From Lacunisphaera sp. (GTDB taxonomy: Bacteria > Verrucomicrobiota > Verrucomicrobiia > Opitutales > Opitutaceae), in assembly GCA_009695095.1 (NCBI GenBank), contig SIBQ01000005.1:1-64000 (forward strand): DNA of 64,000 nucleotides, given 5' to 3'. The translations under genes and the position numbers were made by a program. The first letter of the stretch is position 1. Every line of letters begins with the position of its first letter. The notes below the pieces were generated by a model, which saw nothing but the letters and a program-made list of their open reading frames with translations, had not been told where the DNA came from and ran no database searches. Of the stretch, positions 1-64,000 are shown one piece after another.

Positions 1-74
1 ACAATGCTTTTGCCGCCATCGGCACTCCGCAAGATGCGGATCTTGTCTTCAGTACTGTAGCGTTTCCCTTTCAT
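1..74 (-). CDS. IS3-family transposase OrfA, N-terminal fragment
   Basis: Twenty-four codons are visible from an ATG at 74. They read MKGKRYSTEDKIRILR and then SADGGKSI, the usual opening of the small helix-turn-helix OrfA of IS3-family elements, which binds the terminal repeats and is joined to the OrfB integrase by programmed frameshifting. The rest lies outside the window, so it cannot be said whether the gene is intact. The identification rests on this short but characteristic start. Confidence 0.6.
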   Translation of the reverse strand, partial: MKGKRYSTEDKIRILRSADGGKSI

Positions 75-139
75 AGTCTGGTTCCTTTTATGGGCTCCAG
101 ACTAACTCTTCAAGTGGCTTGATTTAGCGGGGTCACGTC
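1..139 (-). mobile_element. End of an IS3-family insertion sequence (continues past the left edge)
   Basis: The first 74 bases encode, on the minus strand, the N-terminus of an IS3-type OrfA. The untranslated leader and probable terminal inverted repeat follow up to about base 139, where minus-strand sequence begins TGACGTGACCCCGC. The transposase reads out of the window to the left, so only one end is visible. The outer boundary is approximate because the other end and any target-site duplication cannot be seen. Confidence 0.6.
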
Positions 140-1014
140 AGCCGGGCGGCGCTTCGGTTCAGACCCAAATCACCGTGGCCTTGGGGAAATGCCGCAACCG
201 CTTACTGATCAAAAACTGGATTGTCATCGCGGCAGAAGAACGCGCGTTCCAGGTTTCGCCGCTCACCGATAGCGCGGCTGTGTTTGAAAATTCCGACCAT
301 GATTTCCGCAGTAGATCACCCCTGCACTGAAGCTCGACGGCTCGCTGCTGGCCGTCATCGAAGGTCCGGCGGCGGTCGGCTCGATTCGGCGCGCCGAGTT
401 TGTCTGCAAGCGCGTGCAGCCCTGGTCCGCATTTTCCCTGCCGCCATTCCTGTGGTCGTTCTACGGCGATCAGGCGGGGCGCCAGCGAGAACATGCTCGA
501 TTTCTGGTGGTACCCGTTTGGACGCCCTGTTAGCGGCGGTCTATGACCGCCGGCTCTTGGAAACGACGCGCGGCGGGCGCCGCTACCGCAAACTTGCACC
601 TCCGGAAAAGCGTGTGCGGACTATTTCTGCAGGCATGCCGCCGCTTGCCCCAACTGCCTGAAGTCAGGTGATGACCGCGCACTCGCTGCGAGCCGGGCAG
701 CATTTCTGATTTGGATATAAGTCTCGCCGGGACCGCGGCCGGCGATTTAAAGGAATCGCGTAGCCCCAACATTTTGTCCACGACGCCCTATGGTTCATTC
801 ACGCTCTTCCCTCTGCCCCATGCTGCTGCCACCCCGCGTGCTGGCGCGGGTTGCGCAGTCGGATGTAACTGTCGAGGCACCGAAGCGGGGCGGGCGGGAG
901 GCGGCCATACGCAGCACACTTGTCCCGGCGGGCACGTCATTTGCCCGGATTCGTCCGGATCCTGCCGCGGCCGGGACCGCGGGAATGCCGGTATACCCGC
1001 GGTGTCGGACTCTG
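140..1014. other. No supportable gene; possible eroded coding sequence
   Basis: Between the IS end and the PHP-domain gene no reading frame resembles a known protein from end to end. On the plus strand an open stretch from about 327 to a stop near 537 reads smoothly (for example GSLLAVIEGPAAVGSIRRAE), and another runs from about 160 to 310, but they lie in different frames and have no shared start. This pattern is typical of a decayed gene next to an insertion sequence. I do not recognise the ancestor. Confidence 0.3.
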
Positions 1015-2235
1015 ATGAAACTGCTGCTCCTGCTGGCGGCCTGTCTCGGGCCCGCCCTGCCGGCGGCCCAGGTAAGTCCACGTTACAACGAACTCGCGCG
1101 CAAGGGGACATGGCCCTACCGCTTGGAAATCCCCGACATCAGCCGCCGCGAATTCACGTTTCCGGATGCCGGCGGATTCCGGGTGATCAAGGGCGAATTT
1201 CACATCCACACCCTCTACTCGGACGGCCAGGTGACTCCGGAGACGCGCGTCATCGAAGCCTGGCGCGACGGCCTCGACGTGCTCGCGATCACCGATCATG
1301 CCGAGTACATCGATTTTGTGCTGCCGGAGCACGACGCACGCTCGTTCGGCCGGGCGGAGCCGACGGCTCGCCGCCTCGGGCTCACACTCGTGCGGGGCGC
1401 GGAGGTCTCCACGATCGGGCAGGTTCGGCGGCCTCCGGTGGACTCGGATTTCATCGTCAACTTTTTAAAGGACGAGCAGGCACTCAGCGTGCCGTTCCCC
1501 GACGCGATGCGGGCGGCGCGCGAGCAGGGGGCGCTCAACACCTGGGCCCATCCCGGTGCCTATGGCGGCGGCGACGTGCTGGCTGACGAGGTCAGAGCGT
1601 TCCTCGACTCGGGCTGGCTGCACGGCATCGAAATCTACAACACGCAGGTGGCCATGGGCCGGCAAGACCGCGGGCAGCGGCAGGTGCGTGGGGTGTGGAT
1701 GTGGCCGCAGGTGCTCGACTGGTGCCTGCAATACAATTTAAATGTATTTGCGGTATCTGACGCGCACTGGCCGGTCGATCTCAGCGTCGATGCGAGGCAG
1801 GGACTGCACCGGCCAATGACACTCCTTTTGGCGCGCTCGTCCTCTCCCGCAGACGTGCGTGAGGCTCTCGAACAGCGCCGCACGATCGCCTGCTTCCACG
1901 GCATGCTCTGGGGTCCCCGCGACCCCGTGGAAGCGGTGATCAGGGCAGCCCTGAAAGTGGAACGCCCAGCGTCGGACCCGCTCGTCCGACCCAACGACGC
2001 CATCTCGCTGCGCAACCTGAGTTCATTGCCGCTGACCATGACGCTTGCGGACGAGGAGGACCGCTTTCTCTGGCCGGCTGGCGAGATAATGGTGCCCGCC
2101 CATTCCACCCTCCAGGTGCCGTTCAAGCGCCCCGCGCACTCCCCGGGCGACGCGCCTGTCGCCTTGCGACTGACCGTGACCAGCGCATTCGTGACATCAA
2201 AGGACAACCTTGTGCTGCACTACAAGTTGCCGTAG
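1015..2235 (+). CDS. Secreted PHP-domain metal-dependent phosphoesterase
   Basis: A 406-residue protein whose start at 1015 was chosen because it begins a clean signal peptide (MKLLLLLAACLGPALPAA) that reading from the open frame upstream would bury. The PHP metal-site motifs are all present: HIHT at 63-66, ITDHAEYID near 92-100, a GAE near 129, WAHPG at 177-181 and SDAH near 248. PHP domains hydrolyse phosphoester bonds with a trinuclear metal centre. The C-terminal 120 residues look like a beta-sandwich. The substrate is unknown; export suggests an extracytoplasmic nucleotide or sugar phosphate. No operon partner lies close by. Confidence 0.75.
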   Translation: MKLLLLLAACLGPALPAAQVSPRYNELARKGTWPYRLEIPDISRREFTFPDAGGFRVIKGEFHIHTLYSDGQVTPETRVIEAWRDGLDVLAITDHAEYIDFVLPEHDARSFGRAEPTARRLGLTLVRGAEVSTIGQVRRPPVDSDFIVNFLKDEQALSVPFPDAMRAAREQGALNTWAHPGAYGGGDVLADEVRAFLDSGWLHGIEIYNTQVAMGRQDRGQRQVRGVWMWPQVLDWCLQYNLNVFAVSDAHWPVDLSVDARQGLHRPMTLLLARSSSPADVREALEQRRTIACFHGMLWGPRDPVEAVIRAALKVERPASDPLVRPNDAISLRNLSSLPLTMTLADEEDRFLWPAGEIMVPAHSTLQVPFKRPAHSPGDAPVALRLTVTSAFVTSKDNLVLHYKLP

Positions 2236-2329
2236 CCCTAGACAACTTGTCCTCAAAACATGCCGCGAGCAGGAGCCAAATGGTATATGGGGTGAGCGCG
2301 TTGCCCTCAATGCGCTGATGGGAGTGCGG

Positions 2330-2351
2330 GTGATCTCGCCCGCGAGATTAC
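2330..2351. other. Short inverted repeat between the PHP gene and the pilin-like remnant
   Basis: GTGATCTCG (2330-2338) pairs with CGAGATTAC (2343-2351) across a 4-base loop, 8 of 9 positions matching. It lies directly upstream of the ATG at 2356 and has no T-tract. It could be an operator or mRNA hairpin for the pilin-like gene or simply chance. Confidence 0.25.
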
Positions 2352-2355
2352 CAGA

Positions 2356-2680
2356 ATGAAGCCTTGTTCCAACAAGGGCTTTGCCGCCAGGGAGGCCGTC
2401 ATCGTCGTGGCGGTCATCGGGCTGCTCGCCGCCCTTGTGATTCGGTGTTCCGGACAGTCAGGCATGCCTCGCAGGACAAGGCGGTGCGGTGCGGCTTAAG
2501 TCAGTTGGCCCCCGCCGCCGACCAGTATTTTCTGGAGAACGGGGCCTCCAGCGTCGCCTGCCGCAATCTCGCCCACCCCACCAACTTCGTGAAGGCCGTG
2601 TCTCGGGGCTGTGGTGAAACGATTCGGGTCGAGCCAGAGGTACAGATCGAGCAAGCCACCGGCGATCAGTTCCGGCAAAG
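2356..2680 (+). pseudogene. Prepilin-like (type II/IV pilin-type) protein, frameshifted
   Basis: From the ATG at 2356 the frame reads a prepilin-type leader, KGFAAREAVIVVAVIGLL, with the Glu five residues into the mature part and a hydrophobic helix, then runs into a stop near 2498. The downstream part continues in another frame with FRTVRHASQDKAV, PAADQYFLENGASSVA and HPTNFVKAVSRGCGETI, which matches the layout of the short prepilin-like proteins (SQDKA, AADQYFLENG, GPTNYVK, GET) abundant in Opitutaceae. One indel near the end of the membrane helix separates the halves. The Phe-Thr usual at the cleavage site is also altered (GFA). Such proteins are normally processed by PilD; here no full product can be made. 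Confidence 0.6.
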
Positions 2681-2682
2681 CC

Positions 2683-2754
2683 TTTATTCCCTTTGGCTCC
2701 AATACCCCGAAGCTGGCTTCGGCTTGGTTTGATATGGTGGGAGCGAGCTTGCTC
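2683..2754. repeat. Dispersed repeat, copy 1 (second copy at 21354-21424)
   Basis: By eye about 60 of 71 aligned positions match the stretch at 21354-21424, beginning TTTATT and ending in the shared GAGCGAGCTTGCTC core. This copy runs straight into the long palindrome at 2737-2795, whereas the second copy keeps only the first half-arm. Confidence 0.6.
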
Positions 2755-2795
2755 GCGACGGTTGGCGGATGAGTCGCGAGCAAGCTCGCTCCCAC
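2737..2795. repeat. REP-like perfect palindrome, 23-base arms
   Basis: Bases 2737-2759 are exactly complementary to 2773-2795 with a 13-base loop. Each arm also contains its own 6-bp stem, GCGAGC-TT-GCTCGC. The core closely resembles widespread REP elements that are normally spread by RAYT transposases (established for REP families; no RAYT gene is in this window). Confidence 0.75.
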
Positions 2796-2820
2796 AAAAC
2801 CGACACTTTATGCCGCAAAT

Positions 2821-2842
2821 GCCCCGGAGTTTGCTCCGGGGC
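2821..2842. terminator. Strong hairpin downstream of the first phytanoyl-CoA dioxygenase gene
   Basis: GCCCCGGAG pairs perfectly with CTCCGGGGC across a TTTG loop. It lies about 65 bases beyond the stop of the minus-strand gene at 2908. No strong T-tract follows on either strand, so termination is plausible but not proven; it may instead be part of the neighbouring repeat cluster. Confidence 0.4.
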
Positions 2843-2907
2843 TCTTCACTCCTCCGAAGCCAGACCACAGCCGCTGCAGAGCACCGCGCTCCCTGGAAGG
2901 CGCGGAC

Positions 2908-3732
2908 TTATGGGGGGAATAGATGCGGGAAGGACATATAAAGCTGGCGCTGGCGCTCGGGTTTAACGCTACGGGGCATCAACCCTTCGCAGGCGTAACG
3001 TTTTGCGGCAATCGGCAGGTTTTCCGGACCGGCCCAGATGCTGATAATATTGCGGCGGGGCTTGTCGGAGCGGTTGGCTCCGCCGCCGTGGATGACGCTG
3101 CCGTGGAACAATACCAGCGATGCAGCGGGACAGGTGACCATTACACGCGGCCCATCCGGGAGGTCTTTGTCCTGAATATCCATGTCGGCAGGATTGTCCT
3201 TGTCGTGCGAGATGCGATGTGTGCCAGGCAGCATAATGGTGGCTCCATTCTGACCGGTCATGTCATCCAGGCAAAGCATGGCCGTTATCAGATTGGGACT
3301 GGTGTATTGCACGTAAGGCTGATCACGATGCCAACGAAACCGGCTGCTGACCAGAGGTGCCTTGATGATACATTTGCAGTTGAAAAAGCTAAATTCCGAG
3401 TTCCCAAAAAGATTTTGCAGCACATCCAACACCGGCGGGTAGACAATAAAGTCGGCGAAAACCGGATCGAGCAGCGGCAACTCCCTGATGCTCCGCAGGG
3501 CATTGCCCACCTGTTGGGGGGAGAGGTCATTGTATTGCGGGTTCTTTTTAACGTAGTCCCGCTCGAAATCGAGATGGCGTTTGATTTCAGTGGGCAGGCT
3601 GTCGGGATCAGCGGTTATTTTCTCAATCGCCTTTCGCAACGCCGCCAAGGTTGCGGCGCTTAGGCAATCCTCGACAACCAGATAGCCGGTGCGCTCATAG
3701 TCGCTGATCCAGCGGGTTGGTTCGTGCTTCAT
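2908..3732 (-). CDS. Phytanoyl-CoA dioxygenase (PhyH) family oxygenase 1
   Basis: A 274-residue member of the PhyH family of Fe(II)/2-oxoglutarate dioxygenases. The metal-binding HxD is WHRDQPY (His135, Asp137); the distal His is in FHGSVIHGGG (His215) and the 2-oxoglutarate-binding Arg is in DKPRRN. An AGAGGAAAAAAC stretch just before the ATG is a fair ribosome site and supports the start. The next gene on the same strand, 303 bases upstream, is a second PhyH protein with little obvious identity to it. Bacterial members hydroxylate varied small molecules, so the substrate cannot be named from sequence. Confidence 0.85.
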   Translation of the reverse strand: MKHEPTRWISDYERTGYLVVEDCLSAATLAALRKAIEKITADPDSLPTEIKRHLDFERDYVKKNPQYNDLSPQQVGNALRSIRELPLLDPVFADFIVYPPVLDVLQNLFGNSEFSFFNCKCIIKAPLVSSRFRWHRDQPYVQYTSPNLITAMLCLDDMTGQNGATIMLPGTHRISHDKDNPADMDIQDKDLPDGPRVMVTCPAASLVLFHGSVIHGGGANRSDKPRRNIISIWAGPENLPIAAKRYACEGLMPRSVKPERQRQLYMSFPHLFPP

Positions 3733-4035
3733 GTTTTTTCCTCTTCCCTGCCGCGACCATTTGATGGTGGTTGAGGAGCAACCACTGCCCTGCGGAGAAA
3801 AAAGTCAACACCCTACTCGGGTTAGACCTTCCTTAATTGAATGCTACGAATGCGCAGTTTGCTTCTATAGTGCGACAAATGGGGGGAGTAGATGCGAAGT
3901 TGAGCGAAGTATTTTTAGAGGCGTCCTGGGCCTTTGGCCGCTCAACCATTGCGTCGAAACGCCGACCTTCGGAAGACGGGAAGATTTACGTCGGCGACTG
4001 GGCTGGCGAGTGTTTTGCCGACAGGCAGCAGGGAT
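3733..4035. other. Spacer between the two PhyH genes; nothing recognised
   Basis: This is the 5' leader of the downstream PhyH gene. A TTGACT hexamer occurs on the minus strand near 3805-3810 but no convincing -10 follows at the right distance. No coding or repeat signal seen. Confidence 0.4.
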
Positions 4036-4803
4036 CTAGATTTTGCCCGCGGCGTCCAATTCCGTCGTCAGTTTATTTTGATACGCGACCAAGGCTTTCT
4101 TATCCTCACGAACCGTCGTAGAATAATAGACTAAACCCAGAGCTGGCCGGTTGCGGACGAGGGAGCGGTTACCCTTCGCGCGATGGATCGTCATGGCGTG
4201 ATGGATCAGAAGGTCGCCCGGTAATGCGGGCAGCAGCACCTCATTGGTCAAATCCTCCCGAGTGCCGAAATCCGTGATGCCCTGGGAAAAACCCAGGGTC
4301 TCCGAGCGTCCATGCGGTCGCATGCCGCTTCGGTGGGAACCGCGCACGTAACTGATGCATCCGTTCTCCTCGTCCGCAACATCCAGCGCGAGCCACATGG
4401 TTACCGCCTCCGGTGGAGTAATCATGAAATAGTAGCCGTCTTGATGCGGCGGGGTGGGCTTGCCGAGGCGGGGCGGCTTGTTGAAATACTGAAGGGCCTT
4501 TCCCTCCACGGGGCTGGCCAGCGCGACGGAGGCCAGTTTCTCCAACTCACCACCGACGAGCATGGCCCGGAAATACGGATCGTACTTTGACAATTCCAAC
4601 TGTTTCAATGTCCCTTTGTCGTCTTTGTTTTCGTACATGACATGCCCTGCGGGCAAGGTCGGGACTACATCGCGAATGAAACGTGCAAGATGTTCGCGCA
4701 CGTGAGCAATCTCTGCGGCATTGAAAAAGCCCGCTTGCAAAACATAGCCGTTCCTGAGAAATTGTCGGCGTAACTGCACGGGATCGTATGGCGGTGTATT
4801 CAT
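4036..4803 (-). CDS. Phytanoyl-CoA dioxygenase (PhyH) family oxygenase 2
   Basis: A 255-residue protein with the PhyH double-stranded beta-helix signature: HxD in PPHQDGYYF (His120, Asp122), a long insert MRPHGRSETLGFS typical of the family, the distal His in HHAMTIHRAKGNRS (His207) and Arg residues that would bind 2-oxoglutarate. The leading segment RRQFLRNGYVLQAGFF matches the usual PhyH opening. It and the gene at 2908 are the only intact genes between two pseudogenes and may form one transcription unit. Substrate unknown. Confidence 0.85.
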   Translation of the reverse strand: MNTPPYDPVQLRRQFLRNGYVLQAGFFNAAEIAHVREHLARFIRDVVPTLPAGHVMYENKDDKGTLKQLELSKYDPYFRAMLVGGELEKLASVALASPVEGKALQYFNKPPRLGKPTPPHQDGYYFMITPPEAVTMWLALDVADEENGCISYVRGSHRSGMRPHGRSETLGFSQGITDFGTREDLTNEVLLPALPGDLLIHHAMTIHRAKGNRSLVRNRPALGLVYYSTTVREDKKALVAYQNKLTTELDAAGKI

Positions 4804-5164
4804 GGTAGAGAATCAAGTAATCAGGCACTAATAGCCCACAGGACTCTGATTGGAGATTAGACTGGGGCTGGGTCCGTTGCAACAGCAATGACTGGCAACT
4901 TTGCAAAACCGGTGACCTGACCATCAAGTCTACGTCACGCCAGCGCCGCGAAGTCATCCCACCCCAGTTGGTGGCCGGACAGCCTCGGCGTTTGCTCCCG
5001 CGTCGGCGGTGCAGCCGGGATGTCGGCGCGGTGTTGGCCGAGGTGAAAGGTGCGAGCGCTGCCTATGCATTACAGGGTGATGAGATTTACGGGCGCGCGA
5101 AAGGCGAAAAGGGGCCTACGATGGGGAACCCGGTTTCATAGCAGTAACTTAACCGTAGTTTCCC
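4804..5164. other. Gene-poor stretch with a possible C-terminal protein remnant
   Basis: In the plus frame ending at a stop at 5139-5141, bases 5022-5138 read VGAVLAEVKGASAAYALQGD followed by EIYGRAKGEKG. This resembles the last strand of proteins that end with a 'DELYVRAKV'-type edge, but there is no start and the reading frame upstream is unconvincing. Best read as an eroded gene tail. The rest shows nothing. Confidence 0.25.
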
Positions 5165-6089
5165 TTGCTCGCTCTTGGAGTGGATGACGCAGAACAGTCC
5201 TCGGGTTTGCATATTCGGGCGATTTCAGAAAAAAGACTTGGCATAAGAATTCCAAGACTAGCCCGACTCTTTGGCCTGCTCATGGCATTCACAGGCGCGA
5301 ATTCAGCGCGAGCGCAATTGATTTTCGGATCCGATGTTTCCGCGAAACTCTCGTCAATGTCAACGCGACGACCTTAGTCGGGCAGGTCATCGGGCCGTTT
5401 GGCCAGGCGGATTTGACCGGACTCGCTTACGATAGCGCAAGCGGCCTTCTCTATGCAATCGGTTCCCCCAGTTCGCTCTACAGCATCAACCCCCTGCCGG
5501 GCAGCCGACTTTGCTGACGGTGGTCTCGACAGGGGGCAACCCGAACGGGCTCGCCTTCGACCCGGACAACCAGCTTCTCTACATCACCGACAACAATTCC
5601 AACGGGCTCTACCGTTACAGTATTGCCACCTCGCTGCACACGTTAATCGGGACTATCTCGGGTGGATTCACCAGCGTCGAGGGACTGGGCTACGATGCGG
5701 TGACCGCCACGCTATTCGGACTGGCGGATGACCAGGACCGAATTATCAAGCTCAACACAACGACCGCAGCTGGCACGGCCCTGCCCAATGGGCTCGTAGC
5801 GGGGATCTGGCGCGGGCTGGATTTTGACCCTGGCACCGGTCTGCTATTCGCCACGCGGGTGAATGCAGGCGGCATCCTGACTTCGATCGATCCGTTGACC
5901 GGCATTGGCACCGACCTCGGCCCCATCACTGGCAGCGGCACATTTACTTTCATTCAGGGCCTCGCAGGGCAAAGCTTCACCCCCGTGCCGGAGCCATCCA
6001 CCATGGTTCTGACGGCCAGCGGAGTTGCGCTGCTGGGTCTCGGCCATTGGCGCAGGCGCAGGGGGGCAGGTCAGTCCGCGTGTAATTAA
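5165..6089 (+). pseudogene. PEP-CTERM sorted exoprotein with beta-propeller-like repeats, two frameshifts
   Basis: Three frames carry one protein. The first holds a signal peptide (LARLFGLLMAFTGANSARA) and LIFGSD. From 5341 a second frame reads RETLVNVNATTLVGQVIGPF and GLAYDSASGLLYAIGSPSSL. From about 5508 a third reads LTVVSTGGNPNGLAFDPDNQ onward to the C-terminus. The last residues, VPEPSTMVLTASGVALLGL then WRRRRG, are a textbook PEP-CTERM signal (VPEP, hydrophobic helix, basic tail) recognised by exosortase. Repeated GLAYD/GLDFDP units suggest a propeller. Two single-base indels, near 5340 and 5505, break it. Confidence 0.75.
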
Positions 6090-6299
6090 TAGTAATAAAT
6101 AAATCCAGTTTCCTACCAGCAAGTGTAATGTAGCGTTGCCATGCCGGGAAATACTTTCTTGGTTCTCCGTGATGCCGATTGAGTATCAGAGTCCCTTCGT
6201 CTTGCGCTACCTCGTTGGCTTTCGCGGGATCGAGGTGCACCGTTGACCACGAGCCCTGCCTCAGGCGGCGGCCAGTCGCCGGGCGGGCCACCACCCGCG

Positions 6300-7358
6300 A
6301 TGCAAGCGTTGGTTTTTTGGGATCCGGCCGGTCTCTCGCTCGATCGGTCCAATCCCTACGCCGCCTTGCTGGCCCGCGCGATGGAAGCTCAGGGAGTGCG
6401 TTCGGTGGCCGGCTTTCGGGAGAACCTGACGCCTGAATGGCTGCGGGCCCATCGCGACACATTCGATGTACTGCACCTGCACTGGCCCTGGTGGCTGTAC
6501 AACGGCGCCACCGCCGAAGAAACAACCAGCCGCTGCGCCTCCCTGATCGACGCGCTCTTTCTGGCGCGTTCTCTCGGCTACAAAGTGGTGTGGACCATGC
6601 ACAATCTCTACCCGCATGACAGCACCACCCACGACCTCGACCATCTCGCCCGGCTCGGCATCACCGCTTGCGCCAGCGCCGTCATCGTCCATTGCGAACA
6701 TGCCCGCAAATTGCTGGAACAAAATTTCCATCGCAGGGAGGGGGTGTTTCACGCGCCACACGGACATTTCTGCGACGCCTATCCGGACGTCGTGAGTCCG
6801 CCGGAAGCGCGGGCCCGTTTTGGCTTCGACGAACGCCACTTCGTCTACCTGTTCTTCGGCCACGTCCGCGCCAACAAGGGAGTCGATCAGCTCCTCGAGA
6901 GCTTCGTCTCCTTGCGGGGCGACCACCTGCGCTTTTTATTCGCGGCGCGCATCTGCAGCGACTACGGCGCCCGGGTGGTGGAACGAGCGCGTCGGGCCGA
7001 TTCGCGCATTGTGCTGCGGGAATCGAAATTTTATGCAGCCGAGGACTTGCAGTGGTTCTTCAACGCGGCCGATGTCGCGGTCTTCCCGTTCACCGACATC
7101 CTAACTTCTGGCAGTGCAATCACCGCGCTCTCCTTCCACTGCCCGGTCCTGGTTCCCGCCATCGGCTGTCTCCCCGAACTGGTCGATGAGACGGTCGGTG
7201 CAGTCTACAATCCCACGGGCGCGGGAGGACTGATGCGGGCCCTCGACCAGGCGCAGGCCATCCGGCGCGACGCGCTGCGTCCCGGTATCGAGCAGCGGCT
7301 GCGTGAATTGTCGTGGGACGGGATCGCGCGCACGACGCTGGAGGCCTATCGTGCCTAG
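6300..7358 (+). CDS. Glycosyltransferase, family 4-like
   Basis: A 352-residue GT-B glycosyltransferase; the ATG at 6300 is preferred over an upstream TTG at 6243 because MQALVFWDPAG gives the expected first beta-strand. The N-terminal domain has DVLHLHWPWWLY and VVWTMHNLYPHD, the C-terminal domain FFGHVRANKGVDQLLESF and VFPFTDILTSGSAITALSF, equivalent to the acceptor and nucleotide-sugar halves of GT4 enzymes. It overlaps the start of a heparinase-type lyase by 8 bases, implying coupled translation. That pairing suggests a surface polysaccharide locus. The sugar donor is not predictable. Confidence 0.8.
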   Translation: MQALVFWDPAGLSLDRSNPYAALLARAMEAQGVRSVAGFRENLTPEWLRAHRDTFDVLHLHWPWWLYNGATAEETTSRCASLIDALFLARSLGYKVVWTMHNLYPHDSTTHDLDHLARLGITACASAVIVHCEHARKLLEQNFHRREGVFHAPHGHFCDAYPDVVSPPEARARFGFDERHFVYLFFGHVRANKGVDQLLESFVSLRGDHLRFLFAARICSDYGARVVERARRADSRIVLRESKFYAAEDLQWFFNAADVAVFPFTDILTSGSAITALSFHCPVLVPAIGCLPELVDETVGAVYNPTGAGGLMRALDQAQAIRRDALRPGIEQRLRELSWDGIARTTLEAYRA

Positions 7359-9300
7359 TTGCATTTTCACGCCGGCGGAACTGCAGAACCTGTCGCGTCG
7401 TGCCCGAAGCGCGGCTTTCCAACCAGCACTCGCGCGGCTCCGGCGGGAAGCGGACGAATTTTCCGCCATGCGACTGGCTGTGCCGGAAACGCCGGGAGGG
7501 CACTACCACGACTTCATCTGTCCCCAGCACGGGGTGGAGCTTCGTTTCGATCCGCACCGTCCGGCGGAGCATCGCTGTCCCGTGGACCAAGCCCGGTTTA
7601 CCGGTGAAAAGTTCGACGCCGCTTGGCGCTGGTTCGTCAACCACCATCTCGCGGAAGCCGCGTTGCGGCTGGCTGTGCTATGGAAAGCTGAAGGGGCTGC
7701 AGTGCACCAGGAAACCGTTCGCGGCATCCTGCTTGGGTACGCGGTGAGGTACGATTTCTATCGGGGTTGTCCGCGCACGGGACAGAACCCCGGCATTGCC
7801 ACCTACACCACGCTGGACGAATCCGTGTGGAGTATCCCGCTGGCCTGGGCCTATTCGTTGATCGCCGAAACACTTCCCGCCGCCGAATCCAACGAGATCA
7901 TTTCGCGTCTCCTGGTGCCGGCAGCGGAACATCTGGTGCGTCGCCGCTACGGCGCGATCCACAACTTCACCTGCTGGCACAATGCGGCCATCGCTACGAT
8001 CGGACGCGTGACCGGGCGCGCCGACCTGGTCCGCTTTGCCCTCGATGGCCCCTTGGGGCAGCGCGCCCAATTGCGGGACGGGATGCTGGGCGATGGGCTC
8101 TGGCTCGAGGGGTCCATGAGCTATCACTTCTACTCGGTGTGGGCGATTCTGATGTCGGCGCTCGTCTTCCGGCATGACCCCGGCACTGACATCACGAGCG
8201 ACGGTGCTATCCCTAAAAGTCTGCACGCGCCCATCCAGTGCGCGTACCCGGACGGCACGCTTCCGGCCACCAACGATTGCTGGTACTTCACCAGCATCCT
8301 CGGCGAATGTTGTCACGGCGTGCCGCCGGCGCCCGATTTCTACGAGATTGCTTTTGCGCTCTATGGCGATCCGGTTTTCGCCGCCACGCTCCAGCAGGCA
8401 TATCGGGCAGTTCCACGCGACAGCGTCTTCGCGTTGTTGTTCGGCGCTGAAGTACTGCCGCCGGACCTAGCGCCGGCCAGGGCCAGCATCAATCTGCCGG
8501 AGTCCGGACTGGCGATTTTGCGTCCCGCCAAAAACCTGGAACTGCTGCTGAAGTACGGCCCGCATGGGGGCCATCACGGGCATCCCGACAAGCTGAGCTT
8601 GACCGGCTGGTCGCATGGTTGGCGATTCTCTCCCGATCTCGGCACGCCCGGCTACGGCGTCGAGTCGCTCGAGACTTGGTATCGACAGACCCTCAGCCAC
8701 AACACCGTGCTCATCGACGGTGAATCGCAGCCGACGGCTCATGGCCGACTCCAGAGCTTTGACTCTGGCTCGGCGGTCGTGGCGGTGGAGTGGGCCGGCG
8801 TGAAACTGCGCCGCGCTATTCATGCCCGGACCGAATACTTCGTCGATGTGTTTGAGGCCGACTGCGCCGGGCCGCGTGGCATCGACTGGATCTATCACAA
8901 TGCCGGCGCGCTCACGAGCGACTGTCCAGCCCATCGCGTGAAATCGATCGCGGGCGGAGCGGCCTACCAGCATCTGCGCGACGTCAGCGAACGCACGGCG
9001 TCAAGTCCGATGCAGTTGCAGTGGCGCGAGGGCTCGTTGGGCATGCTGCTTTGGATGCCCGAAACGGCCGGCGAGCAAGTGTTTACGGGCGTCTCACCGG
9101 CCAATCCCCCTACAATCTCCTTCGGCTTCGTCCTTCGAAGACGGAATGTCTCCCGGACCGTCTTTGTGGCGGTGTTTCATCCCTATCGTGCCACGCCACG
9201 GGTACGAGATGTCGAATTTCTGGAAAACGAGGGTCTCTTGGTTCACTTTTCCGGCCGCGCTGACCGCTGGTCGCCGGATCAGCTTCGCTGCGGCGGTTAG
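7351..9300 (+). CDS. Heparinase II/III-type polysaccharide lyase
   Basis: A 649-residue protein. The GTG at 7351 is chosen because a GGAGG lies 7 bases upstream and it overlaps the stop of the glycosyltransferase by 8 bases. The N-terminal half is an alpha-helical toroid-like domain (LAEAALRLAVLWKAEG, WSIPLAWAYSLIAE, FTCWHNAAIATIGR). The C-terminal half is the heparinase II/III beta-sandwich with GPHGGHHGHPDKLSL near residue 400 and SHNTVLIDGE near 450. No signal peptide is visible, so it may act in the cytoplasm or be exported another way. Members of this fold cleave uronic-acid polysaccharides; in biosynthetic clusters they can also trim polymers. Confidence 0.8.
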   Translation: MPSCIFTPAELQNLSRRARSAAFQPALARLRREADEFSAMRLAVPETPGGHYHDFICPQHGVELRFDPHRPAEHRCPVDQARFTGEKFDAAWRWFVNHHLAEAALRLAVLWKAEGAAVHQETVRGILLGYAVRYDFYRGCPRTGQNPGIATYTTLDESVWSIPLAWAYSLIAETLPAAESNEIISRLLVPAAEHLVRRRYGAIHNFTCWHNAAIATIGRVTGRADLVRFALDGPLGQRAQLRDGMLGDGLWLEGSMSYHFYSVWAILMSALVFRHDPGTDITSDGAIPKSLHAPIQCAYPDGTLPATNDCWYFTSILGECCHGVPPAPDFYEIAFALYGDPVFAATLQQAYRAVPRDSVFALLFGAEVLPPDLAPARASINLPESGLAILRPAKNLELLLKYGPHGGHHGHPDKLSLTGWSHGWRFSPDLGTPGYGVESLETWYRQTLSHNTVLIDGESQPTAHGRLQSFDSGSAVVAVEWAGVKLRRAIHARTEYFVDVFEADCAGPRGIDWIYHNAGALTSDCPAHRVKSIAGGAAYQHLRDVSERTASSPMQLQWREGSLGMLLWMPETAGEQVFTGVSPANPPTISFGFVLRRRNVSRTVFVAVFHPYRATPRVRDVEFLENEGLLVHFSGRADRWSPDQLRCGG

Positions 9301-9350
9301 CCAGCCGGGCACCGCCATTCGCCGCTCCCGGCCCGCCCCATTTCATTGCC

Positions 9351-9426
9351 CGCCGCAGCGGGCCCAGATCTCGTAGCTCGCCGTCATGACTGGCACGCGC
9401 TCGGGCTGCGCGCCAGCCAGGTTGTG
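9351..9426 (-). repeat. Stray second copy of the sulfatase 3' coding end
   Basis: This stretch aligns with 9580-9658, inside the C-terminal coding part of the sulfatase, with roughly nine differences in about 76 bases. On the minus strand it reads NLAGAQPERVPVMTASYE then IWARCGGQ and a stop, against NLAGAQSERVQAMTASYE in the intact gene. It has no start and lies 82 bases beyond the sulfatase stop. It is either the last trace of a neighbouring sulfatase paralogue or a duplicated 3' end. Confidence 0.7.
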
Positions 9427-9508
9427 TTGCCGGCGAGACCAATCCCCTGAACTATACGCGGGGAGGCACGATCACCGTGAACGGCATCGCCGGCTCGCGC
9501 ATTGTGGC

Positions 9509-11188
9509 CTACGTCCCCTGCACTGGATCGATTCCCGGAATGTTGCTCAGGGTCGGTGAGATTTTATTCCAGGATTGCACGCCGCAACGGTGGGCCCAGC
9601 TCTCATAGCTCGCGGTCATGGCTTGCACGCGCTCGGACTGCGCGCCAGCCAGGTTGTGCAATTCGCTCCGGTCGCGGGACAGATCGTAGAGTTCCCACGG
9701 GGCGTCCTCCCTGCCCACCAGTTTCCACCGGCCGTCGCGCATCGCGTGCCGGCCTTCCAGCTCCCAGAAGATCGGCTTGGTCCGCGGTGATTTCCGGCCC
9801 TGCAACAGCGGGACGAAACTGACGCCTTCCATAGGCAGGATTTCCCGGCCCTGGAGCCGCCGGGGGTATTCCGCTCCGCCGACGTCCGTGCAGGTTGCCA
9901 TCAAATCGACAATGTGCCCGGGTTCATGGCAGAGGCTGCCGGCTTTCACCCGAACTCCGGGACCGGCGGCGATGAGCGGGGTCGCGATCCCGCCTTCGTT
10001 CAGGTAGGACTTGTATTTCCGGAAGGGGGTGTTGCTGGCGTTGGCCCACCCGTCGACGTAGGCCTCGTAGGATTCCGGTCCGCCCAGATAGGGCGGGCGG
10101 TTGAACTCCCGTTTCCGGAAACGGCGGCAGTCCGTTTCGGCATTGCTGCCGTTGTCCGACAGGAAAATCACCAGCGTGTCCTTGTCCTTGCCGGTCCGGC
10201 GCAGCTCGGCCAGGACCCGGCCAATACCGGCGTCCATCTTTTCGACCTGCGCGGCGTAAATGGCCATCTGCAGGTCCATCAGTTCGGGATCTTCGATGTT
10301 ACCCCACGCCGGCACGGTGGGATCGCGCGGCGACAGTGCGGCTTCCGCTCCCACCAGACCCATGGCTTGCTGCCGGGCGAATCGCTTGGCGCGCAGGGTG
10401 TCCCAGCCGCCACGATAACGTCCGCGGTGCCGGGCGATGTCTTGCGGCGGAGCGTGGAGAGGGAAGTGCGGAGCCGTGAACGCGAGATAGAAAAAAAATG
10501 GATCCCGACCCTGCTCCGTCCCGGCGAGGAGTTCCACCGCGCGGTCCGCAATGGCGTCGGTCATGTAGAAGCCCTCCCGGGGCGGATGGTAGGGTTGATC
10601 GTCGATCACCATCTGGCGGGTGATTCCCGGCAGGTAGTCCTTTGAGATGTCGAAATAATTTGCCGCGCCGCTGATCAGGCTGAAGCAATGGTCAAATCCG
10701 CGATCCACCGGCCAGTGCGGCCGGCTTTCGCCCACGTGCCATTTGCCGGACATCAGCGTCCGGTAGCCGGCGCTCTTCATGACCTCGGCGATCGTCACGC
10801 ACCGGGTGTTGAGATACCCCTGATAAGGCCCGGGGGGACGCGTATCCGCGCCATGTGAAACCATCCAGCCCACGCCGGCTTGGTGCGGATACAGTCCCGT
10901 CAGCAGCGAGGCCCGGGTGGGGCAGCAGACGGCGCAGTTGTAGAACTGGGTAAACCGCACACCCCGATTGGCCAGGGAGTCGATATGGGGCGTCGGGATT
11001 TCGGAGCCAAAGCAGCCGATATCCGAATACCCCATGTCATCGGCGAGAATCAGCAGGATATTCGGCCGGCGGCCTTGTCCCGAAGCGCCACGGAGAATGG
11101 AGGGCGCAGTCAGCGCTGCCGCCCCGACTCCCATCGTGCGCAGGAAATCCCGCCGCGGAATTCCGCTTGGGCCTGCACATCTCTCCAT
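9509..11188 (-). CDS. Arylsulfatase, Tat-exported, Cys-type
   Basis: A 559-residue type I sulfatase. It opens with a twin-arginine signal (PRRDFLRTMGVGAAALTAPS). Metal ligands Asp50-Asp51 are in ILADDMGYSD. The formylglycine motif CxPxR is CCPTR, so Cys88 would be converted by an FGE-type enzyme. Further conserved segments are MSGKWHVGE, FFYLAFTAPHFPLHAP and IFLSDNGSNAET. The C-terminal part (FWELEGRHAMRDGRWKLV, ELYDLSRDRSELHNLAG) is the usual small sulfatase subdomain. It probably removes sulfate esters from extracellular polysaccharide, consistent with the lyase next to it. A partial copy of its 3' end lies just beyond the stop. Confidence 0.9.
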   Translation of the reverse strand: MERCAGPSGIPRRDFLRTMGVGAAALTAPSILRGASGQGRRPNILLILADDMGYSDIGCFGSEIPTPHIDSLANRGVRFTQFYNCAVCCPTRASLLTGLYPHQAGVGWMVSHGADTRPPGPYQGYLNTRCVTIAEVMKSAGYRTLMSGKWHVGESRPHWPVDRGFDHCFSLISGAANYFDISKDYLPGITRQMVIDDQPYHPPREGFYMTDAIADRAVELLAGTEQGRDPFFFYLAFTAPHFPLHAPPQDIARHRGRYRGGWDTLRAKRFARQQAMGLVGAEAALSPRDPTVPAWGNIEDPELMDLQMAIYAAQVEKMDAGIGRVLAELRRTGKDKDTLVIFLSDNGSNAETDCRRFRKREFNRPPYLGGPESYEAYVDGWANASNTPFRKYKSYLNEGGIATPLIAAGPGVRVKAGSLCHEPGHIVDLMATCTDVGGAEYPRRLQGREILPMEGVSFVPLLQGRKSPRTKPIFWELEGRHAMRDGRWKLVGREDAPWELYDLSRDRSELHNLAGAQSERVQAMTASYESWAHRCGVQSWNKISPTLSNIPGIDPVQGT

Positions 11189-11770
11189 ATGGCCAAGCTA
11201 CCGACCGCCGGTCCGCCGCCGCAATGGCGATCTCGTGGTAACTTCTTTTGACCATTACACGGCTATAAGTCAGAATCCCCGGTCGCCACGGGGATTTTCA
11301 AATGACTCATAACCCAATGAATCTGACCACGGATATCCTGGCAGTTTATCGGACTTTCACGGCAGCCGTTGAATTTTTTTGCATTGGCGCGGCCAAGAGA
11401 CATGCCAGCCAAATTTGTGAACATGGACCGAGACACGGCTCGACTGTGTGGAGCGCGTTCGACCTTGATACGTAATACTTTGGGCCCGGCAAGCAGGGCC
11501 AGATGATCAACGGCCGCGTCGCCAGCCTGAAGAAGGTGCTCGCAGCGCTGGTTGGCGGACGTTGGGGTTTCGGACGATACTGGCCTAAGCGAACCGCCGA
11601 GCAGGCTACTACCGAAAGTTCGCGACCCACAGCTGAGCCTCAGCGTTCTACCGCTGATGCTGGCTGACAATTTTGACGCACCGCCCGGAAACGAGCAATC
11701 GCTGAAACGCGGAAGAGCGGAGCGGCGGAATCCGCCTTCTCGTCTTGCAGCGTGACACGACCACAGATCA
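11189..11770. other. Gene-free region with a possible transposase remnant
   Basis: An ATG at 11402 opens MPAKFVNMDRDTARL, which resembles the first residues of a family of Verrucomicrobial IS transposases (MPAKF, DRDTPLL), but the frame then loses similarity and stops by about 11530. A further open stretch around 11490-11665 (GKQGQMINGRVASLKKVLAA) is not recognised. The rest shows no gene. I read it as debris of an old insertion. Confidence 0.35.
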
Positions 11771-13048
11771 TCAGCGAACCGAGATGACAGCGTAGCTCTT
11801 CTTGCCTTTGCGCAGGAGGAGATACTTGCCGAAGAGCAGGTCGTTGGCCGTTATGTTCCGTTTGTGGGTGGCCCGGGTGTTGTTGAGGTAGATGCCGCCG
11901 GCTTCGAGATCCTTGCGCGCGGCGCCCTTCGACGTGGCAAGCCCGGCGTGGAATACGAGATCGGCGATGGGCGTGCCCTTGCCGTCGAGCTTTGCCTTCT
12001 CCAGATCCTTGGTCGGAATTTCGCCGACCACGTCGTTGAAGATCGCCTCGGTGACGCCGTCGAGCGAACCGCCGAAGAGGATTTCGCTGGCCTTCAGCGC
12101 GGTGTCGAGTGCTTCGGCGCCATGGACGAGCGTGGTTATTTCCTTGGCGAGGGCCTTCTGCGTCGCGCGGGCGCCGGGCTCCGCCTTCAGCTTGGCCTCG
12201 AGCGCGGTGATTTGCCTTTGCGAGAGGAAGGTAAGCGTCTTGAGCAGCTTGATGACGTCCGCGTCGTCGCTGTTCACGAAGAACTGGTAGAAGCGGTAGG
12301 GGCTGGTCTTCTTGGGGTCGAGCCACAATGTGCCGTCGGCGGTCTTGCCGTATTTGGCGCCGTCAGACTTGGTGAGGAGCGGGAAGACGAGGCCCCAGAC
12401 AGTCGCGCCGAGTTTCTTGCGGGTCAGCTCGGTGCCGACCGTGATGTTGCCCCACTGGTCGGTGGCGCCGACCTGCAGCTCGCAGTTGAAGGTCTTCTTC
12501 AGGTGGCAGAAATCGAAACCTTGCAGCAGCATGTAGGTGAACTCGGTGAAGCTGATGCCGCCGCTGCGCTCGTTCATGCGCGACTTGACCGAATCCTTCG
12601 CGACCATGGAGTTGACGGTGATGTGCTTGCCGGTCTCGCGGAGGAACTCGAGGAAGGTGAGGGCGCCGGTCCAGTCGTAGTTGTTGACGACTCGGGCGGG
12701 GTTGGGCACGCCGTCGAAATCGAGGAAGCGGGCGAGCTGCGGCTTGATGCAGGCGAGATTGTGCTCGAGCTGGTCGGGCGTGAGCAGGTGGCGCTCGTCG
12801 GACTTGCCGGAGGGGTCGCCGACCATGCCGGTGGCGCCGCCGGCGAGGGCGATGGGGAAGTGGCCGTGCTGCTGGAAGCGGCGCAGGGCGAACAGCGGCA
12901 CGAGGTTGCCGACATGGAGCGAGTCCGCGGAGGGGTCGAAGCCGCAATAAAGCGTGAGCGGGCCCTCGGCGAGGCGCTTGGCAAGCGCATCGCGGTCCGT
13001 GCAATCGGCGTAAAGGCCGCGCCATTCGAGTTCATCCAGGATCGTCAT
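11771..13048 (-). CDS. tyrS: Tyrosyl-tRNA synthetase
   Basis: A 425-residue class I synthetase that charges tRNA-Tyr. The HIGH-type signature is HVGN at 45-48 after the tyrosine-pocket segment LYCGFDPSADSL; the second signature is KYGKT at 232-236 in place of the commoner KFGKS. DQWGN near 198 and the C-terminal S4-like domain (KDLEAGGIYLNN, ITANDLLFGKYLLLRKGKK) are in the expected places. Length is normal for the bacterial TyrRS group. It stands alone, divergent from the peroxiredoxin. The tRNA-Tyr gene itself is about 48 kb away at 61090. Confidence 0.97.
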   Translation of the reverse strand: MTILDELEWRGLYADCTDRDALAKRLAEGPLTLYCGFDPSADSLHVGNLVPLFALRRFQQHGHFPIALAGGATGMVGDPSGKSDERHLLTPDQLEHNLACIKPQLARFLDFDGVPNPARVVNNYDWTGALTFLEFLRETGKHITVNSMVAKDSVKSRMNERSGGISFTEFTYMLLQGFDFCHLKKTFNCELQVGATDQWGNITVGTELTRKKLGATVWGLVFPLLTKSDGAKYGKTADGTLWLDPKKTSPYRFYQFFVNSDDADVIKLLKTLTFLSQRQITALEAKLKAEPGARATQKALAKEITTLVHGAEALDTALKASEILFGGSLDGVTEAIFNDVVGEIPTKDLEKAKLDGKGTPIADLVFHAGLATSKGAARKDLEAGGIYLNNTRATHKRNITANDLLFGKYLLLRKGKKSYAVISVR

Positions 13049-13312
13049 GGAGTTACTCTGGTTATTGGCCGCGGCGGCAGGGGTGGCAAGTGCGCAGTGA
13101 CGCCAGAAGAACTAATGGGTGCGACGGGCAAATTTAGCAGCCATCCTCATACTCCGCTGCCCAGTGCTCTGGGCCCGAGGTTTGCCCGGACCGGACCGTC
13201 CGGCATATTGGTACAAAATGGATTGCCGCGCGAACGCGGGAGGTTCTAGTTATTGGCTCCTACGCGACGGAATTCCTCCACCGCCTCCTTTAATTCCAAC
13301 CCCCTGCCTCCC

Positions 13313-13789
13313 ATGCCTCTCGCCACCAGCACCAAAGCCCCCGACTTCACCCTCAAGACCAAAACCGCCGACGGCCCGCAGGACGTCAAGCTCAGCGCCA
13401 ATTTCGGCAAGAAACAGACTGTCTTGCTGTTTTTCCCCGCCGCGTTCACCGGTGTCTGTACGCAGGAGATGTGCGACCAGACCGCCGGTCTTGGCGAATA
13501 TGAGAAGCTCGGAGCGGCCGTCTACGGCATCAGCGTGGACAGTCCGTTCGCGCAAGAAGCCTGGGCCAAGGCCAACAACATCAAGATCACGCTGCTGTCC
13601 GATCTGAACAAGACCGTCACCCGGGCCTACGGGGTGGTTCTGCCAAATCTCGCCGGGATGTATGAAACCGCGCAGCGCGCGGCGTTCGTCATCGGCAAGG
13701 ACGGCGTCATCAAATACGCGGAGCAGACCACCACGCCGAAGGACTTGCCGAATTTCAACGCGGTCAAGGCCGCGTTATCCAAAACCTGA
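13313..13789 (+). CDS. Peroxiredoxin (AhpC/TSA, Prx5/AhpE-like)
   Basis: A 158-residue thiol peroxidase that reduces H2O2 and organic hydroperoxides. The ATG at 13313 was chosen over an upstream TTG because MPLATSTKAPDFTLKT is the normal start. The peroxidatic cysteine lies in PAAFTGVCTQEMCDQ, matching PxxxTxxC, with a second nearby Cys that could resolve it. GISVDSPFAQEAWAK and AAFVIGKDGVIKYAE complete the thioredoxin fold. The stop codon TGA lies inside the first unit of a heptad repeat array, so that array abuts the gene exactly. Confidence 0.9.
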   Translation: MPLATSTKAPDFTLKTKTADGPQDVKLSANFGKKQTVLLFFPAAFTGVCTQEMCDQTAGLGEYEKLGAAVYGISVDSPFAQEAWAKANNIKITLLSDLNKTVTRAYGVVLPNLAGMYETAQRAAFVIGKDGVIKYAEQTTTPKDLPNFNAVKAALSKT

Positions 13790-13901
13790 AGCTTGAGACC
13801 TGAAACCTGAATAATTCTCCGCTCCCTAACCAATAGTCATCATTCCAGACCACGGCGAAGCCGACCCTCAGGTCTCAGGTTTTCGCTTTCAGGTTTCTCT
13901 T
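13784..13901. repeat. Inverted pair of heptad arrays in the prx-acnA spacer
   Basis: Four 7-base units of the ACCTGAA type run 13784-13811 and include the peroxiredoxin stop codon. Five units of the TTCAGGT/CTCAGGT type run 13867-13901 and end ten bases before the acnA GTG. The two sets are complementary, so the transcript of the spacer could fold into a long imperfect stem around a central 55-base loop. The same arrangement recurs at 16595 and 50053. Confidence 0.75.
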
Positions 13902-13910
13902 CTTACTCCC

Positions 13911-16586
<2,676 letters not shown>

Positions 16587-16594
16587 ATTGAAAA

Positions 16595-16684
16595 ACCTGA
16601 AACTTGAAACCTGAGACCTGCGGGAAGAACCTCTGCCGCCGGTCACCGCTCTCGCGGTTTGATTTCAGCTCTCAGGTTTTCTTC
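16595..16684. repeat. Inverted pair of heptad arrays in the acnA-STAS spacer
   Basis: Four units (ACCTGAA, ACTTGAA, ACCTGAG, ACCTGCG) run 16595-16622, starting eight bases after the acnA stop. Complementary units (TTCAGCT, CTCAGGT, TTTCTTC) run 16664-16684, ending nine bases before the next ATG. Order and strand match the pair upstream of acnA. Confidence 0.7.
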
Positions 16685-16693
16685 GATCACTCC

Positions 16694-17203
16694 ATGCCGA
16701 ACCCAGCCAAGCCCACCTTTATGGTTAATGCCTACGCCGACCCGGTGCTGGTGCGCGTCGAGGGCCGGGCTTCGTTCACCAACAGCGGCAGTTTGAAGGA
16801 TTTCGTGGCGGAGATGATGCGGCAGGGGAAAACGCGCTTCGTGGTGGATTTCCAGAACTGCACGAGCATGGACAGCACCTTCCTTGGCGTGCTGGCCGGC
16901 GCGGCGCTGGAGCTCCGCCGCCTGACCCCGCCGGGCTTGCTGACGTTGGTGCGGGTGGGGGAGCGCAATCTGGAGCTGATTCGCAACCTCGGATTACACC
17001 GGCTGGCGACGGTGGATGCGGGCAACTTTCAAATGAATTTCACCGGTGGAGCACAGGCGCTGGACGATATGACCCGGACGAAGATCGAGACCGCCCGGCT
17101 GGTGCAGGAGGCGCATGAGAACCTGATCTCGGCCGATGCGGACAATAACGCGAAACTCCAGGATGTGCTCGCCTTCTTGCGCAACCGCGTGGAATCCCGC
17201 TAG
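16694..17203 (+). CDS. STAS-domain anti-sigma factor antagonist
   Basis: A 169-residue protein with a STAS domain in its first 110 residues: ADPVLVRVEGRASFTNSG, then FVVDFQNCTSMDSTFLGVLA, where the Ser of CTSMDS or TF is at the position phosphorylated in SpoIIAA/RsbV. The C-terminal 50 residues are helical (TKIETARLVQEAHENLIS) and unlike plain RsbV. Such proteins switch sigma factors or other targets through reversible phosphorylation. The next gene, 195 bases on, encodes a SpoIIE-type phosphatase that is the natural partner. The cognate kinase (RsbW/SpoIIAB-like) is not in the window. Confidence 0.85.
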   Translation: MPNPAKPTFMVNAYADPVLVRVEGRASFTNSGSLKDFVAEMMRQGKTRFVVDFQNCTSMDSTFLGVLAGAALELRRLTPPGLLTLVRVGERNLELIRNLGLHRLATVDAGNFQMNFTGGAQALDDMTRTKIETARLVQEAHENLISADADNNAKLQDVLAFLRNRVESR

Positions 17204-17277
17204 CCTGCAAGGTGAATTCAAATTCAATCACAGATGGTCACTGATATACCCAGATGGCTAACAGTCGGAGTCTGCTC

Positions 17278-17332
17278 GGTGGAGCGCGGCTTCTGGACGC
17301 GCCCAGAACCCGTCCGGAGGCCAGGTTCCACC
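17278..17332. repeat. Long imperfect palindrome, family shared with 53615-53683
   Basis: GGTGGAGCGCGG at 17278 pairs with the reverse complement of the segment ending GGTTCCACC at 17332; 17 of 22 arm positions match. The right arm is very close to that at 53660-53683, and both copies are followed by an AT-rich CATTAT/ATTATT. This copy ends 66 bases before the start of the phosphatase gene. Confidence 0.65.
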
Positions 17333-17398
17333 CATTATATGTGCGCGTCTGTGTTTATCGATGGTTTCTTGTCCGGCTTTTCTTAAACTCCCGGCCGT

Positions 17399-18838
17399 AT
17401 GATGCTTTTCCTGCTCGGCGGTTTTATCGGCGCGGCGCTGGTTTATGCGCTTTACTGGCGGGCCCAGCGCGAGGCGTCCCGCCACGAGGAGGAGAAGCAG
17501 GCGCTGATGGAGGAGCGGCAGATCGTGCTCGATTACATGCACACCATGGTGGACGCGGTGGGTGAGCGGCTGCCCCGCGAGGAGCTGTTCCAGCGCATCG
17601 TCCATGCGGCGATCCTGAGCACCGGTGCGCTAAGCGCCTGCATCTTCGAGAAGGGGAGCGACAACCTGATGCGTGGTGCGGCGGTCGAGGGCCTGTTCCC
17701 GCCGCACCGGCCCATCCCCGACACCCAGCGGATGAAACTCGGCTCACGGGCCAAGTTCATCGAGCAGGTGTTGAAGTCGGAGTCGTTTCCCGTCGGTGAG
17801 GGCATCGTCGGTCGCGTGGCGGCCACGGGCCGGGGCGAACTGGTGGTCAAGGCCTCCGACGACCCGCGCATCGTGAAGCACGACGACCAGGCACTCGTAG
17901 TGCGCTCGGTCATCGCCGCGCCCATCACCGTAAGGCGGCACCTGATCGGCGTGCTGTGCGTGTGCAACTCGGCCGACGGCCTGCCGTTTTCCGAGACGGA
18001 CTACTCGCTGGTGGCGGCGCTGGCTGAGCAGGCCGGCCTGGCGGTGCACAACGCCGATTTTCTCGCATTGCAGGTGGACAAGCAGCGACTCGACCTCGAT
18101 CTGGCGCTGGCCAGCGACGTGCAGCTGATGCTGCTGCCTCGGGAGATGCCGTCGGTGCCCGGGCTCGACATCGATGCCCGCTACCTCGCGGCGCAAAAGG
18201 TCAGCGGCGACCTCTACGACGTGTTCAAGCTCGGTTACGACCGGGTCGGAGTGGCGGTGGCGGATGTGGCGGGCAAGGGCATGTCGGCCTCGCTGCTCAT
18301 GGCCATCTGCCGGACGACGCTGCGGCAGATCGCGCCGGCGCACAACTCGCCCGCACGGGTGCTGGCCGAGTTGAACCGCACGCTCGCCGGCGACATGCGC
18401 AAAGGCATGTATATCACCATCACCTATGCCGTGGTTGACGCAGGCCGAAACCAGGTGACTATGGCCCGCGCCGGCCACGAACTGGCGCTCTGCTCGCGCC
18501 GCGACTCCGCGACCGGAGCATTTGTGAGCGAATTTGTGGGCTCCGAGGGGATGCCGGTGGGCTTGGTAGACACGGAGTTGTTCGAATCGGTGATTGCGGA
18601 CAGGACGCTGGATTTTGCCGCGGGCTCGACGCTTGTGCTCTACACGGACGGCCTGACCGAGGCGCCGAATGCGGACGACAAGGAATTTGGCGGAGCACGC
18701 CTGGCCGACGCCCTGCGTGATGCGCACAGCGGCAGCGCCCGGCTGATCAACGATGCCATCCTGCAGGCGGTGGAGAGATTCTCTGACGCGGTCGGGCTGC
18801 GGGACGACTACACGCTGCTGACCATCAAGCGGACGTGA
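17399..18838 (+). CDS. GAF-SpoIIE (RsbU-like) protein serine phosphatase
   Basis: A 479-residue signalling phosphatase. Residues 1-20 form a membrane helix (MMLFLLGGFIGAALVYALYW), followed by a short coiled coil. A GAF domain spans about 60-215 (GEGIVGRVAATGRGELVV, APITVRRHLIGVLCVCNSAD). The C-terminal PP2C-type domain starts near 250 with VSGDLYDVFKLG and VAVADVAGKGMSASLLMA and ends with VLYTDGLTEAPN and LRDDYTLLTIKR, so the metal-binding aspartates are present. It should dephosphorylate the STAS protein encoded upstream and so control a partner-switching module in response to a ligand sensed by GAF. Target output is unknown. Confidence 0.9.
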   Translation: MMLFLLGGFIGAALVYALYWRAQREASRHEEEKQALMEERQIVLDYMHTMVDAVGERLPREELFQRIVHAAILSTGALSACIFEKGSDNLMRGAAVEGLFPPHRPIPDTQRMKLGSRAKFIEQVLKSESFPVGEGIVGRVAATGRGELVVKASDDPRIVKHDDQALVVRSVIAAPITVRRHLIGVLCVCNSADGLPFSETDYSLVAALAEQAGLAVHNADFLALQVDKQRLDLDLALASDVQLMLLPREMPSVPGLDIDARYLAAQKVSGDLYDVFKLGYDRVGVAVADVAGKGMSASLLMAICRTTLRQIAPAHNSPARVLAELNRTLAGDMRKGMYITITYAVVDAGRNQVTMARAGHELALCSRRDSATGAFVSEFVGSEGMPVGLVDTELFESVIADRTLDFAAGSTLVLYTDGLTEAPNADDKEFGGARLADALRDAHSGSARLINDAILQAVERFSDAVGLRDDYTLLTIKRT

Positions 18839-18848
18839 GGTGGGGAAG

Positions 18849-18967
18849 GCTCCAAGCGCCAACATCCAAGCTCCACTGAATTGCCAAGTCTCAAACTGGG
18901 CATGGTATTTTGGTTTTGGCTTCGATCGGTGTGATTCTCTGGAGCTTGGGGTTTGGTGATTCTGCTT
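18849..18967. repeat. Heptad arrays in the phosphatase-trpB spacer
   Basis: Units GCTCCAA, GCGCCAA, CATCCAA, GCTCCAC occupy 18849-18876, eleven bases after the phosphatase stop. Units of the opposite sense (TGGAGCT, TGGGGTT, TGGTGAT) occupy about 18940-18960, upstream of trpB. The unit sequence differs from the acnA arrays, but the 7-base period and the inverted arrangement are the same. Confidence 0.6.
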
Positions 18968-19022
18968 CGTGCCACAAATCCGATTTGCGTTCAGCTGTTC
19001 CGCAATCTATCCGTATCCACGC

Positions 19023-20249
19023 ATGTCCGTCGCCGCCAAGCCAGCTCCCGTCGCCCCCGGCCAGTTACCCGATGCCTCCGGGCATTTCGGCTGTTATGGC
19101 GGCGTGTTCGTGCCAGAGACGCTGATAACCGCGCTGACGGAGCTGACCGCGGCCTACGAGCAGGCACGCGTGGACCCGGAATTCCAGCAGGAATTGCGGC
19201 ACCACCTCAAGGAATTCGCCGGCCGCCCGACCGAGCTGTATTTCGCGGAGCGGCTGACCAGGCACTGCGGCGGGGCGAGGATCTATTTCAAGCGCGAGGA
19301 TCTGCTGCACACCGGGGCGCACAAGATCAACAATGCTCTCGGGCAGGCCCTGCTTGCGCGGCGCATGGACAAGAAGCGCATCATCGCAGAGACCGGCGCC
19401 GGCCAGCACGGGGTGGCCACGGCGGCGGTGTGCGCGAAGTTCGGCCTCGAGTGCATTGTCTACATGGGCGCGGTGGACATGGAGCGGCAGGCGCTGAATG
19501 TCTACCGCATGCGCCTGCTGGGTGCCCGGGTCGTCAGCGTCGACGCCGGCCAGAAGACGCTCAAGGACGCGGTTAACGAGGCGATGCGCGACTGGGTGAC
19601 CAATCTCCGCAGCACGCACTACATCCTCGGCTCGGCGCTCGGGGCGCATCCGTATCCGATGATGGTCCGCGATTTCAACCGCGTCATCGGCCAGGAGCTG
19701 CGCGAGCAGATCATGGCCCGCGAGGGCCGGCTGCCTGACGAGATGATCGCGTGCGTCGGCGGCGGCAGCAATGCCATCGGCTGTTTTTTCGAATTTCTCG
19801 GTGACAAGGGCGTGAAGCTCACGGGTGTTGAGGCGGGCGGGCGCGGCCTCAAGCGCGGCGACCACGCAGCCCGCTTCGAGGGCGGCAAGCTCGGCGTGCT
19901 GCAGGGCAGCAAGAGCTACATTCTTCAGAATCCTGACGGGCAGATCGAGCTGACGCACTCCGTATCCGCCGGCCTCGACTACGCCGCCATCGGCCCCGAG
20001 CACGCTTTTTACCGCGACGCGGGCCGGATTGACTACACCCATGCCACCGATGACGAGGTGCTCGAGGCATTCCAGCTGTGCTCGCGCACGGAGGGCATCA
20101 TTCCCGCGCTCGAGTCGGCCCACGCCATCGTCCACGGTTTAAAGCGCGCCAAGGCGCTGGCGAAGGACAAGATCATCCTCATCAACCTGTCCGGCCGAGG
20201 CGACAAGGACGTGCAGCAGGTGCAGAGGCTGCTGGAACAGAAGGCTTAA
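19023..20249 (+). CDS. trpB: Tryptophan synthase beta chain
   Basis: A 408-residue TrpB of the standard type, condensing indole with serine. The ATG at 19023 starts [20 protein letters not shown]; the open frame upstream has no family resemblance. The PLP lysine is Lys101 in [11 protein letters not shown]; the glutamate of [12 protein letters not shown] and the phosphate-binding GGGSNAIG are present, as is the C-terminal LSGRGDKD. trpA and other trp genes are not adjacent, so trpB stands alone here. The long spacer before it holds a heptad repeat pair. Confidence 0.97.
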
Positions 20250-20318
20250 ATCTCGGATTTTGACCGCGGAATTCACGATGCTCATGGATGGATTCATGAA
20301 AGCTTCAGGAGCAAAACG

Positions 20319-20342
20319 GTTAACCACTAATCTTCTCTCATC
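20319..20342. repeat. Copy of a GTTAACCACTAATCTTC repeat
   Basis: The first 17 bases are identical, as reverse complement, to the arm at 47700-47716 between kbl and the tdh remnant. A weaker opposite-sense CGTGGTTAATC occurs near 20404-20414, so the trpB-yicC spacer may hold an inverted pair. Confidence 0.5.
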
Positions 20343-20423
20343 TTTAGGGCCTCATAGTGGTTGGAAAATTCTTACTCTATATCCGTGCCCATATGTGAAT
20401 TTCGTGGTTAATCTCCCATCCGT

Positions 20424-21293
20424 ATGAATTCAATGACCGGCTATGGGCGGGCGACCGCCAAACTCAGCACCCAGACCCTGACCGTGCAGGTCAGCTCGGT
20501 GAACCGCCGTGGGCTAGACCTGACTATGGCGCTGCCCGACGAGTGGCAGGCCTATGAGGCTGCCGTTGGCGATGCAGTGCGGCTGGTCGCCTTGCGGGGC
20601 AAAGTGCACGTCGCTGTGGAGGTGGCCGGGAGGGAATCAGCCAGCCCCGAGTGGGACCGAGCAGCGGTGGCCGCGACGCTCAAGCAGCTGGCCAGGCTGG
20701 CGAAGGCGCAGGGTCTCAAGTTCGAGCCGAAAAGTGAGCTGCTTTGGCAGATTGCCAGTGCCCAGAACACGGGCCTCAGGCTGCCGGCCGACGAGGCGAC
20801 GGCCGCGGTGTTAATGAAGGCCCTCAAGACCGCGCTCCGGGGACTGGCGGCGATGCGGGCGAAGGAGGGCGAGGCGCTGCTGATAGATTTTCTCGGCCGG
20901 CTGGAAAAACTGCACCAGGCGGTGGAGGCAATCGCCCATCGTGCCCCGCAGGTGAGCGGCGTCTACCGGGAGCAACTTATGCAACGGTTGAGGCAGGCCG
21001 GGCTCGAGCTGGACGTCAGCGACGAGCGCGTGTTGAAGGAGGTGGCGCTCTTTGCCGACCGCTGCGACGTGACCGAGGAAATCACCCGCCTGCGCAGCCA
21101 TCTGGCGCAGTTCAGGGAGCTGCTGCGAGCGGAGGGCGAAATCGGCCGGAAGGGCGAATTCATCCTGCAGGAGATCGGGCGCGAGATTCACACCATTGGC
21201 AGCAAGGCCAACGACCTCGCGATTTCCCGGCGGGTGATTGAGCTCAAGAACGAGCTCGAGCGAGTGCGCGAGCAGATCGCGAACGTGGAATAG
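20424..21293 (+). CDS. yicC: YicC-family endoribonuclease
   Basis: A 289-residue protein of the YicC/YloC family, shown in E. coli to be an RNA endonuclease. It has the family's hallmark start MNSMTGYGRA, the VSSVNRRGLDLTM segment, and the C-terminal DUF1732 block with RLRSHLAQFRELL, IGRKGEFILQEIGREIHTI and GSKANDLAISRRVIELKNEL. Length is typical. It stands between trpB and the lspA end of the opposite-strand ileS group. Confidence in family is very high; the physiological RNA target is unknown. Confidence 0.95.
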   Translation: MNSMTGYGRATAKLSTQTLTVQVSSVNRRGLDLTMALPDEWQAYEAAVGDAVRLVALRGKVHVAVEVAGRESASPEWDRAAVAATLKQLARLAKAQGLKFEPKSELLWQIASAQNTGLRLPADEATAAVLMKALKTALRGLAAMRAKEGEALLIDFLGRLEKLHQAVEAIAHRAPQVSGVYREQLMQRLRQAGLELDVSDERVLKEVALFADRCDVTEEITRLRSHLAQFRELLRAEGEIGRKGEFILQEIGREIHTIGSKANDLAISRRVIELKNELERVREQIANVE

Positions 21294-21353
21294 CCGCGAA
21301 ACGGCGAAACACCACAGGCCAAGGAACCGCGGAGGCTTGCTTGGGTGTGGGGA

Positions 21354-21424
21354 TTTATTACCTTTGGATCCAATATCCCGATGCTGACTTCGCTTGGCTT
21401 GCCAATGTGGGAGCGAGCTTGCTC
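21354..21424. repeat. Dispersed repeat, copy 2, with half a REP-like palindrome
   Basis: It matches 2683-2754 at about 60 of 71 positions. It ends in GTGGGAGCGAGCTTGCTC, the left arm of the palindrome at 2737, but the right arm is missing. It lies in the convergent spacer between yicC and lspA. Confidence 0.6.
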
Positions 21425-21433
21425 CGGGGATCT

Positions 21434-22129
21434 TTACTTGGTGTCGGGTGTTTGGGATTTGGGGTTTTCCTGGTAAGGGGGCTGGCGTAGTGACCAGAGC
21501 ACATACCAGAAGACACCCACGCAGATAGCGCTATCGGCCACGTTGAACGTCGGGTAGGTGTAGCTCCCGAAGTGGAAATCGAGGAAGTCTAAGACGTGAC
21601 CCCGCAAAAATACTTCACCGCGGAAGATGCGGTCGTAGAGGTTGCCGACGATGCCGCCGCAGAGCAGGCCAAAGGCCAACTGCGCGGCCGGCTGCCGGAG
21701 CCCAAGCTGCCGGCGCCAGAAGAAAATCGCCAGCAAGGTCGCACCGGCCAGCAGGGCAAGCAACAGGCTCATGCCGGTGAACATGCTCCACGCCGCGCCG
21801 GTGTTGCCGACGTGCACGAGGTAGAAAAAGCCGGGGAAGACCTCGATGCTGACCCCGGGGCCGTAGCTGCCGAGAGGCAGGCGGGCGTTGATCCAGTGCT
21901 TTGTAAGCTGGTCCAATACGATGATCATGCCAGCCAGCAGCCACAGCCGCCGATAGGCGAGAAGGCGCTCGATCTTCGATTTAGCACCGTTGCCCGCTGT
22001 TGTGGGCCCGGTATCCGTCCCGGCCGTCGCCGGGCGGAGACTGCGGAGGGTAGATTGAGCCTCCGGCTTGGCTGCGGCGGTACTGCCGTGGCCCGGCTTG
22101 GAATGGTCTGGGGGCGGCGGCGTTGCCAT
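21434..22129 (-). CDS. lspA: Lipoprotein signal peptidase (signal peptidase II)
   Basis: A 231-residue inner-membrane aspartyl protease that cleaves prolipoprotein leaders. The catalytic aspartates are in GIVGNLYDRIFRG and YPTFNVADSAI. Four membrane helices are visible, the first being LWLLAGMIIVLDQLTKHWI. The ATG at 22129 gives an N-terminal extension of about 60 polar, Pro/Ala-rich residues before helix 1, longer than the usual LspA; the exact start is therefore uncertain. It is the last gene of the ileS / DksA-like / lspA group, 37 bases after its neighbour, an arrangement found in many bacteria. Confidence 0.93.
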   Translation of the reverse strand: MATPPPPDHSKPGHGSTAAAKPEAQSTLRSLRPATAGTDTGPTTAGNGAKSKIERLLAYRRLWLLAGMIIVLDQLTKHWINARLPLGSYGPGVSIEVFPGFFYLVHVGNTGAAWSMFTGMSLLLALLAGATLLAIFFWRRQLGLRQPAAQLAFGLLCGGIVGNLYDRIFRGEVFLRGHVLDFLDFHFGSYTYPTFNVADSAICVGVFWYVLWSLRQPPYQENPKSQTPDTK

Positions 22130-22166
22130 TATTCCGAAATCTGAAATCAATAATCCGAAATTATGA

Positions 22167-23108
22167 TCACTCGTCACCGCCGTCGTTGGCGGACATCTTC
22201 CCGCCTTCCTCCTCGGTGCCGTCGCCAAACAGGCCGCCGCGCTCGATGGGGCGGTGCGAGTGGCGCTCCACTTGCTTCTTGGCCTCGGCCGAGTAGCGGG
22301 TGAACGGCACCGCGAGCAGGCGCTCTTTGGCGATGGGCTTCTGGGTCGACTCACAAATGCCGTAGGTGCCAGCATGAACGCGCTTGATCGCGGCTTCGAT
22401 CTCGGACAGGGCCTCCTGTTCACTGGACACCAGGCTGAGGGCAAAGTCGCGGTCGAAGGTGTCGGTGCCGGCGTCAGCCATGTGTTGGCCGTGGCCGGAG
22501 AGATCTCCCGAGTCATCCTTGGCCGACTTGAGCAGGGTCTCCTCCGTGTGCTCGCCGAGCTTGGTGAGCACGTGGCGGCGGAGCTCGAGCAGCAGGCGGT
22601 AGTAACGGCGGAATTTATCCGGCACTTCGGCCTCGTTCACCATAACTTCTGGCATTTTGCCCTTACGGGGATTGAACCCGAGGATGTCGGCCAGCGAGGC
22701 GGGCTTGACGTGGTGCGGCTTGTGGGGCTTTTCCAACCGGGCGGTGAGATCGTGGTTCCGGGGCAAGGCGCCCGGCTTGGGGTTTTTACCGGTCTTGCTG
22801 GAGTTCTCGGCCAGCTTCTCGTGCTTCTTGGCGATTTCACGGACCTCATCCAAGCTGAAGGCGATGGCCTTGGCGGGCGTTGCCTTGCGCTCGAGCAGCA
22901 TGCGCTTCAGGTCAGCGGCAGTCATGGTCGTCTTGCCCTTGACCGGGACGGGTTTGACGGGCGGATGGGCGATGGGCGCGACGGCCTTGGGCGCCGGCTT
23001 GGGGGCGGGCTTGCGGGCAACGGGGTTGGCCCGGGCCTTCACGGGTTTTCTGGCCGGCTTCCTGGCGGCGGATTTCTTCTTTGCGTGGGACTTTTTCTTC
23101 TTGGCCAT
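22167..23108 (-). CDS. DksA/TraR-like protein with a histone-H1-like basic tail
   Basis: A 313-residue protein in two parts. Residues 1-60 are Lys/Ala/Pro repeats (AKKKKSHAKKKSAARKPARK) like histone H1. The C-terminal 130 residues match TraR/DksA: a coiled coil (RRYYRLLLELRRHVLTKL), DRDFALSLVSSEQEALSEIE, then HAGTYGICESTQKPIAKERL and VPFTRYSAEAK. The zinc-finger cysteines are largely gone: only one Cys remains where CxxC would be, and none in the second pair. DksA proteins act on RNA polymerase through the secondary channel; the tail suggests added DNA binding. It lies 12 bases after ileS and 37 before lspA. Confidence 0.8.
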   Translation of the reverse strand: MAKKKKSHAKKKSAARKPARKPVKARANPVARKPAPKPAPKAVAPIAHPPVKPVPVKGKTTMTAADLKRMLLERKATPAKAIAFSLDEVREIAKKHEKLAENSSKTGKNPKPGALPRNHDLTARLEKPHKPHHVKPASLADILGFNPRKGKMPEVMVNEAEVPDKFRRYYRLLLELRRHVLTKLGEHTEETLLKSAKDDSGDLSGHGQHMADAGTDTFDRDFALSLVSSEQEALSEIEAAIKRVHAGTYGICESTQKPIAKERLLAVPFTRYSAEAKKQVERHSHRPIERGGLFGDGTEEEGGKMSANDGGDE

Positions 23109-23120
23109 AAGGGGGAAGGG

Positions 23121-25958
23121 TCAGGAGCTAAGGACTTCCGCACACCGAGGGCAAACCTCTCTGGGCGGGGTGGAATTTAAGGCTTGCACCCAGCGCCAGC
23201 ACCGCGGGCAGCGGACAAAGCCAAGTTCAGAACACGGTCGCACGCTGAGCTTAGAATCAGGTTCGGACGCGATGTCGACATGTGAAACGATGAATAGTTC
23301 AGCGAGAAACTCATTCTCATTGTCAGACAATGATTTCTCCTCTACCTGTGCAGGAAGTGTCACAGCGACATCGAGTGACTTGCCGATTTTTCCTTCGGCG
23401 CGCAGTCTTTCAATAGCTCCATTGATTTTTGTTCGGTCTTGAAGCCTTGTGGCCATAACTGCGGCCATTAACGGATCAGTCCACTCTGGGGGCGCGACTG
23501 GCCAGTTCTGCAGGTGGACCGAGCCATCGCAGTATTCCTTGCCCGTCGTGGCGTAGCTCCAGGCTTCGTCGGCCGTGAAGGTGATGAAGGGGGCGAGAAT
23601 TTTGACCAGGCTAGTAAAAATATGGTGGAGGACGGTCTGCGACGATCGGCGGAGCAGGTTGGCGGCGCCGAGCGTGTAGAGCCGGTCCTTCAGAATGTCG
23701 TGGTAGACGGCCGAGAGCGTTACCGTGCAGAATTGGCTGCAGAGCTGGTAGACGCGATGGAACTCATAGGCGTCATAGGCCCGGGTGCATTCCTCGATGA
23801 AGACGGCAGTCTTATGCAGCGCCCAACGGTCAAGACGCTTCATTTTGCTCAAGGGCACGGCGTCCTTGGTCGGGTCAAAGTCGAACAGGTTGGAAAGCTG
23901 GAAGCGCAGGGTGTTGCGGATCTGCCGGTAGGCCTCGTTGACGTGCGACAGGATTTCCTTGGAAATCGGGATGTCGTCGCGGAAGTCCTGCGAGGCGATC
24001 CAGAGGCGGATGACGTCGGCGCCGTAATCGGTGATGTAGGCTTCGCTGGTCTGGGGTTTCTCGTAGGTGTTGCTCTTGGAGATCTTGTTGCGCTCCTGGT
24101 CGACAATAAAGCCATGGGTGAGCACTGCCTTGTAGGGGGCGACGCCATAGGCGATGACGCTGGTCCAGAGCGAGGACTGGAACCAGCCGCGATGCTGATC
24201 GCTGCCCTCGAGGTAAAGGTCGGCAGGCCACTGCGTGCCGCCCAGGCCGTGTTGGAGCACGGCGGCGTGCGACGAGCCGGAGTCGATCCACACGTCGAGC
24301 GTGTCGCGACCGCAGGTGAGCGCGGCAGGCACGGGCCAGTCGGTGGGCAGCTTCACGCCGTCGAGAATCTGGGCGGGAGTGCTGTCATACCAGAGATTGG
24401 TGCCACGTTGTTCAATCTTGTCTGCAATCGCCCGCGCGACGCCGGCGTCTAGCCAGGCTTTCTTGTCAGCGCCGTAGAATGCCGGAATGGGCACGCCCCA
24501 TGTACGCTGGCGGCTGATGCACCAGTCGGGGCGTGACTCCACGGCACTACGGATGCGGGCCTCGCCCCACGAAGGGATCCAGCCGTTGCCCTGGGCAATC
24601 TGGGCGATCTCGGCGAGCGCCTTGGCCCGATGACCGGCTTTATCCAGTGACACAAACCACTGGTTCACGGCGCGGAAGACGATGGGGGTCTTCGAGCGCC
24701 AGCAATGAGGATAGCTGTGCGGATGTTTTTGTTTAGCGAGCAGTGCGCCCACGGCGTCGAGTTTCTTCAGGACGCCGATGTTGGCGGGCGAGGTTTTCTT
24801 GGCGGCGAGATCCTCGGTGGTCTCAAGCGTCGTCAGCCCGACAAGCTCGGCAGGAATCCGGCCGTCGTCGAGGTATTTGCCGTCGTCACCGATGGGACAA
24901 TAGATTTCCAGGCCGTATTTCAGGCCGGTGAGATAGTCGTTATGGCCATGGCCCGGCGCGGTGTGCACGGCACCCGTGCCGCTGTCGGTGGTGACGTAGT
25001 CGGCAAGCACGACGGGCGAAGCGCGATCGATGAACGGGTGGCGGGCCGAAAGTTTATCGAGCTGGGAGCCCTTGAGCGTGAGTCCGACGGACGGTGGCGT
25101 CTCGAGCTTGGCGGCAGTGGCGACGGCGCCGAGCAAGGCCTGTGCGACGATGATCCGCTGCGCACCGAGGTCGGCGACTACATAGTCCACCTCGGGATGC
25201 AGCGCGATGGCGAGATTGGCGGGGATCGTCCACGGGGTGGTAGTCCAGATGATGATGAAGAGCGGCTGGTCGGCGGGCAGACCGAATTTCTTCGCTTCAT
25301 CGGCGGGCACGGCGAACTTCACCCAGATGGAGGGCGAGACGTGATCCCGGTATTCAATCTCCGCCTCGGCGAGCGCGGTCTCGAAGGGAATGGACCAGTA
25401 AACGGGCTTCTTGCTGCGATAGACGAGGTCCTGCTCGATGAACGTGGCGAAAGTGCGGACGATGTCGGCCTCGAACGCCGGCGATTTCGTCTTGTATTCG
25501 TGCTGCCAGTCGGCGAGCACGCCGATGCGCTTGAACTGCGCGGTCTGTTTCGCGATCCAACTCTCGGAAAATTCGTCGCACTTGGCGCGGAGCTGGGCGG
25601 GCGTGAGCGTGAGCTTTTTTTCCTGGATTTCCCGCGAGACTTTCTGCTCGATGGGCAGGCCATGGCAGTCCCAGCCGGGCACATAGGGCGTGCGGAAACC
25701 GCGCAGGGATTTGTAGCGGTTGATGATGTCCTTGAGCGTCTTGTTCAGCGCGGTGCCGATGTGAACATCCCCGTTGGTGAAGGGCGGCCCGTCGTGCAGC
25801 ACGAAGGCCGGCGCACCGGCACGCTTCCGCTGGATGGCGGCGTGCAGGTCGAGTTTTTCCCAGTGGGCCACCCGGCCCGGCTCACGCTGCACCAGGTTCG
25901 CCCGCATGGGGAAATCAGTTTTCGGAAGCAGGAGGGTGTCTTTGAGTTCTTGCGCCAT
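23121..25958 (-). CDS. ileS: Isoleucyl-tRNA synthetase
   Basis: A 945-residue class I synthetase. The HIGH-type signature is VHIGTALNK near residue 67 following FVLHDGPPFTNGD; the KMSKS signature is KISKSN near 623. The editing domain contains IIWTTTPWTIPANLA and GTGAVHTAPGHGHNDY. The C-terminus ends in a zinc finger with CPRCWRWV and VCPRCAEVL, typical of the bacterial IleRS type that is sensitive to mupirocin. It is the first gene of the ileS / DksA-like / lspA group. No T-box or other leader was seen upstream. Confidence 0.97.
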   Translation of the reverse strand: MAQELKDTLLLPKTDFPMRANLVQREPGRVAHWEKLDLHAAIQRKRAGAPAFVLHDGPPFTNGDVHIGTALNKTLKDIINRYKSLRGFRTPYVPGWDCHGLPIEQKVSREIQEKKLTLTPAQLRAKCDEFSESWIAKQTAQFKRIGVLADWQHEYKTKSPAFEADIVRTFATFIEQDLVYRSKKPVYWSIPFETALAEAEIEYRDHVSPSIWVKFAVPADEAKKFGLPADQPLFIIIWTTTPWTIPANLAIALHPEVDYVVADLGAQRIIVAQALLGAVATAAKLETPPSVGLTLKGSQLDKLSARHPFIDRASPVVLADYVTTDSGTGAVHTAPGHGHNDYLTGLKYGLEIYCPIGDDGKYLDDGRIPAELVGLTTLETTEDLAAKKTSPANIGVLKKLDAVGALLAKQKHPHSYPHCWRSKTPIVFRAVNQWFVSLDKAGHRAKALAEIAQIAQGNGWIPSWGEARIRSAVESRPDWCISRQRTWGVPIPAFYGADKKAWLDAGVARAIADKIEQRGTNLWYDSTPAQILDGVKLPTDWPVPAALTCGRDTLDVWIDSGSSHAAVLQHGLGGTQWPADLYLEGSDQHRGWFQSSLWTSVIAYGVAPYKAVLTHGFIVDQERNKISKSNTYEKPQTSEAYITDYGADVIRLWIASQDFRDDIPISKEILSHVNEAYRQIRNTLRFQLSNLFDFDPTKDAVPLSKMKRLDRWALHKTAVFIEECTRAYDAYEFHRVYQLCSQFCTVTLSAVYHDILKDRLYTLGAANLLRRSSQTVLHHIFTSLVKILAPFITFTADEAWSYATTGKEYCDGSVHLQNWPVAPPEWTDPLMAAVMATRLQDRTKINGAIERLRAEGKIGKSLDVAVTLPAQVEEKSLSDNENEFLAELFIVSHVDIASEPDSKLSVRPCSELGFVRCPRCWRWVQALNSTPPREVCPRCAEVLSS

Positions 25959-26089
25959 CGGAAATAAGGGGCGGCAGGCTACTCAACCAAGGGGGGTAGT
26001 CAAGGGGCTAGACCGGGATAAGATTTTCGATTTGGGAGTGCGGATTTCGGAATGAGAAATGCCGCGTTTCACCGGCTACTGGGCAGGAA

Positions 26090-26148
26090 GTGGGAGGGGC
26101 ATATATGCCCCTCCTCAGGTTTCCAGTCGGGCATAAAGCCCCTCCCAC
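26090..26148. repeat. Nested palindrome between hemE and ileS
   Basis: A perfect 22-base palindrome, centred on ATATAT, occupies 26093-26114. In addition GTGGGAGGGGC (26090-26100) pairs perfectly with GCCCCTCCCAC (26138-26148). The two pairings share the left arm and exclude each other. It may be a REP-like element or a switching terminator downstream of hemE; no T-tract is evident. Confidence 0.5.
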
Positions 26149-26319
26149 CGCCTCCCAGTCCCTCACGCCGCGCCAGGACCTTCCGGGCCAGTTTCGTGCC
26201 GCTTTTCACGCAATCCGGGAGCGATATTCTGCCGCGGGCGCTGCCGCTGATGGCAACCGCCACGCGGCGGTCAGGCCGGTGAGACCGGCCGCCAGCAATC
26301 GCGATCGATGCTGGGGCCA

Positions 26320-28228
<1,909 letters not shown>

Positions 28229-28367
28229 TCACGGATGACAGGGATTGGGCCCAATGAGAAACCAAAATAGTGGGAACGTTCCGATCGGGGCTCTTGACGA
28301 CTTTGGTATGGTTCGGGGTCGACAGGGCGCATCGCCCGGTGTTTTCTCGCCGCCCGCGCTCTCCCAC

Positions 28368-29084
28368 ATGAATATCGCCGTCCTCACGACCATCGCCGTC
28401 ACCGGTTTTACCGTGGCTTTCTTTCATGCGGCGATCCCGACGCACTGGCTGCCGTTCGTGCTGGTGTCGCGGGCGCGCGGGTGGAGCCGGGCCAAGACCC
28501 TGGCGGTGTCGGCACTCGCCGGCGTGGGGCATGTGGCGCTGACCAGCCTGCTGGGCCTGGGCATCGCCTGGTTTGGTTTCCAGGTTAATGAGCAACTGGG
28601 AAAATTATTTCCCTGGATCGCGGGTGGCATCCTGCTGGCGATCGGTCTGTTCTATTTCTGGCGCCAGTGGCGCGGCGGGGTGGTTCATCACCACGTGCTC
28701 GGTGCGCCCCACCATCCCAGCGAGCACTGCGGGCATGAGTCGGACCACAGCCATTGGGACGATGAACTGAAGGACAGCCAGCTCGTGTCGGCCAAGGCCG
28801 CGGACTGGACTGCCATCAGCGGACTGTTCGTCATGCTCACGCTGTCACCGTGCGAGGGTTTCCTGCCGGTCTATCTTTCCGGCGTGCAGTTCGGCTGGCG
28901 GGGGTTTGTCGTGCTCAGCCTCATTCTCGCCGTCGCGACGCTGGCGGGCATGATGCTCTTCACGTGGCTGACGCTGATCGGGCTGGAAAAGATCGAGGTG
29001 AAAAATTTCGAGCGCTACGAGGCCGGGCTGCTCGGCGCGGTGTTTACCATGCTCGGTGCGTTGCTGATCGGGCTGGAGCACTGA
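28368..29084 (+). CDS. Polytopic membrane protein with His-rich loop, metal-transporter-like
   Basis: A 238-residue protein with about six hydrophobic helices. The ATG at 28368 starts directly at the first one. Helix 1 carries FHAAIPTHWLPF, and the loop at about 105-130 is a metal-binding tract (VHHHVLGAPHHPSEHCGHES followed by DHSHWDDE). FVMLTLSPCEGFLPVYLSG and LMLFTWLTL-like helices follow. The layout resembles NicO/RcnA/UreH-type nickel-cobalt permeases or the TauE/DsbD-like group. No urease, hydrogenase or regulator lies nearby, so the metal is unknown. It is divergent from hemF. Confidence 0.6.
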   Translation: MNIAVLTTIAVTGFTVAFFHAAIPTHWLPFVLVSRARGWSRAKTLAVSALAGVGHVALTSLLGLGIAWFGFQVNEQLGKLFPWIAGGILLAIGLFYFWRQWRGGVVHHHVLGAPHHPSEHCGHESDHSHWDDELKDSQLVSAKAADWTAISGLFVMLTLSPCEGFLPVYLSGVQFGWRGFVVLSLILAVATLAGMMLFTWLTLIGLEKIEVKNFERYEAGLLGAVFTMLGALLIGLEH

Positions 29085-29091
29085 GGCCGGC

Positions 29092-29424
29092 TTAATCGAA
29101 TACCTTCACCGGGTCGGCGGTGAGCTTGTTCTTGCAGATTTTGCCACTTTTCATGACGAAATCCACGTGCTCCAGCAGGGTGACATCGGTGAGCGGGTCG
29201 CCCTTGACCGCGATCAGGTCGGCGTAGAAACCGGGCGCGAGCTGGCCAATCCAAGTGCTCCAACCGAGGAGGTCGGCGGCGGTGATGGTGGCGGACTGGA
29301 TGGCCTGCAGGGGCATCATGCCCCAGGTGACCAGGGTGTGGAATTGCTTGCCGTTCCAGCCGTGCGGGTAGACGCCCGAGTCGGTGCCGTATGCCATTAC
29401 CTGGTTCTGGATTGATCCGACCAA
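29092..29424 (-). pseudogene. Amidohydrolase (imidazolonepropionase-like), C-terminal fragment
   Basis: The 110 codons read the last quarter of a periplasmic metal-dependent amidohydrolase: MAYGTDSGVYPHGWNGKQFH, MMPLQAIQSATITAADLLG, GFYADLIAVKGDPLTDV and LEHVDFVMKSGKI. The Asp of GTDSG is the final metal ligand. Homology stops abruptly just upstream of MAYGTD at about 29400, and the other three-quarters with the HxH motif is missing. No signal or start precedes it. It is the remnant of a deletion. Confidence 0.75.
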
Positions 29425-29951
29425 CGATATCGTTTCGATCGGGATGGTTCAGCGGGTTGAGCCTTGGACCCCGATCTTGGAGGAATTGTCCAGGCAGCTG
29501 ATCTATCAGGCGTTGGTCAGGCCCGACCTTTGACAGTCCCGAAGAATGGATTTAATTTAAGCACGGCGACGGATCGACATGGGGGCCTCGGGGTAGTGAC
29601 AATATATTTTACGCATCACGCCAGTATGACGGGATCCGTTCAATTCTATCCGCACAAGGTTTTCGCTACCCACGCGGTAGCGAACGCTGCCTTAAGCTGT
29701 TTCGGCGTCGGCGAATAGCGCGTGTCCGCAAATTCATTTATGGACCGGCGAGAAATGGGTGCTCCCATGGGTTACTGCGCTTGGACCCAAGATCACGACT
29801 GTCTTGTCAACGTATCCTGCCTTCGCGTCGTCCTGTATGGCCGGTTCCATTTGCCGAGCCAAGCCGCCAATGCCTGGGGCGGGGAATTCCGGGCATCCAA
29901 CCGGACACAGCCGGGCCGAAAATGCCCAGCCAAGTCCGATCGATATTTGCT
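29425..29951. other. Gene-free stretch beside the amidohydrolase remnant
   Basis: No frame matches a family I know. Short open frames exist on the plus strand (29464-29718, 29722-29973) but lack start signals and recognisable composition. The lower GC content and broken frames fit debris left by the deletion that removed the amidohydrolase 5' part. Confidence 0.4.
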
Positions 29952-31640
29952 CTATGCCAACGGCAGCTCGTGAAGCTTTAGCTCAGGGTTTTTCTCAACG
30001 AAATAACGCATCGTCCAGTCATTGGGAAAGAGAACTACGGGGTGGTCAAACTTGTCGGTGCCGAAGCTGACACCGGTGGCGATGATGAACTTGGAATAGT
30101 CGAGCTTCCCCTTCGACAGGCTCACGGTCGCCGCCTCCGGCAGCTCTAGCCAGCGCAGCAGGGTCCAGGGCGTCGGGGTCAGGCGTGACTCGGCGCTGTA
30201 TTCGGCCTGCAGGCGCCATTGCACCACCTCAAATTGCAGCGGGCCGACCGCGGCGAGGAGCGTCGCCCCGGCGGGGCCGTTGCGCGCGGTGAAGAACTGG
30301 ACGACGCCTTCCTGCAGGAGCTGTTCTAGGCCGGCGCGGTATTTCTTGGCGTCGGCGGAGGTGGGATTTGAGATGTAGGTGAAGACCTCGGGCGGGAAGC
30401 GCGGGATTTCGTCATAGTTGATGCTCTTGTCGTCCGTGAGCGTGTCGCCGATGCCGAACTCGCTGTGGCCGACGAGGCCGATGACATCGCCCGGCCAGGC
30501 CACGTCCACGGTCTCGCGCTCCTGGCCGAAGAGCTTGTGCGAAGAGGAAAGGCGAACCGACTTGCCGGTGCGCTGGTGGGTGACGACCATGTCACGCTTG
30601 AATTTTCCGGAACACACGCGAAGGAAGGCGATGCGGTCGCGGTGCTTTGGGTCCATGTTGGCCTGGATCTTGAAGATGAAGCCGGAGAATTTCGGGTAAT
30701 CCACAGAGATGACACGTTTCTCTCGAACGGCGGCGACCTCGCCGCTGTCGTTGCGCAGCTGGGGCGCTGCGCCTCCAGAATCAATTGCAACTGCCGCCGA
30801 GCAGCGGGGCTGCGGAGGAACGCTGTCCCGCAAAAAACCATCCAGCAGCAGCTGGATGCCGAAGTTGCTCACGGCGGAACCGAAATAGACGGGAGTCTGC
30901 TGGCCGGCCTGCACCGCCCGGAGGTCGAACGGGTGGCCGGCGCCGTCGAGCATCGCCAGCTGTTCCTTCGCCTGAGCAAAGGCGAAATCATCGAGTTTCT
31001 CGCGGACGGCGGGATCGTCGAGCGAAGTGACTTGGACGGGGGCTTGGTATTTGCCGCCGGCCACGCGCTCAAAGAGGTAAACCTCGCGGGTGCGGCGGTC
31101 GAACACGCCCTTGAATGACGGGCCGTTGCCGAGCGGCCAGATGACGGGAGAGGACTGCAGGCCGAGGACATTCTCGAGTTCATCCAGCAGGTCGATCGGG
31201 CTGCGCGTGGGCCGGTCGCACTTGTTCATGTAAGTGAAGATCGGCACGCCGCGGCGGCGGCAAACCTCGAAGAGCTTGCGGGTCTGCGTCTCCACTCCCT
31301 TGGCGGCATCAATGACCATGAGGGCGGCGTCCACGGCGGTGAGCACGCGGTAGGTGTCCTCGGAAAAGTCCTTGTGGCCGGGGGTGTCGAGGAGGTTGAT
31401 CGCGCAACCGGCGTAATCGAACTGGAGGACGGTGGATGAAATGGAGATGCCGCGCTGTTTCTCGAGCTCCATCCAGTCGGAGGCGGTGGCGCGTTGGTTT
31501 TTACGGGCAGTGACAGAGCCGGCCAGGTGCAGAGCGTTACCGTAAAGGAGAAACTTCTCGGTCAGCGTCGTCTTGCCCGCATCGGGATGCGAGATGATCG
31601 CAAAGGTGCGACGGCGCGCGATTTCCTGGGCTGCGGTCAT
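29952..31640 (-). CDS. prfC: Peptide chain release factor 3
   Basis: A 562-residue translational GTPase that recycles RF1/RF2. The ATG at 31640 starts MTAAQEIARRRTFAIISHPD. G1 is SHPDAGKTTL, G2 lies in RGISISSTVLQFDY, G3 is DTPGHKDFSED and G4 is NKCDRPTRSP. Domain II with VDYPKFSGFIFKIQANMDPK and the C-terminal FEVVQWRLQAEY complete the RF3 pattern and separate it from EF-G. The leader carries an 8-unit heptad array at 31670-31725. Confidence 0.96.
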   Translation of the reverse strand: MTAAQEIARRRTFAIISHPDAGKTTLTEKFLLYGNALHLAGSVTARKNQRATASDWMELEKQRGISISSTVLQFDYAGCAINLLDTPGHKDFSEDTYRVLTAVDAALMVIDAAKGVETQTRKLFEVCRRRGVPIFTYMNKCDRPTRSPIDLLDELENVLGLQSSPVIWPLGNGPSFKGVFDRRTREVYLFERVAGGKYQAPVQVTSLDDPAVREKLDDFAFAQAKEQLAMLDGAGHPFDLRAVQAGQQTPVYFGSAVSNFGIQLLLDGFLRDSVPPQPRCSAAVAIDSGGAAPQLRNDSGEVAAVREKRVISVDYPKFSGFIFKIQANMDPKHRDRIAFLRVCSGKFKRDMVVTHQRTGKSVRLSSSHKLFGQERETVDVAWPGDVIGLVGHSEFGIGDTLTDDKSINYDEIPRFPPEVFTYISNPTSADAKKYRAGLEQLLQEGVVQFFTARNGPAGATLLAAVGPLQFEVVQWRLQAEYSAESRLTPTPWTLLRWLELPEAATVSLSKGKLDYSKFIIATGVSFGTDKFDHPVVLFPNDWTMRYFVEKNPELKLHELPLA

Positions 31641-31669
31641 GCGAGACAAATAGGGGTGAAAGTGAGAGG

Positions 31670-31725
31670 GAGCAGAGAACAGAGGACAGAAGACGGAGGA
31701 CGGATGATCGAGGACGGAATGGGAA
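31670..31725. repeat. Heptad array upstream of prfC
   Basis: Eight consecutive 7-base units can be read in phase: GAGCAGA, GAACAGA, GGACAGA, AGACGGA, GGACGGA, TGATCGA, GGACGGA, ATGGGAA. In the sense of prfC transcription they are pyrimidine-rich, as are the arrays before acnA and dgt. The array ends 29 bases before the prfC ATG. Confidence 0.7.
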
Positions 31726-31949
31726 CGGCTGCTGTGGTGAGGAGAGTTGGGCAGGAAACGGGTCCAGGAGGACAAGGTGAAGCCAAAACTCATACCGCCG
31801 TCGCCCCAACGCTTTGCACGCTTTCGTGTCAGTCACCAGCCGGGCCGCAGACTCCAGGTCGCTTATAGGCTACGAAGAACCCGTAACCAAGTTTAGGGGT
31901 TAGGCCGCATAGGCAGCGGGCGGGCATCGGTGTAGAGTGGGTCAACCTC

Positions 31950-32078
31950 ATGACTCCCCTGTCACTCCCATTCGCGCTCAGTGCCCTGAATCTAGCCTTC
32001 GGTCTTTACCTGTTCATCAACCACCGTCGCACTCCGGAAGGTTTTTGGGACAAGGCGGGGTTCCGCTCAAAAATCTAG
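31950..32078 (+). CDS. Possible 42-residue single-span membrane protein
   Basis: An ATG at 31950 opens MTPLSLPFALSALNLAFGLY and LFINHRRTPEGFWDKAGF before a TAG. One hydrophobic helix is followed by a basic patch, the inside-positive pattern of a small membrane protein. A GAGTGGG lies 11-17 bases upstream. It could equally be the leftover of a longer gene. No homology is claimed; the composition is the only evidence. Confidence 0.35.
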   Translation: MTPLSLPFALSALNLAFGLYLFINHRRTPEGFWDKAGFRSKI

Positions 32079-32143
32079 CTTCAGGTGAGCCGGACGCATC
32101 ATTTCTATGGTGCTCTCGCGGACCGCCAGGCGCAGTTCGTCCG

Positions 32144-32320
32144 TTAGCGTTCCAACGCCGACCAATACTGATTGGCGGCAGATCGCGCACCCACGGGCAA
32201 AGGCCCCATCATGCGGTCGTAGTTGGTTGGCGAGCTGACCAGAAGGTAGCGCGTGCCGGGCAGCAAACCGAATTTCTGAAGGAGTGGGGTGCCGGAATAG
32301 CCTGCCCCGGCGCTTTTATG
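32144..32320 (-). pseudogene. DUF3052-like protein, truncated fragment
   Basis: On the minus strand the frame reads AGYSGTPLLQKFGLLPGTRY and LLVSSPTNYDRMMGPLP, the recognisable N-terminus of DUF3052 proteins (GYSGTPLxKKLGI, a nucleotide-binding-like opening). After GPLPVG the similarity ends and the frame closes at 32144, where a full protein would continue about 100 residues. The start is obscured because the fragment lies back-to-back against the rlmI-like gene. Confidence 0.55.
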
Positions 32321-32338
32321 CTTCGTAAAGCGGGGCTC

Positions 32339-33535
32339 ATGGGCAATCGTGACTCCGTGTCTGTCTCCCTGAAACTCAAGCCCAATGCCATGTCCCGGGT
32401 GCTCGACGGCCACCCGTGGGTGTTTGGCAATGAATGCGAGGCGCTGTTGCCCGCCGCACACGATGGGGCGGTCGTGGAATGCCGCGACCGGGCCGGCCGG
32501 TTCCTCGGCAGCGGCATCTACAACAGCAAGTCACAGATTGTCTGGCGGCGGCTGAGCCGGGAACGCATCGAGCTTGACGAGGCGTATCTGCGCGCCGCGC
32601 TGACCAAAGCCATTGAACGGCGGAGCCCTTCGACAGGCTCAGGACAAGCGAACAGCTTCCAGCGCCTCGTCTGGTCCGAGTCGGACGACTTGCCGGGCGT
32701 GGTGGTGGACCAGTTTGGCGACACGCTGGTGGCCCAGATCCAGACGCTGGCGATGGAGAAACGCTCGACGAGCATCAGCGACCTGCTGGCGGAGCTGGCG
32801 AAGCCGGCCGAGATTATTTTCCGCAACGATGCGAACATCCGCAAGCTCGAGGGACTGCCGGTGGAGGTGCACACGCGTTCGGGCCAGCCGTGGGGGCCCC
32901 GCTGGGCCAAGATCGATGGCATTGAATACTGGCTCGACCTGCAGGGTGGGCAGAAGACCGGATTTTACCTCGACCAGCGGTTGCAGCACGCGGCTGTGGC
33001 CAAATACGCCCAAGGACGGCGCGTGCTCGATGCCTTTTGCAACCAGGGCTCCTTCGCACTGCATTGTGCGAAAGCCCACGCGGCGATGGTCCGCGGGCTT
33101 GACAGTGCGTTCGATGCGGTGGGGCAGGCGAAGAAGAATGCCGAGCGCAACGGGCTGGTGGCCGAGTTCGTGGCGGCCAATGTGTTCGACTGGTTCACCG
33201 CGCAGCGCGACGCTGCCCCGGCGTGGGATCTGATCATCCTCGACCCGCCGCCATTCGCGAAGTCGAAGTCGGCGCTGGAGAGCGCCCTGCGCGGTTACAA
33301 GGAATTGAACCTGCGGGCGATGAAGGCCCTGGCTCCCGGCGGGGTGCTCGCGACCTACTCCTGCTCGTATCACATGCAGGATCACGAACTGCGGACAGTG
33401 CTGGCGGGAGCGGCCGCGGACGCCAAGCGGCGCGTGCACGTGCTGGAATTCTGCCACCAGCCGCCCGACCACCCGGTGCTCGTGACGATGCCGGAGAGCG
33501 AATACCTCCGCGGCTATATCCTCCACGTGGAGTGA
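32339..33535 (+). CDS. rlmI: RlmI-type 23S rRNA cytosine methyltransferase
   Basis: A 398-residue class I SAM-dependent methyltransferase. An N-terminal PUA domain (LKLKPNAMSRVLDGHPWVFG, GSGIYNSKSQIVWRRLSRE) is followed by an EEHEE-type linker and the Rossmann domain: TGFYLDQRLQH, VLDAFCNQGSFALHCAKA, DLIILDPPPFAKSK and the catalytic-Cys-bearing TYSCSYHMQ. This matches RlmI/RlmO, which makes m5C in 23S rRNA. The ATG at 32339 is the nearest to the PUA start. Residues 96-104 (SPSTGSGQA) are encoded by a dispersed intergenic-type repeat inserted in frame. Confidence 0.85.
   Translation: MGNRDSVSVSLKLKPNAMSRVLDGHPWVFGNECEALLPAAHDGAVVECRDRAGRFLGSGIYNSKSQIVWRRLSRERIELDEAYLRAALTKAIERRSPSTGSGQANSFQRLVWSESDDLPGVVVDQFGDTLVAQIQTLAMEKRSTSISDLLAELAKPAEIIFRNDANIRKLEGLPVEVHTRSGQPWGPRWAKIDGIEYWLDLQGGQKTGFYLDQRLQHAAVAKYAQGRRVLDAFCNQGSFALHCAKAHAAMVRGLDSAFDAVGQAKKNAERNGLVAEFVAANVFDWFTAQRDAAPAWDLIILDPPPFAKSKSALESALRGYKELNLRAMKALAPGGVLATYSCSYHMQDHELRTVLAGAAADAKRRVHVLEFCHQPPDHPVLVTMPESEYLRGYILHVE
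32624..32650. repeat. Dispersed AGCCCTTCGACAGGCTCAGG motif in frame inside rlmI
   Basis: This exact motif is familiar as part of intergenic palindromes in many bacterial genomes. Here it lies in the reading frame and adds the residues SPSTGSGQA between the PUA domain and linker of the rlmI-like methyltransferase. Only one arm is present. The recognition of the motif is from general knowledge, not from a search. Confidence 0.55.
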
Positions 33536-33544
33536 TGGAGGGTC

Positions 33545-33562
33545 CGCGTCCCGGCGGACGCG
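33545..33562. terminator. Hairpin after rlmI, part of a palindromic repeat block
   Basis: CGCGTCC pairs perfectly with GGACGCG across CGGC, ten bases after the rlmI stop. It lies inside a larger folded block (33535-33630), in which TGGAGGG also pairs with a CCCTCCA near 33621. There is no T-tract; it may serve as a bidirectional terminator between two convergent genes. Confidence 0.45.
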
Positions 33563-33566
33563 ACTA

Positions 33567-34198
33567 TTAGCCTGGGGGGAGGGCTGGCCTCCCCGCCAGC
33601 CGCGACCCGTGGGGAGACAGGCCCTCCAATAAGACCGAGGCAGACCTGATCGAGCGCTGCGCCTGGACGCTGTCCAGGTTCCGGCGGGTGGCGCGGAGCT
33701 GCTCCAGTGCCACTTCCATTGCTGCCAGAGACTCGAGAGTCCGGGGGAGCTTCATTGACTCAAGCATCGCGCGCTCGTTTTCCATAAGGCTAACCCGAAT
33801 GGCGGCAACCGCGGCGAGATGGGAGGCGGAATTTCCGCCGAAAATGGCCGCGGCATTGGCGAGCTTAGGGCTGTTGATTGCCCGGTCCAGTTCACCCGTC
33901 TTCACCTTCTTGTTTTCCCGGCGATCTGCTTTTCCAGCTTGGTGATGACCTTGTCGAGCTCGCGGATGCGGCCGGAGCTGATTTGAACTCTCGGCAGAGT
34001 GATGACCGGCCCGACCGTTGGGATGGCGGTCTGGGGCGGCGGCGCTGCCAGCTCTGCGGCGCGGAGCAGAGGCGCGCAACCTGAGAGGAGAAAGGCGAAA
34101 AGGAATCGCGGGAGGTTGGCGCAGTTTACGGGGGCAGGCTGGGGGAAGCGCAAAGGCGGGCAAGAACAGACGCTCGCGAGAGGTGGAGGTTCCGGCAC
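33567..34198 (-). pseudogene. Lipoprotein-like coiled-coil protein with one frameshift
   Basis: The upstream frame reads a lipoprotein leader (PRFLFAFLLSGCAPLL, lipobox LLSGC) and then RVQISSGRIRELDKVITKLE and KQIAGKTRR before a stop near 33902. The adjacent frame continues without a break in sense: ENKKVKTGELDRAINSPKLA, IFGGNSASHLAAVAAIR, MENERAMLESMKLPRTLESL. One base missing in GGGAAAACAAG near 33915 would join them. The start in the first frame is unclear. Its last 20 codons run into the palindromic block after rlmI. Family not recognised. Confidence 0.5.
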
Positions 34199-34202
34199 TG
34201 AA

Positions 34203-34232
34203 AAGGCCGGGCGTCTCGCAACGTCCGGCCTT
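34203..34232 (-). terminator. Rho-independent terminator of eno
   Basis: On the minus strand AAGGCCGGACGT pairs with GCGCCCGGCCTT-like sequence over a 6-base loop (11 of 12 positions) and is followed directly by TTTT. It lies about 80 bases beyond the eno stop. This is the clearest intrinsic terminator in the window. Confidence 0.75.
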
Positions 34233-34310
34233 CCCAGTGTGTTGACGAAGCTCAGTGTTAGATGGACTTCGTAGGCGGCAGCGAAAGCAAGTCGCCGCCG
34301 GGCTGCAAGA

Positions 34311-35606
<1,296 letters not shown>

Positions 35607-36647
35607 CTAGCCGCGGGGTGGGCGGGAGGCGCCGATTTTGATCAGGAATTTCTGGAGGACGGCCGGTGGTTTGGGCACAAATTCTTCGGGCAGCTGGTTG
35701 GCATAGCCGTAACGGATGGCGGCGCCGATAGGGATGCCGCCGTTGTAATTGCGGATCGTCATGGTCGCGCGGTTGAGCAGCTCGCGCGGGATGTCCTTGA
35801 GGTGTCCTTCGACCGCGGCGGCGTGCAGCGGGGTGTCGCCAAAATCGTTGCGGCTGATGAGCAGGTCGATGGTAAGCCGGTCACACGGGATCTGGTTGAG
35901 GTAGCCGGACTCGGCGGCGGCGTGGATGGGCGTGTGGCCGGATTTGCTGGGGCGCACCAGGTTGTCGTGCGTCAGGAACTCAACCGGGATCTGATCGAGG
36001 TGCCCGGCGATGGCGGCGGCGTGCAGGCAGGTGTCGTGGTTGGCCGTCTTGGTCAACAGGTTCTCCGCGGTCAGCAGCTCGCGCGGGACCTGGTCGAGGT
36101 GGCCGTTGAAGACAGCCACGTGGAGCATGGTTTCGCCGCTGATATTGGGCGTGATCAGGGTCTCGTGGGTGAGGAATATTTTTGGGAAGCGGTCGAGTGT
36201 GCCGTGCTCGGCGGCCATATGGAGGAGGGTGTTGCCATGGTCAGTCTTGATCAGGATGGTCTCGGCACTCAGCAGGCCGGCGGGGACCTGATCGAGGTGG
36301 CCGCCGGCGGCAGCCTGGTGCAGCGGGGTGTAGCCGCTGTTGGAGCGGATCAGCAGGTTGGCGCGCGTGAGAAGGGCGGCGGGCACTTGGGCAAGATGGC
36401 CATGGCGGGCCGCGAGGTGCAGCGGCGAGTAGCCGGCGTCATTTTTCCGCAGGAGATTCTCCGCCGTGAGCACGGCGGCCGGCACCTGGCTAAGCGCGCC
36501 GTATTTGGCCGCGAGATGCAGCGGGGTGTTGCCGGACGCGTTGCCCTTGGTCAGATTCTCTGCCGTAAGCACGGCGGAAGCCAGTTGGGAGAGAGTGCCA
36601 TCGCGGGCGGCGGCGTGCAGGTCAGTTTGGTCCATGCCAGTAGGCAT
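35607..36647 (-). CDS. Ankyrin-repeat protein
   Basis: A 346-residue protein made almost entirely of nine 33-residue ankyrin repeats. Each opens with GxTPLHxAA and continues with a distinctive GHLDQVPxxLLTxENLL in place of the usual ankyrin helix 2. Start at 36647 (MPTGMDQTDLHAAARDG) is chosen because repeat 1 begins at once; an upstream ATG at 36746 would add a hydrophobic leader. Such domains bind partner proteins; none can be named. It is divergent from the response-regulator remnant and lies just upstream of eno. Confidence 0.8.
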   Translation of the reverse strand: MPTGMDQTDLHAAARDGTLSQLASAVLTAENLTKGNASGNTPLHLAAKYGALSQVPAAVLTAENLLRKNDAGYSPLHLAARHGHLAQVPAALLTRANLLIRSNSGYTPLHQAAAGGHLDQVPAGLLSAETILIKTDHGNTLLHMAAEHGTLDRFPKIFLTHETLITPNISGETMLHVAVFNGHLDQVPRELLTAENLLTKTANHDTCLHAAAIAGHLDQIPVEFLTHDNLVRPSKSGHTPIHAAAESGYLNQIPCDRLTIDLLISRNDFGDTPLHAAAVEGHLKDIPRELLNRATMTIRNYNGGIPIGAAIRYGYANQLPEEFVPKPPAVLQKFLIKIGASRPPRG

Positions 36648-36755
36648 CAAAAAAGATGCGGCGGCTGAGGCAAGCAAACTAAAACCAGCCAGGCCGTGAA
36701 GAGGCAGGTGATTTTGGTTTGCCTTGGATGTGGTGGTGCGCGGCATGCGCTTTGA

Positions 36756-37197
36756 ATGACTGCCCCGGCGACCGAACCCAAGGCTACCATCAAGCCCAAA
36801 CTTGGCGCAGTGCTGCTCGTTGATGACGAGAAACCGCTGATCGAGCTCTCCGCCGAGGTCCTGGCGCCGTATTTTGAGACTACCCTGGCACCAACGCGCG
36901 AGGCCGGCTTCTTTCTGCGCAAGAAATCCTTCAAGGTCGTCGTATGCGACCGTCTGATGGCGGGGGGCAATGGCCTGAGCTTCCTTAGTGGACGCGCGCG
37001 AGGAGTTTCCCGACATGCAGCGCGTGCTCGTGACCGGCTACATGAAGCCGGAGATGCTGTTGCGCAGCGTGAACGAGGCCGCGCTTTACCGCTACCTGCT
37101 CAAGCCGGTGTCGCTGGCCGAGCTGGTCAAGACCGTGATGGAAGCCGCCAAGCTGCACGACCAGACGGCCGAGGCGGCCAAAAAGTCCCCGGCTTGA
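36756..37197 (+). pseudogene. Response regulator receiver protein, one frameshift
   Basis: The first frame gives a receiver domain start (GAVLLVDDEKPLIELSAEVL, phospho-acceptor Asp in FKVVVCDRLMAGGNG) up to LSFL near 36984. The continuation is in the next frame: VDAREEFPDMQRVLVTGYMK, NEAALYRYLLKPVSLAELVK, with the conserved Thr and Lys of a receiver. One extra base in CTTAGTGGAC near 36988 separates them. Without it the product would be a single-domain regulator of about 147 residues. Its stop touches the rpoN stop exactly. Confidence 0.7.
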
Positions 37198-38655
37198 TTA
37201 GTCGTAACGCCGGCGGAGGTTGCTCGGCAGTAGCCCGAGTTCCTCGCGATATTTGGCCACGGTCCGGCGCGCGATGTTGAGGCCCTTGCCCTGTAGCAGG
37301 CCGACAATCACGTGGTCGCTGAGCGGCTTGCCGGGATCCTCACCGGCGACGATGTCCGCGATCATCTCCTTTACACTGGTGTTGGCCACCGCCTCGCCGG
37401 CATCCGACTGATAGCCGGAGGTGAAGAAATACTTCATCGCGAAGACGCCGTGCGGGGTCTTGATGTATTTGTTCGCGAGGGCACGACTGACGGTCGTCTC
37501 GTGCACGCCGATGATGTCCGCGATCTGCGTCATCGTGAGGGGTTTCAGCTTCGAGATCCCCTCCGCGAAAAACTCGCCCTGATGCTTGATGACCTCGCGG
37601 GTGATGCGCTCGATGGTCCGCTGGCGTTGCTCTATGGCGTTGATGATGAATTTGCCGGAGCGCAGCTTCTCCCGCAGGTAGTCGCTCTCGGTCTTGGACA
37701 GCTTGCCCTTGGCGATGAGCTCCTTGTAGGTGTTGCTGAGTCGCAGGCGGGGAATGTAGTCGTTATTGAGGATAATCTTCCATTCGCCGTTGTCCATCGC
37801 GACGCTCACGTCAGCCACGACCACGCGGTTGGCGTCGTCGGCGAAACGCCGGCCCGGGGCGGGGTCGAGCGTGCCGATTTCCTCGATGGCCTCCTGGATG
37901 ATCTCAGGGGCGAAGCCGGTCTTGCGGGCCAGATCGGGGATGCGGCGGCGCACCAGCAGTTCGAAGTGGTCGCGGATGATGCGGGCGGTGACAGATTTAT
38001 CGCGGCCCTTCTGCGCCAGCTGGATGAGGAGGCAGTCAGAGAGATTCTCCGCCCCGATGCCGGCGGGCTCGAAGGTCTTTAGGAGCCGCGCCGCCTCCTG
38101 CACGGTCTCCAGCGGCTGGCGGCCGAGCAGGGCCAAGTCGGAAAGCGTGGCGTCGAGGTAGCCGCGGTCATCGAGGCTGCCGACGAGGAAGCGCAGGGCC
38201 TCGAGCGTTGGTGGCAGGCAGTCGGTGAGCTCGGCCTGCTGCATCAGGTATTCCTGCAGGGAGGTCTCGCTGGTCAGCGAGTCGAAGAAATGCTGGCGGC
38301 GTTCGTCATCCTCGCTTGATTTCTGGCGTACCCCGCCGGTGTCCGACAGATGGTCGCGCCAGTCTTGGCCGATTTTTTCCAACACCATGAAATCCTTGTA
38401 AAAATCCAGCTCCTCCCGCTGGTCGTGGCTCGGCGCCGGGTCGTCGTCCCCGGTGCCAGCGGCCTTCTCGAGGCTCACGTCGTCCATCGGCAGTTCCTCG
38501 AGCGCGGGATTGGACTGCAACTCTTCCTGGACGGCCGCCCGCAGGTCGAGCGCGGCGACCTGCAGGATTTTCAGCGACTGGCGCATCTGCGGCGCCAGAA
38601 CCAGCTGCTGTGCCTGCCTCTGGCGAAAGCTCTGGCTGAAACCGGGGCCGCTCAT
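37198..38655 (-). CDS. rpoN: RNA polymerase sigma-54 factor
   Basis: A 485-residue sigma-54. Region I is Gln-rich (RQRQAQQLVLAPQMRQSLKI, LQVAALDLRAAVQEELQSNP). The core-binding domain contains FEPAGIGAENLSDCLLIQL, the DNA-binding part LTMTQIADIIGVHETTVSRA, and the C-terminal RpoN box is ARRTVAKYREELGLLP. It requires AAA+ activators; none is in the window and I saw no convincing TGGCAC-N5-TTGC promoter near the genes here. A kinase remnant lies 12 bases upstream on the same strand. Confidence 0.97.
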   Translation of the reverse strand: MSGPGFSQSFRQRQAQQLVLAPQMRQSLKILQVAALDLRAAVQEELQSNPALEELPMDDVSLEKAAGTGDDDPAPSHDQREELDFYKDFMVLEKIGQDWRDHLSDTGGVRQKSSEDDERRQHFFDSLTSETSLQEYLMQQAELTDCLPPTLEALRFLVGSLDDRGYLDATLSDLALLGRQPLETVQEAARLLKTFEPAGIGAENLSDCLLIQLAQKGRDKSVTARIIRDHFELLVRRRIPDLARKTGFAPEIIQEAIEEIGTLDPAPGRRFADDANRVVVADVSVAMDNGEWKIILNNDYIPRLRLSNTYKELIAKGKLSKTESDYLREKLRSGKFIINAIEQRQRTIERITREVIKHQGEFFAEGISKLKPLTMTQIADIIGVHETTVSRALANKYIKTPHGVFAMKYFFTSGYQSDAGEAVANTSVKEMIADIVAGEDPGKPLSDHVIVGLLQGKGLNIARRTVAKYREELGLLPSNLRRRYD

Positions 38656-38667
38656 GCGCGCAAGGGG

Positions 38668-39039
38668 TTACTGCTGGCTTTCGAGCGTGGAGACGCGGGG
38701 CTGTGACGGGAAGGGGAACGAGGGGGTGGAGCCGGGTTTCAGGGGCGGAAACACTTCAGCGAGGTAAACCGCCAACTTTTCATTCGTCGGGCCATAGCGG
38801 TCGCTGTACAGATAGAGCTCCAGGTCGGTCACCGGCCTGGCCTCGCCGATAAAATTCTTCTGGAATTCGGGGATGCTGGAATACTCCTCGCGAATGAGCT
38901 TGATGGCGACGGTCTTGCGGAAGTTGCCCGAGCCCTTCTGCGCGGCCTCGTAAACCAGGCCCATGCCGCCCTCCGCGAGCTTGTTAATCAGCTCGTATTG
39001 GAGTTCGTTGAAGATGTGCTTGAGGGCGGGCGTCGACAC
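38668..39039 (-). pseudogene. Ser/Thr protein kinase with the catalytic core deleted
   Basis: A 123-codon open frame from a GTG at 39039. It starts like a PknB-type kinase: [20 protein letters not shown] (glycine loop) and [12 protein letters not shown] (ATP-binding Lys), then [10 protein letters not shown]. At that point the text jumps to [20 protein letters not shown], a tail normally found at the C-terminus. The HRD catalytic loop, DFG and activation segment are absent. The join is in frame, consistent with one large internal deletion. The product could be a short ATP-binding stub, but catalysis is impossible. It lies just upstream of rpoN. Confidence 0.7.
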
Positions 39040-39172
39040 AGCCTTACCAAAACCACGGGTCCCGCATGTGGCAAGAACACAGCGATGGATTTTGCACGAT
39101 TCCTGCTACAAAGTTGTTTGGCGGCGGGAAGCACCGGTTGACAGCCCGGTCAGCCCGCCTAGGTTGCACTCC

Positions 39173-39490
39173 ATGATCACCCTCACCACCCGGGCTGCCC
39201 GCCAGGTGCTAAGCATGCACACTGCGCAGGCCGATGCCGCCAAGCAGCTGCGCGTTTTCGTGGAGACCGGCGGTTGCTCGGGCATGGAATACGGTATGTC
39301 ATTCGATCTGCCCAAGGCGGACGACCAGGAGTTCGAGAGCGAGGGCGTGCGGGTGCTGGTCGATCCGACCAGCCTGGCCTACCTCATGGGCACGAGCATC
39401 GACTTTGACGACGGACTCCACGGCAAGGGCTTCGAGCTGAAGAACCCCAACGCCCAGAGCTCCTGCGGTTGCGGGAAGTCGTTCAACTGA
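39173..39490 (+). CDS. A-type iron-sulfur carrier (IscA/ErpA/HesB family)
   Basis: A 105-residue protein that carries or inserts Fe-S clusters into apoproteins. The three cluster cysteines are in GGCSGMEYGM and SSCGCGKSFN. The ATG at 39173 begins MITLTTRAARQVL, the usual start. LVDPTSLAYLMGTSIDFDDG is the conserved middle. Whether it is ErpA or IscA cannot be decided; no isc or suf operon adjoins. Aconitase at 13911 is a likely client in the cell. Confidence 0.92.
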   Translation: MITLTTRAARQVLSMHTAQADAAKQLRVFVETGGCSGMEYGMSFDLPKADDQEFESEGVRVLVDPTSLAYLMGTSIDFDDGLHGKGFELKNPNAQSSCGCGKSFN

Positions 39491-39568
39491 AGAATTGGCG
39501 TTGTCTGCCCGCCGGGTCTGGCCAATTGTAGCCTGATGCGGACGATACCCTGAAGAGCTGCACAATCC

Positions 39569-40174
39569 GTGCTGTTCGGTGCGGTTTTCGCCGTCTCCGC
39601 CTGCAGTGCACGGGGGGAGCAGGCCTCGCAAGCGCCCGCCGCCGTAATTGCCCTGCGAGAAGGAGGGAAGGCAACAGGCGAGATTTGGGCCAAGGTTCTG
39701 TTTAGGCAGCAATCCCCAGGGCGCCCGGATTTGACGTCAAGGACCAGCGTGACCAGGTTTCTGGAAATGGATGGATGGGGGATCACGGCGGTTGATGCCT
39801 CGGGCATCCGGGCGCACCCCGACCGAATTGCGGGCCTGATTATTGCCATTACCGACGGGACTGCTCCGGACGCCCGGGAGATTTTTGAGGGGCGGGAGGA
39901 TTTCTGGCGAAAGCTCGGAGAAAATTACGGACTGAAGCGGCTGAAGAATGGTTATGTGGTTATGATCAGCGATCCGCTGTGGCCGGAGCAGGTTGGGATC
40001 GAGCAAATGGTGAATTTTTCTCAGTCCCAGTTCGGTGACAAGGGGGTGGAAATAGCCCGTCAGGCCTACGAGCATAAGAAACAATTTGCCGAATCATGCA
40101 AAAAACCGGGTCTTGCGATGCGAAGTCAGTCACGCTGCCCGATCTCGGTTTCGTGGGTCAGGCGGGCGTTTTGA
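39569..40174 (+). CDS. Hypothetical protein with lipoprotein-like leader
   Basis: A 201-codon frame from a GTG at 39569. The start VLFGAVFAVSACSARGEQ looks like a short lipoprotein leader (AVSAC). The middle is well-formed protein: VTRFLEMDGWGITAVDASG, LIIAITDGTAPDAREIFEG, EDFWRKLGENYGLKRLKNGY. The last 30 residues, rich in Arg and Ser, look like out-of-frame reading, and a second short frame begins at 40096, so a frameshift near 40090 is possible. Function not recognised. Confidence 0.5.
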   Translation: MLFGAVFAVSACSARGEQASQAPAAVIALREGGKATGEIWAKVLFRQQSPGRPDLTSRTSVTRFLEMDGWGITAVDASGIRAHPDRIAGLIIAITDGTAPDAREIFEGREDFWRKLGENYGLKRLKNGYVVMISDPLWPEQVGIEQMVNFSQSQFGDKGVEIARQAYEHKKQFAESCKKPGLAMRSQSRCPISVSWVRRAF

Positions 40175-40263
40175 GCACGGAAATCGAAGTCAGAATTGGC
40201 GAGAAATTCGTCAAGATTCCGTTAGATCAGGTCATCATGCACCCGGAGTTAGTGATAGATTAG
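40096..40263 (+). CDS. Small ORF or displaced C-terminus of the preceding gene
   Basis: Fifty-five codons from ATG read MQKTGSCDAKSVTLPDLGF and STEIEVRIGEKFVKIPLDQV, a good protein-like sequence, whereas the overlapping frame of the gene at 39569 degenerates here. It may be a separate small gene with an overlapping start or the true C-terminus of that gene after a frameshift. No family recognised. Confidence 0.35.
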   Translation: MQKTGSCDAKSVTLPDLGFVGQAGVLSTEIEVRIGEKFVKIPLDQVIMHPELVID

Positions 40264-40331
40264 CGACCCGGGTTAACGGCGGGGCTGCTCGACGGCAATT
40301 CGTCGTTATTGCGCAGCCTGAGTAGGGTGGC

Positions 40332-41027
40332 CTACGCCTTCGCCACGTGCAATGCCACCAGTCCGCCGGTGAGCGGCGTGGCGGTGACCGCGACAAACCC
40401 GGCGCGGCGGATTTCCACCGCCAGCGCGCGGCGGTGGGGAAACTGCTCGATGGAGCCGCCAAGGTATTCGTAGGCGGCGCGGTCGCCGGTCACTACGCCC
40501 GCGATGAGGGGCAGGACCAGCTTGAGGTAGGTGTAGTAGAGCGGCCGCACCCAGAAATGGGGCTGGGAAAATTCCAGCACGAAGAGCGCTCCGCCGGGCC
40601 GGAGCACACGACGAATCTCGCCGAGCGCCTTGGGCCGGTCAGCCATGTTCCGCAGGCCGAAGGCGATCGTGACCGCGTCAAACGACGTCGCGGGCAGGGG
40701 CAGCGCCAGCCCGTCGCCGGGCAAAAACTCGATCGCTGCCCAGCGGGGGCTGCCGGCGCGTTTTTTCACGGCTTCGTCCAGCATCGGTTGGCAAAAATCC
40801 ATGCCCGTCAGCTTTACGCCGGGGGGGAGCCCGTCGGCCAGGGCAAAGACCACGTCGCCGCTGCCCGTGGCCAAGTCGAGCACCGCGCCCGGGTGGGCGT
40901 CGTGGACCGCCCGGACCAGTCGCTGCCGCCAGCAAAAATCCAACCCCCCGCTGAGGAGGTGGTTGGTCAGGTCATAACGCCCGGCTATACGGGCAAACAT
41001 GCTGCTGACAGCCTTTGGATCGGGCAT
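40332..41027 (-). CDS. ubiE: Demethylmenaquinone / ubiquinone methyltransferase
   Basis: A 231-residue SAM methyltransferase of the UbiE/MenG family, which adds the last methyl group in menaquinone synthesis. Family segments are VSSMFARIAGRYDLTNHLLS, VLDLATGSGDVVFALAD (SAM motif I), FDAVTIAFGLRNMADRPKA and VLRPGGALFVLEFSQP. In a lineage without ubiquinone the MenG role is the likely one. It is divergent from the HU/IHF gene; no other men genes adjoin. Confidence 0.93.
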   Translation of the reverse strand: MPDPKAVSSMFARIAGRYDLTNHLLSGGLDFCWRQRLVRAVHDAHPGAVLDLATGSGDVVFALADGLPPGVKLTGMDFCQPMLDEAVKKRAGSPRWAAIEFLPGDGLALPLPATSFDAVTIAFGLRNMADRPKALGEIRRVLRPGGALFVLEFSQPHFWVRPLYYTYLKLVLPLIAGVVTGDRAAYEYLGGSIEQFPHRRALAVEIRRAGFVAVTATPLTGGLVALHVAKA

Positions 41028-41059
41028 GGTTAAGCCCTAGCCTTTGTGTGGCTTTGCGG

Positions 41060-41088
41060 TTGACGCAAGCACTGGGTAGTGAATTATT
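41060..41088 (+). promoter_or_regulatory. Candidate sigma-70 promoter of the HU/IHF gene
   Basis: TTGACG at 41060-41065 is separated by 17 bases from ATTATT at 41083-41088, in the divergent spacer between ubiE and the HU/IHF gene and about 45 bases before its ATG. The -35 is near consensus and the -10 weaker. Confidence 0.4.
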
Positions 41089-41134
41089 TGTGCCTGTAAC
41101 TACCCAAGCCAAAAGTTTTTAACCCACGCCTGCT

Positions 41135-41473
41135 ATGTCGACTAACCTGACCAAACGTGAAATCGTGCTGGAAATCTACGAGAAAACCGGTTTTCCGCAG
41201 AAACAAATTCAGGACACGGTGCAAATGACTCTTGATATCGTCATGGATGCACTGGCGGCGGGCCGCAATGTCGAGTTGCGCAACTTCGGCGTTCTCGAAG
41301 TCCAGATCCGCAAGGCCCGGGTGGGCCGCAACCCGAACAAGCCCGAGACCGAGGTCGTCATTCCTGAGCGCGCCGTCGTCAAGTTCAAGTCGGGCAAGAT
41401 TCTCAAACAGAAGATCAAGCAGCTCAGTCTCGATAAATTGCGCAACAACCCGCCGCCCTCGGCCTCGGCCTGA
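41135..41473 (+). CDS. HU/IHF-family DNA-bending protein
   Basis: A 112-residue nucleoid protein. The helical N-terminus (LTKREIVLEIYEKTGFPQKQ) is followed by VELRNFGVLEVQIRKARVGR and NPNKPETEVVIPERAVVKFK, the beta arm with the intercalating Pro. This is closer to IHF-alpha (RNFGxLxxxxxxxRxGRNP) than to HU. A C-terminal extension of about 15 residues is present. Such proteins bend DNA and assist sigma-54 promoters. hisS starts 24 bases downstream, so the two are probably co-transcribed. Confidence 0.93.
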   Translation: MSTNLTKREIVLEIYEKTGFPQKQIQDTVQMTLDIVMDALAAGRNVELRNFGVLEVQIRKARVGRNPNKPETEVVIPERAVVKFKSGKILKQKIKQLSLDKLRNNPPPSASA

Positions 41474-41497
41474 GCGCGCGCCCAGTCGCAGCGAGGC

Positions 41498-42811
41498 ATG
41501 GCCGGTTTCCAGTCGCTTCCCGGTTTCCGGGATTTCTACCCGGAGGACTTTTCCCGCCGTCAGCATATTTTTAGCGTCTGGCGCCAGGCTGCCTCCGCCT
41601 TCGGTTTTCAGGAATACGACGCCCCGGTCCTCGAACCCCTCGAGCTCTACCAGGCCAAGTCCGGCGACGAGATCGAGGCCCAGCTCTTCAGCTTTAAGGA
41701 CAAGGGTGGCCGCGAGGTTTCGCTCCGGCCGGAAATGACGCCCAGCGTGTGCCGCATGGTCGGCGCTAAAGCCGGCGCACTCAAGCGTCCGATCAAGTGG
41801 TTCAGCGTCGCGGAGTATTACCGCTACGAGCGCGCCCAGAAGGGCCGGCTCCGCGCCTTCCACCAGCTCAATGCCGATATCTTCGGCGAGCCGAGCCCAG
41901 AGGCCGAGATTGAGCTCATCGCGCTGCTCATCCAGTGCCTTGCCGGCTTCGGGCTGACCAGGGACGATTTCTTAATCCGGCTAAGCGACCGCGACCTCTG
42001 GTTTTTCTACCTTGAGGCACTCGGCTTCAACGAGGCGCAGGCCCGGGCCCTGCTCGTCGCGATCGACCGCCACGAGAAAATGGGTGACGACGCCTTCAAG
42101 GGTTACGCCGAGGGCCATGGCGCGCTGCCGGCGGGCTCAAAGGACAAAATCCTCGCCTTCCTTAAAATCAAGAGCCTCGACCAGCTCGAAGCCGCGCTCG
42201 CTACCTTCAAATCGGGAAAACTCGCCGCGCGGCTGGCCGACTGGCGCAAGGTGCTCGCCGGCGTCTCCGCGATGGGCCTGGCGGATTTCATCGCCGTCGA
42301 TCTCGCCGTGGTTCGCGGTCTGGCATACTACACGGGTTTCGTGTTCGAGGCCTATGATCGCAGGGGCGACCTTCGCGCTCTCGCCGGCGGCGGCCGCTAC
42401 AACGACCTCGTCAAGAAACTCGGCGGCCCGGACCTGCCGGCCGTGGGCTTTGCCATGGGGGATGTCACCACCGGCCTGCTGCTGGCCCAGCGCGGCCTGA
42501 CCCCGAATTTCATCAGCGCCCCCGACATCTACGCCATTCTCGGCGGCAAGGTGGAGCGGTTGGTGGCCCTGGCCGACATCCACGCGCTGCGCGCCGCGGG
42601 CTTTCGGGTTGAGTATCCGTTCAAGGACCTGGCTTTCGGCAAGCAATTTAAGGCCGCGGCCGAATCCGGGGCGAAACTCGCGCTGATCTACGGCAGCGAG
42701 GAACTCACCAAGGGTGTGGTGAAGATCCGCGACATGGCGGGCCGGGCCCAGCGCGAGGTGCCGCGCGACCAAGTAGTGGCTCTCGTCCGCGATCTTTTGT
42801 CGGGGCACTGA
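41498..42811 (+). CDS. hisS: Histidyl-tRNA synthetase
   Basis: A 437-residue class II synthetase. Motif 2 is SLRPEMTPSVCRMV and FSVAEYYRYERAQKGRLRAF; the histidine-specific motif HisA is RGLAYYTGFVFE and motif 3 lies in AGGGRYNDLVKKLGG with AVGFAMGDVT. The C-terminal anticodon-binding domain (ALRAAGFRVEYPFKDLAFGK) is present. ATG at 41498 starts MAGFQSLPGFRDFYPEDF. It follows the HU/IHF gene closely. The sequence resembles the two-state HisS/HisZ group; the complete histidine motifs argue for a real synthetase. Confidence 0.95.
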   Translation: MAGFQSLPGFRDFYPEDFSRRQHIFSVWRQAASAFGFQEYDAPVLEPLELYQAKSGDEIEAQLFSFKDKGGREVSLRPEMTPSVCRMVGAKAGALKRPIKWFSVAEYYRYERAQKGRLRAFHQLNADIFGEPSPEAEIELIALLIQCLAGFGLTRDDFLIRLSDRDLWFFYLEALGFNEAQARALLVAIDRHEKMGDDAFKGYAEGHGALPAGSKDKILAFLKIKSLDQLEAALATFKSGKLAARLADWRKVLAGVSAMGLADFIAVDLAVVRGLAYYTGFVFEAYDRRGDLRALAGGGRYNDLVKKLGGPDLPAVGFAMGDVTTGLLLAQRGLTPNFISAPDIYAILGGKVERLVALADIHALRAAGFRVEYPFKDLAFGKQFKAAAESGAKLALIYGSEELTKGVVKIRDMAGRAQREVPRDQVVALVRDLLSGH

Positions 42812-42823
42812 AAGCCGATCCGG

Positions 42824-42919
42824 GTCATCCTGAGCCCCGCGAAGGATCTCGTATCGGCGATTTAAAGATGGATGCAAAACCAGCCTGCCGGCTAGACTTC
42901 GCTCCACTCAGAATGACAT
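42824..42919. repeat. GTCATCCTGAG...AATGAC-type palindromic repeat
   Basis: GTCATCCTGAGCCCCGCGAA at 42824 and the reverse complement of GCTCCACTCAGAATGACAT ending at 42919 form imperfect arms about 95 bases apart. This is a familiar intergenic repeat type in many phyla (general knowledge). Its last bases, GACATG, supply the first possible ATG of the hydrolase gene. Confidence 0.65.
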
Positions 42920-43715
42920 GCCTAAAATGCAGGAATTAGTTTTAAGCCTCTGCCGCATCGCCGTGCTGCTCCTAGTCGCCTATGTCGCCGGGGCCGTCTG
43001 GGCGCATTTCGAGGCGCCGGGCATGATTTTTCCCAGGCCGCCGGTCACCTACGAGCTGACGCCCGATTATCTCCAGCTGACCGCGCCCGACGGCGTGAAA
43101 CTGGCGGCGCGTCACTGGCCAAACTCCACGGCGAAATACACGATGCTCTACTTTCACGGCAACTACGAGCAGCTCGGCAGCGTCAACGACCACCTCGCGC
43201 AGTTTGTCGCGGCCGGCTATGCCGTCTTTGCGGTGGATTACCACGGTTACGGGCGCAGCGGCGGCACGCCCTCCGAGGCCGGACTCTACGCCGATGCGGA
43301 GACTGCCTACGACTACTTGCGTACGAAGCTCGGGGTACCCGCGGAGCGGATCGTCATCTTCGGCTACTCCCTCGGCGCGGGGCCCGGGGTGGAGCTGGCC
43401 CGGCGCCACCCGGCGGCGGGCCTGGTGATGCAGGGAGCGTTTGTCAGCGCCTACCGCGTGCTGACGCGCATCCCGCTCTTCCCGGGCGACATTTTTGTGA
43501 ACATCGCCAAGGTGCCCGAACTGAAGCTGCCGATCCTGGTCATCCACGGCACGGCGGACGAGGTCGTGCCGTTCTGGCATAGCGAGAAACTTTACTCGGC
43601 CATCCTGGCGCCGAAGTCCCGGCTCTTCGTGGCTGGTGGAACCCACGCGGGCCTGGCGGATTTCACCGGCCCGCGCTACTGGGAGGAACTGAAGAAATTC
43701 ACGAATTCGCTGTAG
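42918..43715 (+). CDS. Membrane-anchored alpha/beta hydrolase
   Basis: A 265-residue serine hydrolase. The N-terminus has one membrane helix (LCRIAVLLLVAYVAGAVWA). The oxyanion-type segment is YFHGNYEQLGSVNDH; the catalytic Ser is in GYSLGAGPG, Asp in HGTADEVVPF and His in GGTHAGLADF. The family resembles the BEM46/ABHD13-like hydrolases. The annotated ATG lies inside an intergenic repeat; a second ATG nine bases on (42927, MQELVLSLC) may be the real start. Palindromic repeats flank the gene on both sides. Substrate unknown. Confidence 0.8.
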   Translation: MPKMQELVLSLCRIAVLLLVAYVAGAVWAHFEAPGMIFPRPPVTYELTPDYLQLTAPDGVKLAARHWPNSTAKYTMLYFHGNYEQLGSVNDHLAQFVAAGYAVFAVDYHGYGRSGGTPSEAGLYADAETAYDYLRTKLGVPAERIVIFGYSLGAGPGVELARRHPAAGLVMQGAFVSAYRVLTRIPLFPGDIFVNIAKVPELKLPILVIHGTADEVVPFWHSEKLYSAILAPKSRLFVAGGTHAGLADFTGPRYWEELKKFTNSL

Positions 43716-43728
43716 GGCGGGTAATGTC

Positions 43729-43837
43729 CTGATTTGTCATTGCGAGAAGTCCCGCTCTGCGGGACAACGAAGCAATCTATCTGGTTGGATCGCCACGATG
43801 CGCTGCGCGCACCTCGCGATGACATGTCAAATCAGGA
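43729..43837. repeat. TGTCATTGCGAG-type palindromic repeat
   Basis: CCTGATTTG at 43729 pairs perfectly with CAAATCAGG ending at 43837. Inside lie TCATTGCGAG, a CCCGC-GCGGG stem and GATGACATG, the pattern of a well-known dispersed repeat in bacteria. It lies in the convergent spacer between the hydrolase and the M13 peptidase, 13 bases from the latter's stop. Confidence 0.65.
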
Positions 43838-43849
43838 TGCCTCCAACCC

Positions 43850-45856
43850 TCACCAGATCGGCGGCCAGCTTTCCTTGTCGGGCGGGCAGTCGAACGCCGC
43901 GCGGAACTCCGGGAAATTGGCGACCGGGCCGATCACGCGCCAGCGAGTGGGGCTGTGCACGTTGCTGGTCACCTGCAGCCGGACCTGCTCGGGCCGCTGG
44001 TTGGTGCGCCAGCCTTGGGCAAACGCGATGAAGAATCGCTGGTCGGGCGTGAACCCGTCGGCGGGCGCCAGCTTTTTCCCAACCGTCGCGAGCTTGAAGG
44101 CCTCGTAGGCCACGCGCAGCCCGCCGATGTCGGCGATGTTCTCGCCGAGCGTCTGGTGGCCGTTGATGTGGAGCCCCGGCAGCGGCTCAAAGGCGTCGTA
44201 TTGCTTTGCGACGATCTCCGCTCGCTCCTGAAACCTCTTGGCGTCCTCCTCGGTCCACCAGCTCTTGAGGTTGCCCTCGAAGTCATATTGGCGGCCCTGG
44301 TCGTCGAAGCCGTGCGTCAACTCGTGACCGATGGTCGAGGCGAGCGCGCCATAGTTGGTGGCGTCATCGGCCTTCTCGTCAAAGAACGGCGGCTGCAGGA
44401 TGCCGGCCGGGAAGCACATTTCATTGAGCGTCGGCTCGTAGTAGGCGTTGTTGGTCTGCGGCGTCATGAGCCAGTCGCTGCGGTCGACCGGCTTCCCGAG
44501 CTTGGCCAGCTGGCGCTGCAGCTCGAACGCCGCCGCGGCAATCACGTTACCGACGTAGGATTCGCGGGTGAGTGCCAGCTTGGAATAATCCCGCCACTGG
44601 TCGGGATAGCCGACCTTGCTGTGCATGGTGTCGAGTTTCCTGTAGGCCTGCGTCTTGGTCGCCTCACTCATCCACGCCGCGCCCTGGATGTGGTTGCGCA
44701 TGGCCTGAAGGTGGAACTTCACCATGACCAGCGCGCGCTCCTTGGCCGCCGGGCTGAAGGTCGTCCGTACGTAGAGCTGGCCGAGATCCTCGCCGATGGC
44801 GTTGTCCGCCGCGGCCATCACGCGCTTCCACCGGGGCTTCAACTCGGTCGTGCCGGACAGTTTCTTGCCGTAGAAGACAAAGCGTTCATCCACGAAGGCA
44901 TGACCGAGGTAGGCGGCCGTCTGGCGGAGCAGATGCCAGCGCAGGTAGGCGCGCCAGCTGTCCAGCGACTCGCTCTGCAGCAGGCCGCCCAGCGTGGTGA
45001 AGAACTCCGGCTGGCCGACCAGCACGGTCTTTTCGGCGGCGGGAAGCTGCAGTTGAGCCAGGAATCCTTCCCACGCAAAGTCCGGCGCGAGCTTCGCCAG
45101 CGCCGAGCGCTCGAACTTGTTGTAATTTTTCTCCGGGTCCCGGCGCTCGACCAGGGTGCGCGAGGCCTTCGCGATCTTGGTCTCCAGCGCCATGATAGCG
45201 TCCGCCGAGCTTTTCGCGGCGGCAGGGGTGTCGCCCGCGAGCTCTAGCATCTTCGCGACATGGCTGGTATATGCTTGGCGGATGTCCTCGGCCTCGGGTC
45301 CAGCGCGGAAATAGTAGTCGCGCTCCGGCAGACCGAGCCCGCCCTGCGCAAACGCACCGGTCATCTTCGTCGTGTCCTTGTCGTCAATCTGCACGCCGAA
45401 GCCAAAGGCGGCATCGAGGCCATGCGCCTGCATTTTTCCAATAACCGTCATGAGGTCGGCGGGCGTCTTGCTTGCGGCGATGCTTTGCAGCCAGGTCGCG
45501 AGCGGCGCGAGGCCGGCCTTCTCGATCGCAGTCTCGTCCATGCCGGCGGCGTAGAAATCGCCGACACGCTTGGCCACGCTGCCCTTGGGGCCCCCGGTCT
45601 GGGCGGATGTCTCCAGGATGCTCTTCAGGATCGCGAAATTCCGCTCGTCAATCTCCTGGTTTACCCCGTAGGAGGCGTATTCCCCGGGGATCGGGAACGA
45701 GCTGAACGCGCCGTTGGCGTAGTTGTAGAAGTCCTCGCCAGGCGAAGCCTTAAGGTCGATGTAGGCGCGGTCAACGCCCACGATGAGCGGGCCCGGCTGG
45801 GCAGGCAGACTGCAGCAGGCGGCCAGAGCCGCCGCGAGGGGGATGAGGGATTTCAT
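43850..45856 (-). CDS. M13-family (neprilysin-like) zinc metallopeptidase
   Basis: A 668-residue secreted or lipid-anchored endopeptidase. The leader is MKSLIPLAAALAACCSLPAQ. The zinc site is IGHELTHGFDDQGRQYD near residue 510, with the third ligand in GENIADIGGLRVAYEA near 568. The substrate-binding NNAYYEPTLNEMCFPAGILQ and the terminal CPPDKESWPPIW, close to the usual CxMW end, are present. Bacterial M13 enzymes degrade peptides in the periplasm or outside. It is a single gene, convergent with the alpha/beta hydrolase. Confidence 0.93.
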   Translation of the reverse strand: MKSLIPLAAALAACCSLPAQPGPLIVGVDRAYIDLKASPGEDFYNYANGAFSSFPIPGEYASYGVNQEIDERNFAILKSILETSAQTGGPKGSVAKRVGDFYAAGMDETAIEKAGLAPLATWLQSIAASKTPADLMTVIGKMQAHGLDAAFGFGVQIDDKDTTKMTGAFAQGGLGLPERDYYFRAGPEAEDIRQAYTSHVAKMLELAGDTPAAAKSSADAIMALETKIAKASRTLVERRDPEKNYNKFERSALAKLAPDFAWEGFLAQLQLPAAEKTVLVGQPEFFTTLGGLLQSESLDSWRAYLRWHLLRQTAAYLGHAFVDERFVFYGKKLSGTTELKPRWKRVMAAADNAIGEDLGQLYVRTTFSPAAKERALVMVKFHLQAMRNHIQGAAWMSEATKTQAYRKLDTMHSKVGYPDQWRDYSKLALTRESYVGNVIAAAAFELQRQLAKLGKPVDRSDWLMTPQTNNAYYEPTLNEMCFPAGILQPPFFDEKADDATNYGALASTIGHELTHGFDDQGRQYDFEGNLKSWWTEEDAKRFQERAEIVAKQYDAFEPLPGLHINGHQTLGENIADIGGLRVAYEAFKLATVGKKLAPADGFTPDQRFFIAFAQGWRTNQRPEQVRLQVTSNVHSPTRWRVIGPVANFPEFRAAFDCPPDKESWPPIW

Positions 45857-45910
45857 AGGGGAGGGCGTGCGCCGTCATCAGGGTGTCAGGTCAATTCACG
45901 AAGAAGCATT

Positions 45911-45996
45911 CCGCAGATAATGCGGATGCAGACGGATAAAGGCATTATGGTCTGGGTTGGCTCTATATTGTCCGCGTTTATCTGCGTTATCCGCGG
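45911..45996. repeat. Inverted CGCAGATAA / TTATCTGCG repeat between pepO-like gene and cdd
   Basis: CCGCAGATAATGCGGATGC at 45911 and TCCGCGTTTATCTGCG then TTATCCGCGG at 45971-45996 form opposite-sense arms with a shared vocabulary (CGCAGATAA, GCGGATAA). The spacing is irregular, near 8-9 bases, not 7. It is the same paired-inverted layout seen with the heptad arrays. Confidence 0.5.
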
Positions 45997-46014
45997 TCTC
46001 TGCTCATCGGCCAA

Positions 46015-46425
46015 TCAGGCCAGATCCAGCGGTCCGAACGCGCCGGGCAGCAGGGCCGCGATCGACATGTCGATCTGCTCCCGGCCGGCGCAGCAGGATA
46101 CCACGCGCGCCTTCGGGCCGAACTCATAAATCACCTGCCGGCACGCCCCGCAGGGCGCCGTGGCGGTCTTCGTCGGCGTGTAGACCACGACGCACTTCAG
46201 CCGGAGGCGTTTTTCGCCCGCGGCGACCGCGTTGAAGATCGCCGTGCGCTCGGCACAGTTGGTCAGGCCGTGGGAGGCGTTCTCCACGTTGCAGCCGGAA
46301 TAAATCCTGCCGGTCGACGTGAGGATGGCGGCGCCGACGCGGAACATGGAGTAGGGCGCGTAGGCGCGTCCGGCGGCCGTCTTCGCGGCCGCCTTGAGCT
46401 TCTGCAACTGGACGGGGGTGGGCAT
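46015..46425 (-). CDS. cdd: Cytidine deaminase
   Basis: A 136-residue homotetramer-type enzyme that deaminates cytidine and deoxycytidine for pyrimidine salvage. The zinc site is Cys57 and Glu59 in NCAERTAIF with PCGACRQ (Cys92, Cys95). FRVGAAILTSTGRIYSGCNV and ENASHG are the substrate-binding residues. Its ATG overlaps the kbl stop as ATGA, so it is coupled to kbl although the pathways are unrelated. Confidence 0.95.
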   Translation of the reverse strand: MPTPVQLQKLKAAAKTAAGRAYAPYSMFRVGAAILTSTGRIYSGCNVENASHGLTNCAERTAIFNAVAAGEKRLRLKCVVVYTPTKTATAPCGACRQVIYEFGPKARVVSCCAGREQIDMSIAALLPGAFGPLDLA

Positions 46426-47615
46426 CAGAGGCGGAATTCCTGCTTCACTTCGGCGAACTTCTCAATCGCAAACGCGAGATCCTCGCGGCTGTGGGCGGCC
46501 GACACCTGCGTGCGGATGCGGGCCATGCCCTGCGGCACCACCGGGTAGAAAAAGCCGATGACGTAGACGCCCTTCTCCAGCATGCGGGCCGAGACCTTCT
46601 GCGACAGCGTGGCGTCTCCGAGCATAACGGGCACAATGGGATGCGTGCCGGGCCGGATCGTCAGGCCGGCCTTGGTCAGGCCATCGCGGAAATACTTCGT
46701 ATTCGCCTCGAGCTTGTCGCGCAGCGTGGTGGAGGCGCTGAGCATCTCTAGGCACTTGATGGACGCGGCGGCGATGCTGGGGGCGATGGTGTTTGAAAAG
46801 AGGTAGGGCCGGGAGCGCTGGCGCAGCAGCTCGATGATCTCCTTGCGGCCGCTGGTATAGCCGCCGCTGGCGCCGCCGAGCGCCTTGCCGAGCGTGCCAG
46901 TGAACACGTCCACCCGGCCCATCACGCCGCAATGCTCGTGCGTGCCCCGGCCGGTTTTGCCCATGAAGCCGACCGCGTGGCTGTCGTCCACCATCACCAG
47001 TGCGCCATGCTTGTCGGCGAGGTCGCAGATCCCCTTCAGGTTGGCGATGGTGCCGTCCATCGAGAACACGCCGTCGGTGGCGATCAGCTTGAAGCGCGCC
47101 TTGGCCGCGTCGGCCTCCTTCAGCTTCGCCTGCAGGTCGGCGAGGTCGTTGTTCTTGTAGCGGTAGCGCTGCGCCTTGCAGAGCCGCACCCCGTCGATGA
47201 TGGAGGCGTGATTCAGCTCGTCGGAGATGACGGCATCCTCCGCGCCGAGGAGCGTCTCGAACAAGCCGCCGTTGGCGTCGAAGCAGGAGGAGTAGAGGAG
47301 GGTGTCGTCGGTGCCGAGAAACTTGGCCATCGCCGTCTCGAGGTCCTTGTGAATCTGCTGCGTGCCGCAGATGAAGCGCACCGACGCCAGCCCGTAGCCC
47401 CAGCGGTCGAGCGCGGCGTGCGCGGCGGTGATGAGTGCTGGGTTGTCCGCCAGCCCGAGGTAATTGTTGGCACACAGGTTAAGCACCTTTTGGCCCGAGA
47501 CCACGGCGATGTGCGCGGTCTGGTGCGTGGTGATGACCCGCTCGCGCTTGAACAGCCCGGCAGCTTCGATCTCGCCGAGGGTCTTTTTGAGATGCTCAAA
47601 ATACGCGGAATTCAT
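46425..47615 (-). CDS. kbl: Glycine C-acetyltransferase (2-amino-3-ketobutyrate CoA ligase)
   Basis: A 396-residue PLP enzyme that cleaves 2-amino-3-ketobutyrate with CoA to glycine and acetyl-CoA, the second step of threonine breakdown. The ATG at 47615 begins [20 protein letters not shown]. Signatures: [38 protein letters not shown] and the PLP-lysine segment [13 protein letters not shown]. The preceding enzyme, threonine dehydrogenase, should be encoded by the next gene upstream, but that gene is reduced to a remnant (47733-48002). Unless tdh exists elsewhere, substrate must come from another route. Confidence 0.95.
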
Positions 47616-47622
47616 TTTCAGA

Positions 47623-47716
47623 ATAACCACTAATGCACATTAATGGGTCACTAATTATTCCGTCCAAGGCTTGAGTGATTGGACTAGTGTCAAATTAGTG
47701 AAGATTAGTGGTTAAC
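47623..47716. repeat. Inverted AACCACTAAT repeat between kbl and the tdh remnant
   Basis: TAACCACTAATGCACATTAA at 47623 and AAATTAGTGAAGATTAGTGG up to 47716 are opposite-sense arms. The right arm shares an exact 17-mer with the trpB-yicC spacer at 20319. Here too the arms flank the spacer between two genes. Confidence 0.55.
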
Positions 47717-47732
47717 TGTTTGGTCAGGGATC

Positions 47733-48002
47733 TCATTCCCAGTTCAGGATGATCTTCCCGCTCTTCCCCGCGCCCACATCCTCCACCGTGCCGACGTATT
47801 CATGGCCGATGACGAGCGGCAGTTTGATGACTCGCTGGGCCCAGGAGTCCTATTTGTTGATGTGCACATCGGTGCCGCAGATGGACGTCTTCTTGATCTT
47901 GATCAGCACGTCGTTGACGCCGGGCTTGGGCACCGGCACCTCGGTCATGATGAGCCCCGGGCCGGCCGTGGGCTTAACGATGGCGCGCATAGTGGTAGGC
48001 AT
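47733..48002 (-). pseudogene. tdh: L-threonine 3-dehydrogenase remnant: internal deletion plus nonsense codon
   Basis: From an ATG at 48002 the frame reads [40 protein letters not shown] and CGTDVHINK, the start of a zinc-type threonine dehydrogenase (Cys of CGTD). A TAG replaces the Trp codon expected after NK. The frame then continues DSWAQRVIKLPLVIGHEYVG to VEDVG and jumps in frame to AGKSGKIILNWE, which is the C-terminus of the family. About 250 residues between them are missing. It sits upstream of kbl, the normal partner gene. Confidence 0.8.
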
Positions 48003-48173
48003 GATGAGAAGGGCAGGCTGACTGGGGCGGCAGCGTAGTTGCCGGCCCGCCAGAAACAACCCCGAACGCTTTGCACCCAATGCATCCAGTCGGGGTTACC
48101 TGTGGCGGTGGCGGGCCTGATCGCTGTTATCTGACCGTGTTGCCCCGTGACCTATCAATTACTCCGGGCTACT

Positions 48174-48809
48174 CTACAACCCCGGGTCCAGCGAACGCCA
48201 CAAATACCAACTCGCGACCGTGCGATACGGCTGCCAGCGGCGCGCATGCTTCAGGATGGACTCGGGCGTCGGGTCCTTGCGCTTGCGGAAGAGCTTCTTG
48301 AACCCCAGCCGGATGGCGAAATCCCCCGTCGGCATCACATCCGGCCGGCCGAGGTAGAAAATCAGCAGCATGTCCACGGTCCAAGGCCCTATGCCCCGCA
48401 CCGCGGTCAGCCGGGCGGTCAGCTCCGCGTCGCCCAGCCGGGCCGCCTGCTTCAGCGACGGCACTGTGCCCTCGCGGCACTTGGCGGACAGGTCGCGCAC
48501 CGCGAGCAGCTTGTTGCCCGACAGCCCCGCGCCGCGCAGGGCCGCGTCGGTGGCCCTGGCCAGCGCCCCGGGGGTCGGGCCGCCGTGCCGTGCCAGCTTT
48601 GCCAGCACCCGGCCATGGATAGTCGCGGCGGCCTTGCCGTGCAGCTGCTGGTAGACGATGGACCGCAGCAGCGCCTCGAACAGGCTGGCCGCCGGGTTCA
48701 ACTCCAGCGCAAACGGCCCGACGCGGTCGATCAACGTGGCCAGAACGGGATCACTCGCCCGCAGGTGCGCCACCGCGGCCTTGGGATCAAAGTGTAGCTT
48801 AGACTTCAA
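48174..48809 (-). CDS. AlkA-like DNA-3-methyladenine glycosylase
   Basis: A 211-residue HhH-GPD base-excision glycosylase that removes alkylated purines. SIVYQQLHGKAAATIHGR is the conserved opening of the fold; the helix-hairpin-helix is LTAVRGIGPWTVDMLLIFYL; the catalytic Asp is Asp163 in MPTGDFAIRLGF. It lacks the N-terminal TATA-like domain of E. coli AlkA, like the shorter Mag1-type enzymes. Four bases separate it from the repeat protein upstream; ogt lies beyond that, so three genes may form an alkylation-repair unit. Confidence 0.88.
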   Translation of the reverse strand: MKSKLHFDPKAAVAHLRASDPVLATLIDRVGPFALELNPAASLFEALLRSIVYQQLHGKAAATIHGRVLAKLARHGGPTPGALARATDAALRGAGLSGNKLLAVRDLSAKCREGTVPSLKQAARLGDAELTARLTAVRGIGPWTVDMLLIFYLGRPDVMPTGDFAIRLGFKKLFRKRKDPTPESILKHARRWQPYRTVASWYLWRSLDPGL

Positions 48810-48812
48810 GTT

Positions 48813-49442
48813 TCAGCGCGACTCGCTCATCGCCGCGATGCTGAGCTTCAAGGCTTCGCTGATCACGGCCACTTCCTTGCCGTCGGCCGAGAGATGGCGC
48901 AAGCCGTAGCCTCGCGGCTGGGTGGAAAAATTGAGCGCTCCCTTGCCCTGGCCATCTACGACGGCGCGCGCTTTGCGCAGATAGTTGCGGGTGACCAGGT
49001 AGCTTTCCGCCTCGCTTTGCTCGGTGGCGGCCATGACCTGGTATTTGGCGCGCTCCGCTTCGGTGGGCAGTGACTTCGGGGAGATGGCCGCGGCATTCTC
49101 GCGGGCCGAGGGGAGTCTATTCCCTCCAGGCACGGCATTGACGCTGAGCCTCACCGCCTCGTTGATGATGTCCTTGTCCTTGCCGTCCGCCGAGAGATAG
49201 CGCGAGGAGGAGTTTTTCGGCCGCCCAGGCATGTTGGCTGCATTATTCCCGTCGGAGGCGACAATCTCCTTGGCAACGCGCACATAGTCGCGCGTGGCGA
49301 GATAGCTATCAGCTGCGGCCTGGTCGGTGGCGGCAAGTTGCTTATACATGTCGCGCTCCACCGTGGTGGACAGATCGCTCGGGGAAAGCGCGACCGCCCG
49401 GACGGTCAGCGACACTACGAGTAGGAAGAGGAATAATTTCAT
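48813..49442 (-). CDS. Secreted two-repeat protein of unknown function
   Basis: A 209-residue protein with a clear signal peptide (MKLFLFLLVVSLTVRAVALS). The mature part is an 80-residue module present twice: ERDMYKQLAATDQAAADSYL ... RYLSADGKDKDIINEAVRLS and ERAKYQVMAATEQSEAESYL ... RHLSADGKEVAVISEALKLS. The units share helix-forming AATxQxxAxSYLxTRxYxRxA and an invariant LSADGK. Family not recognised. It stands between ogt and the alkA-like gene on the same strand, with 72 and 4 bases of spacing. Confidence 0.75.
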   Translation of the reverse strand: MKLFLFLLVVSLTVRAVALSPSDLSTTVERDMYKQLAATDQAAADSYLATRDYVRVAKEIVASDGNNAANMPGRPKNSSSRYLSADGKDKDIINEAVRLSVNAVPGGNRLPSARENAAAISPKSLPTEAERAKYQVMAATEQSEAESYLVTRNYLRKARAVVDGQGKGALNFSTQPRGYGLRHLSADGKEVAVISEALKLSIAAMSESR

Positions 49443-49514
49443 ATTTTTGTGCTCTTGGTGGCAAAAACTGCCTTGGTCTTTCCTTCGCGCGTCGTGTTGT
49501 CGTGGTGTAGTATC

Positions 49515-50039
49515 TCACTCCGACAGCAACTCCGCGCCTTCCAGCGTCAGCAGCCGCGTCTTGGTCCGCACCCCGCCGGGAGCGGAGAAACCCGTCATCT
49601 TGTCGCCGGCCGACACCACGCGGTGGCAGGGCACGATGAGCGGCCAGGGGTTGGTCGCCAAGGCCACGCCGACGGCCCGCGCCGCCTCGTTGCCCAGCGC
49701 CATCAGCTTGGCGATTTCACCGTAGCTCGTCTTGTAACCGGGTTTGATGGCCTGCGCCTGAAGATAGACGGCTTCCTGGAAGTCGGTGACGCGCGACCAG
49801 TCGAGCACCGTGCCGGAAAAATCCTGCAGGTTTCCCTCGAGGTGCTGCTGCACCCGTTCGATGACGCGCTGCACCCAGTCCGGCGGCGGCTCCGTGGCCA
49901 AAACGCTGTGCGCCTTCTTGGCTAGGTGCTGCTCGCCCAGCGCCGCGGACTCCTCCGGCAACTGGAAACCCGTCAGGCCCGTCTCGTTCCAGGCGATACC
50001 GCAGGTGCCGAAGGCGGTGGGGAAGAAAGTGTGGGGCAT
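49515..50039 (-). CDS. ogt: Methylated-DNA-protein-cysteine methyltransferase
   Basis: A 174-residue suicide repair protein that takes methyl groups from O6-methylguanine. The acceptor is Cys138 in PWPLIVPCHRVV; the helix-turn-helix and arginine finger lie in GYKTSYGEIAKLMALGNEAA and RAVGVALATNP; GFSAPGGVRTKTRLLTLEG closes the fold. The N-terminal domain is reduced. It is first in a possible unit with the repeat protein and the AlkA-like glycosylase. A 16-unit heptad array starts 14 bases upstream of its start codon. Confidence 0.94.
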   Translation of the reverse strand: MPHTFFPTAFGTCGIAWNETGLTGFQLPEESAALGEQHLAKKAHSVLATEPPPDWVQRVIERVQQHLEGNLQDFSGTVLDWSRVTDFQEAVYLQAQAIKPGYKTSYGEIAKLMALGNEAARAVGVALATNPWPLIVPCHRVVSAGDKMTGFSAPGGVRTKTRLLTLEGAELLSE

Positions 50040-50052
50040 GTCTGGAAGTTAA

Positions 50053-50164
50053 GAGCTAGGAGCTAGGAGCGAGGAGCGGAAAGCGGAAAGCGGAAAGCGG
50101 AAAGCGGGAAGCAAGAAGCAAGAAGCAAGAAGCAAGAAGCAAGAAGCAAGAAGCAAGAAGCAGG
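50053..50164. repeat. Sixteen-unit heptad array upstream of ogt
   Basis: Exactly 112 bases read as sixteen 7-base units: GAGCTAG twice, GAGCGAG, GAGCGGA, AAGCGGA three times, AAGCGGG, AAGCAAG seven times, AAGCAGG. The unit changes gradually along the array, as expected when copies duplicate locally and mutate. It begins 14 bases from the ogt start codon, and in the ogt sense it is pyrimidine-rich. Confidence 0.9.
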
Positions 50165-50318
50165 CGATTCAAAACCCGCCAGCAACAAGTGCAATGGCGT
50201 AAATCGGGCGTTTAATTCGGACGGATTTATCAATGTGCATCGTTCAATAGCCATTAGTCATTTCCTGCCCAAATGAACATTGAACAATGAGCAATTTACC
50301 GGGCTTCCCGCCATAAGG
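50165..50318. repeat. Spacer core with further heptad-like text
   Basis: Between the two large arrays, TGAACAT-TGAACAA-TGAGCAA is readable near 50273-50293, and opposite-sense CATCGTT-CAATAGC-CATTAGT-CATTTCC near 50238-50265. These look like a smaller inverted pair nested inside the larger one. The same CAATAGTCATCATTCC-like text occurs in the prx-acnA spacer near 13831-13846. Confidence 0.5.
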
Positions 50319-50402
50319 CTTGCTTCCCGCTCTCAATTTTTCAGGTTTCAGCTTTCAGGTCTCAGGTTTCAAGTTTTCACCTCCCCGCTCCCCGCTTCCC
50401 TC
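50319..50402. repeat. Twelve-unit heptad array ending exactly at the dgt start codon
   Basis: Eighty-four bases read as twelve units: CTTGCTT, CCCGCTC, TCAATTT, TTCAGGT, TTCAGCT, TTCAGGT, CTCAGGT, TTCAAGT, TTTCACC, TCCCCGC twice, TTCCCTC. The next base is the A of the dgt ATG. Its far end is the reverse complement of the AGCGGGAAGCAAG part of the array at 50053. It leaves no room for a Shine-Dalgarno sequence. Confidence 0.85.
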
Positions 50403-51671
50403 ATGCGAAACTCCTTCTACAACGCCTTTGACCTTCAGGAGTGGGGCAGCGCCCGGAAGCCCGACTACCGCAGCCCGTTCCAGATCGACCGGGACCGCAT
50501 CATCCACGCGCACGCTTTCCGCAAGCTGCAGTCGAAGACGCAGGTGTTCCTCTCCGGCGAATACGACTTCTACCGCACGCGGCTCACCCACTCGATGGAG
50601 GTCGCCCAGATCGGCCGCTCCATCTGCGCCTACCTCATCAGCCGCGGCGACCCCCTCACGGACGACTTCTACATCGACGCCGACCTCGTCGAGGCCTGCG
50701 CCCTCGCGCACGACATGGGCCATCCCCCCTTCGGCCACTCCGGCGAGCGCACGCTGCAGGAGCTGATGAAGCGCCGCGGCGGCTTCGAGGGCAACGCCCA
50801 GACGCTCCAGCTCCTCTGCGAGACCATCTACCAGAACGAGTCCGGCGTGAAGGGCATGCAGCCCACCCGCGCGCTCCTCGACGGCGTCCTCAAATACAAG
50901 AAGCTCTACACCGAGTTCGCCACGCCCCCGCTCAGCCACTTCATCTACGACAGCCAGGCCCCCGTGCGCGACTGGGTGTTCGGCGGCGCCAAGATCCCCG
51001 GCAACCTCATGCGCGACCATGCCCTCAACGACTTCAAGAGCGTCGAGTGCCAGATCATGGACTGGGCCGACGACGCGGCCTACTCGCTCAACGACATCGT
51101 GGACGGCGTGCGCGCCGGCTTCCTCACCGTCGAACGCGTGGAGCGCTGGGCGGACGGCGAGACCATCGGCGCGGCCGAGCAACGGCATCTCGACACGCTG
51201 TTCGACGCCCTCCGGCGGAACCGGCTCGAGAACACTCTCTCCCACAAGATCGGCGTCTTTATTCAGGCCTGCCGGCTCCGGGCCCGCGACAACTTCATGG
51301 CAGAGACCACCAACCGCTACAAATGGGAGCTCGTGGTCGACGAGACGGCGCTCAACGAGGCCGCGTTCTTCAAGAAGATGGCCAACGACATCATCTTCGA
51401 GAGCCCTCAGCTCGAGCAGCTCGAACACAAGGCCCGCGTCGTCCTCATGGCCCTCTACAACGCCATCTGGGAGAACTACGCCGAGCGCAACGAGCGCGTC
51501 ATCCGGATCCTCCAGCCCAACGTCAGCCGCCTGATCGAGGCGGAGAAGACGCAGGACGGCAAAGCGAGACGTATCTGCGACTTCCTCGCCGGCCAGACCG
51601 ACGGCATGGTCGTCCGCACCTATCGCAGGTTGTTCGACCCAGAATTTGGCTTTTTCAGGGGTCTTAGTTAA
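50403..51671 (+). CDS. dgt: Deoxyguanosinetriphosphate triphosphohydrolase
   Basis: A 422-residue HD-superfamily dNTPase that hydrolyses dGTP to deoxyguanosine and triphosphate. The ATG at 50403 begins MRNSFYNAFDLQEWGSARKP. HAHAFRKLQSKTQVFLSGEY, YRTRLTHSMEVAQIGRSICA, ALAHDMGHPPFGHSGERTLQ and MDWADDAAYSLNDIVDG contain the metal-binding His/Asp set. The final codons (TYRRLFDPEFGFFRGLS) use rarer codons than the rest, and a second, native-looking copy of the same 18 codons lies 40 bases beyond the stop. The start codon abuts a heptad array directly. Confidence 0.94.
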   Translation: MRNSFYNAFDLQEWGSARKPDYRSPFQIDRDRIIHAHAFRKLQSKTQVFLSGEYDFYRTRLTHSMEVAQIGRSICAYLISRGDPLTDDFYIDADLVEACALAHDMGHPPFGHSGERTLQELMKRRGGFEGNAQTLQLLCETIYQNESGVKGMQPTRALLDGVLKYKKLYTEFATPPLSHFIYDSQAPVRDWVFGGAKIPGNLMRDHALNDFKSVECQIMDWADDAAYSLNDIVDGVRAGFLTVERVERWADGETIGAAEQRHLDTLFDALRRNRLENTLSHKIGVFIQACRLRARDNFMAETTNRYKWELVVDETALNEAAFFKKMANDIIFESPQLEQLEHKARVVLMALYNAIWENYAERNERVIRILQPNVSRLIEAEKTQDGKARRICDFLAGQTDGMVVRTYRRLFDPEFGFFRGLS

Positions 51672-51765
51672 TCTGGCTCTTAGCTCCATGCTCCCCGCGC
51701 CCTGCTCACTCACCTACCGCCGCCTCTTCGATCCCGAGTTCGGTAGTTTTCAGGGTCTAAGTTGA
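51618..51765 (+). repeat. Duplicated, synonymously diverged 3' end of dgt around a heptad array
   Basis: Copy 1 (51618-51671) encodes TYRRLFDPEFGFFRGLS and stop; copy 2 (51712-51765) encodes TYRRLFDPEFGSFQGLS and stop. Seventeen of 54 bases differ but only two of 17 residues. The 40 bases between them read as heptads (TCTGGCT, CTTAGCT, CCATGCT, CCCCGCG, CCCTGCT). Copy 2 has the GC-rich codons of the gene body; copy 1 does not. Confidence 0.8.
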
Positions 51766-51845
51766 AATTGGTTTGCCGCCAGCGTCAGGCTAAGGGACAA
51801 CCTCCTCCGCTAAACCGCTTGGCATTTCAGGGGCCTGCCGGCAGT

Positions 51846-52241
51846 TTACAGCGACTGCGCTGCACCGGCCTTATTCGGCAGGGCCACGCCGCCGATGACG
51901 CCGTGGGGTAAGCGCTTCCGTAGGTCGGCGATAAGGGCGGTGTAAAGCATGGTGCCCAGCCCACGGCCGGTGGAGGTCCTATCCAGATATACGGTGGACT
52001 CGACGGCATAGCGGTAGGCGCAGCGGGATTTTCATTTGCTGGCGTGGGCGTAACCGAGGACGGCTCCGCTTTCCTCCCAGACCAGCCACGGCAGTTCGGC
52101 TGCAATCGTTTCGGCGAGCCGCTGGGTCATGTCGGCAACGGTCACCGCGTCCTCCTCAAACGTCACGATGGTGTGCAGAACATAATGGTTGTAGATCGCG
52201 GCAATCGCGGCGGCATCGGCGGTGGTGGTGGGGCGGATCAT
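51846..52241 (-). pseudogene. GNAT N-acetyltransferase, nonsense codon and lost C-terminus
   Basis: From the ATG at 52241 the frame reads MIRPTTTADAAAIAAIYNHY, TIVTFEEDAVTVADMTQRLA and WEESGAVLGYAHASK, the phosphinothricin-type acetyltransferase start. A TGA then replaces the usual Trp of the next KW or RWK. Reading on gives KSRCAYRYAVESTVYLD, TGRGLGTMLYTALIADLRKR (acetyl-CoA loop) and VIGGVALPN, after which the last 40 residues are missing. The gene must be inactive. Confidence 0.75.
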
Positions 52242-52358
52242 GGGGAAAGTGATTAGGTGGAATACAGCACGCCTAAAGCCAATGTGCGCCAGTGCACCGG
52301 CTTAGCCCGGGTAAATCCCGGCCGAAGTTATTTCTCCGGTATGAACCGGGCAAGCCGC

Positions 52359-52997
52359 TCAGGGCTTGCTGGCGAGATGGCCAACGACGACGGCCTCGTC
52401 GATCATCCGAATCGCGTATTCCCAGATGGTCTGCGAACCCTCGGCCACGTGGGCGTTGCGGGCGAGCACGCGGTCCTGCGTGACGCCGTGCTTCTGCCAG
52501 GCGTGACCGGCGGTCAGGCAGTTGAGGAGCATCGGGTGGAAGCGGTCGCAGGCGGCGGCGAACTTCGCCTCGGGGGTTTTCTGCTCTTCAAATTCATCCC
52601 AGAGCGCGCGAAACTCCGCGCACTGGTCGGGCGGCAGCAGGCCGAAGATGCGTGTGGCGGCCTTCGCTTCGCGCTCATGCTGATCGGCCATGCTCTTCAC
52701 GTCGTAGGCAAAGGTGTCGCCCGCGTCGATTTCCACCAGGTCGTGGATGAGCGCCATCTTGAGTATGCGCAGGACATCGAGCGGCTGGTGGTTGGAATGC
52801 TCCGCGAGCACGATGATCATGAGCGCGAAATGCCAGGAGTGCTCGGCGCTGTTCTCGGCGCGGCGGCTTTGAGTGACCACGGTCTGGCGGAAGACCTCCT
52901 TGAGCTTGTCCACCTCGGTGATGAACGCGATCTGGCGGTGGAGCCGTTCAGCAGGGGAGAGGGTAGGATTGGTCACCACGAAACTCACGAAAGACAC
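52359..52997 (-). CDS. HD-domain phosphohydrolase (YfbR/HDDC2-like)
   Basis: A 212-residue HD-superfamily protein. The metal ligands are the His of RAENSAEHSWHFALM, the HD of KMALIHDLVEIDAGDT and the Asp of KFAAACDRFHPMLLN. The pattern matches YfbR and human HDDC2, which act as 5'-deoxynucleotidases on dNMPs. It lies not far from dgt, so two nucleotide hydrolases are near one another, though on opposite strands and separated by a pseudogene. Assignment to a nucleotidase is by family only. Confidence 0.85.
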   Translation of the reverse strand: MSFVSFVVTNPTLSPAERLHRQIAFITEVDKLKEVFRQTVVTQSRRAENSAEHSWHFALMIIVLAEHSNHQPLDVLRILKMALIHDLVEIDAGDTFAYDVKSMADQHEREAKAATRIFGLLPPDQCAEFRALWDEFEEQKTPEAKFAAACDRFHPMLLNCLTAGHAWQKHGVTQDRVLARNAHVAEGSQTIWEYAIRMIDEAVVVGHLASKP

Positions 52998-53102
52998 GAA
53001 TTAGGAGGAGGGCAATCGTGCAGAAGGAGGAGACCACGGATTGCACTGATAGGCACAATTGCATTGAATTTGTCATCCTGACGTCCGATTACGGTATCAT
53101 AT

Positions 53103-53612
53103 CTGGATGGCAAACTGGTGCTCGACGGCCGATCCAACGGCGGGCTGCTGCTCGGTGCCGTGATCAACCAGCGGCCCGATCTCGCCGCCGCGGCCGTGCC
53201 CGCCGTCGGCGTGATGGACATGCTGCGCTACCACAAATTCACCGTCGGCGCCGGCTGGGCGTGGGATTACGGCAATTCGGACACGCCCGAGGGCTTCAAG
53301 TATCTCGTGGCCTACTCGCCGCTGCACACCGTCAAATCGGGCGCGAAATATCCGGCGATCCTCGTTACCACCGGCGACCACGACGATCGCGTGTTTCCCG
53401 CGCATTCCTACAAATAGGTCGCGGCGATGCAGGCGGCGGCCGACCCGGCCAGCGGCCCGGTCCACATCCACATCGAGTCCAACGCCGGCCACGGCGGTTC
53501 CAGCGGCTCGTCGCCGGTCTCGAAGACCATCGTGGACTGGGCGCGGCGCATGGGCTTCGGGGCGCATTACACTGGCTGGGGAAAGCAGGAAGTATCGCCA
53601 CTGGTCAACTGA
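53103..53612 (+). pseudogene. Prolyl oligopeptidase (S9), C-terminal fragment with a stop
   Basis: Starting abruptly at 53103 the frame reads [20 protein letters not shown] (nucleophile Ser of GxSNGG), [37 protein letters not shown] and [17 protein letters not shown], then a TAG at 53415-53417. After it VAAMQAAADPASGPVHIHIE and SNAGHGGSS (catalytic His) continue in the same frame. The propeller and the first half of the hydrolase domain are absent. All three catalytic residues survive in the fragment, so decay is recent. Confidence 0.8.
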
Positions 53613-53614
53613 CA

Positions 53615-53683
53615 GGTGGAACCCGGCCCCCGGACGGGATCGATGGATGATCAGGGAAACCCGTCCTGAGGCCCGGTTCCACC
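53615..53683. repeat. Long palindrome upstream of serA, same family as 17278-17332
   Basis: Arms of 24 bases (53615-53638 and 53660-53683) match at 21 positions around a 21-base loop; the ends are GGTGGAACC and GGTTCCACC. The right arm resembles that at 17311-17332. Both copies end about 60-66 bases before a start codon. It could act in the 5' leader of serA or mark the end of the S9 pseudogene. Confidence 0.7.
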
Positions 53684-53742
53684 ATTATTACTGCCTCAGA
53701 GGTTGCCTTTTTTGGGGAGGCGCGGATTGTTGGCGGCCGCTC

Positions 53743-55332
53743 ATGAAGATTCTCGTTGCGGACAAAATCTCACCGTCTGGCGTCGCCTATTTCCGCCAAC
53801 AGCCCGGCTTTGAGGTTATCGAAGCCTACAATACGCCGCCGGCCAAACTGCTCGGGCTGGTGCGCGACGTGCACGCGATTGCAGTGCGCTCCGAGACAAA
53901 AATCACCGCGGAGGTGCTGGCGGCCGCGCCGCTGCTGAAGGTGGTCGGCCGGGCCGGTGTCGGCGTGGACAATGTCGACGTCGACGCCGCCACCGAGCGA
54001 GGCGTTATCGTGATGAACACACCCTCGGGCAACACCGTGGCGACCGCCGAGCTGACCTTCACGCACATCCTCTGCGGCGCACGCCCCGTGCCGCAGGCCG
54101 CCGCCTCCATGCGCGCCGGCCAGTGGGACCGCAAGAGTTTCTCGGGTATCGAGCTGTTTCGGAAAACCCTCGGCATCGTCGGCCTCGGCCGCATCGGCAC
54201 CGAAGTGGCGAAACGCGCCCAGGCCTTCGGCATGCGCGTCGTGGCCTACGATCCCTATCTCGCGGCCAGCCGCGCCAAGTCCATCCAGGTAGAAACGGTC
54301 ACGTTCGACGAGCTCCTCGCGCAGTCGGACTACATCACAGTGCACATGCCGCTGACCGACGACACCCGCTACATTATTGACGAGGCGGCCTTCGCCAAGG
54401 CCAAGCCGGGTCTGCGCATCTTCAACTGTGCCCGCGGCGGCATCATCAAGGAGAGCGCCCTCGTCAGCGCGCTGAAGTCCGGCCGCGTCGTCGCCGCCGG
54501 GCTCGATGTGTTCGAGGACGAGCCCCTCGCGAAGGACAGCGAGCTGCGCACTTTGCCCAATGTCACCCTCACCCCGCACCTCGGGGCCTCGACCGCCGAG
54601 GCTCAGGAATCGGTCGGTGTCGAGGTGGCGGAGCAGATCAGCGACGTGCTCAACGGCGGAGTGATCCGCAACGCCGTCAACATGCCTGCAATGGACGCCG
54701 CCGCGTTGAAAATCTTCGGACCCTACCTCGAGCTTGGCGCCAAGCTTGGCACGCTCGTGCAGCAAATCTCGCCGCCACAGATTGCGACGCTCCGCATCAC
54801 ATATTGGGGGAAAATTGTGGACCTCGACGCCAACGCTGTCACGCGCGCCGTCATCCGCGGCTATCTCCACCGGATCAGCGGCGAGGGCGTCAATTACGTG
54901 AACGCCCCGCTGGCGCTGGAGCGCCTCGGCGTGAAGGCCGAGGTCATCAAGTCCACCGCCGACACGGACTACACCGAGTTGATGCAGGTCGAGGCGGTCG
55001 CCGCCGATGGCACGGTGTGCAGCGCCGCCGGCACGCTCATCGGCAAGGCCAATACCCCGCGACTCGTGGCACTCAACGACCGCGAGGTCGAGGCGGCCCC
55101 GGCTGGCGCGCTGCTCATTTACGAGAACCACGACGAGCCCGGCATTATCGGCATGGTCGGCACGCTGCTGGGCCGCGACCAAGTGAACATCGCCGCCATG
55201 TCCCTGAGCCGTAACAACGCCGGCGGCACGGCGCTGTGCGTGCTGAATCTCGACTCCCAGCCCTCGCCCGCGGCCCTAAAGGAGTTGACCAGCCATCGCG
55301 CCATCAAACAGGCTGTGGTGGTCAAACTCTGA
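53743..55332 (+). CDS. serA: D-3-phosphoglycerate dehydrogenase
   Basis: A 529-residue first enzyme of serine synthesis. The ATG at 53743 begins MKILVADKISPSGVAYF. The NAD site is TLGIVGLGRIGTEVAKRAQA, the catalytic Arg is in NCARGGIIKESAL, Glu in GLDVFEDEP and His in LTPHLGASTAEAQ. The long form has an intervening ASB-type domain and a C-terminal ACT domain (YENHDEPGIIGMVGTLLG, VNIAAMSLSRNNAGG), which suggests serine or other allosteric control. plsY begins two bases after its stop. Confidence 0.96.
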   Translation: MKILVADKISPSGVAYFRQQPGFEVIEAYNTPPAKLLGLVRDVHAIAVRSETKITAEVLAAAPLLKVVGRAGVGVDNVDVDAATERGVIVMNTPSGNTVATAELTFTHILCGARPVPQAAASMRAGQWDRKSFSGIELFRKTLGIVGLGRIGTEVAKRAQAFGMRVVAYDPYLAASRAKSIQVETVTFDELLAQSDYITVHMPLTDDTRYIIDEAAFAKAKPGLRIFNCARGGIIKESALVSALKSGRVVAAGLDVFEDEPLAKDSELRTLPNVTLTPHLGASTAEAQESVGVEVAEQISDVLNGGVIRNAVNMPAMDAAALKIFGPYLELGAKLGTLVQQISPPQIATLRITYWGKIVDLDANAVTRAVIRGYLHRISGEGVNYVNAPLALERLGVKAEVIKSTADTDYTELMQVEAVAADGTVCSAAGTLIGKANTPRLVALNDREVEAAPAGALLIYENHDEPGIIGMVGTLLGRDQVNIAAMSLSRNNAGGTALCVLNLDSQPSPAALKELTSHRAIKQAVVVKL

Positions 55333-55334
55333 CG

Positions 55335-55952
55335 TTGAACGCCTGGTTAATTAGCTCCGCCCTCATCGGCTATCTGCTCGGGTCGCTGCCTTTTGGTTAT
55401 CTCGTAACCCGGGCCAACGGCATCGATATTTTCAAAGCCGGCAGCGGCAATCCCGGGTCGACCAATGTCAGGCGCGTGCTTGGCTCCAAGGCAGGCAACA
55501 CTGTGCTCGTGCTCGACATCCTGAAGGGTGCGGCCGCCACCGCATGGCCCCTGCTGCCAATGCTGGCGGCGCCACGGCCGATGGTGCTGGAGTTGATCGG
55601 CGTGGTGGCGGCGGTCATCGGCCATTCGTTTTCGATCTTCACCAAGTTCGGCGGCGGCAAGGGCGTCGCGACGGCCGCCGGCGGCCTGTTCGTGTTGATT
55701 CCGCTGGCCGGTGCGATCGCGGGCGCGACGTGGGTCGTGGTGTTCCTCGCCTTTCGTTACGTGTCGCTCGCTTCAATCCTCGGGGCCGTGGCGGTGATCA
55801 CCGCCAGCTGGCTGCTGTCGTATCACGTTGCCATCAGCGTCATCGCCTCGGTGCTCGGCGGGTTCGTCATTCTGCGACATCACGAGAACATCAAGCGGCT
55901 GCTGAACGGCACCGAGAGCAAGTTCGCGAAGAAGCCGCCTGCACAACCGTGA
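55335..55952 (+). CDS. plsY: Acyl-phosphate:glycerol-3-phosphate acyltransferase
   Basis: A 205-residue membrane enzyme that makes lysophosphatidate from acyl phosphate. The likely start is a TTG two bases after serA stops; no ATG or GTG gives the first helix ISSALIGYLLGSLPFGYLV. PlsY motif 1 is GSGNPGSTNVRRVLG, motif 2 is HSFSIFTKFGGGKGVATAAG and motif 3 contains LRHHENIKRLLNGTE. It belongs to the serA transcript, an unusual pairing with no metabolic logic that I can see. Confidence 0.92.
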   Translation: MNAWLISSALIGYLLGSLPFGYLVTRANGIDIFKAGSGNPGSTNVRRVLGSKAGNTVLVLDILKGAAATAWPLLPMLAAPRPMVLELIGVVAAVIGHSFSIFTKFGGGKGVATAAGGLFVLIPLAGAIAGATWVVVFLAFRYVSLASILGAVAVITASWLLSYHVAISVIASVLGGFVILRHHENIKRLLNGTESKFAKKPPAQP

Positions 55953-56714
55953 CGATCTTGCAACTGAGCACAGGAAAATATATGGCGCCCGGCTGGCCAC
56001 AGCAGTATTCGTCTTACGTTGTCTCGGTCCAGTGCTCGCGTTCCTTGTTATTCCGGTTGCTTAGCTCGTCGAGCCGCAACTGCAGCTTCGGATCGGTGAT
56101 TCGACCACGAATGAGGCGCAGGTGACGGCCGCCGAGTCCACTCTGGTCGATCGCTTGCGCCGTTTCGAGCAGCAATGCCTGATCCGAGATTCGCGCCAAC
56201 GCTGCCTCGCAGATGGCGGACTGATGCCAACCAGTCGGGAAGCGTCTGCATGAATGTCCTCGATAGGAAACCGGATTCGGCAGGCGGAAAGAGAGTACAA
56301 ACTGCGGCGAGAGGTGCCTCGGATGTCGCTACTGGGATGACTTGGAACCGTTGCCGATAGGTAGACGGCATTGACCGGGTGAGTCAACGGTGGAGAAATC
56401 GACGGGGTCAAGCCTTGAGGGCTTGTCGCCCAAATCGCTCGGGTGATTGAACAGTGAGATAATACAATTGGGGACAAGCATGGAAGGCAGGCTCCACTAG
56501 TATGTAGATTGGAATTACCCGGGGTGCTGAGAAGGTCAGCAGCACTGAAGAGTCAGGTTTCGATAACGTTATTGCGCGAGGCTATTGGCCCAGCTTTCAA
56601 CCATCGGCGTCTGCCTATGCCAAAGTGGTTCAAATGTTAGCGTTATGACGTAAGGGCCGCACTCCCGCCTTGCCAAAAGGCACCTCACTGGGCCATTTAG
56701 CCGGGTTCCAATCC
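55953..56714. other. Long spacer before lysC; mostly unrecognised
   Basis: No intact gene. The minus-strand frame ending near 56014 contains protein-like text (see the next entry). No lysine riboswitch features (conserved five-helix core, GAGG...) were recognised before lysC, and no heptad array is present. Composition is less GC-rich than the neighbours, which fits decayed DNA. Confidence 0.4.
56014..56199 (-). pseudogene. Short C-terminal fragment of an unrecognised protein
   Basis: Sixty-one codons read ISDQALLLETAQAIDQSGLG, GRHLRLIRGRITDPKLQLRL and DELSNRNNKEREHW before a TAA. The composition is that of a real helical protein, and the frame is open for 40 more codons upstream (RRFPTGWHQSAICEAALA) without a start. 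It looks like the tail of a deleted gene. Family not known. Confidence 0.35.
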
Positions 56715-57935
56715 ATGGCTCTGATCGTCCAGAAATACGGCGGCACCTCGGTGGGCGACACCGACCGCATCAAGAATGTGGCCCGGCGCATCCAGCAGAC
56801 GCGCGCGGAGGGCCACGGCCTGGTCGTGGTTGTGTCGGCCCGGTCGGGCGTAACCAACGAGCTGATCGCCCGCGCCAGAGCCATCAATGACCGTCCCGAC
56901 ACCCGCGAGCTGGACATGCTGCTGGCCATTGGCGAGCAGGAGACCATCGCGCTGACCGCCATGGCGCTGCACGCGATCGACATTCCCGCCGTCTCCTACA
57001 CCGGCGCGCAGGCGGGCATTTTCACCGACCTGGTCTTCACCAAGGCGAAGATCAAGATGATCAACCCCAAACCCATCCTGAAGGACCTGAAGGCCGGCAA
57101 GGTGGTCATCGTCGCCGGCTTCCAGGGCATCAACGAGGAGGGGCAGATCACCACGCTCGGGCGCGGCGGCTCCGACCTGACCGCCATTGCCCTTGCCGCC
57201 GCGTGCCAGGCCGACAAGTGCGAGATCTACACCGACGTGGACGGGGTCTACACTGCCGACCCGCGCGTCGTCAAAAACGCCCGCAAGATCGACGAGATAA
57301 GCTACGACGAGATGCTCGAGCTCGCCAGCCTCGGCTTGAAGGTCATGCAGTCGCGCTCGGTCGAGTTCGCCAAGAAATACGGCGTCATCTTTGAAGTCCG
57401 CAGCAGTTTCAACCACAACCCGGGAACCATCGTGAAAGAAGAAGTCGCCTACATGGAAAAAGTCGTCGTCCGCGGCGTTGCCGTCGACAAGGACCAGGCC
57501 AAGGTCGTCATCAGCAACCTGCCCAACAAGCCGGCCGCGGCCGCGGCCATCTTCAACGCGCTGGCTGACGCCAGCATCAACGTGGACATGATCGTCCAGA
57601 ACGTCGCCCACACCGGCGGCGTGGACCTTACCTTCACCGTCCAGCGCGACGACGCCAGCGGCGCCGTCAAGGTGCTGCCGGCAGTGCTGAAGAAACTCGG
57701 CGGTGGCGAGATCAAGGCCTTCGACAACATCGCCAAGCTTTCGGTGGTCGGCGTTGGCATGCGCACGCACGCCGGCGTGGCCGCGACCCTCTTCTCAGCG
57801 CTCGGCGATGCGGGCATCAACATCCAGCTCATCGGCACCTCGGAGATCAAGATCACCGTCGCGGTGGACCGGGCCAAGGCTGACGACGCGATGCGCGCCG
57901 CGCATGAGGCTTTTGGCTTGGAGAGGAAGGTCTAG
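56715..57935 (+). CDS. lysC: Aspartate kinase
   Basis: A 406-residue aspartokinase, first step to lysine, threonine and methionine. The ATG at 56715 starts MALIVQKYGGTSVGDTDRIK. VVVSARSGVTNELIARA, GRGGSDLTAIALAAA and CEIYTDVDGVYTADPRVV form the kinase domain; two ACT domains follow from about 265 (INVDMIVQNVAHTGGVDLTF, INIQLIGTSEIKITVAVD), implying feedback control by lysine and/or threonine. thrC lies 152 bases downstream but no homoserine dehydrogenase or kinase gene is present here. Confidence 0.97.
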   Translation: MALIVQKYGGTSVGDTDRIKNVARRIQQTRAEGHGLVVVVSARSGVTNELIARARAINDRPDTRELDMLLAIGEQETIALTAMALHAIDIPAVSYTGAQAGIFTDLVFTKAKIKMINPKPILKDLKAGKVVIVAGFQGINEEGQITTLGRGGSDLTAIALAAACQADKCEIYTDVDGVYTADPRVVKNARKIDEISYDEMLELASLGLKVMQSRSVEFAKKYGVIFEVRSSFNHNPGTIVKEEVAYMEKVVVRGVAVDKDQAKVVISNLPNKPAAAAAIFNALADASINVDMIVQNVAHTGGVDLTFTVQRDDASGAVKVLPAVLKKLGGGEIKAFDNIAKLSVVGVGMRTHAGVAATLFSALGDAGINIQLIGTSEIKITVAVDRAKADDAMRAAHEAFGLERKV

Positions 57936-57956
57936 TGTTTGGCTTAGAGTTCCCAC

Positions 57957-58008
57957 GGCGAGGTCGCGGTGGCTCCATGTAATTGGAGCGCGGGCGACCG
58001 CGCCCGAG
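57957..58008. repeat. GAGGTCGCGG...GCGACC repeat, copy 1 (lysC-thrC spacer)
   Basis: GCGAGGTCGCGGTGGCTCC, then CGCGGGCGACCGCGCCCG, matches 59473-59525 closely. GGTCGC and GCGACC form a stem around the centre. The two copies lie on either side of thrC in the same orientation. Confidence 0.65.
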
Positions 58009-58025
58009 AATTTTCTTTCCGTTGC

Positions 58026-58078
58026 AGGAGCGTGCTTGCACGCGATGAAGAATTGTTATCGCCTGCAAGCAGGCTCCT
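58026..58078. repeat. REP-like palindrome directly upstream of thrC
   Basis: Arms 58026-58046 and 58058-58078 (21 bases each, AGGAGC at the outside, GCTTGC in the centre) match at 19 of 21 positions around an 11-base loop. It ends nine bases before the thrC ATG. The inner GTGCTTGCAC is itself self-complementary, like the GAGCTTGCTC core at 2737. Confidence 0.7.
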
Positions 58079-58087
58079 ATAACTGGC

Positions 58088-59449
58088 ATGAATTTCATCT
58101 CCACCCGAGGCCAAAGCGAACCACTCAGCTTCTCGCAGGCCGTCGCCATCGGACTGGCGCCGGACGGCGGGCTGTTCCTGCCCGAAAAGCTGCCGGACAT
58201 CTCGGGCCAGCTGGCGAACTGGGAGAAGCTCGGCTACGCCGACCTGTGCTTCGAATTCCTGCGGCTGTTCGCCACGGACATCGAGCCGGCGGTGCTGCGC
58301 GGAATCATCCAGAAAACCTACGGGGGGTTTTCACATCCGGAGGCCATCGCGCCGCTGAAAAAGCTAGAAGACCGGCTTTATGTGCTGGAGCTGTTTCACG
58401 GCCCGACGCTGGCCTTCAAGGATTTTGGGCTGCAATTGCTCGGCAATCTCTACGAGCACCAGTGCGCGCAGAGCGGGCAGGGCATCACTGTGCTCGGGGC
58501 GACCTCGGGCGATACGGGCGCCGCGGCCATCCACGGCCTGCTCGGCAAACCTAAGACCGCCATCTTCATCCTTTATCCCGAGGGTCGCGTTTCGCCGCTC
58601 CAGGAACGGCAGATGACATGCACCGGCGCGGAGAATGTCTTCGCGCTGGCGATGGACGGCAGCTTTGACGACGCGCAGCGGGTGTTGAAGGAAATCTTTG
58701 GCGATCACGCCTTCAGCCAGCAGCACCGGCTGTCGGCGGTGAATTCGATCAGCCTGGCCCGGGTGCTGGCGCAGTGCGTCTATTATTTATCGGCGTGGCT
58801 GCGCTTGCCGGCGGCGGAGCGGGTCAACGTGGAGTTTGTCGTGCCGACGGGCAATTTCGGCAACGTGCTCTCCGGGTGGCTGGTGTCACGCATGGGCGTG
58901 CCGATCCGCGGCTTCAAGGTGGCGACCAACCAGAACGACCTGCTGCACCGGCTGTTCACGACCGCCGAATACCGCAGCTCGGAAGTCCACGCCAGCCTCG
59001 CGCCGTCGATGGACATCCAGGTGGCGTCAAACTTCGAGCGGTTCCTCTATTACGCGCTGGATGAGAATCCCGCGCGGATCCGGACGGTCATGGCGGAATT
59101 GCAGGCGATGGGAGCCTACCGCTTCGACATGCTCAACAAGTCCACTTTCAGCTCCTCGCGGGCGACCGACGAGGAGATCACCGGGCTCATCCGCAAAGTC
59201 CACGAGCGCTACCGCTACATCGTGGATCCGCACACCGCCTGCGCGTTCAAGGAGCTAAGCCCCGCCCGCATCAGCGTGGTGCTGGCCACGGCTAACCCGG
59301 CTAAATTTCCAGACGCCATCCGCGCCGCCATCGGCGGGGCGCCGACGCATCCCACGCTGGAGGCACTGAAGTCGAGAACCATCGTGAAGCACCGGCTGCC
59401 GGCCGACGCGGGGGCGATCAAGGCGTTTATCGGAAAGCGCGCGGTGTGA
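58088..59449 (+). CDS. thrC: Threonine synthase
   Basis: A 453-residue PLP enzyme converting O-phosphohomoserine to threonine. The PLP lysine is Lys111 in FHGPTLAFKDFGLQLLG; GATSGDTGAAAIHGLLG binds phosphate; NSISLARVLAQCVYYLSAW and VVPTGNFGNVLSGWLVSRMG are characteristic of the longer bacterial-fungal ThrC class. ATG at 58088 starts MNFISTRGQSEPLSFSQAV. Palindromic repeats crowd both ends of the gene. Confidence 0.96.
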   Translation: MNFISTRGQSEPLSFSQAVAIGLAPDGGLFLPEKLPDISGQLANWEKLGYADLCFEFLRLFATDIEPAVLRGIIQKTYGGFSHPEAIAPLKKLEDRLYVLELFHGPTLAFKDFGLQLLGNLYEHQCAQSGQGITVLGATSGDTGAAAIHGLLGKPKTAIFILYPEGRVSPLQERQMTCTGAENVFALAMDGSFDDAQRVLKEIFGDHAFSQQHRLSAVNSISLARVLAQCVYYLSAWLRLPAAERVNVEFVVPTGNFGNVLSGWLVSRMGVPIRGFKVATNQNDLLHRLFTTAEYRSSEVHASLAPSMDIQVASNFERFLYYALDENPARIRTVMAELQAMGAYRFDMLNKSTFSSSRATDEEITGLIRKVHERYRYIVDPHTACAFKELSPARISVVLATANPAKFPDAIRAAIGGAPTHPTLEALKSRTIVKHRLPADAGAIKAFIGKRAV

Positions 59450-59472
59450 TTGGGTAGGAGCTGTTCCCTGCA

Positions 59473-59525
59473 GCGAGGTCGCGGCAGCTCCAGGAAAAAC
59501 TGGAACGCGGGCGACCCCGCCCGCG
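59473..59525. repeat. GAGGTCGCGG...GCGACC repeat, copy 2 (thrC-cls spacer)
   Basis: GCGAGGTCGCGGCAGCTCC then AACGCGGGCGACCCCGCCCG; the copy at 57957 has the same ends with a slightly different middle. It ends three bases before the cardiolipin synthase stop codon, so it forms the convergent spacer almost alone. Confidence 0.65.
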
Positions 59526-59528
59526 GCC

Positions 59529-60977
59529 CTACAACATCGGTGCGAGCAGCCGGGCGATTTCCTCGCCTATGGCTGGGAAGAGCCGGCGCTCCTGACGCGG
59601 CTCGGGCATGGGCTTCGAGTGGGCGAAGACCTCTTTTATCCAGCGCGACATCGCCGCGGCCTCGGCGGGGGAGTAGGTGACCACGCCGACCTCGAAATTC
59701 ACGAACAGGCTGCGGAGGTCCATGTTGGCCGAGCCGAAAAGCCCGGTCTCCTCGTCGGCCAGCAGCAGCTTGGCGTGGTTCATGCCCGGGCCATAAAGCA
59801 GCACCTTGGCGCCGGCGGCCTGCAGCCCGCGGAGGAAGTGGCGGCGCGCCAGGTCTGTGATGAGATGGTTGGAGCGGGCCGGCACGACGATGCGGACGTC
59901 GATGCCCGCGCGCGCCTGCACCAGCAGCGAGCGGAAGAGCACCTCGTCGGGAATGAAATAGGGCGTGACAATCCACACGCTGCGCTCGGCCTGCTGGACG
60001 AGCGAGAGGATGCCTTCGTAGAGCGGGTCGCCGGCCACGTCGGGCCCGCCGGCGACAACCTGCACGTCGCTGTCTCCGGCGGACTCGGGCACCCCGGCGG
60101 GCAGCTCCTTCTGCAATTCAGCGAAGGACTGGCCGGCAGCAAAGGCCCAGTCAGACAGGAAGATCTCGTCAAGCAGTCGCACGGCCGGGCCCTCGATGAC
60201 GCCGCCAAGGTCGCGCCAGCGCCGCTTGAGCGGCGTGGGTCCCATGTATTCGCTGGCAAGGTTTCGTCCGCCCAAGGCGGCGACGCGGTGGTCGAAGATG
60301 GCGATCTTGCGGTGATTGCGGAGATTGGCGGAATGGGGGGTCTGCAGCGGCATCACCGGCATGAACCGTACGACTTCGCCTCCGGACTCGCGGAGCGGGT
60401 CGCAGAAACCTCGGCTGCTCAGGAAGCAGCCGAGGCCGTCAAGGAGCAGCCGAACCTTGACGCCCTCCCTGGCCCGCTTGGCGAGGAGCTTGATGATGCG
60501 TTTGCCGACGGCGTCGCGGCCGAGAATGAAGGTCATGAGATGGATGCTATGCTGCGCCTGGCGAATGCCGTGTTCCAAGCACTCGAAGGATTCCTCGCCG
60601 GTGGTGAGAAAGCTGACGCGGTTGCCGCTGACCGGCGGGCAGGCGCCATTGTGCGTGAACACCTTGGCGGCAAAATTTTGCTCCGCGGTGGCAAAGGGCG
60701 CGATGGTCGGGGTGGGATAGAGCCGGGCTTTTTTCTCGGCCAGTTTCCGGACCTTGCGACCGCCGAACAGCAGGTAGAGTGGCACGCCGAGCCAGGGGAT
60801 GAAGGCGATGGCGAACAGCCACGCGAAAGTGTTCCCCGGCTGCCGACGCTCGCTCATCAGGCGGGCAATGGCCAGGAAGGCCAGCAGGAAGCCCGCGACC
60901 GTGAGCAAATGCGGCAGCAGGCCGTTGACGATGGGGTGCGCGACGAGCGCTTCGTAATATGCCTTCAGCGTATCCAT
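59529..60977 (-). CDS. cls: Cardiolipin synthase (phospholipase D family)
   Basis: A 482-residue membrane enzyme. Two N-terminal helices (LLPHLLTVAGFLLAFLAIAR, AWLFAIAFIPWLGVPLYLLF) anchor it; two PLD domains follow, with HKD motifs NHRKIAIFDHRVAALGGRN and NHAKLLLADEETGLFGSAN. This is the ClsA-type architecture, which condenses phosphatidylglycerol to cardiolipin. It is convergent with thrC and the only lipid gene here apart from plsY. Confidence 0.93.
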   Translation of the reverse strand: MDTLKAYYEALVAHPIVNGLLPHLLTVAGFLLAFLAIARLMSERRQPGNTFAWLFAIAFIPWLGVPLYLLFGGRKVRKLAEKKARLYPTPTIAPFATAEQNFAAKVFTHNGACPPVSGNRVSFLTTGEESFECLEHGIRQAQHSIHLMTFILGRDAVGKRIIKLLAKRAREGVKVRLLLDGLGCFLSSRGFCDPLRESGGEVVRFMPVMPLQTPHSANLRNHRKIAIFDHRVAALGGRNLASEYMGPTPLKRRWRDLGGVIEGPAVRLLDEIFLSDWAFAAGQSFAELQKELPAGVPESAGDSDVQVVAGGPDVAGDPLYEGILSLVQQAERSVWIVTPYFIPDEVLFRSLLVQARAGIDVRIVVPARSNHLITDLARRHFLRGLQAAGAKVLLYGPGMNHAKLLLADEETGLFGSANMDLRSLFVNFEVGVVTYSPAEAAAMSRWIKEVFAHSKPMPEPRQERRLFPAIGEEIARLLAPML

Positions 60978-61089
60978 CGCCGGCAGTTGCTACTCAGCCC
61001 GGGCGCAATAGGCAAGACGGGCCATTTGGGACAAAAAACCGCTTGGCAAACCCGGCAAAGTACCCTTCCTTCGCCACTCCTATTGTGTC

Positions 61090-61176
61090 GGTGGAATAGC
61101 GAAGTGGCCAAACGCGATTGACTGTAAATCAATTGGACATCGTCCTTCGGTGGTTCGAATCCACCTTCCACCACCA
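61090..61176 (+). tRNA. tRNA-Tyr (anticodon GTA), CCA encoded
   Basis: A class II tRNA with a long variable arm. Acceptor GGTGGAA pairs with TTCCACC, followed by A and an encoded CCA. The anticodon stem-loop is ATTGA-CTGTAAA-TCAAT with GTA at 34-36. The variable arm is GGAC-ATC-GTCC and the T-arm GGTGG-TTCGAAT-CCACC. The D-arm contains AGCGAAGTGGCCAAACGC. I looked for a second copy of its 3' end (an att site) and found none in the window. Confidence 0.95.
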
Positions 61177-61179
61177 ATT

Positions 61180-61198
61180 TTCGCCTGAGCCAGGCGAA
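61180..61198. terminator. Hairpin just after tRNA-Tyr
   Basis: TTCGCCTG pairs perfectly with CAGGCGAA across AGC, four bases after the CCA end. There is no U-tract, but position and stability suggest transcription stop or 3' processing of the tRNA. Confidence 0.5.
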
Positions 61199-61291
61199 GG
61201 TGAAGATTGCCCTCCCTAGTTCCGCAATTGCGGGACGAAGGCGGGCGTTTCATATCTGCGGCGGACAGGACTTCAACTGGCAGGCAGGCTG

Positions 61292-62014
61292 TTATAGCAC
61301 CCCGGACTCCCGGAAGCTGTAATAGCCTCGGCCTTGCGGGTCGGCGGCGGAGCGGCCAACGATGACGTGGTCGAGCAGCTCGATATCGACAGCCTTGGCG
61401 GCCTCGCGGAGCTGGCGCGTCACCTGCACGTCCGCGGCACTCGGAGCCGGGTCGCCGCTGGGGTGGTTGTGGACGCAGACGACAGCGGTGGCGCCGTGCC
61501 GGATGGCCTCACGGAAAACCTCGCGCGGATGAGCCAGGCTGCTGGTAGCGGTGCCGGAGGTGATCTCAACCTGTTTGAGCAGCCGGTTCTTCCGGTTCAG
61601 ACAGAGCGCCCAAAATTTTTCCACTGCCAATCCGGCAATTTGCGGCTGGAATTGAGCCAGGACCAGTTCGGGCCGGTTGAAGACCGCCTCGAGTTCATCG
61701 GGATGGGCCAGCACCCGCCGGGCGATTTCCATGACAGCGACCAGCTGGAGGGCCTTGACTCGGCCGATGCCGGTAAGTCGACGAAAGTCGGTCTCGTTCC
61801 ATTTGATGAGCGCGGCGAGCGTGCCCGCCTCGGCGATGAGCCGCTGGGCGACAGTGAGGACATTGTGCCCCCGACTGCCACTGCGCAGCAGCATGGCGAG
61901 CAGCTCGGTGTCGCTGAGCGCGGTGGCGCCCAGTTTTTCCAGGCGTTCCTGCGGGCGGTCACTGACCGCCAAATCCTTCACCCGCAAGGGCGGGTAGTTT
62001 TGATCATCGTTCAT
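61292..62014 (-). CDS. radC: RadC-family JAB1/MPN protein
   Basis: A 240-residue RadC. The N-terminal helix-hairpin-helix part has PQERLEKLGATALSDTELLA and FRRLTGIGRVKALQLVAVME; the C-terminal JAMM metalloprotease-like domain has ATAVVCVHNHPSGDPAPSAA then DVQVTRQL, the complete HxHxnD-type zinc site. Despite the name, a repair role is not established. It stands between tRNA-Tyr and the surA-like gene, 39 bases from the latter's stop. Confidence 0.94.
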   Translation of the reverse strand: MNDDQNYPPLRVKDLAVSDRPQERLEKLGATALSDTELLAMLLRSGSRGHNVLTVAQRLIAEAGTLAALIKWNETDFRRLTGIGRVKALQLVAVMEIARRVLAHPDELEAVFNRPELVLAQFQPQIAGLAVEKFWALCLNRKNRLLKQVEITSGTATSSLAHPREVFREAIRHGATAVVCVHNHPSGDPAPSAADVQVTRQLREAAKAVDIELLDHVIVGRSAADPQGRGYYSFRESGVL

Positions 62015-62053
62015 GGGCCGGGGTGCTTTGCCCGCTGGCCCGCGAGCTATGAT

Positions 62054-63070
62054 TTAGAAGTGCTTCACGTAGGCGTTGCGTCGGAGCTTCTCGAGCCAGC
62101 GTTCCGTCGCCTGGCGGGAACCCTGTTGGATGAGCGCGCGCTCGATGTCGGGGCGGACCTCGTCGATCGGCAGCACGCCGGCATGCTTGCGGTCCTCGGT
62201 TAAAAACATGAAGGCGCCTTCGGGCATAATGAGCGGTTCGCTGCGCTGGCCCTTTTCGAGGGCGAAGATGACGTCGCTGAATTCCATGCGGAGGTCGGAG
62301 CGGCGCTGCCAGCCCCAGTCGCCGCCTTTGCCCTTGCGCGAGTCCGAGCTGTATTTGCGGGCCAGGTCGCCGAAGTCGGCGCCGGCGACCAGTTCTCCCA
62401 TGATATCCGCGGCCTTGGTGCGCAGGGTATCATCCGTATCTTCCGGCGTGCGGGCGATCTGGATCAGGCGCAGGTGTACGCGGTCCTCATGGTAAAAGGA
62501 GTCCTTGTGCTCCTTGTAGAACGCCTCGATCTTGACTGGGCTGACGGTGCTGGCGGACTTGGACTGCTGCTGGCGCATGTAGCCATAAATCATGTCCTCC
62601 TCCTGCTCTTTGCGGTAATCCCGCTGGGAGATGCCGCGGGCGCGCAGGTAGGCGAGGAACTTGCTCCGGTCGCCGTCGAACTGGGTGATGATGGTCTCGG
62701 CGATCTGGTTATCAATGTAACTGGCGGGCACCCGGCGTTTCTCGTCCTTGTAGAAATCCTTCACAATCAGGACGCGGTCGATGAGGTTCTGCACAACGTC
62801 CTCCTGCAGGGCCTCAAGTTTCTCGTTAAATTCCTTCTCGTTGCGGCTGGTTTTTTGGATCTCGGGAATGAGCGGGCCCACCTCGCGGCGAATGTCGTCA
62901 ACCGTAATGATTCGGTCTTCAACAATGGCGGCGATGCCGTTGGCGTAGCGCAGGTTAAGATTGTCCGTGGGCGTTCCGGCCAGCTGGCCGAGAACGGCGA
63001 GCGGGGCTATAAAAAGACCGGCGGCGACGAGCAGTGAAAGGGGCAGGGTGTGGGAATCTCGGAGACTCAT
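62054..63070 (-). CDS. surA: SurA-like periplasmic peptidyl-prolyl isomerase
   Basis: A 338-residue exported chaperone. A signal peptide ([20 protein letters not shown]) is followed by the SurA N-domain ([38 protein letters not shown]) and one parvulin domain ([40 protein letters not shown]). E. coli SurA has two parvulin domains; here only one is seen. It assists outer-membrane protein folding. Its ATG overlaps the mfd stop as ATGA, so the two are coupled. Confidence 0.9.
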
Positions 63071-64000
63071 TTAGCGGGAAGATTTTGCAGAAAAGTAATG
63101 ATTTCCTTCAACCTTGCAAGGGGGGTGGGGGCGGTCAAGCGGGGAAAGCGGCTGCTCAATTGAATGTAATCGTCGCGCCGGCCGGAATTGCGGAGGCATT
63201 TCAGGCGGTTGCCTTCGGATTCGACGGATAATATCCCTTTTTGTTCCGCCCGGGTACGGATTTCCGTGACCAACAGCAGCGCGCGCACCGCCTCGCCGAA
63301 CTTGCCGAAACGGTCGCGCAGCTCGGTCTCGATGTCCTTTACTTGCTTGGGATTTTCCGCCATGGCCAGCCGCCGGTAACAATCGATGCGCAGCCGGGTC
63401 TCTCCGATATACGACGACGGTAGCCGCGCCTGGACTTTCGCAATCTCGCCCGCGCTGCGCTCCACCTGCTTCAAGGCGGTGAAACTGTCCGTGGCCTCCG
63501 CGCGTGCTGGCTCGCCACCCTCGCCGATGAAAACAAAATCCAGTTTCACTGCCGCGCGGACGAGCGAGGCCTGTTTCTCTCCCTTGAGCCGCGCCACGCT
63601 CTGCCGCAGCAACTGGCAGTAGAGCTCGAAACCCACGCCCACGATGTGGCCGCTTTGCTCGGCACCGAGCAGGTTGCCCGCGCCGCGCAGCTCGAGGTCG
63701 CGCATGGCGATGCGGAAACCCGCGCCGAGCTGGTTGTGCTGGCGGATGGCGCTCAACCGCTGCCGGGCGAGGTCGAGCAGCCGGGTGTGCCGGTGCAGCA
63801 GCAGGTAGGCATAGGCCTGGTGCTTGAAACGGCCGACGCGCCCGCGGAGCTGATACAATTGCGACAGGCCGAAGCGATCAGCGCCCTCGATGATGAGCGT
63901 GTTGCAATTCGGGATGTCCAGCCCCGACTCGATGATGGTTGTGCAGACGAGCACCTGGTATTTACCCGCTACAAAATCGGTCATCATTTGCTCAAGCCCG
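63067..64000 (-). CDS. mfd: Transcription-repair coupling factor, C-terminal part (runs off the right edge)
   Basis: The frame is open at the window edge ([20 protein letters not shown]) and gives 310 codons. It contains helicase motifs V and VI ([38 protein letters not shown]), the TRG-like segment [20 protein letters not shown] and the C-terminal UvrA-mimicking regulatory domain ([37 protein letters not shown]). Mfd removes stalled RNA polymerase and recruits UvrA. The ATPase N-half and the polymerase-binding domain lie outside. Confidence 0.95.

Follow-up and report, generated by a model that had tools for sequence, protein, structure and literature searches.

The RlmI-like gene and the repeat copy within it

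We examined a 64-kb window, i.e. the whole stretch of Lacunisphaera sp. DNA analysed here (64,000 nucleotides), in which a gene for an RlmI-like rRNA m5C methyltransferase (32339..33535, + strand) carries a REP-like insert, AGCCCTTCGACAGGCTCAGGACAAGCG (32624..32650, + strand). The 398-aa product presents the Pfam domains PUA_3 and Methyltrans_SAM, and its nearest models are those of RlmI-type 23S rRNA m5C methyltransferases. The scores lie below the NCBIfam equivalog cut-offs, with 239 bits against a cut-off of 712 for the RlmI model and 312 bits against 575 for the 23SC1962Mtase model, and the host is therefore named RlmI-like and not RlmI. The closest solved structure is 3c0k (yccW); we take yccW to be RlmI.

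Read from 32624 in the frame of 32339-33535, AGCCCTTCGACAGGCTCAGG gives the codons AGC CCT TCG ACA GGC TCA GGA CAA GCG, that is SPSTGSGQA, residues 96-104 of the protein. In the AlphaFold model (26 sequences in the alignment, mean pLDDT 88.9), residues 96-102 form a loop and residues 103-105 a short helical turn, placed between helix 81-95 and strand 107-111, with pLDDT values below 50 at residues 98-101. SPSTGSGQA is thus predicted to form a low-confidence floppy loop, and the codons and the modelled loop agree with the sequence-only reading, which had the repeat coding for SPSTGSGQA in the linker of this enzyme. The exact ends of the insert are uncertain because the congeners that lack it are too diverged.

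The repeat was defined in the searches by the 15-base core CTTCGACAGGCTCAG (32628..32642, + strand). On either side lie the arms of an outer stem, GCC on the left (32625..32627, + strand) and GAC on the right (32643..32645, + strand), assigned from the sequence and from pair covariation over 136 sites. In the window copy, 32627-32643 and 32625-32645 are pairable and the pair between them, 32626-32644, is broken (C-A); the latter is C-G in the orthologue of the congener G019.

A 19-mer search allowing up to three mismatches found 2 matches in the window versus 0.02 expected. In the window genome (G000, 2.14 Mb) the exact core occurs twice, compared to none for the reversed control and about 0.008 expected with uniform bases, and six times with one mismatch, compared to one for the reversed control. 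The second exact core lies 20 nt downstream of what is presumably the rpoC stop codon, the gene being recognised by eye. The region just past a gene's stop codon is a usual location of REPs. The search for other copies in the genome, suggested by the sequence-only reading, was in this way answered by one further exact core, and the description of the sequence as a dispersed repeat is in agreement with this copy and with the copies found throughout the phylum (see below). No Rfam family was detected at the gathering threshold in 29500-34500.

Insertion sites compared with orthologues

We searched the 21 genomes of the genus group that contains Lacunisphaera, a member of the Opitutaceae; 20 of them have a full-length rlmI, and G012 has a fragment. 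The SPSTGSGQ DNA is present at the rlmI linker in three of the 20 (G000, G019 and G010) and absent from the other 17. It is placed between the helix-terminal RR and FxRLVWSESDDLPG, the helix ending in LR in G010. Thirteen of the 17 insert-free genes have 4-5 residues at the linker, e.g. AGMGD; unrelated sequence fills the linker in G009, G003 and G001 (8-12 residues) and, at greater length, in G013. The length of the linker varies without repeats; therefore the shared DNA, and not the length, is diagnostic. The sequence CTTCGACARGCTCA was absent from all 72 rlmI loci of named relatives. The proposal that a repeat had entered this coding region without breaking it is upheld by these alignments, and so is the insert itself, but its supposed restriction to one species is not, as two congeners also carry it.

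In G010, a second unit, GGGTTCGACAAGCTCACCGCAAGC (24 nt), is nested in frame in the first repeat, which shows that insertion took place a second time there. The halves of the split first repeat match G019, with nearly identical flanks, and the comparison with G019 reveals no target duplication at the nested unit beyond a 1-nt ambiguity. The closing pair of GGGTTCGACAAGCTCACCGCAAGC is G-C instead of C-G, so that the unit is not an exact core but a variant of it. A further copy elsewhere in the same G010 gene reads VLRQAQDG. G010 and G019 are sisters, with a support of 0.97 in the rlmI tree and 0.56 in a four-gene tree; the four-gene tree groups G000 with G011 (0.96), and its placement in the rlmI tree is unsupported. 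The G000 insert may derive either from an old event common to G019 and G010, with losses, or from an independent second hit. From the alignment, one old event would be favoured, because the position and length of the insert are identical.

Repeats of several families may be able to land in the rlmI linker and be tolerated there. As a separate observation, rlmI of G035, a genome of another genus, presents at the same linker (L057:1778-1792) a different palindromic-looking insert that encodes GPSCAKASEGTP; this palindrome (CAKASEG), sought in 979 loci, was found in G035 only.

Five gene sites were checked against orthologues and, as judged from these alignments, four of them (rlmI, CstA, UDP-glucose dehydrogenase and MetH; not prfC) are inserts. 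The carbon-starvation protein CstA of G009 is 39 nt longer than all 19 other aligned sequences (18 genomes). UDP-glucose dehydrogenase of G019 is 24 nt longer than 19 of the 20 others; that of G000 has a different expansion near the G019 insert site. For MetH, the genes with an LSLSKG stretch are 39 nt (G003) and 36 nt (G005) longer than eight empty congeners, and G007, G012, G015 and G017 have at the same site a related-looking repeat, CTGAGCGAAGCGAACGGG or close to it. The MetH site may have been hit repeatedly, or else may hold one old insert whose type has changed. The loci L944-L949 thus show two repeat variants at one position of metH in six congeners, and eight congeners show none.

The fifth site is a look-alike in prfC (30109..30127, + strand), which reads VSLSKG on the minus strand. 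It was considered as a second insert of the window and rejected, since congeners of the same length have similar residues with different codons. In the alignment (13 of 17 sequences found, G000 included), G016, G005 and G012 are equal in length, with similar residues and other codons, and nine sequences are 2-8 residues shorter than that of G000. The look-alike is most likely a chance match that arose in a variable loop by ordinary codon change; that it is an old decayed copy is much less likely. The sequence-only reading had taken the same residues encoded by unrelated nucleotides as the sign of a chance similarity; this is not what is found at rlmI, and it probably is at prfC. Such a near-perfect look-alike is a warning against pattern-only searches. 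The matches in two aminotransferases (L797 and L825) are probably due to chance as well.

Dispersal, structure and origin of the repeat

The repeat is dispersed throughout the phylum. In 387 phylum genomes the core was found 351 times, compared to 10 for the reversed control, with 82 genomes positive; in 57 relatives, G000 included, it was found 53 times, compared to once for the reversed control. The highest count per genome is 45 (G273), G000 having 2. Blastn searches of plasmids gave similar sequences in Novosphingobium, Moraxella, Methylobacterium and others (56 records, many with weak E-values), and 38 of the 40 plasmid matches listed have no listed gene beneath them in a gene table that is incomplete. 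The Sphingobium plasmid pTomMM7Aa has a pair of units in opposed orientation, CGTTCGGGCTGAGC...GGGCGAACG, and this inverted dimer lies within about 255 bp that are absent from pTomMM15a. Named phages gave 37 weak matches, the best with an E-value of about 1. For viral contigs the 19-base pattern alone was used, because with 14-base patterns the reversed control was equally numerous among the matches listed. Viral contigs are a possible route of the repeat between hosts.

We define the repeat by the core CTTCGACARGCTCAG in a unit of about 19-27 nt, with compensating outer stem pairs and an unpaired 3' tail. Stem and tail statistics were computed over 136 distinct sites. Two outer pairs covary: pair 1 is Watson-Crick at 113 of 136 sites versus 76.7 expected (CG 89, GC 18, AT 3, TA 3) and pair 2 at 111 versus 68.7 (CG 79, TA 26, GC 6), none of 2000 permutations being as high as observed for either. 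The covariation of pair 3 is weak (61 versus 52.5 expected), and farther out pair 6 alone is slightly raised (43 versus 33.4). At least two further stem pairs are present outside the core at 96 of the 136 sites. In the viral contigs, no compensation of the innermost pair was found at sites starting with G or A, where the 34 and 29 matches equal the expectation built into the test; random matches probably dominate these sets, because the reversed control is equally numerous among the matches listed.

The DNA folds of the window and G019 copies (z −1.4 and −1.2) have GAGCC/GGCTC as the best structure and not the covarying outer stem. A unit with an ATG stem (z 0.2) and the G010 unit (z 0.85) fold no better than shuffles, and the Sphingobium inverted dimer has a z of −7.2. 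The hairpin is therefore proposed from covariation, since the folding energies of single units give the outer stem no support, and these results slightly lowered our confidence in the main reading given below.

REPs are palindromic repeats of 20-40 bp with a high copy number, mainly intergenic and often just downstream of genes. Compared with this general description, the stem of the present repeat covaries and its copies number 351 over 387 genomes, but the copy number per genome is modest. CAGG is the most frequent tail following two stem bases (50 of 136 sites), and CCTG ends (tail CAGG) are counted at 51 of 136; tails in viral contigs tend to GAACGG, and Sphingobium copies toward GAACG. 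The GTAG superfamily of REPs has an unpaired GTAG-type tetranucleotide end, whereas such an end (GTAG, GCAG or GTGG adjoining the stem) is found at 5 of 136 sites and the window copy ends in CAAG. The CGTC superfamily combines a CGTC-type end with A-T first stem pairs; an end of this type (CGTC, TGTC or CCTC) occurs at 11 of 136 sites, including units with ATG/CAT stems (e.g. L817, L818 and L822), and the window copy does not have it. A distant link to CGTC REPs is possible.

We interpret 32624-32650, with a probability of roughly 0.87, as a copy of a REP-like palindromic repeat inserted in the linker of the RlmI-like methyltransferase, the protein surviving with an extra loop. The unit would have entered after helix 81-95, ahead of the strand that follows, and, because the change in length is a multiple of three and the frame has no stop, the enzyme would have survived with the extra SPSTGSGQA loop, which may be close to neutral for it. 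That a linker under low constraint evolved repeat-like codons by convergence is very improbable: this is the probable origin of the prfC look-alike in the same window and of the two aminotransferase matches, and the rlmI linker does tolerate other sequences of 8-12 residues, but G019 shares the same DNA and not merely the same peptide, and G010 has two nested units there and one at a second rlmI site. An origin as the end of an IS or MITE with target duplications, or as what is left of one, which would be consistent with the location of the Sphingobium repeat inside some 255 bp that a related plasmid lacks, is also improbable, though less so. The units (about 24 nt) occur by themselves, no longer flank is shared over the 136 sites and, although target duplications at the ends were sought in following up the sequence-only reading, none is visible at the three best-bounded sites (rlmI of G010, CstA and UDP-glucose dehydrogenase).

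An inserted REP-like unit would move as a single-stranded hairpin through some enzyme. The units occur singly and can nest, and together with the lack of visible duplication this resembles the single-strand hairpin insertion proposed for REPs. Mobilisation by a RAYT, a Y1 (HUH) tyrosine transposase that cuts the hairpin out and pastes it in as a single strand, is possible but doubtful. The covarying stem with its unpaired tail, the Sphingobium inverted dimer and the same lack of duplication are consistent with it, as are Y1 matches in 16 of the 21 genus genomes; against it, G000 has no Y1 transposase match, and copy number and Y1 hits are not correlated in the genus (rho 0.22, p 0.33). The flanks of 34 Y1 loci (15 genomes) are devoid of a 13-base core, even with one mismatch, and 40 Y1 regions (G273, G282 and G166; partly the same genes) gave two 13-base cores, of which one is exact and the other carries a mismatch. 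The 15-base core is absent from the 34 loci and the 40 overlapping regions. A RAYT link to the repeat was accordingly not borne out, no Y1 gene being flanked by the repeat in the loci and regions examined. Separately, at locus L065 of G019, where the core is absent in the 1.5-kb flanks, a high-scoring Y1 transposase match lies about 4 kb from rlmI.

According to the available text of Di Nocera et al. 2013, REPs are found inside genes of several species, with the GTAG REPs of Opitutus terrae as the foremost case, the insertions were suggested to be possibly neutral in flexible linkers or loops, and no transposase was found for CGTC REPs (PMC3733652). Like those intragenic REPs, the present repeat consists of short palindromes in many unrelated genes, in the same family (Opitutaceae), and like the CGTC REPs it has no transposase link; unlike the families described there, which have GTAG or CGTC ends (PMC3733652), it mostly has neither. 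Rickettsia palindromic elements (Ogata et al. 2000, 2002, as presented in PMC10969869 and PMC3733652) are likewise palindromic DNA placed in frame in unrelated genes, but they are about 150 bp as first reported and belong to Rickettsia (PMC10969869), whereas the units here are of about 24 nt and occur in several phyla; RPE-4 and RPE-6 have been equated with short CGTC REPs (PMC3733652). The short hairpins and occasional inverted dimers of REPINs and RAYT-REP systems, as described in the available sections of PMC3116915, PMC2817692 and PMC8266576, are similar to those seen here (the dimer in Sphingobium), but no transposase association was found for the present repeat.

Reading frames of the genic copies

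Five of the six reading frames of the repeat are open. Motif-spanning ORFs with a minimum length of 280 residues were collected over all 136 sites (65 entries) and tested with Pfam. Sites were retained if they had at least two extra stem pairs, at least 50 residues ahead of the motif and a Pfam domain within that ORF, which left 21 sites in Verrucomicrobiota. The Pfam domain does not cover the motif in every ORF counted, and L016 and L017 were counted as rlmI from the genus comparison, without a Pfam scan. We dropped L002 as an orthologue of L017, L024 and L842 with the motif at most 21 residues from the ORF start, and L008, L021, L793, L796, L797, L807, L825 and L831 with fewer than two extra stem pairs. 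A second frame of L023 was dropped although its ORF is also Pfam-positive, because orthologues place the insert in CstA there.

The genic copies are biased towards one frame. Sixteen of the 21 sites read PSTGSGQ (variants such as ASTGSAQ included), two LRQAQ, two LSLSKG, one PEPVEG and none PFDRLR, which gives a binomial probability of 4.7e-8 against 1/5 for sites that are partly dependent (four sulfatases, and two sites in one protein). Without the stem filter the share of PSTGSGQ is 18/29 (p 9e-7), and 15/20 when L788, the protein with two sites, is counted once. The orientation is biased too, with 18 of the 21 sites forward (p 7e-4), and 16 of these 18 forward copies are in one of the three phases (p 1.7e-6). 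A separate set was drawn from viral contigs (40 ORFs picked at random out of 62, the 19-base pattern fixing the two outer pairs); in it, PSTGSGQ was found in 10 of 15 Pfam-supported ORFs (1.1e-4), and Pfam support in 10 of 17 PSTGSGQ ORFs versus 5 of 23 others (Fisher 0.024).

The frame bias suggests selection for a linker-like peptide: genic copies would persist mainly as PSTGSGQ because this peptide is uncharged and linker-like. A mutational or target-site bias, without selection on the peptide, is an unlikely origin. As the orientation is also biased (18/21), a dependence of insertion on transcription or replication may play a part, but an orientation preference does not yield 16 of 18 forward copies in one phase; a codon-phase target preference could.

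Genic palindromes have been reported since the Rickettsia work, their mere tolerance being left open in the available text of PMC10969869 and PMC3733652. No reading-frame preference is reported in the available sections of PMC3733652; the present repeat has one. In the literature searched, which would not reveal sequences shown solely in figures or supplements, no mention of the repeat sequence or of its encoded peptides was found; as far as these texts go, REP insertion in genes is known in kind, and this repeat with its frame bias is not described.

With five frames open, the finding of about 70% of the copies in a single frame, in each of two separate samples, is a countable signature of peptide selection, and a widespread repeat puts the peptides SPSTGSGQ, LSLSKG, LRQAQ, PFDRLR and PEPVEG into unrelated proteins. 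We tentatively put forward, as less probable than its negation, a third, trans-phylum class of REPs, made of CTTCGACARGCTCAG with varying compensated outer pairs, that would be a recurrent source of flexible linkers with genic copies mostly in the P-S-T-G-S-G-Q frame.

Among the viral-contig ORFs, L186, L073, L183, L076 and L159 present phage capsid, portal and integrase domains together with the repeat in the PSTGSGQ frame.
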